Assembly (NCBI GenBank): GCA_021234155.1
Contig: JAJEKV010000004.1
Coordinates: 29,729,305-29,793,304 of the forward strand
Length of the DNA: 64,000 nucleotides
Direction: 5' to 3'
Origin: Isoetes taiwanensis
Lineage: Eukaryota > Streptophyta > Lycopodiopsida > Isoetales > Isoetaceae
The notes beneath the pieces were generated by a model that was not told where the DNA came from, ran no database searches, and was given only the letters and a program-made list of their open reading frames with translations. Both the position numbers and the translations under genes were made by a program. Positions 1-64,000 of this stretch are shown here, piece by piece. Positions within the stretch are counted from its first letter, which is position 1. Each line of letters opens with the position of its first letter.

Positions 1-2330
1 GCTTTTAGCCTAGCGGAGAAAAGATCGTCCAACCAGCATTTCATAATCACCTGGATCCTCGCCAACTTTTCAAACCCCAAATTCCAAGGGGAATTTGAGA
101 TCACCAATATTGATATGAAGAAAGAGGAGTGACGATATGTGATTGCGTGATATGGCCATTGGCAAGCTTGATGTCATAAGGAGCACGATAGATTTGAGTT
201 ATGCCCAATTGTCACCGAAGTTCGTCTGTGATGAGATTGATAGCACTACCGCCATCAATTTGTACGTGATTAATTTGGTGATTGCCAACAGTAGTGTGAA
301 TCGTGGGTGTAGAAGTAGCTACCGCGCCTACAAGAACTGTGGGCAGTGGCAACCGTTCCTTGAGTGCATGACATATCTTTAGGATGGTAGATAGACTGAG
401 TGGAATCTTGATTTTGGCAAGCTCATCTTGTAGCTCCAAAGGAACATGAGCAAAGGTATCAGCAGGATCCAAGGATGTGGGTGTCTGAGGCATCGATGCA
501 GAGACTTCATTTAGGAGTTCTACTTCAGCAACAATGTTGGGATACTGCTGAATGTGTGAGGGGGTCTTGGACGTCGAAGGCATCCTGACGCTGTTGAGCA
601 CGTGTGGGGGCGTGAACATTAACAAGCGTGTGTTTTTCGGCAGCTTGCATTAGCTTGAGAATACTGTGACGAACTTTAGGCATAATATGAGGTATAAGCT
701 TGTCAAGATCTGGGTCAAAATGGACCGTTTTTTATTTCTCATGAGGAATAGTGTCCACCACAAAAGCAGATTGCGTGTCGTGAGGGACGATCGTCAAAGG
801 GCGCGTGCTCAGGTGCTGGCGTGAGACCACATCTACCCAATTGGATAGTTGAATGGGAGGATTGAGAGCTTCATATATTTCTTCTTGAGCCTATTGATCA
901 AGAGCTATAGATGGAGTCGCTTATTGGAGTCGCTGTTCTTGAAGGGTACAAGGTGGTTTATTCAGTACGGGCCGAGGGCCCTGTTTACCATTGGCGACCC
1001 ACAGTTGATTGGTAGTGAGACGGACTGAGGCAGTTTGATTTGTTCCCAGGAGTCGTACCTGGATCTGAGAAGTTGGGAGCACACCGTGGTGTGACCCCAT
1101 TCTTCACAATGATAGCATTGAGCTTTGGAGGGATCAAAAGGAATGCGTGAGTTTTGATTTTGTGACAGCTGAGGTTGTTGAGATTGTGGATATTGCTGTT
1201 GCGGATATTGCTGAGGCGTGGTTTGAACCTAGAAGACCATTTTTTGTCGAAAAGACGTACGATGAGCGCAGGTGCATTCTTTAGTGGCATGATTGCACAT
1301 GTTGCAACGTTTGCAGTGAGGAGGACCATTAGTCGAATTGCACTCATTGGCTAGATGGCCTTGATAATTGCATACGTGACACCAAATTTGACTGCGTTGT
1401 GGTGGAGCAGACTGATGAGGTTGGACCGTATTTTGTAGAATCATGACAGGGGCATAAAAGGAAGATCTGTGAGAGGAACACCACGGGAAGACACATTGAC
1501 AGAATGGTTGACCAACTCGATCGCTTGGTCCAACGTCTTGGGGCGCAAGTACTCAGTCATAAGACGAATAACAAGAGGAAGACCTTGCAAAAACCAAACC
1601 AAGATCTGGCGTGGGGTATTCTTTGAGCTTGCTAACGAGAATATAGAAACGATCTGCAAAATCACAGGCAGACTCCGTGGGGTTGTTGTTGGAGATCATT
1701 GAGTTGCTTAAGAAGTTGTTGATCATCATCTGTGGTACTATAATGTGAGAGAAAGGCAGTCTTCATTTCTTGCCAGTTCTGTTTCCAGTGACTTTTATTG
1801 GCCATACGCCACTGATGAGGAGCCTACGCTGCGTGATGGAAAAAATATGGAACTTGAGTTGTGGCTGAGAGTGACTATTCAGAATAGCCAGAGCTTCAAA
1901 TTCCTCCATATGTGCTTGAGCACTTTGATCAAGGGGCTTCCCCTTGGCATTCCCAAAAATCAGATATGTAAGTTTGAGATTGTGTACAGTTGATGGGACA
2001 GAAATTTGTGTGTAAAGTAGTGGAGCGTAAGAAGGAATATAACTTTGAGGCATAGTCGTGGGCTGAAAATAAGGGAGTTGCATGGGGGCCGTGAAACCAG
2101 GAGGTCCTGAGAGAGGGGCGTCAGTTGGCAATGTGCCGTGGGTGCCATCCTCATTCAGTTTAAGATCACCAATATTGTAGACTTGAATAGGAGGTTGAAA
2201 AGAGGGAGAAGACTGAAATTCTTGAACATGAGGAGGACCAAAAGAAATTTGAGTTTCAATTTCACTCTTCCTTTTTCTTGCGTTGTTTTCTTCCTTGCAA
2301 AACCCTAATTTTGACTTTTGCCTCTTCAGG
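1..2330 (-). pseudogene. Decayed Ty3/gypsy gag-protease (minus strand)
   Basis: Read on the minus strand, this is a broken Gag-Pro polyprotein. A proline-rich N-terminus is open from about 2330 to 1763 and includes a Gag-like stretch ending AHMEEFEALAILN. At 1665-1441 a capsid-like segment with FLQGLPLVIRLMTEYLRPKT resembles Ty3/gypsy Gag. Two CX2CX4HX4C zinc knuckles (CHVCNYQGHLANEC and CKRCNMCNHATKEC) lie at 1444-1229. At 625-212 comes a retropepsin-like segment, QIDGGSAINLI, with D-G-G in place of the usual D-S/T-G. Downstream (200-1) the frame shifts and has stops, but IGDLKFPLEF and YEMLVGRSFLR are still readable. Several frame changes (near 1660, 1350 and 630) make it non-functional as assembled. 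No reverse transcriptase is inside the window. Gag and zinc knuckles are seen; the gypsy assignment is from family resemblance. Confidence 0.75.
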
Positions 2331-3602
2331 TCACTTGTTGGGGATTTTGTGGAAAAATTATCAATAAAATGGAGGTTCTACCGAGATATAATCTTCCCGA
2401 ACTGTCATTCTACCCTTTTTTACCAGGTTCTAATGCCTTTACCATCTTCATTTTTTATATTGCTTTGCCATCTGCCACTCTTCTCAGCCCATTGCGCAGT
2501 CTGTCATTACCTGTTGTTGAAGCAAATAATATTGTTACATGAATTAAATATCATGGCAGTTTCTATTGTTTACTCAGCTGCATCTGATCCATGCTCTGCC
2601 ATACCTGCAGTGCTCTTCAATACCCAGTTTATCTTTGCTTCATCATTCTGTATAGCCCTTGTGTGTAACCTGGAGCTATTCGTCGCCATATATGCTGCAG
2701 AATTCGTTCTAAAAAATATAGTTGTTCTTCTAGCCGGCTCTGCAAGAAAGATCAGGGTCAAGATAAGATTCATTTATATTCTTAAGACCTTGTACTCAGA
2801 TTCACATGCTTATTTCCTGCCAATATTTGCGAAACAATCTGGCAATAGCGACATATTCTACTGCCTAATCTTTGCCACTTATGCTATGCTTTTCCATCAT
2901 CACCTGCAATCCAAAGTCTGGATTCTGAGAAGAAAAGATCCTTTGTCCCTCTTGGCAGAAAAAGCTCGAGGGGATTTTTTCCTCTATTATATTGGACCCC
3001 AAGATCTAGAGCCCAGATTTTAGTCTAGATCTAGTGTAGATGAGAAACAATTTAGGTCTAAAGTTTTGGCTCAGAGAGAGCATTTCTCTTCATTGTTTAG
3101 GTTTTGTGCCCACGTTTTGAAGCAATTTAGAGCATAGTAGATCTCAGATTCATTTATTCGTATTATCTCTTTGTTTTTTTCTTGGAGTTCTTGCCCACCT
3201 TTTTAGTTGATCCACATGAGCATTGTTTTGTGGCCTTGTAGCATTTAGTCATGGTTTGTCGCTGCAAGGTGCATGCTAAGAACCCAAAGATAACAATAAG
3301 GTAATTATACATCACTTAATAGAAGCAAAGGATGAGGACATGATAGAGCAGATCCAAACATTAGTATTGGCAAAGTGTAGTTTCATGTTCCTTTACATGT
3401 TGTCGCAGGTGGGCAAACAGAGCCGTAATTATCCACCGCATTGTAAAATTCACTGTGCAAGATGTGGTACTTAGGAGCTTTGAATAAATAATGCTGCTCA
3501 TGTAGCCAATGTTGCTTCTTCATTAAAGATGTTGACCCAAATCTACTGCTACTGCTACTACTACTGTTACTGTTACCCATGTAGTGGTCCTACACAAAAC
3601 TA
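2331..3602. other. Unassigned stretch upstream of the gypsy remnant
   Basis: This stretch lies upstream of the Gag frame, where the 5' LTR and leader of that element would be expected. I found no clear TG...CA borders and no TGGTATCAGAGC-like primer site on the minus strand. A 246-codon plus-strand frame at 2283-3023 is rich in hydrophobic and Cys residues, has no recognisable motif and overlaps the Gag start region, so I do not call it a gene. A short trinucleotide run (tac/tgc-rich) lies at 3541-3572. Confidence 0.4.
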
Positions 3603-4675
3603 ATGGTGTCTTGGACTTGTATGGTGATGTTTGTAACATGCGTGCCAGATGCGGAGATACACTTAAGAAAGGCGCCACAACGACGGGTTATGACTATGCT
3701 CATTCAACAACTAGGTGATGGCTTCATCAAGTACTCCTACCAACAATTAGAAGACAAGAAGCCAAAGTTATCTTCGACACGAGGGACCTCAACGCCCAAG
3801 ATAGAAGCACTCAACACCTTAATGACAAGGATAGTAATCAAAGCACCTTCGGCAAAAAGAGAGCTCAAGACAATAGCCAGCCTATTCAAGGACAAGAGTA
3901 GATCTAGGGCAGAAAGTTCTTCAACTTAAGGGTCAAGCTACGCAGATATAAGAGTACATCATCCTCGACAACAAACCAATCACGGAGGAGAGTCATGAGG
4001 CTTTACTTGCCAGGAAGATGCACATGTATTGAGGGACAAAGGCCACAAACAGGAGGCTGAAAAAGTGCTAGCAATCAACACGAGGTTCAAAACTGTGGAG
4101 CGTGATCAAGTGCAACTAGAAGGTACCACAAGACTAGAAGGCAGCATAGCACCGTAGAACGGGATAGTGTCTAAGCCATCAAATCGAGGAGATCAAACAG
4201 GTAAGATGAGAAGCTCGATGGAGAAGTGGCTAGGAGAACCGAGCCAAAGAATCGACAACTCGCATGCAACTTCGCGAACCCAAGGATCGACGATTCGAAA
4301 GGCAACCGATGAAGAGAACAACTCCTTACGAGTCTAGCCAAAGGAATTGCGGACAACTTCAAGAGGCACCTCCAAAGATCTTCAGACGTTGTGAAGGGGA
4401 AGCAATTATTGCCCAAGAACAAGATTAAGAAGCAGACCAGAATGCCGAAGCATCAACGACCGTCACATCCTTAGTTAGCATGTGAAGCAGAAGCAAGTTG
4501 TGCTGCAACCGACAGACATTGGAGAGCTCAAACATATCAAAGAGTCTACCAATCGAGCACGAGCTGACGTACAAATAAGAGGATATAGATCTTCAACACC
4601 AGCGCACTAGGAGGAACATCGACAACAATGCCATGGAGTATGTGTGCACCTTGAGGGGAGACACCAAGGGGGCCT
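3603..4675 (+). other. Possible retroelement internal region without recognisable domains
   Basis: A 108-codon frame (3603-3929) is followed by about 700 bp of A/G-rich, charged, coding-like sequence with many stops. It ends in a purine tract near 4653-4674 (gaggggagacaccaaggggg) that looks like a polypurine tract just before LTR-like DNA. This would suit a LARD-type or very decayed gag region. I recognise no protein domain, so this is inference from layout only. Confidence 0.3.
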
Positions 4676-5289
4676 AATAGCTATAGTAGTATTTGTAATC
4701 ATAATAGTGTAAGCTATATGCCTTGCATGCATTCATATAGTCGAGTAGGATAGGCTTATGGATGATAACATCCATAATGGGATTGGAAGGCATTCTATAT
4801 TTTTTTCTCATGAAGGGATTGCTCCAAGTTGAGCTAAGCGTCAATGATTGGGAAGGAAATGCATAGGAGTAACTAAAATTATACACGATTGTTAACAGAC
4901 ATCCAACATATTGAAACCACTTGGTGAGATTGATCACCTCACTAAGAAGGAATCATTACTAAGATAATTGTTGACCATGTATAAAGCTAGGACCTCCAAG
5001 GAATAATCCAATCCAATGAAAAGAAGTAATCTAACAAGTCCAGCCAACTTGTTATGATGATATCAATTCAATTGATAGGAATATTCCAAGAGAGTAAATA
5101 ACTAAGAAAGGGGGATCTCTAGAATATAAAATGGAATAATACATGAAAGGTATATCTAAAAATAAGAAGTGCATTAATCACAGTCTTTTGAGACAAAAGG
5201 AATTGTCATGATGATAAAACCTTGCAATTTAGAATTGTTCTAAATAATTCAGTAACTCATCGCTTAGGGATAGATATGTCATGATGGCT

Positions 5290-5785
5290 GCATCCATCAT
5301 AAACGGTTAAATATGTTAGCTAAGGCTAGTAAATTAATGTGTTAGATAAGAAGCATATAACCTCTTAAGGTAAATAGAATAGATGAGATGTTATGACAAC
5401 ATCAATTGAGGGGATAGGATATATTGAGGTGTAGGACCATTTTCTTATGAAGAGAATGGGGGCTCAATCTTAGGTCTGAACCAACCTATATCTTAGGGGT
5501 TGAATCGCCATCAAATTAGTCGACCCTTAGAATAGAGTTCCTTCCGCAAGTAGCCAAATCACATGGAACGTAAGATGGATAGATGCTTAATGTCTACGTG
5601 TCCTTCAGCATGCAAGACTGACGCGATAGCCAATTGCACTAAAGCAGGGGAGCGAATTAATGGAAGCAATACAACGGCCAAGTCGTCTCCGAATTAGTCG
5701 ACACCGACTCAATGGGGAGATGTATTCTAGCCTTAGCGGGTGCGACAACTAAGGTGGGGAGAGGCTTTGCATCTAAGTGAAAATC
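5290..5785 (+). repeat. LTR-like segment, inverted copy at the right end of the window
   Basis: This segment is similar to the reverse complement of 63535-64000 over its whole length. Shared blocks include the motifs around 5455 (gaatgggggctcaatcttag), 5690 (gtcgacaccgactcaatggg) and 5735 (ggtgcgacaactaaggt). The similarity stops near 5785 and 63535; the other border is beyond the window. A TATA-like tttatataagatc lies just downstream at 5810-5822. It may be part of an LTR, with a body running from about 4676 to 5985, but no TG...CA borders or duplication were found. Confidence 0.6.
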
Positions 5786-8163
5786 GAAGGAAAAATCTAC
5801 GAGAATTTATATAAGATCTTGGAGAATGTAGAGGCACTTTGGAGGGATCCGAGAGAATCCAATGGAAATTTGCACCATAAGAATATGCTAAAGTTGGAAG
5901 CACCGTAGGAATGATTGAACAAATTGTATAAATATATTGTAGGCATATATACGCCGCCAAAGATTATATAGACAACAAATCATAATCTACTTACTTAAAA
6001 AGTTTTTGGGGTTTTTGGCTGATGCCGGTGTGCCCTTTCCGGCCGCCAAAACTCACGCTTTTTCCGGCAAAAACGCGTTTTCCGGCTATTTTCTCTTCTT
6101 TCGGTTTTCGCAAAGCAACTTTCTCTCTCCGGGTGTGGGCGGTGCGGGTGGGTTAACGCAAAGACGGCGGCCGAGTTCGCCAAAGCTTGGATTTTGCAAG
6201 GCCACCGGTTCCCTCTTTCTTTGGGTGGGTTGTTGTCTATGGCGTTCTGATGGGCATGGCATTTCCAACCCTGTGCATTGTGCATGGGAGGCGATGGAGA
6301 AACTTCTCATTCGGCTTTTTTTTTTTCTTTCTTAATCGATTATTTTTCCCTCCACTTTGTAGGCGGGGGGTGGGTTTTCTTATTCACCAAAGAGAGGATA
6401 TGGCGAGAGGATTCTCCTCCGCCTTTTCGTCATTTTTTGGTGGAGTCTAAATCTTAGAGCAAATGGCGGGGAACAAGTCTTTTGAGCTATTATCCATCGC
6501 CGGACATTTTTTTTTTTCGGGTGCCATAGCCTGGAGCGGATGGAGCTCATATTTTGGAGCCGGGCGCTTGAGCTTGGAGCTGGAGCTTGGAGTAGTTAGA
6601 AGTCAAGGTATCAAAGAGCTTGGAGCCGAGATTTGAGGATAGAGCATGAGGCTGGAGCCGTTAGAGTCATGAAGCAACAAGGTAAATCCATGAATCCTAG
6701 AACGGTTTTTGCTCGAGATTTTTAACATACTTTAACAGTTAGTGGTCTCGATTATCCGCAAGAAAGAGAGCCTCGAGCTTGGAGACATTAGTAACTCGGA
6801 AAAGAGCTTAGGGAACTAATATTGGAGCATATAGGGCAGCTAACGGCAAAGGGGACAATTTAACATGGCGAGAACTAACAGAAACCGCAGCAGCAAGCCC
6901 ATTTTTCAAACCGAAACCGCATCAGGCGGGCAAGTGTATTCTCAAACGTAGTTGCATGGAGACTTCGTTGCGTAAAATATCGGAAGAAGAAAAAATCGAG
7001 ATACAAGCCTTTCCTGTTATCTCCACAAAGAAATTAGTTGGTTGCCTTCCGTTTCCCCCTTTAATCCGGAAAGGTTTTCCTCTACTTCCCTGTAATTTTA
7101 GCTTCTAGAAACCTTCATATCGTGCTCTGTGCCTCCGGCTTGAAGTGAAGACCTATGAATTATTCCCAAGGCAATGCTTCTATGCTTATGTATTGGATGT
7201 TTTTGGTGCAGGCTTCTTGCGGGGAAAGCTTTCGGCACTGGGTTGCATCGGGTAAATTTGATTCTCAGAACCTTTTATAAATACTTGCTTTGGTCTTTAG
7301 ATCTAAATTTAAATCGCAGAGGGCACAATGGTGGAGCCATGGAGCTTGGAGCAATTAATTTTCTCCTATTTGGCCAGCGGTCTGTGCCTCTGTAAGAATC
7401 TTTGCTTCATGCTTTCCCATTTTATTTTGATTGCTTTGCGTTGATGCTCATGATTAATTTCATTGGCGAGGACTTAGAGACTCTATTATAACATTATAAC
7501 ACTTTTTTAACGTGATTTCGAGGGGGCACCTCCTCAAATCTGCTTGCGAAATACTACCCAAGGATGAGAGTGTCACCACATATTTGTGTTAGCCCTAGCA
7601 ACCGTTTATTTAAGGATCTACAAACATCATTATTTACTACGCTACTCTCAAACCAGAGCTACCTCTACCATTGTGTTTGCTAAGCTTACGAGGTTAAATA
7701 TAGGGGCAAGCACGAATCTCTCCCTTTGAGTAAGATTTTATTTTTGTTTTCCTTTCCGAATTGGTAGCTTTTCTCATGAGGTATGCTTGATTAGAAACAA
7801 AAGCCCAATAGTGAGAGCATTCAACAGAGACTTTTGCGATGGTGAAGGAGTGGACCTCACCTTACGATAATGTTGCCTAGATGAGAAAGTTTCAAAAACT
7901 TGGATCTCAAGATTTAAGAGGATCAATCTGCCGCCATAGAAAAGGAACTGGCATTCTTGATTCTTCTTCTTTCAGCTCCGGTGCCATTGCTAAATCATTG
8001 TGTCTTTTCATGTATGTGCGGGTGTAATACAATGATTTAAGGAAGTCGGAGATGACATTTTCGTGGCATTTTGGATGTGAAGCTACACAAGGATACGACA
8101 TGGACATTTCGAGCTATATATGGTTTGTTCTAATCCTCAAGGGTTTAAGAGCATTCCTATATG

Positions 8164-8826
8164 CTTGAAGCGTTTTGATGTATTTTAAGTTGCACATCCA
8201 AGTTTCGAACTTAGTAATATTAGATGGATTTAGGGTTCTTTATTTGAATTCGACTTGCATTTCAAGGATGTTTTCCATTTTATTACTTAGACAATTTGTA
8301 TGATAAATTACATGTCTTTTAGAGGTGCTTTTGTGTTAAAGTAAAGAAGCATGAATTGAAAGTTGAACCTCCTTTGTCCGACCCTTTTAAACGCAAGTGT
8401 GTCTGTGTGATTGATTTTTTTTTTGTTTTTACCCTAGATACCCATATGATTCTGTGTTTTTAGAGGTGCTTTTATTGGTGTTAAAACATTAAGCATGAAA
8501 GTAAAAATAAACCTCCTTCCTTTGACCCCTTTGAATGTGCAGGTTTGCGATTGAAAAGAGCATGCTATCTCGCTTAAAGATGACCTTTATAGATCAACAA
8601 GGTTGTTCAATTGAAAGGTTCTATCCTACATGCTTGAAGCATTTTGATGTATTTTAAGTTGCACATCCGAAGTTTTTGAACTTAGTAATATTAGATGGAT
8701 TTAGGGTTCTTTATTTGAATTCGACTTGCATTTTGTGGGGATGTTTTCCATTTTACTACTTAGACAAATTGTATGATAAATTACATGTCTTTTAGAGGTG
8801 CTTTGTGTTAAAGCAAGAAGCATGAA
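8164..8826 (+). repeat. Internal direct repeat of the Helitron unit (two ~190-bp arms)
   Basis: The segment 8164-8354, starting cttgaagcgttttgatg and ending aagcatgaa, recurs at 8633-8826 with only small differences. A shorter third piece (ttagaggtgc...aagcatgaaagta) lies between them near 8460-8510. The same arrangement is present in copy 2 (13969-14157 and 14430-14622) and copy 3 (19746-19940 and 20215-20408), so the duplication is older than the tandem amplification. Confidence 0.85.
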
Positions 8827-10493
8827 TCCAACTGAGTGGGAAAATCTTCCCCGATATGCAAAAGTGTAAATCTTGGGCTTCCTGTCTTTAGAATAGCCAA
8901 TGTCCGCCTTCAGAAGCATTGGTTTATGCTTTCTCTCATAGCTTATCTTCTATGGTTATGTATGGGCATTCTTTTGTGCGGGCTTTCTCCGGGAAGAGCT
9001 TTGGGCCAAATTGGTTGTGTCGGGGTAATTGCGTTGAGCTCAAGGTTTCTTCATGGATGAGTCTGCCAAATTCTAATGCTCTTCATGGACGATATACCGA
9101 GGTCGGGCTGCATCAAGTAGCATTTTCTCTCTTTAGTTTTTGTCTTATACTCCGAAACGCCAAGTCTAAAGCTTCTTTTATTGAGTTATGTATTAAGCGT
9201 GCAAAGGTCGCAAGTTTCGTATTGATTTTCCTTCTTTATATGCATTCTCGTGCAGGGTGATTTTTGATGGGGTTAATCCATGCCCTATCGCGGCTCCTCT
9301 TTGAAATGGTCTCTTGTATCATTTTTGAACCCTTGCTCTATCTTCCCACCTACCAGCTTGCGGTTTGTGCATTATGTCCTTTGAGTCGATCGGTGAGCTT
9401 TTGCTATCTACTTATTAAAATTCATGGTCTGTTCTGAAGATCCTATTTCTCTTTTTCTTTCATTCCCTTGATATCTTATAGTAGGTGCCCCATAGGATGT
9501 CACTGGTGATAGCATGTTTTTTTTCTCTCTTTTATGTCATATTATTGCTAACATCGGTTCAAGTACTATGTCAAAGTATTGCCCTCTTCAAATTGAATGT
9601 GCATATATATGTACATAAAATATGTTTATGGATGGATCCGGTAGGTCTAAAAACTGGAAATGGCCTAGCATGTATCTAGAATCTGTTATTAAAACTGTGA
9701 AAGCTTTCATATGTAGGATTTTTGTTCACGAGTAATATTGCATCAGATTAATTGGGCTTTGAATTTTGACTGCAGGTTGTCACATGCTTCTTTTGTATTG
9801 CATCATAACCGATCCGCCGAGTTGCATGCATAAATGTTTCCGCGTAAGGGAAGTTTTGCAAGCTACTTATTTAGGTCTACATTCACTTGATTCTGTCTTG
9901 CAAAGAGCAAATTAGGTGGAAAAGGAAGACATTAGTCTAACCGCCCATAGCGAGTAGTCTATTCTCTTGATTGCCCAAAGAATTGCGAATCCTGTCTTAC
10001 ATCATGCACAAGGTTAGTCATTGATTTGCAGATCCCATCAAATAATTGATAGTCATTCATTTGCTTTCGGATTACAATGTCATTGGAATATGATTACTAT
10101 GGGGATATGGGTTCATTATATGCAGCATCATGTTTGGTGCATATAAGGTATTTCCACCAAACATGTTACATGTGTTATATGATAAATGTCCATCCCGTAA
10201 GAAATAAAACCACCACCATCAAGAAGATGAGAATCCAAGAACAATGTCTTATGTTGGGCTCATGGCATAGAAGTTTGACTAATTACGTTGCAAAAGTATA
10301 ATGACTTTGTAAAACATTGAGTAGGAAAATGTAGCCCTTACCCCCAAAAAGGATAAACCTAAATTGTCAAGGTCTGCAAGATGAACATCCTAGAAAAAAT
10401 GTTATTTAAGGCGGAGGAGTGCATCTATTAGATGCCGGACAACAAGTTTATCAAATTTGCACGCCCTTAAAACACACAACCTCTACTTATCTT

Positions 10494-11040
10494 GCGGCAA
10501 TGCCGCCATTATAGAACATCATAAAATGCGCAACAAAGCAGGACATCATATCTGCAAGTAATTATAGATTTGGTATAGCCTCACAGAACTATATATCAAA
10601 ATGTACACACTACTTTCCAATGACATTATGAGTGCGTCCTCAAAATATAACTCCCTCATACTTTGATATTGATTTTCACCTATGCCATGCCATTTAACTT
10701 TTTGTTTACTTTAGAGATGATTTATCCTATTTCATGTAGAGCCTTGAGAATTGGATTGAATTGGTTTTTAACGTGCTCAGAGACCAATTGATCTATAGGA
10801 CAAAAATACAATATGTAGCAATAAATGCCAAATAGTAGGTGCACATAGCCGTACAAACTTTACTACTAGGAACATTTGCTAAGACTCCCACACAGATAAT
10901 AAGTGAAATGTACATATACAAGTAATACCAAAGAAGCAATGGTATTGTCATATTTACAAATGTCTCGCATTGCTATGATGCTATCATAACACGATACACA
11001 ATTTTATCAAGCGCGGCAACGCCTGATGCACGTTTACTTC
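10494..11040 (+). other. Two internal Helitron-3'-end-like hairpins in copy 1
   Basis: A GCGGCA-ATGCCGC hairpin lies at 10494-10506. A block GCGCGGCAACGCCTGATGCACGTTTACTT lies at about 11011-11038 and closely resembles the true terminus (hairpin plus cacacgtttactag), but with a broken hairpin and no CTAG. Both recur in copies 2 and 3. They look like older 3' ends bypassed when the element gained downstream sequence. Confidence 0.6.
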
Positions 11041-11771
11041 GTCATCCATGTCGATGGCATTTTTGTAGCAAAAGAACTCACATGCGTTGGAATATGTAAT
11101 GGAGTGCATATTGGATCTACAAATCGTTTCGTCTTGCAGCAATATCTGATTCCATATACGAGCCTACCTTCGGGATGGGTTGTCTCACGTGCTTGATAGT
11201 CGTGAGACATCATGAGCAGTTCAAATCAATGACTCACACATGCATTTCAGTTTTACCTCGGCTAAGATGTTATCTGTAGGAGAAGTGAGGATATTACGAG
11301 AGCATAAAAAAAAGTACAACATTAGGCCCTTGGTGATGTGCATCATGTGGAGATGTATATTTAGAGTCCCATCATGAATTAAAGTACGTCAATGATTTGT
11401 ATTTTGCATTTCTGTACCTATTTTTTGATGATGTACTTAACTACTTCTAAGGGTGGCATTGGGTGACATTTTGAGCATAAGTTTTGGATCTGTCTTTCCA
11501 CGTTTTCGTGTGTAGAGGTAAATCAAGTGCCCCCCATATTCTCTAAAAAGCATTGCTTTCTCTACTGGAATCTATAAATGCAAAGTTAATACATTGATGA
11601 TACTGTCATTACATAATCTCAATAACAAAAATAATTACAAAAGCAAATAATGTCTATTCCTGCGAATATCAAGATGTGCTATTGACGGAAGTTGCACATA
11701 TGAACCTTAACGCCCAAGTAAACACACATGCCAAAACATTAGCCCGGCAACGCCGGGCACACGTTTACTAG

Positions 11772-14700
11772 TCTACTTACTTAAAAAGTTTTTGGGGTTT
11801 TTGGCTGATGCCGGTGTGCCCTTTCCGGCCGCCAAAACTCACGCTTTTTCCGGCAAAAACGCGTTTTCCGGCTATTTTCTCTCTTCTTTCAGTTTTCTGG
11901 CAGCAACTTTCTCTCTCCTGGGTGTGGGCGGTGCCCGTGGGTTAACGCAGCACGGCGGCCAGAGTTCGCCAAAGCTTGGATTTTGCAAGGCCACCGGTTC
12001 CCTCTTTGCTGGGTGGGCTGTGTCTATGGCGTTACAGTGGGCATGGCATTTCCAACCCTGTGCATTGTGCATGGAGAGGCGATGGAGAAACTTCTCATTC
12101 GGCTTTTTTCTTTCTTAACTGATTATTTTTCCCTCCACTGTGGGCGGTGGGGGCGGTGGTTTTACTGTTACGGCAGCCGAGAGGATATGGCAGAGGATTC
12201 TCCTCCGCCTTTCGTCATTTTTTTGGTGGAGTCTAAATCTTAGAGCAAATGGCAGGAACAAGTCTTTTGAGCTATTATCCATCGCCAGACATTTTTTTTT
12301 TCTCGGGTGCCATAGCTGGAGCAGATGGAGCTCATATTTTGGAGCCTGGCGCTTGAGCTTGGAGCTGGAGCTTGGAGTAGTTAGAAGTCAAGGTATCAAG
12401 GCAGAGCTTGGAGCCGAGATTTGAGGATAGAGCATGAGGCTGGAGCCGTTAGAGTCATGAAGCAACAAGGTAAATCCATGAATCCTAGAACGGTTTTTGC
12501 TCGAGATTTTTAACATACTTTAACAGTTAGTGGTCTCGATTATCCGGCAGCAGAGCCTGAGCTTGGAGACATTAGTAACTCCTGAAAAGAGAATTTTCTT
12601 AGGGAACTAATATTGGAGCAGATAGGGCAGCTAACGGCAAGCAGGACAATTTAACATGGCGAGAACTAACAGGAAACTGCAGCAGGCAAGCCCATTTTTC
12701 AAACCGAAACTGCATCAGGCAGGCAAGTGTATTCTCAAACGTAGTTGCATGGAGACTTCGTTGCAGAAAATATCAGAAGAAGAAAAAAATCGAGATACAA
12801 GCCTTTCCTGTTATCTCCACAAAGAAATTAGTTGGTTGCCTTCCGTTTCGCCCCTTTAATCCGGAAAGGTTTTCCTCTACTTCCCTGTAATTTTTAGCTT
12901 CTAGAAACCTTCATATCTGTGCTCTGTGCCTCTGGCTTGAAGTGAAGACCTATGAATTATTCCCAAGGCAATGCTTCTATGCTTATGTATTGGATGTTTT
13001 TTGGTGCAGGCTTCTTGCAGGGAAAGCTTTCTGGCTACTGGTTGCATCAGGTAAATTTGATTCTGTAACCTTTTTATAAATACTTGCTTTGGTCTTTAGA
13101 TCTAAATTCTAAATCGCAGGGCACAACAGTGGAGCCATGGAGCTTGGAGCAATTAATTTTCTCCTATTTGGCTTCGCAGGTGCAGCGCCTCTCTGTAAGT
13201 GCTGCTTCATGATTTCCCATTTTATTTTGATTGCTTTGCGTTGATGCTCATGATTAATTTCACTGGCGAGGACTTAGAGACTCTATTATAACATTATAAC
13301 AGTTTTTAACGTGATTTCGAGGGGGCACCTCCTCAAATCTGCTTGCGAAATACTACCCAAGGATGAGAGTGTCACCACATATTTGTGTTAGCCCTAGCAA
13401 CCGTTTATTTAAGGATCTACAAACATCATTATTTACTACGCTACTCTCAAACTAGGAGCTACCTCTACCATTGTGTTTGCTAAGCTTACGAGGTTAAATA
13501 TAGGGGCAAGCTTCTGAATCTCTCCCTTTGAGTAAGATTTTATTTTTGTTTTCCTTTCTGAATTGGTAGCTTTTCTCATGAGGTATGCTTGATTAGAAAC
13601 AAAAGCCCATAGTGAGAGCATTCAGCAGACTTTGCGATGGCTGAAGGAGTGGACCTCAGCTTACGATAATGTTGCCTAGATGAGAAAGTTTCGAAAAACT
13701 TGGATCTCAAGATTTAAGAGGATCAATCTGCCGCCATAGAAAAGGAACTGGCATTCTTGATTCTTCTTCTTTCAGCTCCCAGGCCATTGCTAAATCATTG
13801 TGTCTTTTCATGTATGTGCAGGTGTAATACAATGATTTAAGGAAGTCGGAGATGACATTTTCAGGGCATTTTGGATGTGAAGCTACACAAGGATACGACA
13901 TGGACATTTCGAGCTATATATGGTTTGTTCTAATCCTCAAGGGCACGAAGAGCATTCCTATATGCTTGAAGCGTTTTGATGTATTTTAAGTTGCACATCC
14001 GAAGTTTCTGAACTTAGTAATATTAGATGGATTTAGGGTTCTTTATTTGAATTCTGACTTGCATTTCAAGGATGTTTTCCATTTTATTACTTAGACAGCT
14101 GTATGATAAATTACATGTCTTTTAGAGGTGCTTTGTGTTAAAGCAGTAAGCATGAATTGAAAGTTGAACCTCCTTTGTCTGACCCTTTTAAACGTGCAGG
14201 TCTGTGATTGATTTTTTTTTGTTTTTTTACCCTAGACAGCCATATGATTACAGGTTTTTTAGAGGTGCTTTTTATTGGTGTTAAAACATTAAGCATGAAA
14301 GTAAAAATAAACCTCCTTCCTTTGACCCCTTTGAATGTGCAGGTTTGCGATTGAAAAGAGCATGCTATCTGCTTAAAGATGACCTTATAGATCAACAAGG
14401 TTGTTCAATTGAAAGGTTCTATCCTACATGCTTGAAGCATTTTGATGTATTTTAAGTTGCACATCCGAAGTTTCTGAACTTAGTAATATTAGATGGATTT
14501 AGGGTTCTTTATTTGAATTCTGACTTGCATTTCAGGGATGTTTTCCATTTTACTACTTAGACAGCTGTATGATAAATTACATGTCTTTTAGAGGTGCTTT
14601 GTGTTAAAGCAGTAAGCATGAATCCAATCTGAGTGGGAAAATCTTCCTGATATGCAAAAGTGTAAATCTTGGGCTTCCCGTCTTTAGAATAGCCAATGTC

Positions 14701-17570
14701 TGCCTTCCCGAAGCATTGGTTTATGCTTTCTCTCATAGCTTATCTTCTATGGTTATGTATGGGCATTCTTTTGTGCAGGCTTTCTCCGGGAAGAGCTTTG
14801 GGCCACCAGCTGGTTGTGTCAGGTAATTGCGTTGAGCTCAAGGTTTCTTCATGGATGAGTCTCGCCAAATTCTAATGCTCTTCATGGACGATATACCGAG
14901 GTCGGGCTGCATCAAGTAGCATTTTCTCTCTTTCAGTTTTTGTCTTATACTCCAGAAACGCCGAAGTCTAAAGCTTCTTTTATTGAGTTATGTATTAAAC
15001 GTGCAAAGGCTGCAAGTTCTGTATTGATTTTCCTTCTTTATATGCATTCTCTGTGCAGGTGATTTTTGACAGGGTTAATCCATGCCCTATCTGGCTTCCT
15101 CTTTGAAATGGTCTCTTGTATCATTTTTCGAACCCTTGCTCTATCTTCCCACCTACCAGTTGCAGTTTGTGCATTATGTCCTTTGAGTCGCATCAGGTGA
15201 GCTTTTGCTATCTACTTATTAAAATTCATGGTCTGTTCTAATGATCCTATTTCTCTTTTTCTTTCATTCCCTTGATATCTTATAGTAGGTGCCCCATAGG
15301 ATGTCACTGGTGATAGCATGTTTTTTTTCTCTTTTATGTCATATTATTGCTAACATCGGTTCAAGTACTATGTCAAAGTATTGCCCTCTTCAAATTGAAT
15401 GTGCGTATATACGTACATTAAATATGTCTATGGATGGATCCCAGAGGTCTAAAAAGCTGGAAATGGCCTAGCATGTATCTAGAATCTGTTATTAAAACTG
15501 TGAAAGCTTTCATATGTAGGATTTTTGTTCAGCGAGTAACCGTTAATTGGGCTTTGAATTTTGACTGCAGGTTGTCACATGCTTCTTTTGTATTGCATCA
15601 TAACCGATCCGCCGAGTTGCATGCATAAATGTTTCCGCGTAAGGGAAGTTTTGCAAGCTACTTATTTAGGTCTACATTCACTTGATTCTGTCTTGCAAAG
15701 AGCAAATTAGGTGGAAAAGAAAGACATTAGTCTAACTGCCCATAGCAGAGTCTATTCTCTTGATTGCCCAAAGAATTGCGAATCCTGTCTTACATCATGC
15801 ACAAGGTTAGTCATTGATTTGCAGATCCCATCAAATAATTGATAGTCATTCATTTGCTTTCGGATTACAATGTCATTGGAATATGATTACTATGGGGATA
15901 TGGGTTCATTATATAAAAGCATCATGTTTGGTGCATATAAGGTATTTCCACCAAACATGTTACATGTGTTATATGATAAATGTCCATCCCGTAAGAAATA
16001 AAACCACCACCATCAAGAAGATGAGAATCCAAGAACAATGTCTTATGTTGGGCTCATGGCATAGAAGTTTGACTAATTACGTTGCAAAAGTATAATGACT
16101 TTGTAAAACATTGAGTAGGAAAATGTAGCCCTTACCCCCAAAAAGGATAAACCTAAATTGTCAAGGTCTGCAAGATGAACATCCTAGAAAAATGTTATTT
16201 AAGGCCGAGGAGTGCATCTATTAGATGCCAGACAACAAGTTTATCAAATTTGCACGCCCTTAAAAACACACAACCTCTACTTATGCGCGGCAATGCCGGC
16301 CATTATAGAACATCATAAAATGCGCAACAAAGCAGGACATCATATCTGCAAGTAATTATAGATTTGGTATAGCCTCACAGAACTATATATCAAAATGTAC
16401 ACACTACTTTCCAATGACATTATGAGTGCGTCCTCAAAATATAACTCCCTCATACTTTGATATTGATTTTCACCTATGCCATGCCATTTAACTTTTTGTT
16501 TACTTTAGAGATGATTTATCCTATTTCATGTAGAGCCTTGAGAATTGGATTGAATTGGTTTTTAACGTGCTCAGAGACCAATTGATCTATAGGACAAAAA
16601 TACAATATGTAGCAATAAATGCCAAATAGTAGGTGCACATAGCCGTACAAACTTTACTACTAGGAACATTTGCTAAGACTCCCACACAGATAATAAGTGA
16701 AATGTACATATACAAGTAATACCAAAGAAGCAATGGTATTGTCATATTTACAAATGTCTCGCATTGCTATGATGCTATCATAACACGATACACAATTTTA
16801 TCAAGCGCGGCAACGCCTGATGCACGTTTACTTCGTCATCCATGTCGATGGCATTTTTGTAGCAAAAGAACTCACATGCGTTGGAATATGTAATGGAGTG
16901 CATATTGGATCTACAAAATCGTTTCGCCTTTGCGCAATATCCGATTCCATATACGAGCCTACCTTTGGGATGGGTTGTCTCACGTGCTTGATAGTCGTGG
17001 AGACATCATGAGCGATTCAAATCAATGACTCACACATGCATTTCAGTTTTACCTTGGCTAAGATGTTATCTGTAGGAGAAGTGAGGATATTACGAGAGCA
17101 TAAAAAAAAGTACAACATTAGGCCCTTGGTGATGTGCATCATGTGGAGATGTATATTTAGAGTCCCATCATGAATTAAAAAGTACGCCAATGATTTGTAT
17201 TTTGCATTTTGCACGTACCTATTTTTGATGATGTACTTAACTACTTCTAAGGGTGGCATTGGGTGACATTTTGAGCATAAGTTTTGGATCCGCTTTTCCA
17301 CGTTTTGGGTGTAGAGGTAAATCAAGTGCCCCCATATTCTCTAAAAAGCATTGCTTTTCTACTTCGGAATCTATAAATGCAAAGTTAATACATTGATGAT
17401 CTTGCCATTACATAATCTCAATAACAAAAATAATTACAAAAGCAAATAATGTCTATTCTGCTAATATCAAGATGTGCTATTGACCTTAAGTTGCACATAT
17501 GAACCTTAACGCCAAGTAAGTAAACACACATGCCAAAACATTAGCCCGGCAACGCCGCACACGCTTTTAG
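11772..17570 (+). mobile_element. Non-autonomous Helitron, tandem copy 2
   Basis: This is a 5799-bp head-to-tail copy starting at the base after the CTAG of copy 1. Its first 5 kb gives the cleanest reading of the family: sites read CAG or CTG where copies 1 and 3 carry short irregular variants. An open frame of 67 codons at 12656-12859 (MARTNRKLQQASPFFK...) is an uninterrupted version of a segment that is broken in copies 1 and 3; I do not recognise it. The 3' end is irregular here (gcccggcaacgccgcac, then TTAG rather than CTAG at 17567-17570). Confidence 0.88.
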
Positions 17571-20500
17571 TCTACTTACTTAAAAGCTTTTTGGGGTTTT
17601 GGTCGATGCCGGTGTGCCCTTCCGGCCGCCAAAACTCACACTTTTCCCGCAAAACGCGCTTTTCCGCTATTTTCTCTCTTCTTTCGGTTTCCGCAGCAAC
17701 TTTCTCTCTCCTGGTGTGGGCGGTGCCTGGTTAACGCAAAGACGGCTGCCGAGTTCGCCAAAGCTTGATTTTGCAAGGCCACCCGCCTCTTTGCCGGGTG
17801 TGGGTCGGGTGGTCTATGGTGTTACAGCTGGGCATGGCATTTCCAACCCCGCGGCATTGTGCATGGAGAGGCGATGGAGAAACTTCTCATTCGGCTTTTT
17901 TTTTTCTTAATCGATTATTTTTCCCTCCACCGTGGGCGGGGGGGGTGGTTTTACGTTGCTACGGCAGTCGAGAGGATATGGCGAGGATTCTCCTCTTTCG
18001 CTTTTTTTTTTTTTGGTGGAGTCTAAATCTTAGAGCAAATGGCAGGAACAAGTCTTTTGAGCTATTATCCATCGCCGACATTTTTTTTTTCTCGTGCCAT
18101 AGCCGGAGCAAGATGGAGCTCATATTTTGGAGCCCGGCGCTTTGAGCTTGAGCCGGAGCTTGGAGTAGTTAGAAGTCAAGGTATCAAGGCGCAGCTTGGA
18201 GCCGAGATTTGAGGATAGAGCATGAGGTCGGAGCCGCTAGAGTCATGAAGCAACAAGGTAAATCCATGAATCCTAGAACGTTTTTGCTCGAGATTTTAAC
18301 ATACTTTAACAGCTTAGTGGTCTCGATTATCCCAAGCAAGCCAGAGCCCGAGCTTGGAGACATTAGTAACTCCCCGAAAAGAGCTTAGGAACTAATATTG
18401 AGCAGATAGGGCAGCTAACGGCAAGGTGACAATTTAACATGGCGAGAACTAACAGAAACTGCAGCAGGCAAGCCCATTTTTCAAACCGAAACCGCATCAG
18501 GCGTGCAAGTGTATTCTCAAACGTAGTTGCATGGAGACTTCTGTTGCAGAAAATATCAAGAAGAAAAAAATCGAGATACAAGCCTTTCCTGTTATCTCCA
18601 CAAAGAAATTAGTTGGTTGCCTTCCGTTTCCGCCCCTTTAATCCCGAAAGGTTTTCCTCTACTTCCCTGTAATTTTTAGCTTCTAGAAACCTTCATATCT
18701 TTGGCTCAGGCCTCCGGCTTGAAGTGAAGACCTATGAATTATTCCCAAGGCAATGCTTCTATGCTTATGTATTGATGTTTTTGGTGCGTGCTTCTTGTGG
18801 GAAAGCTTTCTCTTGCTACCGGGTTGCACGTAAATTTGATTCTCAGAACCTTTTATAAATACTTGCTTTGGTCTTTAGATCTAAATTCTAAATCGCAGGC
18901 ACAACAAGTGGAGCCATGGAGCTTGGAGCAATTAATTTTCTCCTATTTGGTTTCGCAGTGCAGCCTCTCTGTAAGTGTCGCTTCATGATTTCCCATTTTA
19001 TTTTGATTGCTTTATGCTGATGCTCATGATTAATTTCATCGGGCGAGGACTTAGAGACTCTATTATAACATTATAACAGCTTTTAACGGATTTCGAGGGG
19101 GCACCTCCTCAAATGCGCTTAAGAAAATACTACCCAAGGATGAGAGTGTCACCACATATTTGTGTTAGCCCTAGCAACCGCTTTATTTAAGGATCTACAA
19201 ACATCATTATTTACTACGCTTACTCTCAAACTAGGAGCTACCTCTACCATTGTGTTTGCTAAGCTTACGAGGTTAAATATAGGGGCAAGCTTCTCGAATC
19301 TCTCCCTTTGAGTAAGATTTTATTTTTGTTTTCCTTTTCCGAATTGGTAGCTTTTCTCATGAGGTATGCTTGATTAGAAACAAAAGCCCATAGTGAGAGC
19401 ATTCAGCAGACTTTTGCGATGGTGAAGGAGTGGACCTCAAACTTACGATAATGTTGCCTAGATGAGAAAGTTTCAAAAACTTGATTTCAAGATTTAAGAG
19501 GATCAATGCCGCCATAGAAAAGGAACTGGCATTCTTGATTCTTCTTCTTTCAGCTCCTGTGCCATTGCTAAATCATTGTGTCTTTTCATGTATGTGCAGG
19601 TGTAATACAATGATTTAAGGAAGTCTGAGATGACATTTTCGAGTGGCATTTTGGATGTGAAGCTACACAAGGATACGACATGGACATTTCGAGCTATATA
19701 TGGTTTGTTCTAATCCTCAAGGGCACTAAGAGCATTCCTATATGCTTGAAGCGTTTTGATGTATTTTAAGTTGCACATCCTAAGTTTCGAACTTAGTAAT
19801 ATTAGATGGATTTAGGGTTCTTTATTTGAATTCTCGACTTGCATTTCAAGGATGTTTTCCATTTTATTACTTAGACAAAGCTGTATGATAAATTACATGT
19901 CTTTTTAGAGGTGCTTTGTGTTAAAGCAAGAAGCATGAATTGAAAGTTGAACCTCCTTTGTCTCGACCCTTTTAAACGTGCAGTGTCTGTGATTGATTTT
20001 TTTGTTTTTTACCCTAGACGACCACCATATGATTACTGTGTTTTTAGAGGTGCTTTTATTGGTGTTAAAACATTAAGCATGAAAGTAAAATAAACCTCCT
20101 TCCTTTGACCCCTTTGAATGTGCAGGTTTGCGATTGAAAAGAGCATGCTATCTCGCTTAAAGATGACCTTATAGATCAACAAGGTTGTTCAATTGAAAGG
20201 TTCTATCCTACATGCTTGAAGCATTTTGATGTATTTTAAGTTGCACATCCGAAGTTTTCGAACTTAGTAATATTAGATGGATTTAGGGTTCTTTATTTGA
20301 ATTCCGACTTGCATTTGTGGATGTTTTCCATTTTACTACTTAGACAATTTGTATGATAAATTACATGTCTTTTAGAGGTGCTTTGTGTTAAAAGCAAGAA
20401 GCATGAATCAATGTCGAGTGGGAAAATCTTCCCCGATATGCAAAAGTGTAAATCTTGGGCTTCCGTCTTTAGAATAGCCAATATCCGCCTTCGAGAAGCA

Positions 20501-23362
20501 TTGGTTTATGCTTTCTCTCATAGCTTATCTTCTATGGTTATGTATGGGCATTCTTTTTGTGCGGGGCTTTCTCCGGAAGAGCTTTGGGCCGCCGGTTGGT
20601 TGTGTCGTAATTGCGCGTTGAGCTCAAGGTTTCTTCATGGATGAGTCCGCCAAATTCTAATGCTCTTCATGGACGATATACCGAGGGTCGGGGCTGCATC
20701 AAGTAGCATTTTTCTCTTTCGGTTTTTTTGTCTTATACTCGAAACGCCAAGTCTAAAGCTTCTTTTATTGAGTTATGTATTAAACGTGCAAAGGTCAAGT
20801 TCTCAGTATTGATTTTCCTTCTTTATATGCATTCTCGTGCGGTGATTTTTGATGGGGTTAATCCATGCCCTATCCGGCTTCCTCTTTGAAATGGTCTCTT
20901 GTATCATTTTTTGAACCCTTGCTCTATCTTCCCACCTACCGATTCTTGCGGTTTGTGCATTATGTCCTTTGAGTCGATCGTGAGCTTTTTGCTATCTACT
21001 TATTAAAATTCATGGTCCGTTTCTAATGATCCTATTTCTTTTTTTCTTTCATTCCCTTGATATCTTATAGTAGGTGCCCCATAGGAGGATGTCACCGGTG
21101 ATAGCATGTTTTTTTTTTCTCTTTTATGTCATATTATTGCTAACATCGGTTCAAGTACTATGTCAAAGTATTGCCCTCTTCAAATTGAATGCATTATGAT
21201 ATAACGCACATTAAATATGTCTATGGATGGATCCCAGAGGTCTAAAAGTGGAAATGGCCTAGCATGTATCTAGAATCTGTTATTAAACGGTGGAAAGCTT
21301 TCATATGTAGGATTTTTGTTCAAATGAGTAACAATTAATTGGGCTTTGAATTTTGACTTGTGTTGTCACATGCTTCTTTTGTATTGCATCATAACCGATC
21401 CGGCCGAAGTTGCATGCATAAATGTTTCAGCGTAAGGGAAGTTTTGCAAGCTACTTATTTAGGTCTACATTCACTTGATTCTCGCCTTTGCAAAGAGCAA
21501 ATTAGGTGGAAAAGAAAGACATTAGTCTAACCGCCCATAGCGTAGTCTATTCTCTTGATTGCCCAAAGAATTGCGAATCCTGTCTTACATCATGCACAAG
21601 GTTAGTCATTGATTTGCAGATCCCATCAAATAATTGATAGTCATTCATTTGCTTTCGGATTACAATGTCATTGGAATATGATTACTATGGGGATATGGGT
21701 TCATTATAGCAAAAAAGATCATGTTTGGTGCATATAAGGTATTTCCACCAAACATGTTACATGTGTTATATGATAAATGTCCATCCCGTAAGAAATAAAA
21801 CCACCACCATCAAGAAGATGAGAATCCAAGAACAATGTCTTATGTTGGGCTCATGGCATAGAAGTTTGACTAATTACGTTGCAAAAGTATAATGACTTTG
21901 TAAAACATTGAGTAGGAAAATGTAGCCCTTACCCCCAAAAGGATAAACCTAAATTGTCAAGGTCTGCAAGATGAACATCCTAGAAAAATGTTATTTAAGG
22001 CCAGAGGAGTGCATCTATTAGATGCCAGACAACAAGTTTATCAAATTTGCACGCCCTTAAAAACACACAACCTCTACTTATGCTTGGCGGTAATGCCGCC
22101 ATTATAGAACATCATAAAATGCTAAACAAAGGGGACATCATATCGCAAGTAATTATAGATTTGGTATAGCCTCACAGAACTATATATCAAAATGTACACA
22201 CTACTTTCCAATGACATTATGAGTGCGTCCTCAAAATATAACTCCCTCATACTTTGATATTGATTTTCACCTATGCCATGCCATTTAACTTTTTGTTTAC
22301 TTTAGAGATGATTTATCCTATTTCATGTAGAGCCTTGAGAATTGGATTGAATTGGTTTTTAACGTGCTCAGAGACCAATTGATCTATAGGACAAAAATAC
22401 AATATGTAGCAATAAATGCCAAATAGTAGGTGCACATAGCCGTACAAACTTTACTACTAGGAACATTTGCTAAGACTCCCACACAGATAATAAGTGAAAT
22501 GTACATATACAAGTAATACCAAAGAAGCAATGGTATTGTCATATTTACAAATGTCTCGCATTGCTATGATGCTATCATAACACGATACACAATTTTATCA
22601 AGCGGCAACGCCGATGCACGCTTACTTGGTCATCCATGTCGATGGCATTTTTTGTAGCAAAAAGAAGTCACATGCGTTGGAATATGTAATGGAGTGCATA
22701 TTGGATCTACAAATCGTTTCGCCTTGCAAAGAATATCCGATTCCATATACGAGCCTACCGGGATGGGTTGTCTCACGTGCTTGATAGTCGCGTGAGACAT
22801 CATGAGCAGCTCAAATCAATGACTCACACATGCATTTCGTTTTACTTCGGCTAAGATGTTATCCGGTAGGGAGAAGTGAGGATATTACGAGAGCATAAAA
22901 AAAAAGTACAACATTAGGCCCTTGGTGATGTGCATCATGTGGAGATGTATATTTAGAGTCCCATCATGAATTAAAGTACGCCAATGATTTGTATTTTGCA
23001 TTTGCACCTATTTTTGATGATGTACTTAACTACTTCTAAGGGTGGCATTGGGTGACATTTTGAGCATAAGTTTTGGATCCGCGTTTTTCCACGTTTTCGT
23101 GTTTAGAGGTAAATCAAGTGCCCCCCATATTCTCTAAAAAGCATTGCTTTCTCTACTGGAATCTATAAATGCAAAGTTAATACATTGATGATACTGTCAT
23201 TACATAATCTCAATAACAAAAATAATTACAAAAGCAAATAATGTCTATTCCTGCGAATATCAAGATGTGCTATTGACGGAAGTTGCACATATGAACCTTA
23301 ACGCCCAAGTAAACACACATGCCAAAACATTAGCCCGGCAACGCCGGGCACACGTTTACTAG
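17571..23362 (+). mobile_element. Non-autonomous Helitron, tandem copy 3
   Basis: This is the last of three head-to-tail copies, 5792 bp long. The 3' hairpin GCCCGGC-AAC-GCCGGGC lies at 23333-23349 and CTAG at 23359-23362, followed by host T. The 5' end is slightly altered (tctacttacttaaaagc). The final 260 bp match copy 1 almost base for base, while the first 4-5 kb show many small indels. It ends 90 bp before the start codon of the METTL23-type gene, so it forms that gene's upstream region. Confidence 0.88.
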
Positions 23363-23451
23363 TCTTTCTTAAAACAAAACTAGTATATGCTTTTTAGGTT
23401 TTTAGGTTAGGGTTTTGATGGATTAAGAGTTTGTGGTGGAAGTGAGGTAGG

Positions 23452-24745
23452 ATGATCACAGTTTCCAGGCATGTTTTCGAAGACCAGAACGATGGGGAGC
23501 ATCTAACGCTGTCAATAAGCGAGGTATAGCTACTGGGTTTTCCTTCAACGTCTTCTTCCTTGCTTACGGTGGTTTTGTCGAGTAGGTGATTGAAGAGGAA
23601 CATGGACTGCATGTTTGGCCTTGCAGTATTGCACTTGCAGAATATATTTGGCAGCAAAGACTACGATTTCATGGCCTGCGGGTCATCGAGGTGATACTGC
23701 TCAGATAACTGTTGAACGAAGAATCGTTTTATCTATAAAACTGACAACTGTTATGTCAGCTTGGTGCAGGAACAGCACTGCCAGGAATACTTGCTGCAAA
23801 ACTAGGAGCAACAGTGACCTTGACAGATCGTAAAAGTTGTCCAAAAGTAAGTGAATCCAGACACGGAATCCAGACCAGGAGTGTTGGTTTGCACCAAATG
23901 AATATCTAATACAATACACTATCATGGCATCAATGATGAAGATAGCCCCTCTGTGTGAAATGTACTTACGAATCTAAGGCAATCTACCTGGAGACTTTAC
24001 GGTGGAGTACTTCAGCAATGTAATTTTAGACGACCATTTGTTTTAACACATCAAGTGATGTAACAAGCAATTGAAGCTGGATGTTTTTTCTGTTCTTTAG
24101 CTTTGCACTTATTAGGAGCTCAACAAGTCTTTATTCATGTTATTAGATTGTTTGGTTGTGTATTAGATTTTCGAGAACATGCAGAGCTCTTGCAAACTAA
24201 ACGGGGCCTTGTGCCAGGTATCCTCATCTTTTTCTGCTTACTCTTTCCTTGTTATATATCTATCATTGTTGAGTTCAGATGCAAGCATTAACATGGGGCA
24301 GCTGGGACTTGGATACATTCGACTTGGAGTGTGATATTGTTTTAGGCGCAGATGTCCTTTATGATCATACAGGTTGTCTGATGTTTTAGCTTGTGTTAGG
24401 TTCTTGAAGTCTGAATTGCATATTTTCTTAATGTTGGCTGCAGACTTTGATGATTTATTTGCAACTGTGAGCTTTCTACTTTCTCAGCATCCCAATTCCA
24501 GTTTCTTAACAACTTATGAATGCCGAAGGTAAATGTCATATTGGGCAAGTTTTTTTGTGTCTGCAGATTTAGTTTTATCCTTATCTAGACTTATTTATTT
24601 TAGTGGCCACCATTCTATTGAATTCTTAATGGCCAAGTGGAGGCTGAAATGTACCCAGCTTATGAGTGTGTATGACTATATGCCATTGTCAAAACAGAGG
24701 CTACTCTCATCTTCTATACTTCTTGCGGAAATAAAAGCTATCTGA
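23452..24745 (+). CDS. METTL23: METTL23-type protein methyltransferase, seven exons
   Basis: This looks like an intact SAM-dependent methyltransferase gene. Exons are 23452-23523, 23586-23690, 23760-23846, 24167-24217, 24279-24372, 24444-24528 and 24604-24745; every intron is GT-AG and all phases join, giving about 211 residues, normal for the family. Visible motifs are VWPCSIALAEYIWQQ (34-48), SAM-binding motif I ELGAGTALPG (59-68), acidic end of beta-2 VTLTD (78-82), LTWGSWD (109-115), the GADVLYD post-motif II signature (128-134), and a C-terminal EFLMAKWRLKC. Family members are seven-beta-strand methyltransferases; mammalian METTL23 has been reported to methylate histone H3 arginine, but the plant substrate is unknown. 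The start ATG is the first in frame and continues into a typical N-terminal strand. The 5' flank is the Helitron array, so the promoter must lie in or be replaced by it. I see no lesion. Confidence 0.93.
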
Positions 24746-25187
24746 CCCTTCCATGTTGTTAGTGAAGGAAGAGGTTCAGTCCTTTTTTTGCTCAGAGCAG
24801 AGTATATAGAACATGTTTGCAATATTATGTGTACTTGAGTTTCCTGTGCTTATCAAAATGATCAAGGGTACTCTTATCTAATGGTACTCTTATAGAATAG
24901 TGTTCTTTCATCTTCGAGAATACTCGTTTCTAAGGGTACTCTTAGGCAAGAGTACTCTTGCCTTTAAGGGTATTTTACCTTTCCACAGTTAAACACTTTT
25001 GATTTCATCCGTTATTTATTGGAAATGTCATGGCAGCTTCTGGGTCGAGTCATGTTGAATTTATTCTTCACTGCGATAAACAATATCTATGAATTGTTTT
25101 ATTAGCATATTTTGCAGTTGTTAATTAGCATGCTTTGTTTTATTTATATGCTTACGATAGGTCTGATAAGGACATCATGAAGTATCT
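24746..25187. other. 3' flank of the METTL23-type gene with short repeats
   Basis: No gene is seen. The motif ggtactctta occurs several times between 24867 and 24960, with an inverted match in aagagtactctt at 24945-24958. The transcript of the upstream gene probably ends here, but I could not place a polyadenylation signal with confidence. Confidence 0.5.
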
Positions 25188-26345
25188 CTATTGCATAGAA
25201 TCCATGACATTGACAATAACGGATACTCCATAGATGTTTTTGGTTGCATAGAATCCATGAGATTGACTAATGGATACTCCATAGGATGTTAGTGGTCTGT
25301 AAAAAATTCTAATAATACAACCTTTATGATACCTTCTGCTTTGCTGTAGCTTAGAATAAGATTGTCCTAATTCTTGTTTGTGGTTGCATAGAATCCATGA
25401 CATTGACAATAACTGATACTCCATAGAATGTTCGTGATCTATAAAGACTACTATTCGTAGAATATGATATTTTCTGCTTTGTTGTAGCTTAGGATAAGAT
25501 TGTCCTAATTCTTGGCAGTGCACATTGAGAGTGCAATTGTCGTAAATATGGACATACATTAAGACAAAGGAGATTATTAGATCAGCACGCTTGAGCCAGT
25601 CTTGTTGATAAAGGCTCTCCCTACATTGGCAGTTCAATGAACAATAAAGATCGGAATTGTACCTTGGTGTTCGATTTTCTTTATGTTTTACTTTCTTCTA
25701 TTTTAATCCTATGCCTATAGAATGGCAAACACTTCTGGGGAGGCATTCTTAGTGCATCTTTCCGCAATCAATGTAGTAAGGCTGTTTTGTTTGTAGATCT
25801 GTTAGTGCTTTGCTGTAGTTAAGTGCTTTGCTGTAGTTAGTTTCTGTCCTAACGTTGTCTTAATTCTTGGTGGGTACATTGAAAGTGTACTTGCTGTAAA
25901 TATGGACATACATCAAGAATGAGGGGAGATCATTATATCAGCAAGCTCAAGCCAGTATTGTTAATAAAGGCTTTCCCTACATTGGCAGTTCAATCAGCAA
26001 CAAAGGGCCATAATAGTACCCTGCTGTTTGTTCTCTTATAGTTTTTCTCAATTCAACTCAAATCCATGTAGCATTTTCTATAGATATTGCAGCTTCTAGA
26101 ATGTGTTTTCTTTCAGTCAAATAAACAGGTTCAGTCAAATAAACAGGTTCTTAAAGACACTTGTGTTCATAAATATGTGATATGAGTTTAGTTGTGCCTT
26201 TGCTGTAGTTAGTTTCTTTTGTCCTAATTCTTGGTGGGTACATTTGGAAGTGTGCTTGCTGTAAATATGGACATACATCAAGAATCGGGGGAGATTAATA
26301 GGTCAGCACCCTTGAGCTAGTCTTGTTGATAAAGGCTCTCCCTTA
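25188..26345. repeat. Degenerate direct repeats, several families
   Basis: A 40-bp block (ttgcatagaatccatgacattgac...) occurs at about 25190, 25242 and 25383. A longer unit of about 160 bp (gctgtag...tcctaattcttgg...gtaaatatggacatacat...ctctccctacattggcagttcaat) occurs at about 25475-25640, 25845-26005 and 26200-26345 with clear divergence. A 149-codon minus-strand frame here (25637-25188) is a by-product of the repeat. No transposon ends were found. Confidence 0.7.
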
Positions 26346-26807
26346 TAGCAATTCTACTGGTATATGATTATTTCGCGGTGATCGTTTTTGTTGCTTTAAA
26401 ACACTGGAATTTGGCCTGTAATAAACAAGGCAACTTTGCTTATCATTTGATTGCTTTGTTTTATTAGCAGAATTGACCCCGATCTCAAGGTCTGAGTTTT
26501 GGTATTCTTTTAAGACCTTGAATGAATAATGGAATGGTTTGAAGATTTAATTCATTGTCTTTAAGAATTATGGACGACAATATGGTCCATTAGCCATATT
26601 AAGCACATTAATTTTTACAAAGCTATGCATTGTTTAGAATCACAAATTGCATATTTTCACAATAAAAAAGTGTAATGGTTTTGAATAGCATTACTAATGA
26701 AAATCCATTACTTTTCACAAGATAGCTATGCATTGTTTAGAATCACAAAATGCATATTTTTGCAATAACAAAGCGTAATGGTTTATGGTTTGCAGAATGG
26801 TAGGTCG
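26346..26807. repeat. AT-rich spacer with a 100-bp-spaced direct repeat
   Basis: A 60-bp segment beginning gctatgcattgtttagaatcac at 26622 recurs at 26722 with few changes. No gene is seen. Confidence 0.6.
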
Positions 26808-27260
26808 TATGCAACATCCAATGGTTGGAAGTGCTACACACACACAAACCCTTGAGGACAAGGGGGGTGCAGCACTGGATGACCATCCCGGACGCTCTGG
26901 GACAATGAACCAACTATATCACGGTGTTCAGACTGTCATTATTACCCTAGGGACCAAGTTTTATGGAAAATAGAGAAGGAAAGAACAATGGGGATGCAAC
27001 CCAGTCCAAAGTCTTGAACAACCACAATAATGCATCAAGTTCCATGTTCAATTGGGAGTTGAACACATGGAAGTGCTGATGACCACAAAAACTTGGTTTC
27101 TAGGGTACTATTGGCAGTATGAACACTATGGAGCAATCGGTTCGTCATGTCAGAGTGTTTGGGATGGTCGTCCAATGTTCTCCCCCCTTTGTCCACAAAG
27201 GGCTAATGTGCGTTTCTAGCACTTCCAACCGTCGGATCTTCCCAAAACTTTGTAGATACA
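26808..27260. mobile_element. Foldback element with ~150-bp inverted arms
   Basis: The segment 26810-26965 matches the reverse complement of 27085-27255, imperfectly but clearly. Blocks on both sides include ggttggaagtgct, ggacaaggggggtg versus ggacaaaggggggag, gaccatccc, and ccctagggaccaagtttt versus ccctagaaaccaagttttt. The loop is about 120 bp. The inner block ccctagggaccaagtt also appears in the 61.1-61.3-kb region of the large foldback, hinting at one family. No target duplication was identified. Confidence 0.6.
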
Positions 27261-27519
27261 TTGCTTTTCACATCTATTGACTGTTAAATGGTGGATCTGA
27301 GAACTGGGGTATTCGAGCATGCACCATGAAAAAGGCAGCAGCCTGCGCTTAGGGATTTGGTTTCATGGGCAAGCACTTAGTGATTTAGTCTCATGGTGAG
27401 AGTAGGCTAATGCTTCCACTTAGAGATTCAGTTTCATGGGTGACTGTGGGCTCATGTTTCCACCTCACCACATATAAGGATAACTTGGCACTATGGGATT
27501 AGCTAGCAGGGTGGTCTGG

Positions 27520-27690
27520 CAGTGAGTAGGTGCAAAACTAGGAGTAGGTAGACATGAGAGGGTTCGTAGACTGGCAGTGAGTAGGCAAAATTAGAAGGAG
27601 GTAGGCATAGGAGGGCTCGACAAAATTAGGAGGAGGTAGGCATAGGAGGGCTCTTACAATACTTAGGAGGAGGGAGGGCTCGTACAATAG
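27520..27690 (+). repeat. Purine-rich minisatellite
   Basis: Units containing aaaattaggaggaggtaggcataggagggctc recur three to four times with drift (27533, 27585, 27618, 27655). No gene is seen. Confidence 0.65.
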
Positions 27691-27727
27691 GGGACCAGGG
27701 ACTCGTACCACCACCAAGTGTACACTA

Positions 27728-27863
27728 GGATTTGAACCCTAGCCCATCTAGTCTAAGGAAATGCCCCTTGCCTACACGCCACAACCAAGACAGCTGGATT
27801 TGAACCCTAGCCCATCTAGTCTAAGGAAATGCCCCTTGCCTACACTCCACAACCAAGACAGCT
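27728..27863 (-). repeat. Perfectly spaced 68-bp duplication with a tRNA-like B box
   Basis: Two 68-bp units (27728-27795 and 27796-27863) differ at only one base. On the minus strand each ends in GGGTTCAAATCC, which matches the RNA polymerase III B-box consensus. Upstream, tggcgtgtagg or tggcgctcag could serve as an A box. This fits a tRNA-derived SINE head or tRNA relic, but no tail or target duplication is visible. Confidence 0.4.
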
Positions 27864-28654
27864 GAGCGCCATGCTATATGGAAAAATAATAATAAAAATT
27901 ATAGCTAAGTATCACGTCTATATGAGCATGGTATCTTGGTTTTGGCGATGGTGCCCATATATTAGGAGGAAGCATATCCAAGAGTGAAGGTCAATATATA
28001 TCTCCACCATGCACTTACTTAAAACACTATAACTTGAAAATTCCAACTCCATTTTAGGCGATTCTACTGCTACTAGATAGTCCTTATTTTCATCTATAAG
28101 TTTCATGGAGGGCAATTTTTTAATTGGTTGATCAGGAGAAAGTTATTGCTATTCGAACCAAATACCCTGTTTCTAGAGGTATTTTTGGAATATTTGTAAA
28201 CTTGGGGGGTATATCTGGAATTTTCCCTAAAATCAACTCGGCTCCACCCTCTACCATGCACTCAATACGAAGGCCCTAAACCCTATAGACCATGTGCCCT
28301 TGTGGCATACCCCTTGGAACACAACCATAACCACCATAAGAATCATCACATGAGGCGATTCATATATACCACCATGGAATACATAATTACAAGAGTTGTA
28401 AGTTCGAAAATAAATATATTGATGCTCTCTCTTACCTCCATCGAATCAACTCTTGATAAAGAAGCTTCGAGGCATATCCCTCGACTTAGCCCTTTAACCA
28501 TGAGGGTATGGTACCATGCAATGAAAGACCAATGAAGGCGTCTTTTATCTTCTGGAAAGAACTGTAAAAATCTGGTTGGAGATGGTTCTTTTTACTAAAT
28601 TGGCCTATCTATATTTTGGTTGGGTTATTAACAATTGCTTATTGTAAAATTTAG
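27864..28654. other. Spacer without a recognised gene
   Basis: Mixed AT-rich sequence. A 77-codon plus-strand frame (28302-28535) has no recognisable motif. Nothing else is supported. Confidence 0.5.
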
Positions 28655-28930
28655 GCAATCAATGTGGAGAGTTTTTCTTTGGATAAATTCTTGGAGCAGC
28701 AAGTACCTACTAATGGCTGGTCCCTCCAGAAAGGTTACAGCAATGGACAGGTAAGTATTTCTTGGATATGTTTTTGGATGTTTTTCTGTTAGTTGTCATC
28801 CTATAAATATGTTGTCTTTTAGGTTATTGTGCTGCCAGCAAATGAACACAATCATCCAGAGCTAAAGAAAAATGCAGCTGATAATATTTCCCTTGAGCAT
28901 GTTGCCAAACTCTTCCCTGTGCTCACATAA
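28655..28930 (+). CDS. Last two exons of an unrecognised plant gene (partial)
   Basis: Exon 28655-28750 is preceded by tttag and followed by gtaagt; it reads 32 codons including FSLDKFLEQQVPTNGWSLQK. Exon 28823-28930 is preceded by tcttttag and reads VIVLPANEHNHPELKKNAAD and on to a TAA at 28928-28930. The phases join, codon use looks coding, and there are no stops, so this is probably the 3' end of a real or recently lost gene. I do not recognise the family, and found no upstream exons between 24.8 and 28.6 kb. It may belong to a gene fragment moved here together with the neighbouring INO80 piece. Confidence 0.55.
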
Positions 28931-29685
28931 AGCGTTTCGATAGGAAGGATTTTTGGGCAGCATCTTTGGGCCTAAAGAAGTCGGCGCATGTGATTATATG
29001 ATGAGCTCATTCTTTGCATTAAGGTCACAGCTAAATTTGAATACAAGGGAATGTATTGTTATTGCCCAATGCTCTATCCATATCTAATTATTCTGATGTC
29101 CCAATAGTAGAGCCATTCTAATATTACTTTACTCTTCTCTTGTTGGGTAGCGGGCTATATCTGTTTGCATCGGCCTTTGTCTAAATGATATGTTTAAGTG
29201 ATACATCCTATCGTGGAATAGTTAGTATAGCTTGTTTTAGCATAGAGAGGGAATTCTCAAAGCATTCAATAGGGGCATCTTGTCACGATATAAGAAAAAA
29301 TGTTACAAATCTAATCGATTTTATTCTATTGAACTGTCATTTTACAGGCTGCCATTTTAAATTGCTATTTTGAAAGTCCGAATTTTAGTCTGGATTTGTC
29401 ACGGCCCCATATCATAGAAAATCTTAAGATTGTGTTTGGAATGCGTTGCAAAACAATATCTGATTGCCAGGCTCTCCATAGTGAATTGTATGATTTATAA
29501 GTAGCAATTTTGGAGTTAAATGTCTGCTATTATAAAATGTTGTATGAGGTTGGAAACTGATCTAACTTTTTATGCAAGAAATTTCAACTATGTTTATGCT
29601 TGAGGGCATGTGTTTATGCTTCAGTGTTTCAGTCCTAGCTATTCCTCCCTTATAAGTTTTAGCTATTAAATATTCTCTTTAACAG

Positions 29686-29970
29686 GGGCTAAATGGTATT
29701 TTAGCAAATCAAATGGGGCTGGGTAAAACCATTCAGGCCATGGCATTTCTTGCCCACCTTGCATAGGTGGTTCTTTATCTCCTCACTTCATTCTTAATGT
29801 AGAATTAAGTCTCTTACAAGTGCGGAGTTATTGATTTTTGGTCTAATCATTATTCTACATTTCATGACAAAATATTTGGGGACCCTTTTTAGTGGTTCTT
29901 CAGTCTTGAGTAATTGGGCAGCCGAGGTCAATTGCTTATGTCCATAATGGAAGATCTTACCTTACGGGGT
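29686..29970 (+). pseudogene. INO80: INO80-type SNF2 ATPase fragment
   Basis: The segment 29686-29766, after a ttaacag acceptor, reads GLNGILANQMGLGKTIQAMA, which is the P-loop (motif I) exon of the INO80 chromatin-remodelling ATPase. Two changes stand out: the usual ADEMGLGKT is ANQMGLGKT, and the codon normally encoding Glu at the exon end is TAG. After a short intron-like gap, 29904-29970 reads VLSNWAAEVNCLCP and then a stop, matching the next INO80 block (VLNNWADEI in family members). No other ATPase motifs were found. It is therefore an unprocessed two-exon relic with intron sequence kept. Confidence 0.8.
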
Positions 29971-30230
29971 GGTTTACAAATTGTGGGCTTTAAATTATTT
30001 GTTTTCCATGGCTGGTTTTGTTGCCTATTGGCGTCATAACTGTGGAGCCATCAAAAGCTTTGCTAATTCAGGTGTGATATTGTTATTCATAGAATCCTAT
30101 AGAAACTGGGATAATATGATTCAACATTTGCCTTTAGTGAAATGTAAAAAACTTCTCTATGTAAGTGTTTCAACGTTTCTCTATCAAAAGCTGTCTATAG
30201 GGTGATGTCTACAGCATGATGCAGAGTATC

Positions 30231-31334
30231 AAGAAATTAGATTGTGCTGAAGTCATTGAGAAGGAACTTTCTGCAATTTTTTATGTATTTGCAGTGGTTT
30301 GAAAGGAGAATCAGGAAACAGATGGGTGGATCCAGCGTTGTAAATTATGTGTTTGTGGCCGAGTAAGATCTGTAGATTATGTGTTTGTGGCCGAGTAAGA
30401 TCTACAGCTTCTCACTCGTCTGCATACGGGAACAGACAGCAAAGATGAGGAAGTGGATTTAGATCACAACCCTTTCTCTTTGAGATAGATGGACAACCTA
30501 TACATATCCAATGTCAAGCTATCTTCCACATGCCTTAGCTGCACTTGGAATCTTATGTCTAGCTGCTAACAGAAGAGCTATTGGGAATTTTGCAGCTTTC
30601 CACATTGGAGCAGCAAACTGACAAGATGGTCATTTGTCTTCTGAGTGCCGCAGAGTGATGTTTTGGAAGAAGACACATCCGAGGGCCTTCATGTTTGACA
30701 AGCTTTCCCCGAGACAAGTGGGGAACCATTAGTGCCATATCGAGCGATATCCCAATGTTCAGAAGGAGCAAGAAAACCAGAGTTAGAACAAGTAACAAAG
30801 CCAGAAGAAAGAGGACCAAGATTGCTAGAGTTAGCACAAGTAACAAAGCCAGAAGAAAGAGCAGTAGGATTACAAAGTAATGCTAGGCTGAGGCATTTTT
30901 GCATCATTAGGGCTTATTTTTGGAAGTGGAAGGCACTCAAACTTCAGCTTCATCATCTCCACATAATAGGTAAGCTGTAAAGTAAACTCGCATGAACTTG
31001 TGTGTCCGTAACAACATTTACATGGGCTTGAAGTCTCTTGAACACATGAAAGAAAATGCAGAGCAGATGTCCCTTTTTTTCTCGATGGAAGGATTACTTT
31101 GTACATTAATGCTGACATGTAAATAATGCTTACTTTAACATCAATCGAACTGGTATATCTGTTTTTTGCTTTGGAATGCCCAAACGAACTTTCTGAGGTG
31201 CATTGCATTTGCCATAACCTTGTAAGATTAAAATCAGAGAAAACATATCGTGTCATGCCTTGCATCTTTGACATCATAAACAGCTGTACTAAGCTGCTGC
31301 TTGTAAAGAATCGAAACAAAATTGAATTGTAAAA
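30231..31334. other. Spacer with a 48-bp tandem duplication
   Basis: The segment 30780-30813 (gagttagaacaagtaacaaagcc...) repeats at 30828-30861, a 48-bp period. On the minus strand this gives a 16-residue repeat (LSSGFVTCANSSNLGP, then LSSGFVTCSNSGFLAP) inside a 72-codon frame, 30907-30689. I do not recognise it. The segment 31335 down to about 31000 would be the 3' UTR of the uS10 gene. Confidence 0.5.
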
Positions 31335-33305
31335 TTACAATTTGACCTCAATGTCCACTCCAGCTGGAATATCCAACTGCATCAGTGCATCAATTGTTCT
31401 AGGAGTTGGATTAAGGATGTCAATCACCCTTCTATGTGTTCTAATCTCGAAATGTTCCCTCGCGTCTTTATCAACATGCGGTGAGGTAAGAACACAATAA
31501 AGCCTTCTCTTTGTGGGCAGAGGAACAGGTCCCATAATTTTTGCATCTGTGTTCTTAGCAGCTTCTAAAATCATCCTAACTGCCTCTTGGATCTGAGGTG
31601 TCCAATACGACCTGAGTTTAATGCCTATCTTCTGCTGTGCCAGCTGAACAGAGAATCAATGACTTGTTAGCAGCAGCACAGTTTGTTATACGTTAATCCA
31701 AACACAATCGGAGCAAATTCAAACGAGATAGAAATATGGTATGAGGATGCTGCAAATGCAACATAAGTTACCTTCAAATGATGGTGTTAACTGGACACAG
31801 TTAAGTTATTGGCAAACGGAATGTGGAAGCCTATTAGACAACTATAAAAAAGAAAAACACTTCAATTCAGCAATTAAGTTATAATAACTACAGTTTTGAG
31901 ATCTTGAAAGGGGGTAAGCAAATAAAAAAGACAATAAGTCCTTTAGGAAATAACGTTGGGAGAAATCAGAGACTTGTCACTATTACGTTATTATGCCAAG
32001 TGATTCCAAACATTTTACTCACACACATTTTTTTGTTTCTTAGTTCCTATGTTTTAGAACGGGAGTAGGACCTGAAAAATCCATGATGTCCGTGGAACCC
32101 GCCACCGCACATCCCAAATAATATATGTGTTTTGTAACATGTTTTTAGTTTAAGATAATAAAACACATGGAGAAATTAGAGACTTAAGCCTTGGTGTGTT
32201 TTTCTCCACTTCTTTTGTTCAAACAACTTATACAAAGATGTGAACGTACCATCATACATGTAAATGGAGTATTCATTAATTTATGTGAGAAAAAGGAACA
32301 AAGATCATCCATGAGGGATATGCAAGGCGAAAAATTTACTTTTAAGGTCTATGTATACGCACCCTTTCAATATCTATGCTACTCGATCTTCTTTGGGAGG
32401 AGGAGAAGCTTAGCCTCTAATAAGATGGAGGCGTAAACGTCAAAAAAAAGCATAATACTAAGTAATTGAAGAAATTGCCCATGAGAAAGTAATATTAATA
32501 CCCCGCAACATTAGCCATAATTACCAACACGCCCATTATACCTAGTTGGGTGTGGATTGCCATCACTTCAAAGTTCAAAAGATGACAATAGGAGTTGTTT
32601 GTTCCAGTTGATCATCTCGCTCAAATTGTGACTACTAATAGCCACTTCACAAAAACGATGATGCTTGATAGAGGGGCGATAAATGACATAAATGTCAGAT
32701 TAAATTACTTCTTGATTTAAGTAAACATAAACCGGAAGGCAATTCGCATAAAGATAAACACTATATTGGCCGGAATAGCAATTTTAAGTGCAATCATGCC
32801 CTTTCCCACATTAAATTGAAGGCGAGTAGTGCTTACCAATGGTGAGACATCGACCAAAGCAGACTCACTTGCAGCTGGAGCATCAGCTGAAGTAGCTTTG
32901 GTAGTGAGCCCAGAAAACACCTTATTCGATGCTAGAATTGGTGCAAATCTATATGCTGCACCCTTCGTCGTAAGACCATTTGAAACAGACAACTGCAATA
33001 GGGCAACAAATCTATCATTCCTAAAATCCACTATATATTAGGTACACAATATAATTTCATTTTTATATACTTACAAATGCCTGTGATGGGAAAGTGGAAG
33101 AAAAGTTGTCTGTGTGTAGGTTATTCGATAGTAATTTCCCGAAGAATATCTACATTTTTTGTATCAAATAGCTCATTTCTTCATTCAGTTTAAACCATTC
33201 CACGAAAACGAGCATTGCATTATCCAAATTTCACCATACCCTTTGCGAGACGTCGAAATTGGGGCATGCGAAGCTGGGATCTAACAGGGCGGCCAAAGAA
33301 GCCAT
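31335..33305 (-). CDS. RPS10: Plastid 30S ribosomal protein uS10 precursor, three exons
   Basis: Exons on the minus strand are 33305-33240, 32992-32837 and 31643-31335; both introns are GT-AG and phase 0, giving about 176 residues. Exon 1 ([20 protein letters not shown]...) and exon 2 (Ser/Ala/Thr-rich, few acids early on) make a plausible chloroplast transit peptide and linker. Exon 3 (102 residues) is the whole uS10 domain, with IKLRSYWTP, the [11 protein letters not shown] loop, [19 protein letters not shown] and the C-terminal [15 protein letters not shown], the plastid/cyanobacterial type of ending. The protein sits in the head of the small ribosomal subunit in chloroplasts. The start is the only in-frame ATG next to a good donor. 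Intron 2 is 1193 bp. All splice sites are intact, so I consider the gene functional. Several positions differ from flowering-plant versions. Confidence 0.94.
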
Positions 33306-33374
33306 ATCCACCAGACTAGTGTAGCAAGCTTATCTCAAAGTTCTAAATAATGTCCGAGGTTCGAGGTATTATTG

Positions 33375-34610
33375 ACATGGCCAAGGGTGTCCCTACGATG
33401 CCCGGAACGGGAACGGGAACGGGAACTCAGACCCAAAATTCGGAACGGGAACGGGAACGTCCAACCTTCGAATTTTTTAAAAATTCCAACGGTTTTGGAG
33501 TTCCCTTTGCATGTAGAACACTTAGAATAGAAAAAAGTGAAATACATAGTGCTGTGTGAACATAATGATAAAACCACTCTTTGACTTCCATCAAGAGTTT
33601 GGAAACAACAATTTTAAGTAAATACATAAGCTTCTAGTATCATTATCTAAAACATAATAACATATGTAGTAGAAAACACATAACATATGTAGTAGAAATC
33701 ATTTTTGAAGCTAAGAATGATATTAGAACTGAACTCAGAGCATCAAATCTTTAAAAGCTTGCATACTTTTTAATGCTATCACTGATCCAGCCTGATAATA
33801 GAGTCAGAGAATGGCTTCTGCAGTAGACGCCATAGATAGCACTAATAGCAGGGTCGGACTTGCAGCAAATGTATTTTGAATGATTGAGAATGAGAGATGA
33901 GAGAAAGAAGCCTAACTTATAGATGCTTTGGACTCACTTTCAGACTTTAGACAGCAAAGATCCTGCAGTAGACGTCATAGAATAGAATCATAGCAGAGGT
34001 CAGACCTGCAGACTGCAACAGCAGAGGAATTTTTTGATTGAGAATGACAGATAAAAGATAAAGGAATGAAGCTTAGATGCTTGGGATTGGAAACAAAGTT
34101 ACCTTCAGTTATTTTGGGCAGATTCGTTTGGGCTCCTCACCAATCCGACAGCATGGTAGAGCTTGGCTGGCTTGGCTTCAATCTGACAGCTTGGCTTAGC
34201 TTCAATCCGACAGCTTGGCTGGCTTGGCTTCAAAAGCTTGATAGCAGAGCTGCAGAGCTTGATCCGACTTCAAGCAAGACATCACAACAGCAGATCGATC
34301 ACAACAGACAGATCGATCAGGCGACAGGCGCCAAAAAGAAGCCACGAACCAAAAAGGGGGAAAAAGAAGCTTTTCCTTTTGGTATTTGACTTTGTTGCTT
34401 TGTTAATAAATCAATTTAATGGTTAATTAAATTTGCTACCGGGAACTCAAGTTCCCATCTATGGGAACTTCGTCCGGAACGTAGTTCCCGGTAGCAGACG
34501 TTGTGGGAACTTGGCTAAGAGTTCCCGGAACTCTGGACCCTCGGGAACGGAGTTGGGAACGGGAACCAAGTTCGGAACTTGGTTCCCGGTAGCTATGTTT
34601 TTTACTCCCG
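33375..34610. mobile_element. Possible hAT-like element with GGGAAC subterminal repeats
   Basis: Starting at a tttcc-poor border (caagggtgtccctacg, 33381-33396), five or so GGAACG units run to 33460. At the other side (34438-34598) about ten GGGAAC or GTTCCC motifs occur in both orientations, ending ggttcccggtagctatg. The left start and the reverse complement of the right end are loosely similar. Short-motif clusters near both ends are typical of hAT elements. No transposase is present and I could not find an 8-bp target duplication. Confidence 0.4.
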
Positions 34611-34624
34611 ATTTGGGTTGGAGT

Positions 34625-35140
34625 TTACCGGAAACCTCATAAGGTTTTTTGTTGAAACTTAATGTGGTTTCAATGGAAACTTGATGTAGTTCTATGGAAA
34701 CTACATCAAGTTTCCATTGAAACTGTATTAAGTTTCCATGGATACTATGTTAGGTTTCCTCTAGTGAAAACCTTGTAAGGTTTCCTTTATGGAAACTATA
34801 CATAGTTTACTTTTGGGAAAGCTCTATAAAGTTTCCGCTTTTTAAAATAAAATGAAAGAGTCTAGGCACGTGTGTAAGATCTTGTGGCACATTTTCAAGA
34901 TTGTATTATAAAATGTAATCTACCCACATGTGTAAGATCTTATGGAAGATTGTGTTCCCAAATGCATTAATGGCGTCTTTTTAGTGTGAATTTTGAATTT
35001 GAAACTTAGGCTTCCAAAGAAGCTTAAACTACATTAGGTTTCCAAAGAAACTATATTAAGTTTCCCTTGATACTACATTAGGTTTCCAAAGTTTTTAATT
35101 TGGATAGGAAACTTTATAAGGTTTCCATTTTGTAAAATAA
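34625..35140. repeat. Array of GGAAAC/GTTTCC palindromes
   Basis: From 34629 to 34835 the sequence is a chain of 18-25-bp imperfect palindromes, such as ggaaactacatcaagtttcc (34696-34715). A second group lies at 35037-35135. Between them gtgtaagatcttgtgg-like blocks recur (34873, 34938, 35160). No coding potential. Confidence 0.7.
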
Positions 35141-35144
35141 AATG

Positions 35145-36260
35145 GAGGAGTGTAGGCACCTGTGTAAGATCTTGTGACAACGTGCATTAAATGGTGTCCT
35201 CTTAGCGTAAGGAGCACGCTAAGATTTTGAATTTGAAGGGGAACCTTCGTGAACACACATTTGTCTTATAGATACTTGAACTTTGTTTTCTCCATCTTCA
35301 TTCAGAGCTCCTTGAGCATCCTTTGTTCATACAAGTTATACACTCTTAAACTATTGTAAATCCACACAAAAATAGAGTGTACAATTGCTTTTTATTTCAA
35401 TATTAAGCAACAAGCTCGCCCTAATATTAAGCAACAAGTTTAAATCTAAGGCCAAGTTTTTTAAATCAAAGTGTATTAAAATAATACAAAATCTTAGGGG
35501 GGTTGGGATTCATGCACCCAGTATCTCTGTGAAACAAAACATAGGGCAGAGCATTCTCGCTCGAAGCAAAAACATTTTCGAACTAAGTCTTTCTGAAATC
35601 GGGCAGAGCATTCCTTGGCTCAGGTTTTGTTTCCCTCTCTCACCTTTGCCATAAAAGAAATAAAATATTCTGGGTCGCCCTATTCTGGGTCGCCAAATCG
35701 CGGCTCCTGATCATTGCCTGACTGATGATCTTTTCTGGAATTGCTGCTCGAATGGCTGTAACGGATTGATCCCTGTTAGTTGCATGAAAAAATCCTCTGG
35801 CCTTGCTATGAAGTTAGAAGAATCCCTTGTTATGAAGAATGCAGCAGCAGGATCAATTGATCCTCCAGGCCCCAGTTATCTCCTCTGTGGTCTCCAACCA
35901 GCTCTAAATGGATTAAAAGTCGTCGTAGAGCAGATTTGAGATGCAGCAGCAGAGCAAAGCTTTCAACATTGTGTTTTGCAAAAAGATCGGATGAAGTAAA
36001 AGAATAAGAAGCCCTGCCATTTTCTATTTGGGCCTCTGTTGTAGCAAAGCTCTGCCTTTTCTACTTGGGCATCTCTTGTAGCAAGAAAACAATTAAATCT
36101 TTGCGTTGCTTAATATTCTGTTCTTTTATTCATTATATGTTTGGATAGTTTCTTACTCATCTTTTTTGTTAAAAAGGGTCAAGAAAGTAGTGCTTAGACA
36201 TTGTAGAGGTTGGATCATGGGATTCCCTCTATTTTTTCTTGTCAATGCATTATGTTATAG
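35145..36260. other. Spacer and possible 5' region of the recombinase gene
   Basis: No gene is recognised. A direct doublet (tattctgggtcgcc) lies at 35669-35696. An 89-codon frame (35385-35654) shows no motif. A spliced 5' UTR for the next locus could lie here: ttatgttatag at 36250-36260 is a fair acceptor. Confidence 0.45.
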
Positions 36261-38102
36261 GATTGGAGATGCTGAGAATGCTGCCTGGAGGCTTGCAGGC
36301 ATGGATTCGACTCCAAGATTTGATCTGCACATCTCTCAAGCTGCTGGCAGTTCTGAAATTTCTGTTTTAAGTGATATAACTAACATGCAGGACGAAGATG
36401 CTAGCTTTAAAACTGAGTTTTCTGATGATGCAATCACAAAATATCTTGAAGAAGCAGAATCTAATGGGCATCTAAGTGTGCTAGTTCCATGTGAAAGGGA
36501 GAAAGAGAATTCTGGGAAACAGGCAGCAGTTCCCTTTTTGGAAATCGATAATGATTTGCTGCAAGAAGTTCGTAGTGGCGGCATTAGCAAGTCTGAGACA
36601 AAAATGCAATGGGCGAGGAGGCGGTTTGACTGTTGGAGGGTTCATGTGAATATTCCTGTTGATAAAAAAATTGAGGAACTCGATTTGAAAGAGTTTGCCA
36701 GCATGTTGGAGTTATTTATGCTTCAAGTTGTGAAGCTAGATGGATCAATGTACCCACCTGAAACGTAAGTTGACATTCTTTTATTTATTTGACATTCTTT
36801 TATTACCTCTTACATTCTTTTTTGCAGTCTTCAAGACTTGTTTAGAAGATTTGGATGCATGATTCGACGTGAGCAGGAGTGGAAGATTGCAGAAAGTGGT
36901 ATAGAGGAGTTTCCTTTCAATATTAAGTATTCTGTTGTTTTCACGCGGGCAAGGCTTGCGTGTGTTGTGTCTATGAGGAGATCGAGGATGACACCAGGGT
37001 TGTGTAAAACAAGGAAGAAAGTAGATGAAATTTCATTCGCCAACGAACAGGCCCTTCTGTCCGATGTTGACCATGGAATTCAACATTCCGTTGGTCTGCA
37101 AAAGAGGCTTTTATTTTATTGTGTATCCAGATTTGGTATTCGGGGTCAAGAGGAGTTGGAAGGTCTGAAGGTGGTCAATTTTGAGATAGGAATGGAAAAT
37201 GGAAGGAGTACGTAGAATATAATGAGAGGTTGTCAAAGCAGTATGACGTAAGCATGGACAAATACCAAGAAGAATCCTTTCGGATGCCGCTTCGTGTTTA
37301 TGAAGACGATGTAATTGTGACCTTCAAACAATTTTTCTGCCATTACCCTTACACGACTCCTGATGATGACTGGTTATTCAGGCAATCATTTCACCACGTA
37401 AACAGTAAATAATTTTTTTTTGTATTTCATAATAGCTTTTATTTTTAAAACTTAAACTGTTTTAAATCTTGCAGGCTTGGTATAATGTAAAGCATAAGGT
37501 TAGTGGCCGAAAGATATCACAATGGCTGAAGTACATGATGAAACTTATAGGAGTTGATGGCTCTTTCAGTGGAAAGAGTGGACGGACGACACTAGTTTCT
37601 AGGTTGTCATGAGCTGGTGTACCAATTAATATTGGTATGAAAGTTACTGGACATCGCAGCATGGAGGCTTTTCAAAGGTAATTATTGTACAATTTTTTGT
37701 CATGTTTTTTTATTTTTGTAGCTTCCCTAATTAATTGCATGTTCTGCTATATTCAGGTATGATAAAACTGCAGATTTCCAAGTGAAGGCTGCAATGGAGA
37801 TAGCTGGCAAGCCGTTCGATACAATTGGATCTAGAAGGATGTTTGAAGCAGTCTATAAGGATGAGCTTAATGCGTACGATAAAGGGCAGTTTGGGGAAAA
37901 TGCTGAAGCTCCACATGGTAGTCCTGTATCTTCTACATCTGCTTCAATAATTTCTGCTCCAGTATCAGGTTCTACATCAATGGTAGATGCTGTTAAGGAA
38001 GTTCATGTACCTAGTATCGATGTACCAGGGCCTTTAATCTCACATGCAGATCTGCGGAAAGAAGCTGAAGATGATACATTCTTAAATGATCATTGTGGAT
38101 GA
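36261..38102 (+). pseudogene. Crypton/DUF3504-type tyrosine recombinase with three introns
   Basis: Exons are 36261-36764, 36828-37397, 37475-37677 and 37757-38102 (GT-AG throughout); the likely start is ATG 36301. After an acidic N-terminal region comes a core-binding-like domain (WARRRFDCWRVHV, then LQDLFRRFGCMIRREQEW). The catalytic domain has box I FGIRGQEELEGL (Arg plus Glu-Leu, as in tyrosine recombinases), an RMPLRVYEDD strand, a box II SGKSGRTTLVSRL with Arg, then TGHRS and the nucleophile QRYDK. The order R-KxxR-H-Y matches tyrosine recombinases; the usual His of HxxR is Lys here. The layout is like Crypton elements and the ZMYM/QRICH-type DUF3504 domain derived from them. Two lesions are present: a frameshift near 37200 and TGA at 37610-37612 (a CGA to TGA change is likely). 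The C-terminal tail is Ser/acidic. The reaction would be site-specific DNA strand exchange. Confidence 0.82.
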
Positions 38103-39582
38103 TCTGGAAAAGGTGGTGGCATCACATCGGTTTAGTGGTGTTGTAGGGAAAACATTTCATAACTGTGTCTTCAATTTCAAGTGAAGGTGTCTTAAGTACT
38201 GGATCTTGCTGGATATTTTTGATACTCTGTTGGATATTACTGATACTCTTGCTGGATATTACTGGATGTTGCTGGATATTGCTGGATATTTCTGATATTT
38301 CTAGTGTTCTGATATGTGTTTTGTTAATATGATTCAGTTCATATACTGAAGATGAGCATGTAAATTGTATAACTGAGATAATTAATATGTGATTTTGTTT
38401 CCAGCATTGAATGATTTAATTTGAATGTGTTTTAAGCTTTGATTATGCCTTGTAATTCAAGAGCTTTGTATTTCATTATGCTTTATATTTGTTTTGAACA
38501 AGTTTTGTATTTAAAGTGTGAATCTGGAATGCAAGTAAGCAATCAGGAATGTCTGTAAAAAATCAAGAATGCAAGTAAGCAATTAGGAATGTCTGTAAAA
38601 AATCGGAATGTAAGTAGAAACATAATGCAAGTAAAATACTTAACATTCCTGGAAATGAAACTCGCCACGTGTCATCACCACATTGGAACTCAGGGCAGGA
38701 TGACACGTAAGTGTTGTTTACGGGCAAGGGCCTGGCAAGCTCGGCAGGGCGAGCCTGGTCCACACCCCGCGTATCTCTCACGTAAAGTTGGGGGGGGAGA
38801 ACATTTCACTGCCATATGGCGCTGTCGCAACCACAGAACTTCAGTTAATCCGTTATCAACCAAAGACTGGAAGCATCGAAGGAGAGGAAGACAGCATCGG
38901 AGGAGAGGAAGCGAGCCGCAACAGATTATTTGTTTTAAGATGGGTTTGATATATGGCGAAATGTTCCCCCCCCTAACTTTACATATGGGGAACCTTCAAA
39001 TGGTGAAGGTTCGCTAACGGGGCCTTCCTCACCTCCAAATTACCTCATCCCCTGAATCCCTTGCAGATCCGGCAAGCTAAGCTATGGCGATGGATCCGCA
39101 AGGCTGCTATGGCGATGGCGTGCAAACCACTATCAAGAAATCCAAAACAGAAATATGTAGTAATTTTTCTGTGCAACCCCATTTCCAAGTGAGGCCAGAC
39201 TATGGGGATACAGATCCCTGGGCTACAACGATGGAGGTTCCTTGGCTAAAAACTCTGCAGATCCGCTCCATATCTGGTCGAACTATTGCTTCTTCTATTA
39301 TAAACAAGCGATGGATTTGTTCTTCAATTCCTGTTGTTTCACTGCCAAAATAGAGCCATACGAGACAACAAGGCTGGTGTCCCAACATAGTCTAAGCGTC
39401 CTGTTGCGATGCCTGTTGAGAATCTTGTTTGCGGTGCCGCCAGAGCTGCACCACACAAAAGCCACCCAAACGTCACCTGGAAAAAGAAAAAAAAAGAAGA
39501 AAAAAGGGACTATAATCTAAGGTAATTTGGGGGTGATGAAGGTTATGCATGTCTAACTATCCCCTTCAAATGACATGGTGTA
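38103..39582. other. 3' flank with ctggatatt repeats and a short foldback
   Basis: A ctggatatt/ctgatactc minisatellite lies at 38205-38310, just past the recombinase stop. The segment 38781-38806 (gtaaagttgggggggg...) pairs with 38960-38986 (...ccccccctaactttac), an inverted repeat with about 150 bp between the arms. Direct repeats of aatcaagaatgcaagtaagcaat lie at 38520-38585. No gene was recognised among the short frames. Confidence 0.5.
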
Positions 39583-39731
39583 GATAACGCCCTGGTCTGA
39601 GGACGTTACTGAAAATAAAAATTGAGGGCAATGTGGCCATGGCCAAAATGGCGAGGGTGAGCCATTTTGGCCATGGCCATATAGCCCAAAATTTTTATTT
39701 TGCAATAACGCCCGAGGGCTAGGGTGTTATC
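39583..39731. mobile_element. 149-bp palindromic MITE
   Basis: The ends are gataacgccct and agggtgttatc (inverted). The arms match along most of their length, and the centre is a perfect 19-bp hairpin (39634-39652 with 39661-39679) around an 8-bp loop gagggtga. The whole element would fold into one long stem. No flanking duplication was established. Confidence 0.75.
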
Positions 39732-41110
39732 GCTCTTAACACTCTAGTTTGAGGGTTTACGTCGCTTTCTATTTCGATGAAGCTCTATTGGAAGCCTCAG
39801 AGATTGAAGGTTGCATTCCAGCCATGGGTCAACTTATAAGGGTAGACCATACTTTCTTTCCTGAGGGCATATTTTTGTTGCCCTTTTTGGAAAGGTTAAA
39901 ATGTTATCAACACTTTTAATTTCAAGGTACAATGTAAACTGCCCTTATTTACTACAAAATCGTTATAAAACAACATTTATCTATCAAAGCACATATTTAT
40001 AGAAAACAAAGTAATTTCTATTTCAAAAAAACATAGCAGTTTATATATTTATAAATATCATCATAGCTTATATGCATGTGAGTTCAAAAAAGGATTAGAG
40101 TACGAAACAAGACAAGGTAACTTTCAAAGATACAGTTCCCCAATACGCCTCTCCTTCGCATTCATCTATCCCTTGTAAATAGATGACCAATCAACTTCTT
40201 CCATGTTCCTCAGACCGTTTAATGATATAATAAATCTAAGCTTTTGAAGCTCAATCTACTTCTATCATCATCTTTGATGCTATTCAATTTTGAGAAACCC
40301 CTTTACATTCCACTATAGAGTCGGGATCACTAAAATCATTTGCGATAACTTCTTCATTTCAGGATATAATTGGCCTAACTCCAATTCAAACCCCCTAAAA
40401 AGCCAAGCCTCATTTTAAGATCTTCTTGGACAATGGACCATCATTCTTAAAGTGAAATCCATGTACTCAACTCTACATTTATCCATCAATCCTTCCATCG
40501 AGAGAGCCAATAAACACCTCCATCCATTTGTCACATATTTTAGCATGCACATCATCATCATCAAGATCTTTTACATAATTAGGAGGAGAGAATATATTTT
40601 CAAGGGAGCGGTCGAGGCTGATCTCTATTAGAATTGGCAATAGGGGTTGCTAAGGTGCCATTTATAGAAGCACTACTGCTATTCAAAGCACTTATACTAT
40701 TTGATGCATTAGCATGTGAAGCCAGATCACCTTCTTGAAAGACACCCTCACTAAGAGCCAAAGAGTTAACATGCAATGCCAAATTTTTTCGCTGCATCGC
40801 CATGGATACATGAGATTTTGCAGGTAATTTAGAAATTGAAGCCATTCCTTCTAAAAGGGCCGAAATCTGTCAGAGCCAAAACGACTATCACTTAGAATCT
40901 AAACCTATAATGCCACACATCATCGGAAAGAGCTCTGAATCAGCTTTTCAATGAGATAAAAATACCAAAATACGAGGTCGGTAGCTCAAGCTATGAACAC
41001 AGACGTGAAGCAGACTCCGGCAAAAACCCTACCAGGGCAGTCCATCCACTCTCTTTCATGTCCAAAGATACTAAAACTATGGTGTGACGTGCTTTAATTT
41101 TTACTTTGGA
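39732..41110 (-). other. Unassigned, possibly decayed coding DNA
   Basis: A minus-strand 81-codon frame (40845-40600; MASISKLPAKSHVSMAMQRK...) and broken coding-like stretches to its left suggest an old element, but I recognise no domain. The rest is AT-rich with nothing supportable. Confidence 0.35.
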
Positions 41111-41997
41111 TGTTACGAACCAAAATTTTAGTACTAAAATTTTTGCTTTGTATTCACATCAAATCATCACAGTACAAAGAACAAGTACTGGCTCCCACGA
41201 GGCTATATACATGAAAGCCACGTATACAGATGACAAGATGACAGCACAGTACTAGCTCCCACGAGGCTATATACGGACGTATGCTCCACCAGCTATCAAA
41301 GAGCCTGCACAAGTTTCCACATGTTAGTAATATGCATAAGAGTTATCTAGTAGTGTCAACATGAAGCAATGGCTTGACGGCTAGAAGAACACACATATGG
41401 AATCCACCAGACGTACGATCCGTCCAGACAGTACGTCGTCTAGAACTTTCGTGTTGGTGGATCCAGTATAAGGGAGAACTGCAAGCAACATAAGAACTTA
41501 GACGCTAGACTGTTGGCTACAGCCATCACCGGCCCATACCAGCGATAGATTTCACCTCACCAACACTCATAGTTCTAAACTAGATGCGGCATGCTCATCC
41601 ATATTTATGCAACGCATGCCACTCCCCTAATATAAACACCAAGTGTTTATCTGCTCTGCACTACACAACTCATAGAGCTATGCATCCCCAAAGATGCAAT
41701 ACAAAGCATGGGAAACAATGCAGGATAACTAGACTGTTGACGAGCATGCGGCAATGTCCCATAACAGTGTCACACACTGCCTCACTAGTACCACAGTGTC
41801 ACCATAGTCTATCAAGCATCAGCTTGCCTATTTACAGCAGAAGCCACAGTCGGTCTGCAAGGGCAATTCTAACACTACCCTCAAGGGAATTACCATACTA
41901 GCTCATTATCCTTAAGCCAAGTACGCCCCCTCGTTACACCGGACCCAGCAAGAGTGTGAGACTGAAACCCAGTTATGCAAGTATACCACCTCTCTCA

Positions 41998-42190
41998 TGT
42001 TGAGATGCCACGTTGGGCTCTCATGTCTTTTTCTATATTTAGCCCTTGCAAGTATAGACATGCCTTTTCCATATTTAGGCATGCCTTTTTCCATGTACAT
42101 ATATATGTGTTCATATTCAATACATGATTTGAGTCTTTGGGATTACTTCCTTTGTTCTTGTTTTTGTATGCTTTTCGCTTAGTTTCAATA
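41998..42190 (+). repeat. Ty1/copia 5' LTR
   Basis: A 193-bp LTR, TGTTGAGATG...TTTCAATA, differing from the 3' LTR at two positions, so the insertion is recent. The preceding TCTCA (41993-41997) is the target duplication, repeated at 47561-47565. The terminal dinucleotide is TA rather than CA in both LTRs. Confidence 0.93.
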
Positions 42191-42202
42191 TGGTATCAGA
42201 GC
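42191..42202 (+). other. Primer-binding site (initiator Met-tRNA type)
   Basis: tggtatcagagc directly follows the 5' LTR. It is the usual plant copia site complementary to initiator methionine tRNA. Confidence 0.93.
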
Positions 42203-43311
42203 AGCAGGTAATAACTGTGAAAGGCGATTCGTCAGCAAAGACGATTTATGTTTTTAATGGTACTGGATATCCAGGTTGGAAAAGAAAAATAAAGTGTGCT
42301 TGATTTTAGCGCCCGAAGCAACCAGTGCAGGGTGATCAATTGGTCACTTCTGGAAAAGATTTTGACGCGTGGGTAAAAGAAGAAGAACAGTGGAAAATTA
42401 AAGATCGTGCAGCACGGCGTTTATTAGTTTATGGATTGAAAGATTCGATCCATGCGGATGTTGATCAATTTGTTACGTCTAGTGAAGTCTGGAATTATTT
42501 GGAACAAGTCTATAATAAAAGAACGAAGCAAGAAGTACTTTTCTTAAAGAGGAGTTTAGCAAATCTTCAGTTTGATTCGTCGATTACTGTACGAGAACAT
42601 ATTGACCGTTTCAAAGAGATTGTCGAACAATTAGCTGCAGCTGGTGCACCTATATCAAAAGATGAGTTAGTTATGCAGTTATTAGAAACTTTTCCGTCTT
42701 CTGAGTTTGGGGTGATTATTTCCATCTTAATGAATAAGAAAAACATTTCTTTTGAAGATGCTTGTGAATCCTTAGAGGATCATGTGCGGCGTATTGTTGC
42801 GCCTCCTATTGTTAAAGATGTTGCTATGGTAGCAGATACACGAAAGAGACAAAGTTCTTCTGAATTTACTGAACAACAAAAGAAAAGGTTTCGGTTTTCT
42901 CGTGGTTATTATGGAGGTGGTGGTCGTGGGTATGGTCGTGGTTATGACAGTGGAACATATGATTCGTATGGTCGTGGTCGTGGTGGTGGTGGTGGTTATG
43001 ATGATCGTGGTCGTGGTAGTGGTGGTCGTAGTGGCCGTGTAGGCTATGGACGTGGTCGAGGGCCACGTGGTTATCAACCTTATGCATGTGATTATTTTGG
43101 TCGGCTTGGTCATGGAATTGCAAGATGTTATGATAGACAAGATGATGAGAAGCGGGCTGCTGAAGCTAATTATGTTAGCATGTCACGTGATGTTGAGCGT
43201 TATGATGTGGACAAGCCTAGTGGACCTTCTGTTCCACCTAATACAAGTGTTCTAGGGAGTACTGATAACATGATGATTGATTCAGGTGTGCATCATGTTC
43301 CTTCTAAATAA
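42203..43311 (+). pseudogene. Copia Gag with UBN2-type domain, RGG tract and damaged zinc knuckle
   Basis: The Gag frame is open from about 42316 to 43311. Its first part upstream (YVFNGTGYPGWKRKIKCA) is followed by stops near 42301-42308, so the N-terminus is frame-broken. The capsid-like region includes WNYLEQVYNKRTKQEVLFLK and EIVEQLAAAGAPISKDELVM. A long Gly/Arg/Tyr tract (residues 190-245 of the frame) follows, then CDYFGRLGHGIARC: the second Cys of CX2CX4HX4C is Phe. The frame ends IDSGVHHVPSK-stop, that is, it enters the protease active site and stops inside the intron-like segment described separately. Confidence 0.85.
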
Positions 43312-43353
43312 GTGAGAACTATTGAGTAGTGTTGATGTGATGTGGTGGTGTGA

Positions 43354-43397
<44 letters not shown>

Positions 43398-43536
43398 TGT
43401 TGTGGTGATATTTGTATGTTTATTTCGAGTTTTTTGTTGGAATAAAAGAAGAAACAAGTGTGTGTTTTATTATGAAGCAATATCTGGTATTTGAGTTTGG
43501 ATTTTATATTTATTTTGTGTATTTTTGTTGGCATAG
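43286..43536 (+). promoter_or_regulatory. Intron-like 251-bp segment at the protease active site
   Basis: The upstream frame reads IDSG and the downstream frame reads GATQHMVFEKSL. Removing 43286-43536 (CAG|GTGTGC ... TTTTTGTTGGCATAG|GT) restores DSGATQHM in one frame. Splice-like borders, a T-rich 3' end and the exact codon join support an intron. It contains a run of about 38 A (43358-43395). Unspliced RNA would make Gag only (stop at 43309-43311), spliced RNA Gag-Pro. A nested insertion with AGGTG at both sides is the alternative. Confidence 0.65.
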
Positions 43537-44218
43537 GTGCTACTCAACATATGGTGTTTGAGAAATCCTTGCTTAGAAATTATCATCCTTTGCGTGTTTT
43601 GAAGTATGTTTATATGGGTGATGATAGTCGCCAACAAATTCTTGGAATTGGTGATTTGCCATTACAAGCTCGTTCAGGGATTCATTTTCTCCGTGGTGTA
43701 TTACATGTGCCTGCCTTACATCGTCATTTACTTTCAGTTTCTCGCTTAACTGATGTTGGGATTCATATCTACTTTGATGAACTCTTTTGTTATCTTTTAA
43801 AAGATGGCTTGATTCTTGTACTTGGTATGCGTCATCATAATCTATATGAGTATAAGATCACGATGATCTGATTTATGCACTTCATCAGAAGAAATTTTCG
43901 ATGGAGATTTGTGGCATGGACGTTTTTTTTGTCATGCGTCTTTTGCAAAGATTATTGCATATGAAAAAATACGGTGTTGTGCATGGTTTTTCGATGGATT
44001 CAAGAGCGGTATTAGCGCCTTGTGAAGCGTGTGTACTTGGTAAACCTTGTAGGCATCCTTTTAATCATGTTGCTCCTCGTGCATCATCTATCTTAGAGTT
44101 GGTTCATATGGATCTTTGTGGGCCTTTACCACGGTCACTTGGTGGTGCCGTTTATTTTCTACTGATAATTGATGATTATTCACGTTATTGTTTCATCTAT
44201 GCACTTAAGAAGAATAAG
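43537..44218 (+). pseudogene. Copia protease and N-terminal integrase
   Basis: The protease continues from GATQHMVFEKSL through GIGDLPLQ and LHVPALHRHLLSVSRLTDVG. The GAG-pre-integrase motif LWHGRF-CHASFAK is readable at 43911-43950 but frameshifted. The integrase has zinc-binding CEACVLGKPCRHPF and the first catalytic Asp in HMDLCGPLPRS, then DDYSRYCFIYALKK. The frame is cut by the 452-bp insertion that follows. Confidence 0.85.
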
Positions 44219-44319
44219 TAGCATAATAACAGGGGGTTCCAGGGGGATTTCATATGGATGTTAAAATGACAATTCTTAGAACCATAGGCCATATATTCCT
44301 AAGATAATTGAATGGGTTG

Positions 44320-44351
<32 letters not shown>

Positions 44352-44670
44352 CATAGACTCAAGATAGAAAATAGTTACATGAGCTCATAGAGAAATGTTG
44401 GTTAATGTAGACTTATCAGGATATTGAGTTTTTTTGGTAGAGGTTCAAGACCCCGTATTACATCTTCTAAATCCGTATACAAAGCCGTATAGAGTCTCGA
44501 TATCGCATCAAAACCTTAGGCAAACTCGTATTTGACATTTCAAAATCATAGGAAACCCCATCATAACTGAGCATAAGCGAAACGAGAGGCACCCTGAGGC
44601 TCCAACATACAATATGGGCCGTAGGATCGACAGATCCAACGACTGTGGTAGTTCAGGGTGCACCCAGTTT
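44219..44670. mobile_element. 452-bp insertion in the copia integrase, 8-bp duplication
   Basis: agaataag occurs at 44211-44218 and 44671-44678. Joining across it restores the integrase reading. The insert begins TAGCATAATAACAGGGGG and ends GGGTGCACCCAGTTT, without clear inverted ends. It contains about 28 A (44322-44350) and a B-box-like gaggttcaagacccc (44446). An 8-bp duplication fits hAT; the A tract and B box would fit a SINE. The class is undecided. Confidence 0.75.
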
Positions 44671-44678
44671 AGAATAAG

Positions 44679-45600
44679 TTTTTGCTACATTTTGCAAATG
44701 GAAAGCCATGGTGGAATTACAAAAGGAAAAGACTTTGAAAAGTATCCGTAGTGACAATGGTGGTGAATTCAAAAATAATGAGTTTGATTCTTTTTGTGCT
44801 CATGCTGGTATTTTGCGAGAGTATACAGTTCCTCATACACCACAACATAATGGGGGTTCTTTGGCGTAAAACCGAACTGTTTTAAATGCTATTCAAGTAT
44901 GTTACTTCATTCGGGTTTGGATGTAAAGTTTTGGGCTGAAGCAGCAAGTACAGCTTTATGTTCAGAATTGTATATCTTCTTCTTCTGTTGATGGTTTAAC
45001 ACCATTTGAGGTATGGCATGGAAAAAAGCCTACAGTTGAACATTTTAAAGTATTTGGATCTCAGGCTTATGCTTATATTCCTAAGGAGAAACGGACTAAG
45101 TTGCAGCCAGTTGCTCAAAAGGTTGTCTTTTTAGGTTATGCTGATAATGCACCTGCTTATCGACTATTTGACTTGGTTTCTGGAAAGGTTGTGTTATGCC
45201 GCTATAGAGATACTGTTGTTAATGAAAATGTTATGATCCAATCTCCTTCGCAATCTAATGATCATGATCATGATGTCCTATCAAATTTTCGTGAGTATTC
45301 TGATGAAAATATTTTCAATGAGAGTGGTGTTGAGAAAGTACCGTCACATCAACCTTCTACTTTACCTGATATCTCGGATTTACCTGATAGTGTTGGAGGA
45401 GAATATGAAGATTTATCTGATCAGTTACATGAGAATATTATTTCACTAGATGATCATTACACTATACCACCTGAAGATAATTCTGCACAATCCTCTAGAG
45501 TTATGTCTCAACAAGAATTTCATGACACTTTCGTGATTACTAGGCAGGCCCTCCAATTACTTTGCGTGATTATTATACTTTTGTGTATGCATCGAGCCTG
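44679..45600 (+). pseudogene. Copia integrase C-terminal half and linker
   Basis: It resumes after the insertion with WKAMVELQKEKTLKS, then the second catalytic Asp (SDNGGEF). The third catalytic site, normally NGVSERKNRT, reads NGGSLA-stop-NRT, so the Glu is lost and the integrase is dead as assembled. FGSQAYAYIPKEKRTKLQP and VFLGYADNAPAYRLFD mark the integrase C-terminal domain. An Asp/Ser-rich linker leads to a frame break near 45550. Confidence 0.85.
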
Positions 45601-47172
45601 AGCATACTATTCATGATGCTCTAAATTCTGATGAACGTGAACATTGGCAACAAGCAATGGATGCTGAATATCATTCTTTGATAAGTAAAGGCACTTGGGA
45701 TTTAGTACCTCTTCCTTCTGGACGTAAAGCTATAAAATGTAAGTGGGTTTTTCGAGTTAAAACTAAAGCAGATGGTACTTTTGACAGATTTAAAGCAAGG
45801 TTGGTTGCAAAAGGGTTTTCACAAATTGCTGGTGTTGATTATCATGAAACATTCTCGCCTGTAGTGCGTCTTGCCACTGTGCGTGCTTTGTTAGCATTTG
45901 CAGTTAATCATAATCTCTATATTCATCAAATGGATGTTAAAACAGCATTTCTAAATGGAGATCTTACAGAAGATATTTATATGGCACAACCTGATGGTTA
46001 TAAGGTTTCAGGTCAAGAGAATTTGGTTTGCAAATTAAGGAAAGCTCTGTATGGTTTGAAACAAGCATCACGTGCTTGGTATAAGAAGATGCATGCATTT
46101 CTTATTTTCGATGGTTACTTTACCCACCATCGCCGATGCAAATCTTTATTATAAAAAAGTTGGTGCTGTCTTCACTTTCATTGCGCTTTATGTTGATGAC
46201 ACTATTTTAGCATCGAATGATCTTCTGTTTCTTAATAAGTGCAAGGCCAGTCTTGGAGCTGCGTTTGATATGGTTGATCTTGGTTCTATCAAATCTTGTC
46301 TTGGACTTCAAATAGAACGTCAAGAAGGTTGCATAAGATTGAGTCAACCAAAATATATTTCTGAGTTACTTGATAAATATGATATGACTAATGCTAAGCC
46401 TCAGTTAACACCATTGGGGCCTAATGTTAAGTTGACTAAGCAGATGTGTCCTCAAACAGAAAGCCGGCGTCTTGATATGGCTAACTATCCATATGCAAGT
46501 CTTGTTGGTGCTTTAATGTACTTAGCACATGCTACGAGACCAGATATAAGTTATGTTGTTAACACATTGGGACAATTTATGTCTAATCCAGGGCGTCAGC
46601 ATTGGAATGCAGCTAAACGAGTTCTTCGCTATCTTAAAGGCACTATAAATTATGCTTTGACATATGCTCGTCAAGATATAGGTTCTCATGGTTCACAGTT
46701 GGTTGGTTATATTGATGCGGATTGGGGAGGTTGCCCTGATACTTTTCGTTCCACAAGTGGTGCATGTTTCTTTATAGATCATTCTTTGATATCTTGGTAC
46801 AGTAAGAAACAACATTGTGTTGCGGTGTCTACTACTGAAGCAGAATATGTTGTAGCTAGTATGGCAAGTAGAGAGTTGATATGGTTACGGCGTCTACTTC
46901 AATCTTTTCAGCAAGTTTTGATTAGCCCAACAGTTTTATATTGTGATAATCAAAGTGCTATTTCGTTGACTAAGGATGAGGTTTTCCATTCAAAATCTAA
47001 GCATATTGCGATTCATTATCACTACATTAAATTGGAAGTCAAGAAGAAGACAATTGTGTTACAGTATTGTCCTACAGATAATATGATAGCAGATATATTT
47101 ACTAAAGCATTATCTACGGCCAAGCATGAAGATTTTACTAGTCAGTTGCGGCTTCTTAATTCTTCTACTTAG
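45601..47172 (+). pseudogene. Copia reverse transcriptase and RNase H
   Basis: The RT begins HWQQAMDAEYHSL and has KWVFRVKTKADGT, FKARLVAKGFSQ, and MDVKTAFLNGDLTEDIYM. A short deletion and frameshift near 46125 separates it from the palm motif LYVDDTILASND, which is intact. The RNase H part keeps YIDADWGGC, AVSTTEAEYVVAS, CDNQSAISLTKD and the HIAIHYHYI block, ending TKALSTAKHEDF. The second frame (46140-47172) has no stop. This is the best-preserved part of the element and shows how young it is. Confidence 0.9.
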
Positions 47173-47357
47173 TTTTGTTTTGAAGGGTGCCACGATTTTT
47201 CCTTTTGATTCCCACAAAAGGTTTTTTAACCCGGGCACATGACCAAGGTTGCAAGGGGGGATGTTTGGTGTGTGCATCCTTGGTCACCTTCTGAGTAATT
47301 GTATATGACATTTTATATATTGTATTTTTTGTTCTCTTTTATTGAGAGGCCAACGTT

Positions 47358-47367
47358 GCAGGGGGGG
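47358..47367 (+). other. Copia polypurine tract
   Basis: gcaggggggg directly precedes the 3' LTR and would prime plus-strand synthesis. Confidence 0.8.
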
Positions 47368-47560
47368 TGTTGAGATGCCACGTTGGGCTCTCATGCCTTT
47401 TTCTATATTTAGCCCTTGCAAGTATAGACATGCCTTTTCCATATTTAGGCATGCCTTTCTCCATGTACATATATATGTGTTCATATTCAATACATGATTT
47501 GAGTCTTTGGGATTACTTCCTTTGTTCTTGTTTTTGTATGCTTTTCGCTTAGTTTCAATA
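47368..47560 (+). repeat. Ty1/copia 3' LTR
   Basis: A 193-bp LTR, nearly identical to 41998-42190, followed by the duplicated TCTCA (47561-47565). Confidence 0.93.
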
Positions 47561-48139
47561 TCTCAAAGATTTACCAATTCACTATTCGTACTATACAAGG
47601 GAATTCTGGTTTTATTCCATTAATCTTTCAGGCTGGTGCCAGAATTGCCTCTAAGGCACAATCCTTGTGTTCTAGAATGCGCACTCCTGCAACAGAATGC
47701 TACCTCAATTGTACAGGGCATGCCCACATGGCAAAGCCATATGGCACGGTCCTAACGGCCAGTGCAGGGTCAGACGCCTCTGCCTCTTCGGCTGTTGCAG
47801 AACCCAAAACGGCAGATCTTGCAACCTGGTATGCGGTGGCAGGACCACGATGGTGGTTGCCCCGCATCTTAACCAATTAAATCCTTAAAATAGTTGTCCC
47901 TTAATAAAAGACATTGATCACACAATGTCAAAGGCAACTTGCAACCCAGGATGTTATCTATAAACACCCAGTTATACCCCTAGTCCTAGTTGTGTCATGG
48001 TGCACCATAACGTTAGAACTAGAGGAAAACATGCGACCCTAATATTGTCAATGCTTCAGGCATCGAAATATTATATCAGCCCATACAACATGCATGCCCA
48101 ATATAGAACAATGGTCTGCAAATTTATTTGGGCATAACA

Positions 48140-50518
48140 TTACTCCCTCCTTGAGATTCTTGTCCTCAAGAATTGGCTCCAGACCATTGAGCTATTGTCT
48201 CTTTGGCGGATCCGCACTATCCGGGAATTCAATATTCTTTCCGGGGTAGAAATTCTATCCAACTCCACCATGTGTTCTTGAGAAGGCACATCATTCACAG
48301 CTTTCCCCAGAGCTGGTCGCAACTGGCTCACATGGAAAACTGGATGAATGTCCACATTCGGTGGAAGTTGCAACTTGAAGGCAACATCGTTATATTTCTT
48401 CAAAATCTTATAAGGACCACTGTATCTTGGGGAGAGCTTTGATTTCTTTCCTGCAAGCAATGTCAATATTGCTTTTTTTTTTTTTTTTTTTTTTTTTTTT
48501 TCAGATTTGCAGGAAAGACCACACAAAGATATACCACCTGACCCTCATGCAGTTCGATCGGGGCTCTTGACAAATTGGCACGTGCCCTTGCCCGGTCTTG
48601 GGCCTGTCTCATATGCAATTGACACAATCCAAGTGTCACATCCATGCCTTCAAGCATACTTATAGCAACATCAGTTTTCAGCCCTTCAAATCCAAGCGAT
48701 ACAGGTCCTCTGGGATTTGTCCCAAACGTTAACATAGCCACAGACGGGCTAGTTTTGATGCTTTGCTGGAACCCATTCTTCTAAGCAAACTCTACAATTG
48801 CCAAATAGTCCTCCCATCTGGATTGCTGAGTGGCCACATAAGATCTCAGCATATTCTCCAGAATCTGATTCACTCTTTTAGTTTGGCCGCCCGTTTTAGG
48901 ATGATCTCCACTAGAGAACTGAAGAGTGCATTTTAATGTAGAGAACAGTTCCTGCTAGAAATTCCCAATGAATTTCACATCTTGATCGCTTACAATAGCT
49001 TTGGGTAATCCAAACCTGCTACATATAAGCCTTGGCCACTGCCAAGCCATCAGCATTCTTTGTCAGAGGTATAAAGTGTGCATACTTCATCAACCTATCC
49101 ACAATGACAAGTATTTGGGTATAGTGATGCATAGTATGAGGCAACTTCACAATGAATTTCATAGAGATTTCACTCCACCTCTCCTCTTGCACAGGTAGAG
49201 GTTGCAATAGACCTGGAGTCTTGCCTCGACTCGCTTTAACCTGCTGACATATCTCGCAAACTTTTACATATTCCTGCACATCTTCTTTCAAACCAGGCCA
49301 GTAAAACATTCTTTTGAGCGATTCATATGTTTTCCATTCAACTCCATGCCCAGCATAAGGGTGCATCACAAAATTTGCTTTTGCAAAGTGTCCACAGCAG
49401 CAACATAAATACGTCCCTTATGATACCAGAGTCCATCCTGGATATCCCAAGCATCAAGTAACTTGGATAGATGCTATATACTACATAGGCATCCAAGTCA
49501 TATGCTTGTCTAATTTGTGACACCAAAGCAATTTCACATTGAACCATCACGTTTACTTCCTGAACCCTAGAAAGAGCATCAGCAACAGGATTCATTTTCC
49601 TGGGAAGATTTTCAACATAAAAATGAAATTGAGAAAGAAAGTCCAACCACCTTGGTTGCCTTGGACTTATCTCAGCCTGGTTTTGCAGGAATTTCAACAG
49701 TTTATGCTTGGTATAGACCACAAACTCACATTTGTTGCTGAGATAATGTTACCAGACTTGAGCGCGTGAACCATTAGAACAATACCAATGGCATAACTGC
49801 ATACATCTGTGTAAACCTCATAAGGTTTACTCATCTCTAGAATCAAAAGACTAGGTGCTGAGGTCAGCAACCTCTTCAACATATCCATTGCCTACTTTTG
49901 CTTCACTGTCCATCGCCAATGGACATTATTTTTCAATAACGTAGTCAACGCAGTTGCAATCTTGGCAAATTTCCAAACAAATGTGCGATAATACTGGCCA
50001 ACACCAAAAAACTACGCAATTCAGATACATTCTTTAGCACTGGGCAAGACAGAATTGCCTCCCTCTTCTTGGGATCTACAGCTACACCTTCTGCAGATAC
50101 AATGTGGCCCAAATATTCCACCTATGCTTTCAGAAATTCACATTTTGACATCTTTGCATACAACTTACTCTGTCTGAGTAGAGTTAGCACACAACGCAAA
50201 TGATCCAAATGCTCATCTAAGGTTTTACTATACACCAGGATATCATCTAAAAATACTTCAACAAAAGTATCAAGACATCCTGTAAAATTCTGGAAAAAGT
50301 AGAGGAGCATTCGTTAGTCCAAAAGTCATCACCAAGAATTCAAAATGACCAAAGGTGGTCCTGAAGGCAGTTTTATGTACATCTGACTCCTTCACCCTTA
50401 TCTGGTGATAACCACTACGCAAATCCAACTTAGAAAAATACTTAGCTTCTGTTAATCTATCCATAATCTCATCAATCCTAGGCAAGGGGTACCTATTCTT
50501 GATCGTGATCTTATCACA
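48140..50518 (-). pseudogene. Ty3/gypsy pol remnant (RT, RNase H, integrase)
   Basis: Minus-strand reading from 50518: [33 protein letters not shown], then RT active site [12 protein letters not shown] (50310-50122), a frameshifted join near 50290, RNase H (VYTDVCSYAIGIVL; ENLPRKMNPVADALSR), integrase zinc-binding region (CEICQQVKASRGKTP), ISMKFIVKLP, VSDRDVKF, and GGQTKRVNQILENMLR, where the catalytic Glu of GQTERVN is Lys. The C-terminal module LSPRYSGPYKILKKYNDVAF and HPVFHVSQLRP follows, after a T(27) run at 48474-48500. Upstream RT, protease and Gag are missing: the element is cut at about 50518. Multiple stops and frameshifts show it is old. Its LTR lies to the left. Confidence 0.88.
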
Positions 50519-50572
50519 CTGACCCCAAATTTTGGTCCACTATTGAAAAGTATAGTTTTCTTAGGTCCACAT

Positions 50573-51843
50573 TGTTACAGGTGCTCCCAAGGGCATAGTC
50601 GGAATCGGGCCCTTGACGGACGTCCATGAGCATGGGGGTACTATTGGTCGCGATTGCCGGGCAGTTGTGATTTAATGGGCCATGTTGACTGTAATCAGTC
50701 TACGGTGACGAGATGCGGGGTAAATGGAAATAAAGGCTAGCGGCGGTTAATGGTCCGCTGGGGGTGCTAATATTATTAAATATTAGCGCGGCAAGAGCTA
50801 GCAGGGATTGCCGGGGCAGAGGACCTGTAGGCTTGCATGGTTAAACATTAGATGTTAATGTTAATGTAAGTTATATAGGCCCTAGGGGCAATGGTATTTA
50901 AATGTAAGTTAAAATGTTAGCTATGGTTTAATGTTATTAAAAAAAGTGACACATGGCGTGAAATGGTTCGATGGGTCCTAAGTCTGATATGAAATCAGAG
51001 AAATGGGTTCGTGCATGGAATCTTGCCTGCCAGATCTCCAAGGAGCTCCAGAGCATGGAATCAGATCGAATCAAGGCCTAGTATGGCCAGTTTTGGGCAT
51101 CTGAGACTGATAGTGAACTCCAGAAAGAGTTCTATAAAGCCTAGGAGACGGATTTGCGCAGTAGAGAAATCTGGAGCAGAAATATTGAAGCCCGATTTCT
51201 GATATAATACATAGAGAATAGATCTAAGAGTTGAGCTTTGGGTTCGGATTTGGAATCCGAAGTGGATAGTGTGGCCCCAAGGCAGTTTGATTCTGCCAAA
51301 AGCCGGATCAGCATTGGACCCATAGGGTCGGATTGGCAGCCCAAGGCTGTGATTGATCTTTGCTTGATTCGGATTGCTGTTGAATTGCTGCAAGGAGCTA
51401 GACCAAGGCTTGGGCCTTGAGGTCGGAATTACAACTAGGGGCTGTAGTAAGAGTCCCAGGGCAGAATGCTACTGCCCATGAATGAATAGGGATCAGAGGG
51501 CTTGATAAGCCGATTCTGTACTGTTCGTTTATGTCAGGGATTGGCTCATAGAGACGGAATATCAGCCTAAGGCTGGGATTAAGGCCCTAGGGCAGATTGT
51601 GCTGCCAGGGCTGGATTAGGCTTGTTTCCAGGGAGGATTCTCTGGAAGAATCCGAATTGCTGTAAGAGCACCAAACAAAAGGTCAGGTGGGGGATCACGG
51701 ATCCATGGTGTGGGCGGTACTGACCGGCGTGACAGCACGGGCTTCTGTGTGAAAGTTCACATAGCAGTAAGCCGACAAGACTCGTGAGGGCATTAACACG
51801 CGGGCAGAGATTGTTTCTAAGGAAAAATTTTTGCGTTGTAACA
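50573..51843. repeat. Solo LTR, 1271 bp, target duplication CACAT
   Basis: It starts TGTTACAGG and ends GTTGTAACA, giving perfect 7-bp inverted ends (TGTTACA/TGTAACA). CACAT occurs directly before (50568-50572) and after (51844-51848). No internal retrotransposon domains are present, so this is an LTR left by recombination between two LTRs. Short open frames within (51061-51393, minus) show no domain. Confidence 0.88.
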
Positions 51844-51889
51844 CACATGTTCTTTATTCAGAGATTTCAAAAAATCCTACATGTAGATC

Positions 51890-52262
51890 TGTGGAGGTGT
51901 GGTTTTACTAAGGGTGTTGTTTTTTAAGTGGACAAAGAACGTCCACTGCTTTTTTTTAAGGAGCTATGGTTTTTGTTTTTTTAGGACGTGTGGTTTTTTA
52001 AGGAGGTATGTTTTTTGTTAAAAGAACTGTGGTTTTTTCTTTTGAGGTGGTGGTGTTTTTAAGGAGGTGTAGTTTTTGGAGGTGTGGTTTATAAGTAAGT
52101 GTAGTTTTTTTTAAGGAGCTGTGGTTTTTGTTCTTTAGGAGGTGTGGCTTTTTAAGGACGTATGTTTTTTGTTAAAAGAACTGTGGTTTTTGTTTTTGAG
52201 GTAGTGGTGTGTTTAAGGAGGTGTGGGACATGTGGTTTATAAATAAGTGTAGTTTTTAAGAA
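51890..52262 (+). repeat. T/G-rich minisatellite of ~155-bp higher-order units
   Basis: Built from drifting aaggaggtgtggttttt motifs. A larger unit (aaggagcta/tgtggtttttg ... taagtgtagttttt) occurs at about 51958-52112 and again at 52113-52260. No gene. Confidence 0.8.
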
Positions 52263-52628
52263 GGTTTTGTTTAAAGATAATATAAGATAAGATAAGATGA
52301 ATTTTTACGTCCACGGGAACCCAATGGGTTATGGGGCGACACATGCAAGGATGTATGGTTTTCTAAAGGGGCATGATATTTTAAGGTTCTTTATAGCCAA
52401 TTTTATAAGCACCATTATACAATCATTGCACTACTCCCATCCATATGACACCCCATAAAGTATTCATGTTGTCACTACATGCCATGTGCAAAAATGCAAT
52501 ATCTCATCTATTGTCCCTCTACCCCTCATGCTATAAGAAAACTAGAATGCAAAGGCATATTACGATTCCAGAATTGAGTTGAATTGGATTTAACTTTATG
52601 GGGACCAACAAGGCTATCAGATCCCCTA

Positions 52629-52633
<5 letters not shown>

Positions 52634-52695
<62 letters not shown>
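52634..52695 (+). repeat. (CT)n microsatellite
   Basis: About 31 CT units, directly upstream of the LINE-like frame. Confidence 0.95.
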
Positions 52696-52697
<2 letters not shown>

Positions 52698-52729
52698 GAA
52701 AAGGGGTCTATGAAAAGGTTAGAAGAAAA

Positions 52730-52993
52730 ATGTGGATGAGCCCAAAGACTAAGATGATATTGTACAAGATGCATATGAATCCTACATTGGATGAGGCAAT
52801 ACATCTAAAGGAGAACTTATCGATGAAGAAGAGGCACAATATCAGCAGAATCCGGCTCAGCTCGCACCATCTAGGTGTGGAGGTTGGGAGATGGGGTACT
52901 ATTCCGAGAACCATGAGATGCTGCAAAGTATGCGGCAAAGATGAGATAGAAGGCGAAGACCATGTCATACTTAAGTGTCGGCCTATAGTATAA
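52730..52993 (+). pseudogene. C-terminal fragment of a non-LTR reverse transcriptase
   Basis: The 87-codon frame contains ISRIRLSSHHLGVEVGRW followed by CKVCGKDEIEGEDHVILKC, a CX2C...HX4C arrangement. This pair (a (K/R)xRLSSHxLxxExGRW strand and a Cys/His knuckle ending in HxxxxC) is the typical C-terminus of LINE-type reverse transcriptases. Coding-like sequence continues after the stop (DMAST, WKEIEW). No RT palm domain is in the window; it is a 5'-truncated or separated tail. Confidence 0.6.
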
Positions 52994-53270
52994 TAACGAG
53001 ACGGATATGGCATCAACGTGCACGATTTACATACCTTTTTTGGATTGGAAGGAAATAGAATGGATCCTTTTTAATTGAGACTCTACAAAGACATAGAGAG
53101 TTGTACTAAAAATGTAAATACCCTAATAGAAGAAGAGGATGCATTGAGTGAGAGTGAGGAATTGGATGAGGAATTGGAAACTCATCTAATTTTTATGACT
53201 ATGATGTATAATAATGTCGCCTTATAGGCTGGGAGGCCTCCCAAAAGACGTAATACACTCCACTTCACTT

Positions 53271-53508
<238 letters not shown>

Positions 53509-53722
53509 TTTGCCCTTTTGCCTCAAATCCATATTTTGAGCATATGCACATGATCTCAAGTCCCATTTAGATTTGCAGGATTTTAAAGCACACAACAAAA
53601 ACCTTATAGAAATCATGATTCAAAAATTTGTTTGCGGGTTTTTTCTTACAGTTCATTGACAGAAAATTTTATCCAATTTGAACACGTATCTCTGCATCAC
53701 CTTAGTTCCAAATCAATCCAAA

Positions 53723-56700
53723 CTAGTTATGGTGCCCGGCGTTGCCGGGCCTAGTAACAATTTGATGTGGTGATTGTTTAATTGCTAGCTAGAATAAGTA
53801 ACGTGGCTTGGAGGGGCAAGGGTAAATAGAGGAACTTTTAAAGAGGTCATTGACATAAAGTTCATTATATGGATTTTGTGTATGTGGTATTTCGGGCTTA
53901 AAATTGATTATATTATGTTGGACCAAGTAAAAATACTCACAGCGTAACATTGAACTTGAATGTACATTGAGATGAATTAATAGTGAAATTTGAGAGCATA
54001 TGTGAATGTGATCTACGCACCAGTGTGCCTTTATGTGGTTACCTACATGGTAATCAATGAGTTTTTGTGCATGTACTTGCTATACATCCTCCTATCATTT
54101 TTGGAAGGATAGATGTTGATGATGGATATACTCAATTGGAGGAGTGCACATGCAACATTTAGGATATTTATAAGTGTATTTTGTAGCATCTAGAAGTGTA
54201 TCCACGCTGTTCTCTTAGCAAAACTTTGTTAAGGTTGAGGGGTAGAGTTGTACAATGCGGAGGTGTCCAACAATGTAAGCATAAAAAGTTGTGGGCCAAG
54301 TACTAATCTAGAATAATCTGTAGTTTTTATCGAGAGAGTGGAGACCAATGCGATTAAACAAAAAAAACAAAGAAATGGTTGCAATGCATAAAGATATATG
54401 GAGGAGCTTGATTATGTCATGTTGGGTTCCATAAATGTTTATTAAATTTTTTTCACACATATACGTGGTAGTTGAGATATGCTCGATATGCGTTGGATTC
54501 CATAAATTTTTATTAGATTGCCTTCTCCAATTTGAACATGCTCATTTGATGCACTGAAAACTCTTTGACATGTCTTTTAATTTGTCAGCAATATAAATTT
54601 ACTTATACTTATTAGTTAGCACTCGAGTGATTCCAATTCTTGATACAACTTGGCCTTCTCCAAAGAAACTCAAAGATGGTATTTTGAAAATAAATTCAAC
54701 AATTCAACACATCATTGAAAATGATATTTGACATAAGGTATGCTTTATGCTTTCTTAACAATTCAACACCATATTGTCTATATTCCTTAAGGGGGTAGTT
54801 GAAAAAAATATGAATTTCAGGTTTGAAGCAGGGCAATGCTGATATATTTACTCTGTGGAAATTATAATTTGCTTTTATTATGTACATGTAGATATAGACA
54901 AATACATTCCAAGTTTAGCACATCTTTTTCTCTACCACATCATTGGTCATCTTTGGCTTGTAGTTTTGAAACCTTTATACACTACACATCAACACTGCAA
55001 GACAACTTTGGGTCTAGATCTTCGTTCTATGTTTCTTCACGCATGCCCTGTCAGATTGGGCACATAGTTTAGGCACATCAGTTCTTGCAAATGACTCATG
55101 GAGCTGCATATCTGTATTTTGTTGCTGTCTTAAAAGGTAAATAACTGTATGTGCTTTAATAAAAGGTTCTATATGTTAGAAAGTGAAGTTTTAGTCTACA
55201 AACTATCTCAAGCTTTGTTTGCTATCTTACATGTTCAAATATTAGATGAGCAGCATCCCTCACATGATTCTTGACATAAATAGAATGGTCTTTTGCATGT
55301 AGGATGCAGATAGTCAAATAAGGTTCTTTTTTCTTGTACACATGGGTCTGCTGACTGCTGTGTGCAAGGAAATAAGAAATACACTGCTCCCAACTATTCC
55401 TGCATTTGAAAAACATCTCAATCTCTGCCAAATCCAAAGCAAATAGCAAATAGAGAGATTCTATGTTGAAACCAAGAGATTGTTTGTTGAATTAGAATAA
55501 ATATTTCGTAATATAACTCTGGTAGATGCTGAAGACATAAGCTCGTTAACCTTAGCTTGATGTGAAGAGAAGACCATGAAGGCAGTAGTTGCAAGAGTTA
55601 CCTAATTTATTGATGGAATTAGAAAAATTCTCAAGTTCCCACCTTTAAAAAAATTATTGGCCTATTATAGTTACCTGAGGGTGTATTTCAATTTGCAAAA
55701 CAATAGGGTTAACAATCATGTCACCTCCAATGGCCAGCACACCACCCAAAACTCCAGCAAATATAGCCATTAATGAAAGAAGAGTATGTTGTTCTGTTTC
55801 CTAAATGCCAGCAACAATGAGAATTGGTTTTATACCAAAATAAACAATGCACAATGTTTTGACTCATACCTCTGTAATGATATGTTCTTCTTGCACAGTT
55901 CTATGGACATATATGCCCATCCAATAGGTAATAAGAAATGCAAAAGGGACCTAGGATGCAGTCAAGATCCAACATTCAACTCCGCATGGATACCTTAGCA
56001 AGCTCTGATTTAAGAAACATACAGCTTCATGTTAACTCCCTTAGGATGTTAACAAATGCTTTGGTTTCATCAACCATTGTTTTCATGTGACATCCTATGA
56101 AAATAAAATCAAATTTATAGATTATCAAATGCCTTAGAACAACAAAGAATTTTAGGTTTACCTTGTTCCTCTTGGTGCCCTTCAATACAGGAATCGCAAA
56201 ACGTCTTGAAGAAAACTCGTAGCATAAAACATAAAGAAATCATCAAGGTAACTTACGACACAACAAAAGCACCGAAGCGCAGATAATGTTTCTAAGAAAA
56301 TACCACATCCATCTCCTCTTACCATTTCGCTTACAAAGAATAATAAAAATCAAGAGGCAAATAATGTTCCGCTTTTGATGTCGCTTAACTCGCCAAGAGT
56401 GCGCCTTTGCGCACCTTATGCATAGCGACAAAGTGAATATTTAATCGAGAATCATGGCTTGAGATGGATGACCTAGCACCTGAGTTCATCATTGGAAGTT
56501 GCAATGCACTTCGCATAAATTGCGGTAACCATAATTGAAATAAAAAGAGGGGAAGAAATGGAGTTTCTAGGGTAATCGATCCGGGCCATAACGCGAAAAA
56601 ATAATGAATCCTAAAGATCCAAGTTCTTGCGGGATCTTTGATGTGCAAATCCATTTTCTCGCCCTTCCTCTACTTCTAGTTAAACCCCGGACCGCTTATT

Positions 56701-57328
56701 AGCACTAAATCGTCTTTGAGTTGAGATTGAAGAGCAAGTCGCTTATCTCCGTGAATAAATCATCCTTATCGATCCGAAGTTTGCGCCATACTACGAGGAA
56801 AAGCTCTTCGTTGCCCTTTTTCTAAACCGAGTATGGGCCTTTGCTTTGTTCTAAAGCTTCCACACAAGCTATAGCCGCCTTTGAAGCCATCACCGACCGA
56901 CAGCGAAGAGGAGATGCAAAATCGCCTTGGAAGACGATGGCTTCTTATGTGCCATGTGTCAAGAAAAGGAAAAGAAATGCCATACCCAACCTCTTGATGG
57001 TGTTGAGTGCAATTGCCGCAGCCTTTAAGACGCCGCCATAGGTAGAGCACGGCAACACCAAACAAATCCAGGTACGTAAGATGGCTTAACCCCAACACGC
57101 TAAAATCCTAACCATCCGATTGCCAGGCCAAATCACGACCGTCCAAGTTAGGGCTGGATACAACACTAACATTATAATATAGGAGGATAGGATTAATTCT
57201 TTTCAATTTATGGATAGCCGGAGTTTTTTCCGGCGTCTAAAACTCCTTAAAACCTTAGGAAATCATGTTAGAAAAATTCCAAAAAAGTTTTTGGACCATA
57301 CCGGAAATTTCCAAATTAACAAAGTAGA
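53723..57328 (-). mobile_element. Helitron candidate, minus strand, 3.6 kb
   Basis: Minus-strand 3' end: hairpin GCCCGGC-AAC-GCCGGGC (53750-53734), seven bases, CTAG (53726-53723), then host T. The hairpin is identical to that of the tandem Helitron. The proposed 5' end is TCTACTTTGTTAATTTGG at 57328, preceded by A, so insertion was in AT. Near the 5' end are CCGG-rich motifs like those of the tandem family (CTCCGGCTAT versus TTCCGGCTAT). The 3' end is well supported; the 5' end is the best candidate but less sure. No Rep/helicase. Most of the interior is unrecognised; a TauE/SafE gene fragment is listed separately. Confidence 0.65.
55675..56000 (-). pseudogene. TauE/SafE family transporter fragment inside the Helitron
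   Basis: On the minus strand about 55780-55675 reads SLMAIFAGVLGGVLAIGGDM and then IVNPIVLQIEIHPQ, followed by GTAACT, a splice-donor position. This is the conserved AGxxGGxxGIGGG/PLLLQxGIxPQ region of plant TauE/SafE (sulfite exporter-like) membrane proteins. Further upstream (about 55990-55920) CWILTAS-stop-VPFAFLITYW resembles the preceding region of that family. The GIGGG is AIGGD here and there is an internal stop, so it is not functional. It lies in the same orientation as the Helitron, as expected for a captured gene piece. Confidence 0.65.
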
Positions 57329-57475
57329 TTTCTTTCCACATGTTCCTATAAGTTTTCCCTGATAGTCATTTCAATATTAGTCAGAAATGCTAAAAAACAC
57401 TGAAGATATCATCATTTGAGTGTGCGTACCTTTTTCTGCCATAGGGATGTGCAATAGCCACATTATCTGTCCGCT

Positions 57476-60000
57476 TGGCTCAAACATGCCACCTAGGCTC
57501 AAACATGCCACCAAGGTGGCTCCAACATGCCACCTAGGCTCCAACATGCCACCAAGATGGCTCCAACATGCCACCTAGGCTCAAACATGCCAAGGTGTCT
57601 CAAACATGCCACATGGGCTCCAACATGCCACGCGGTCTCCAACATGCCACCTAGGCTCAAACATGCCAAGGTGGCTTTCAACATGCACCAAGGCTCCAAC
57701 ATGCCAAGGTGGCTCCAACATGCCACCTAGACTCAAACATGCCAAGGTGGCACAAATATGCCAAGGTGGCTCAAACATGCCACGCAAGCTCCAAATGCCA
57801 CATAGACTCCAACATGCCAAGGTGTCTCAAACATGGCAAGGTGGCTCAAACATGCCACGTGGCTCCAACATGCCACCTAGGCCCCAACATGCAAGGTGGC
57901 TCAAACATGCCGCCTGCCAAAATGGCTGCCAGGCGGGCTCGAACATGCCACATAGGCTCAAACATGCCAAGGTGGCTCACAACATGCCACCAAGGCTCCA
58001 ACATGCCAAGGTGGCTCAAACATGCCACGCAGGCTCAAACATGCCACCTAGGATTCAACATGCCAAGGTGGCTTAAATATGCCAAGGTGGCTCAAACATG
58101 CCACACGGCTCCAACATGCCAAGGTGGCTCAAACATGCCACGCAGGCTCCTACATGCAACCTAGACTCAAATATGCCAAGGTGGCTCAAGCATGCCACCT
58201 AGACTCTAACATGCCACCTAGGATTCAACATGCCAAGGTGGCTTAAATATGCCAAGGTGCCTCAAACATGCCACGCGGGCTCCAACATGCCGCCTGGGCT
58301 CCAACATGCCAAGGTAGCTCAAGCATGCCACCTAGGCTCGAACATACCACCTAGACTCAAACATGCCAAGCTGGCTCGAATATGCCAAGGTGGCTCAAAC
58401 ATGCCACGCAGACTCCAACATGCCACCTAGGCTCCAATATGCCAAGGTGGCTCAAACATGCCACCTAGGCACTAACATGCCACCTAGGCTCAAACATGCT
58501 AAGGTGGCTCAAACATGTCATGGGCTCTAACATGCCACCTAGGCTCCAACATGGCAAGGTGGCTCAAACATGCCACATGGGCTACTCCCAACATGCCACC
58601 TAGGCTCCAACAAGCCAAGGTGGCTCAAACATGCCACTAGGCTCAAACATGCCAAAGTGACCCAAACATGCCACACAGGCTCCAACATGCCACCTAGGCT
58701 CAAACATGCCAAGGTGGCTCAAACATGCCACCTAGGCTCCAAGATGCGACCTAGGCTCAAACATGCCAAGGTGGCCCAAACATGCCAAGGTGGCCCAAAC
58801 ATGCCATGCGGGCTCCAACATGCCACCTAGGCTCAAACATGCCAAGGTGGCTCAAACATGCCACCTAGGCTCCAACATGCCACCTAGGCTCAAACATGCC
58901 AAGGTGGCTCAAACATGCCATGCGGGCTCTAGCATGCCACCTAGGCTCCAACATGCCAAGGTGGCTCAAACATGCCAAGGTGGCTCAAACATGCCACCTA
59001 GGAACCAACTCAAACATGCGAAGGTGGCTCAAACATGCCAAGGTCGCTCAAACATGCCACGCAGGCTCCAACATACCAAGGTGCCTCAAACATGCCAAGG
59101 TGGCTCAAACATGCCATGTGGGCTCCAACATGCCACCTAGGCTCCAACATGCCAAACGTGGCTTAAGCGTGCCAAGGTGGCTCAAACATGCCACCTAGGC
59201 TCCAACATGACAAGGTGGCTCAAACATGCCATGTGGGCTCTAACATGCCACCTAGGCTCCAACATGCCAAGGTGGCTCAAACATGCCACATGGGCTCCCA
59301 ACATGCCACCTAGGCTTCAACATGCCAAGCTGGCTCGAACATGCCACTAGGCTGAAACATGCCAAGGTGGCCCAAACATGCCACGCGGGCTCCAACATGC
59401 CACCTAGGCTCAAACATGCCACCTAGGCACCAACTCAAACATGCCAAGGTGGCTCAAACATGCCAAGGTCGCTCAAACATGCCATGCGGGTGCCTCAAAC
59501 ATGCCAAGGTGGCTCAAACATGCCATGTGGGCTCCAACATGCCACCTAGGCTCCAACATACGAAACGTGGCTTAAGCATGCCACGGTGGCTCAAACATGC
59601 CACCTAGGCTCCAACATGATAAGGTGGCTCAAACATGCCATGTGGGCTCTAACATGCCACCTAGGCTCCAACATGCCAAGGTGGCTCAAACATGCCACAT
59701 GGGCCCCCAACATGCCACCTAGGCTCCAACATGCCAAGCTGGCTCAAACATGCCACTAGGCTCAAATATGCCAAGGTGGCCCAAACATGACACGCGGGCT
59801 CCAACATGCCACCTAGACTCAAACATGCCAAGGTGGCTCAAACATGCCACCTAGGCTCCAACATGCTACCTAGGCTCAAACTGCCAAGGTGGCTCTAACA
59901 TGCCATGCGGGCTCTAACATGCCACCTAGGCTCGAACATGCCAAGGTGGCTCAAACATGCCACGTGGGTTCCAATGCCACCTAGGCTCAAGCATGCCATC
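57476..60000 (+). repeat. ~20-bp minisatellite, left arm of the giant foldback
   Basis: About 2.5 kb of units alternating ggctcaaacatgccacctag, ggctccaacatgccaaggt and variants. Long open frames with repeated QTCHxGSNMPPRLKHAKVA are by-products of a unit length that keeps frame over stretches; they have no start context or domain. Confidence 0.95.
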
Positions 60001-61825
60001 TAGGCACTCCAAGTGGTGACATGGCATGCCAAGTAAGCAAGGTCAAGTTTTGACTAGGCCAAAAATGAACAGTTCCGGAGTGGGAGAGTTGCCCGTCCGT
60101 GGCCAGGGGCCTTCAGGAGAGGAGCTTTGGGGCGAACTGCTTTTGGAAGGTTATAAGGGTCTGTCTTCTGGCATCAACACCCTCCCTCTACATGATGACA
60201 TTGTGGAAGATCCTGGTCAAATCTGACTAGGATATGGCCTCCGAAACATAAAGTCTGTGTGTTGCTAGGTTATTGAAAGGTTTATGTTATGAAGGTCGAG
60301 TTTTAGTCAATTGCACTTGGGACATGGTCGAGAAGCTGCAGTTGAAAACTCGAAGCAATAGGAATTGACGGAATGGGGTTTGGATTTATGCTCCTCTCAG
60401 TATGGCAATTAGAAATCAAGACTGCCTTTTGCAGTAGCAAAATTGTTTGGGATCATTCGGGATGGCCAATAGATCCAAACTCTGTTATTTCAATTGTCAT
60501 GGCTCTGCATGCATATTTAGAAAAGATGCACCTAGTTATTCAAGAAAACGACCATGTTTTGGCCTTCGAAACGTAAACCCTGTGTGTTGTTAGGTTATTG
60601 TAGGGTTTATGTTTCGGAGGCCAAAAGGTGGTCATTTACTTGGATCTAAACATACATGCGGAGTCATGGCAACTGAAATAACAGAGTTTGGATCTATTGG
60701 CCATCCCGAATGATCCCAAACAATTTTGCTACTGCAAAAGGCAATCTTGGCTTCTAATTGCTAGACTGGGAGGAGGATAAATCCAAACCCCACTCTGTCA
60801 ATTCCTATTGCTTCGAATTTTCAACTGCAGCTTCTCGACTATGTCCCAAGTGCAACCGACTAAAACTCGACCTCCATAACGTAAACTTTTCAATAACCTA
60901 GAAACACACAGGGTTTATGTTTCAGAGGCCATATCCTAGTCAGATTCGACCAGGATCTTGCACAGTGTCATCACGTAGAGGGAGGGTGTTGATGCCAGAA
61001 GATGGACCCTTATAACCTTCCGGAAGCAGTTCGCCCCAAAGCTCCTCTCCTGAAGGCCCCTGGCCATGGACTGTCAACTCTCCCACTCCGGAACTGTGAA
61101 CTGACTCTACCAATGGACTCAAAACGCCGACATTACCCTCGGGACCAAGTTTCATGGGCAGAAGACCACCTCTTCTCCAAGAAGCACCAAAGTAGCTCAT
61201 GTCCAACATGTTCGTAGTCAATTGGCCTAAGAGGTGGCTGTAGAATACTGCCATGTAGAGGGTTTGTATTTCTTTTGTTGCCAAAAATGACCGTGTAACT
61301 TGGTCCCTAGAGTAATTTCACCATTCCGAACGACATGGCAAAGTCGAATCTCCATTCCAGAGCCTTTGTACTGCCCGAACGACAAAACACTTGGGTTTCT
61401 ACATGGTCGACTGCAGGACGCTTCGCAGTGTCATAAGATCTCCCAGACGGATCTTGGATTTTTTTGAACCTGCTCGAAGCAGGTTACTTGAACGGTGGAT
61501 TCAACAGTCGGATAGGGAAACCGAGCTCCAGGAGTGTGGGGTCCGGCCTGGTTCGATTTGGAAGAGGGTGTCAGCCCTTTAAGTTCTTCTACATCCCTCT
61601 ATTCTATCCCTTGCCAAACTCCTCTACCAAAAATTCCAAAGGTTATTATATTTCTTGCATAAAGTCCTAGTCATCATGTCCACATCACCATAGTCTAGCC
61701 ATGTCAACCAAAATTTGCCAACTTCACCCAATGAAAAGACCAAAGATGGACATCGTTTCATTTTTGGCCTAGTCAAAACTTGGCCTTGCTTACTTGGCAT
61801 GCCATGTCACCACTTGGAGTGCCTA
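60001..61825. repeat. Inner part of the foldback: inverted arms and loop
   Basis: The segment 60069-60581 pairs with 60602-61097 (reverse complement, well conserved) around a 20-bp centre near 60591. The segment 60001-60067 pairs with 61758-61825. The right arm has about 660 extra bases (61098-61757) that the left lacks. That insert includes ccctcgggaccaagttt and its inverted partner aacttggtccctagag (61135 and 61297), a motif shared with the foldback at 26.8 kb. No protein domain is seen; the frames are mirror copies of each other. Confidence 0.85.
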
Positions 61826-62235
61826 GGTGGCCTAGGTGGCATATTGGTGCCTAGGTGGCATGCCTGAGCCACCTTGGCATATTGGAGCCTAGGTGGCATG
61901 TTGGAGCCCACATGGAATGTTTGAGCCATCTTGGCATGTTTGAGCCTAGATGGCATGTTTGAGCCACCTTGGCGTGTTGGAGCCCGTGTGGCATGTTTGA
62001 GCCACCTTGGCATGTTTGAGCCTAGGTGGCATGTTGGAGCCACCTTGACATGTTGGAGCCTAGGTGGCGTGTTTGAGCCACCTTGGCACGTTGGAGCCCA
62101 CGTGGCATGGTTGAGCCATCTTGGCATGTTGGAGCGTAGGTGGCATGTTTGAGCCACTTTGGCATGTTTTTGGCCTCGTCAAAACTTGACCTTGCTTACT
62201 TGGCATGCCATGTCACCACCTGGAGTGCCACATCA
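61826..62235 (-). repeat. Right minisatellite arm of the foldback plus repeated junction
   Basis: 61826-62165 is the reverse complement of the 57.5-60.0-kb minisatellite (about 340 bp). It is followed at 62167-62232 by a second direct copy of the junction at 61760-61825 (ttttggcct...aagtc-type block with cttacttggcatgccatgtc). The right arm is thus flanked by direct copies of the same 65-bp segment. Confidence 0.88.
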
Positions 62236-63534
62236 TGTTTTCCATGCTGTTTGCTCATACCACAAGGGTAACGACATGCCCTGCCAAGTCCTGGCCAATT
62301 GTGGCAAGGGGAACAATTCATAACGTAAACCCTATATGTTTTGCCGAGATCGGAGACAAACACGCCCGAGACTTTGAATCGGGTATGGTTTGGGGCCTAC
62401 CCCTAGAGATAATGCCCTTGCAGTTATTAGTTTCATAACATGCATACACCACTAGGCTTGTTACATTCTCCTAACAATCATGTTACAGGAACCCTGCATT
62501 AACTTTACAATATATTTATTTACATACTTACTAGGTTATACAAGATTCAATTAGTTCCTATAGTTTAATTATATTTACTCTAGGCTTTGACAATATTTAC
62601 GACGTTCACATACGTCTTAGCGTGGCTATATAAATACTAATCATAATTTAGACAATCATATTACCTAGATAAGGTCTTAATTATCATACACAAGAATTAA
62701 GCATGTGCTTCTTATTCTCTTCTTTGGGTTTTGCATTACCCTTAGAAGTATACACCTAAGATGCACCTAAGTGTAACGCGGAAATTAATTTATTTTTACA
62801 AGGACCTTGAAGGTCGTGACATCTATCCTTGGAAGGAATTACATCCTTACCACGGTTTAGTTAGCATCTTAATTAAGCATTACCTTGGAACCCTGCATGA
62901 TCCCTACTGGACTCCTTTAATGCATGCAATTAAATTAATTACCTTAAGGTTTCACATTAACCTTGTAGTGGATATATTGGTTTCAATAATCTTATTTTTA
63001 ACTGATCGTTCTATGGAAGTTTAAGGCCTTTAAAATATACCTTCGTGCAATTATCGAGGCAATACTTATATTTTAGAAATTATTCTAATTATTTATCACA
63101 TAGCTAGGGTGTATATCATTGATCCAAGTGTTGAACGGTGATTCTCTACGCTACTTGGTTGGTGATGTATCAACCTCGTACATGTATATACTTTACAGTT
63201 GCTATACTTATGATAAGATAGACAAATTCTTATTATATTTGCCAGGACCCTATGAAGGTTACTTAAATGCCTTTGGAAGGAATTACATCCTTACGATGGT
63301 TGAACTAAGATTTTATGTTATTATTTTATTTTATCTCGATACTAAGAAATCTACACAAGGCAAAAACTATCTATGCAGTTATTATGAACATATAATTTAT
63401 CAACAAGACATTAAAGCTTATGATACATGCCCTAATGGAGTGCTCTCAATGCAAGCTACTAGCTCATTCCTAAGTATGAGCGCATGCAATTGATCACGGC
63501 GTAAGGAAAATATGCTTTTCCCATCATGCATTCT
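62236..63534. other. AT-rich stretch without a recognised gene
   Basis: A 20-bp block ggaaggaattacatccttac occurs at 62831 and again at 63277, within partly similar surroundings (acctt/ccttggaaggaattacatc). Frames of 87 and 124 codons (62761-63024, 63119-63493) show no motif. The position beside the LTR-like end suggests retroelement DNA. Confidence 0.45.
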
Positions 63535-64000
63535 ATCTACACTCAGATGCAAAGCCTCTCCCAACCTTAGTTGTCGCACCTGCTAAGGCTAGAATACATC
63601 CCCCCATTGAGCCGGTGTCGACTAATTTGGGGACGACTTGGCCGTTGCATTGCTTCCATCCGCTTCGCAGTTGGCTACCACGTCAGTCTTGCATGCTGAA
63701 GGTCACATGGACATTAAAGCGTCTATCCATCTTATGCTCCATCTGCTTTAGCTACTTGCGGAAGGAACTGATTCAGCCCCTAAGATACAAGTAGGTTCAG
63801 TCCTAAGATTGAGCCCCCACTTTCTTCATAAGAAAATGGTCCTACACCTTTCCAATGATGCTATCCAATGCACCCGATCCCCTCAATTGATGTTGTCATA
63901 ACATCTCAACTATTCTATCTACCTTAAGAGATTATATGGTTCTTACCTAACGCATTAATTTGCTAGCCTTAGCTAACATATATTACCATCTATGATAGAT
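63535..64000 (-). repeat. Inverted copy of the LTR-like segment at 5.3-5.8 kb
   Basis: Reverse complement of 5290-5785 with moderate divergence (for example gagccggtgtcgactaatt versus its partner near 5690). It continues past the window end. Confidence 0.65.

Follow-up and report, generated by a model that had tools for sequence, protein, structure and literature searches.

The window, a stretch of 64,000 nucleotides from the quillwort Isoetes taiwanensis, carries on its forward strand a 5′-truncated copy of a tyrosine-recombinase transposon (36105..38721). The copy was delimited by blastn against 18 large loci: the furthest-reaching copies put the start of homology at 36105–36119, homology stops at about 38722 and the right terminus reads ...GTTGTTTAC at 38721. 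Its gene has four exons and three GT-AG introns (36765–36827, 37405–37474 and 37678–37756), placed by sequence reading. Exon 1 (36256..36764) holds the N-terminal part and the start of the core-binding region and ends at a GTAAGT donor at 36765. Its open frame opens further 5′, at 36097, and 36256 is not a fixed start. Exon 2 (36828..37404) encodes box I as FGIRGQ, with the arginine codon at 37141–37143. Exon 3 (37475..37677), compared with the relatives' rows, encodes GKSGR, with the box II arginine at 37583–37585, and TGHRS. Exon 4 (37757..38184) contributes QR|YDK, with the predicted catalytic tyrosine at 37758–37760. A preliminary description of this DNA had listed the same motifs (box I Arg, box II Arg, TGHRS and the QRYDK tyrosine) in the order of tyrosine recombinases, along with three spliceosomal introns; all of the motifs are present in that order, and the introns hold up as well.

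The same description called the coding sequence near-intact and the locus a recent or domesticated gene. Two length differences, near 37200 and near 37378, shift the frame of exon 2 relative to three of three relatives. Exon 3 has an in-frame TGA at 37610–37612, its length being unchanged relative to the three relatives, and the reading of exon 4 falls out of step with them near 38060–38099. The TGA at 38100–38102, with which the interval of the preliminary description ends, is a premature stop; by eye, similarity to the relatives extends beyond it, in a different frame, as far as about 38184. This copy lacks both the left end and the 5′ part known from other copies. The coding sequence is thus not near-intact. 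The locus is a dead, decayed copy of a repeated transposon, and a single recent or domesticated gene is therefore not supported.

At the 3′ end, tandem repeat finder reports 5.9 copies of a GAATGYAAGTA-like repeat of about 20 bp (38521..38634). The right ends of other copies carry similar repeats by eye, and these subterminal repeats may be accessory binding sites. The right-end alignment defines a right terminal repeat, GCAGGATGACACGTAAGTGTTGTTTAC, at 38695..38721, with G as the next base. In other copies, the inverted partner of this repeat is found immediately inward of the left hairpin.

Searching the genome (1,658,258,908 bases in 1110 contigs) with exon 2 alone gives at least 152 matches at E≤0.001 (1276 candidates at first look, 150 scored), and the element thus belongs to a repeat family made up of several subfamilies; the further copies raised as a question by the preliminary description do exist. 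Copies having both ends are 3.0–4.1 kb long. One (L011) has an uninterrupted spliced frame of 666 codons. The coding exons of another (L014) are also open as read; two stretches of its row were bridged by eye, and the same letters were later found in the DNA with one Met missing. Among 45 unsaturated pairs, dN/dS in the recombinase region is 0.08–0.20 in 32 and 0.22–0.67 in the other 13, in a table that omits pairs with pS up to 0.1 and in which dS above 2 is unreliable. This pattern fits a protein maintained by selection while the family spread, with single copies decaying afterwards. By eye, recombinase subfamilies go with particular end repeats. Among the loci, L034 overlaps L026, and L035 adjoins L027. 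Short non-autonomous elements of 306 and 355 bp with the same end type occur inside a longer copy (L012, 5681–5986 and 6123–6477). At L041/L079 (C1039), the same hairpin occurs again about 3 kb downstream, in a nested or tandem arrangement.

A fungal or animal contaminant, which the preliminary description had named as an alternative source, is ruled out, because the copies lie in scaffolds of up to 53 Mb beside plant-type sequence and the window itself contains a plant snoRNA. The plant-type neighbor in L010 is a long frame that reads by eye as a PPR protein. The snoRNA is the H/ACA type snoR103 (25522–25628, barely above the gathering score), and a 138-bp tandem duplication at 25235–25514 adjoins it.

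Profile searches connect the protein to tyrosine recombinases at scores below the Pfam cut-offs. Six pieces of the window gene searched alone give no Pfam match over cut-off. When the pieces are joined, Phage_integrase matches at 5.4e-4, below its 27.1-bit cut-off, and DUF3504 at 0.18, so that the Pfam identity put forward in the preliminary description reappears with nothing over cut-off. Single frames of relatives match DUF3504 at about 0.05 in three of five cases. Among seven spliced relatives, six match DUF3504 at E≤10 (best 7.6e-4, below the Pfam cut-off) and one (L014) matches Phage_integrase (2.9e-5, below the 27.1-bit cut-off); the full-length reading of L011 matches neither. Two PHROG integrase families match one member each (1.1e-6 and 2.4e-6). 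The L014 score and the number of exon 2 matches show that the motif set is beyond chance.

The alignment of relatives (A1) has Arg349 and Lys381 invariant in seven of seven rows, the rows after the first being template-anchored readings with insertions dropped. The histidine of HxxR is replaced by lysine (KSGR) in 11 of the 16 rows covering the position, TGH reads TGQ in six rows, and the RYDK tyrosine motif is present in the relatives' rows. In tyrosine recombinases, the ordered residues R...K...(H/K)xxR...(H/W)...Y have catalytic roles. Together with the sub-cut-off HMM scores, these sequences support a tyrosine recombinase of the DUF3504/Phage_integrase type.

A DUF3504 search of the genome at E≤0.001 does not find the window family. 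It finds two places, both over cut-off and both belonging to a second family of DUF3504 recombinases with introns: L093 (C31:88700-92700) and L094 (C606:41000-45000). The motifs of L094 are KxxR as NKTLR, then TGHKR and RNYD. In spliced reading, the second family matches DUF3504 at 1.8e-6 (28.5 against a 29.7-bit cut-off) and Phage_integrase at 1.2e-5. A profile of the first family recognizes the second at 1.5e-9 (an E-value for a handful of segments), which ties the first family to DUF3504. The earlier proposal of a DUF3504-type recombinase in a land plant is thus supported as to its substance, with HMM scores below cut-off and a DUF3504 genome search that misses the family. The same search of control genomes matches 0 of 14, in a set that may hold no plant. 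A protein collection whose plant coverage is uncertain yielded no homolog from a single sequence, the alignment or the second family, and a PDB sequence search found no relative. Six copies have, within them or next to them, eight other frames of at least 150 aa, none of which finds a Pfam family at E≤0.01. A reverse transcriptase is thus not recognized, and the scanned frames from copies match no Helitron family either. Elsewhere in the window, a near-perfect palindrome of about 150 bp (39582–39758) is 73% identical to the left part of L094, and both L093 and L094 have stretches similar to it near their other end. It is possibly a short element or solo end of the second family.

The ends of the elements are well delimited. 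The right boundary is sharp across nine aligned right ends, with L012 deviating, and the right end is a repeat of about 28 bp with the last letters TTTAC|. The left end lies about 0.7–0.8 kb upstream of the point at which the copy in the window is truncated (1.2 kb in L017). There, |GTATA leads directly into a palindromic hairpin of about 100 bp, seen in 12 of the 18 large loci. In its fullest plan, a 2x2 GA/GA loop separates an outer stem of about 30 bp from an inner stem of 8–9 bp; another GA/GA loop then leads to a stem of five pairs closed by a small loop. The strict GA/GA pattern occurs in 18 of 37 hairpins, one of them spurious; in the others the loops are shifted, paired or flipped. By eye, the apex is partially duplicated in L014, L031, L048 and L068.

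A covariance model built on nine hairpins (R1) matches 42 of 66 loci at E≤0.1 and 39 at E≤0.01, the nine model-building loci included. The 24 loci that it does not match are likely truncated or represented by the wrong stretch, and the model has no match in the 64-kb window. In 37 of the 42 loci, the best match has the same strand as the element. Because R1 prefers the other strand in L012, L036 and, weakly, L062 and L071 (L070 is a tie), the hairpin loops flip. R1 also matches three of 20 right stretches: two of these matches fall on the end of another element, and the third is weak.

The stems show compensatory changes. In a nine-row alignment, its rows chosen by the GA/GA pattern, 99.2% of cells are paired and 12 of 29 pairs have changed on both sides; 0 of 500 shuffles reach the covariation score, and sliding the partner by 1–3 columns lowers pairing to 30–43%. 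In a 12-row count with rows chosen in the same way, 93.8% of cells are paired over both stems, compared with 70% and 66% for shuffled partners, a level reached by 0 of 2000 shuffles. Shuffles match the number of double-change positions in 11 of 2000 cases for the outer stem and 294 of 2000 for the inner stem. The hairpins were originally picked by complementarity, and pairing within a copy is thus partly selected for. The R1 search and the end-repeat test given next are fairer tests; the right ends used in the latter were themselves found via inner-repeat similarity.

Next to the left hairpin, on its inner side, a stretch complementary to the right end was found in 10 of 11 copies (all but L026) and in 11 of another 20; the other nine of these are represented by 801-bp stretches that may not contain the end. 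The letters of stem and repeat vary among subfamilies and are complementary within each copy. A copy's own partner is the best one in eight of eight dissimilar copies and in 13 of all 16, and 0 of 5000 permutations reach either fit. The outer ends of the two repeats differ slightly: the right one reads TTTACG, the left partner often TTCACG or TCCACG. When the two ends are joined in silico, they fold as a single hairpin of 166–176 nt in 12 of 12 copies chosen from 16, with z scores of -15.7 to -21.4 relative to 50 base shuffles per copy. At least 25 of the 27–29 right-repeat bases pair with the inner repeat. The TTTAC|GT junction lies inside the stem, and the third base after the junction (A) is unpaired in 10 of the 12 folds.

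Flanking sequences indicate where the elements insert. On the right flank, the first base is G in 24 of 25 copies and the first two are GT in 19 of 25. On the left flank, a pyrimidine stands at -1 in 29 of 30 copies and T at -3, -4 and -5 in 25, 23 and 20 of 30, a count that drops seven of the 37 hairpin loci for want of a clear G(T/G)ATA start (L020, L021, L037, L048, L051, L068 and L072). These base counts give TTTnY^GT as the target, a sequence similar to that of the joined ends, TTTAC|GTATA.

Two nested insertions allow the empty site to be reconstructed. In L012, the 355-bp short element lies inside the 3′ part of a longer element, and its joined flanks align straight across eight of eight uninterrupted copies, including the one in the window, with one base missing. 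In L031, an element has inserted into the left end of another, where the hairpin meets the inner repeat. With that insertion removed, the flanks meet at TGTAACGTGG, the same as in L015 and L033, and form an uninterrupted, normal left end; no base was therefore gained or lost there. Among nine both-ended copies searched over 200-bp flanks for a target duplication, eight have no repeat longer than 11 bp. The flanks of L011 do have a 28-bp repeat, its left copy seven bases off the junction, which conflicts with duplication-free insertion. With L011 as the exception, insertion is at TTTnY^GT and without target duplication, on the evidence of two reconstructed empty sites. A DDE-type transposon, considered as another possibility, is not supported, given the lack of target duplication and an integrase-like protein.

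Our preferred reading, to which we assign a probability of about 0.6, is a Crypton-like tyrosine-recombinase transposon with several subfamilies and a foldable, integron attC-like attachment site in a circular form; the circle and its folding are the inferred parts. The tyrosine recombinase encoded by the intron-bearing gene would cut the element out as a circle. The right repeat would then be connected through the terminal hairpin to the left inner repeat, forming an attachment site (IR-R|hairpin|IR-L) able to fold into one long hairpin. The enzyme would recognize the paired repeats as binding arms, with the hairpin between them, and carry out strand exchange between TTTAC|GT and a target TTTnY|GT. 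The element would thereby insert without target duplication and retain the hairpin at its left end. Such a scheme builds on established features, namely the protein family, selection on the protein, the ends, their complementarity, the target preference and exact insertion; what we infer from them is that a circle forms, that its attachment site folds in the cell and that strands are exchanged on this fold. Excision as a circle and reintegration fit because there is no target duplication and about GT is common to target and ends. Since the hairpin is kept at the left end, exchange would take place on the right-repeat side only. The more specific proposal, that recombination proceeds through a folded, single-stranded hairpin like integron attC, and does so in an old and diverse land-plant transposon lineage, is tentative, and we would put it at somewhat short of even odds.

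The family resembles several known systems in part. Like Cryptons, it has a recombinase of the DUF3504/Phage_integrase kind, no recognized reverse transcriptase and short non-autonomous forms, mostly lacks target duplications and has about GT common to both ends and the target. It differs in having 28-bp inverted repeats and a terminal hairpin, and the sequence shared by its ends is only G(T). The consulted portion of the Crypton survey (PMC3212892) lists animals, fungi and stramenopiles as hosts, and describes 4–6 bp terminal direct repeats with neither terminal inverted repeats nor long direct repeats. The terms hairpin and palindrom* have no occurrence in its text (PMC3212892). The family works in the manner of a Crypton, but because the described absence of inverted repeats does not apply here, we name it a Crypton-like variant and not a plain Crypton. 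Among the titles listed in searches of open full texts, none concerns a land-plant or hairpin-ended Crypton, and neither Crypton nor DNA transposon occurs in the text of the Isoetes taiwanensis genome paper (PMC8566536).

The likeness to integrons concerns the ends. There, a left-only hairpin, a short shared sequence, a mismatched hairpin and compensatory changes (the fold being in silico) recall the attC site. In integrons, the tyrosine recombinase acts on one folded strand of attC, a hairpin with mismatched and extrahelical bases; exchange occurs near G^TT, and the cassette retains nearly the whole hairpin at one end. The Isoetes element differs in being eukaryotic, in encoding its own enzyme and in having a longer hairpin, at the left end, and the use of a single strand by its recombinase is hypothetical. 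DIRS and Ngaro elements are likewise eukaryotic and encode a tyrosine recombinase. They carry a reverse transcriptase together with long repeats that are split or inverted, whereas the Isoetes elements measure 3.0–4.1 kb and have no reverse transcriptase match in the scanned frames. Helitron2 elements (Helentrons), as far as the consulted portion of PMC3627910 describes them, likewise have inverted repeats that are asymmetric, one of them with a hairpin on its outer side, and differ in their RepHel enzyme, terminal letters and target.

Concerted stem changes could arise from copying errors in the palindrome and not from selection on a fold. We consider it rather unlikely, though a real contender, that the family recombines as ordinary Cryptons would, on double-stranded DNA, with the 28-bp repeats as arms and the hairpin as a spacer or extra site that is a self-correcting palindrome. 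Arm motifs such as GAATGTC-N9-GACATTC do resemble paired protein sites by eye, the flipped loops and apex duplications show that the palindrome is copied with slips, and the inner-stem double changes are within reach of shuffled partners (the 294 of 2000 given above). What weighs against this is that the GA/GA loops persist as the stems change, in rows selected for this pattern, itself seen in 18 of 37 hairpins; copying slips alone are therefore not a ready explanation. Target and element are also identical over only about GT, compared with the usual 6–8 bp between arms in the consulted part of the survey (PMC3212892). The flipped loops and apex duplications, together with the near-perfect arms, would also suit a linear form with hairpin ends, in which the recombinase acts as a telomere resolvase and fold-back copying matches the arms and flips the loop. 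Replacement of HxxR by KxxR points the same way, KxxR being found in poxvirus topoisomerase and telomere resolvases. Yet the hairpin is at one end only, none of the three R1 matches on 20 right stretches is convincing as the element's own end, and both ends are precisely inserted at a short target; we regard this form as improbable.

Still less probable, in our estimation, is that a Helitron2-like rolling-circle element took up a recombinase gene and is the source of these ends. Helitron2 ends, in the consulted part of PMC3627910, do consist of a terminal repeat at one end and a repeat plus hairpin at the other, and Helitrons are plentiful in this genome (1813 candidates; 150 scored, all 150 over cut-off; the same search matches 0 of 14 control genomes, which may include no plant). 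The ends here read |GTATA and TTTAC|, however, and not TC/CTRR, with the target Y^GT. Moreover, purifying selection acts on the recombinase, by eye its subfamilies are associated with particular end repeats, and R1 has no match at three Helitron loci, where the stretches are short. Domestication of the recombinase gene, for which the well-formed introns and long open stretches might speak, is scarcely credible, being contradicted by the frame changes, the stop, the absent 5′ part and the repeated family.

Few eukaryotic DNA transposons are as poorly understood as Cryptons, whose ends are hard to define. In the Isoetes family, copies are numerous and their ends defined, the target is clear, empty sites are exact and the site shows compensatory changes, which makes the mechanism directly testable. 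If the hairpin is indeed the substrate, tyrosine recombination on folded DNA would reach beyond bacteria. A Crypton-like recombinase class would also join the mobile elements of land plants.

Other repeats lie further along the window. Long frames at 42310–47172 resemble by eye a Copia-type element, with a gag-like frame containing a zinc knuckle, a reverse transcriptase and RNase H. An array of about 132 copies of a unit of about 19 bp (GGCTCAAACATGCCACGTA) occupies 57477–59998, and an array of 38–76 bp units at 61830–62169 is related to GGCTCAAACATGCCACGTA.
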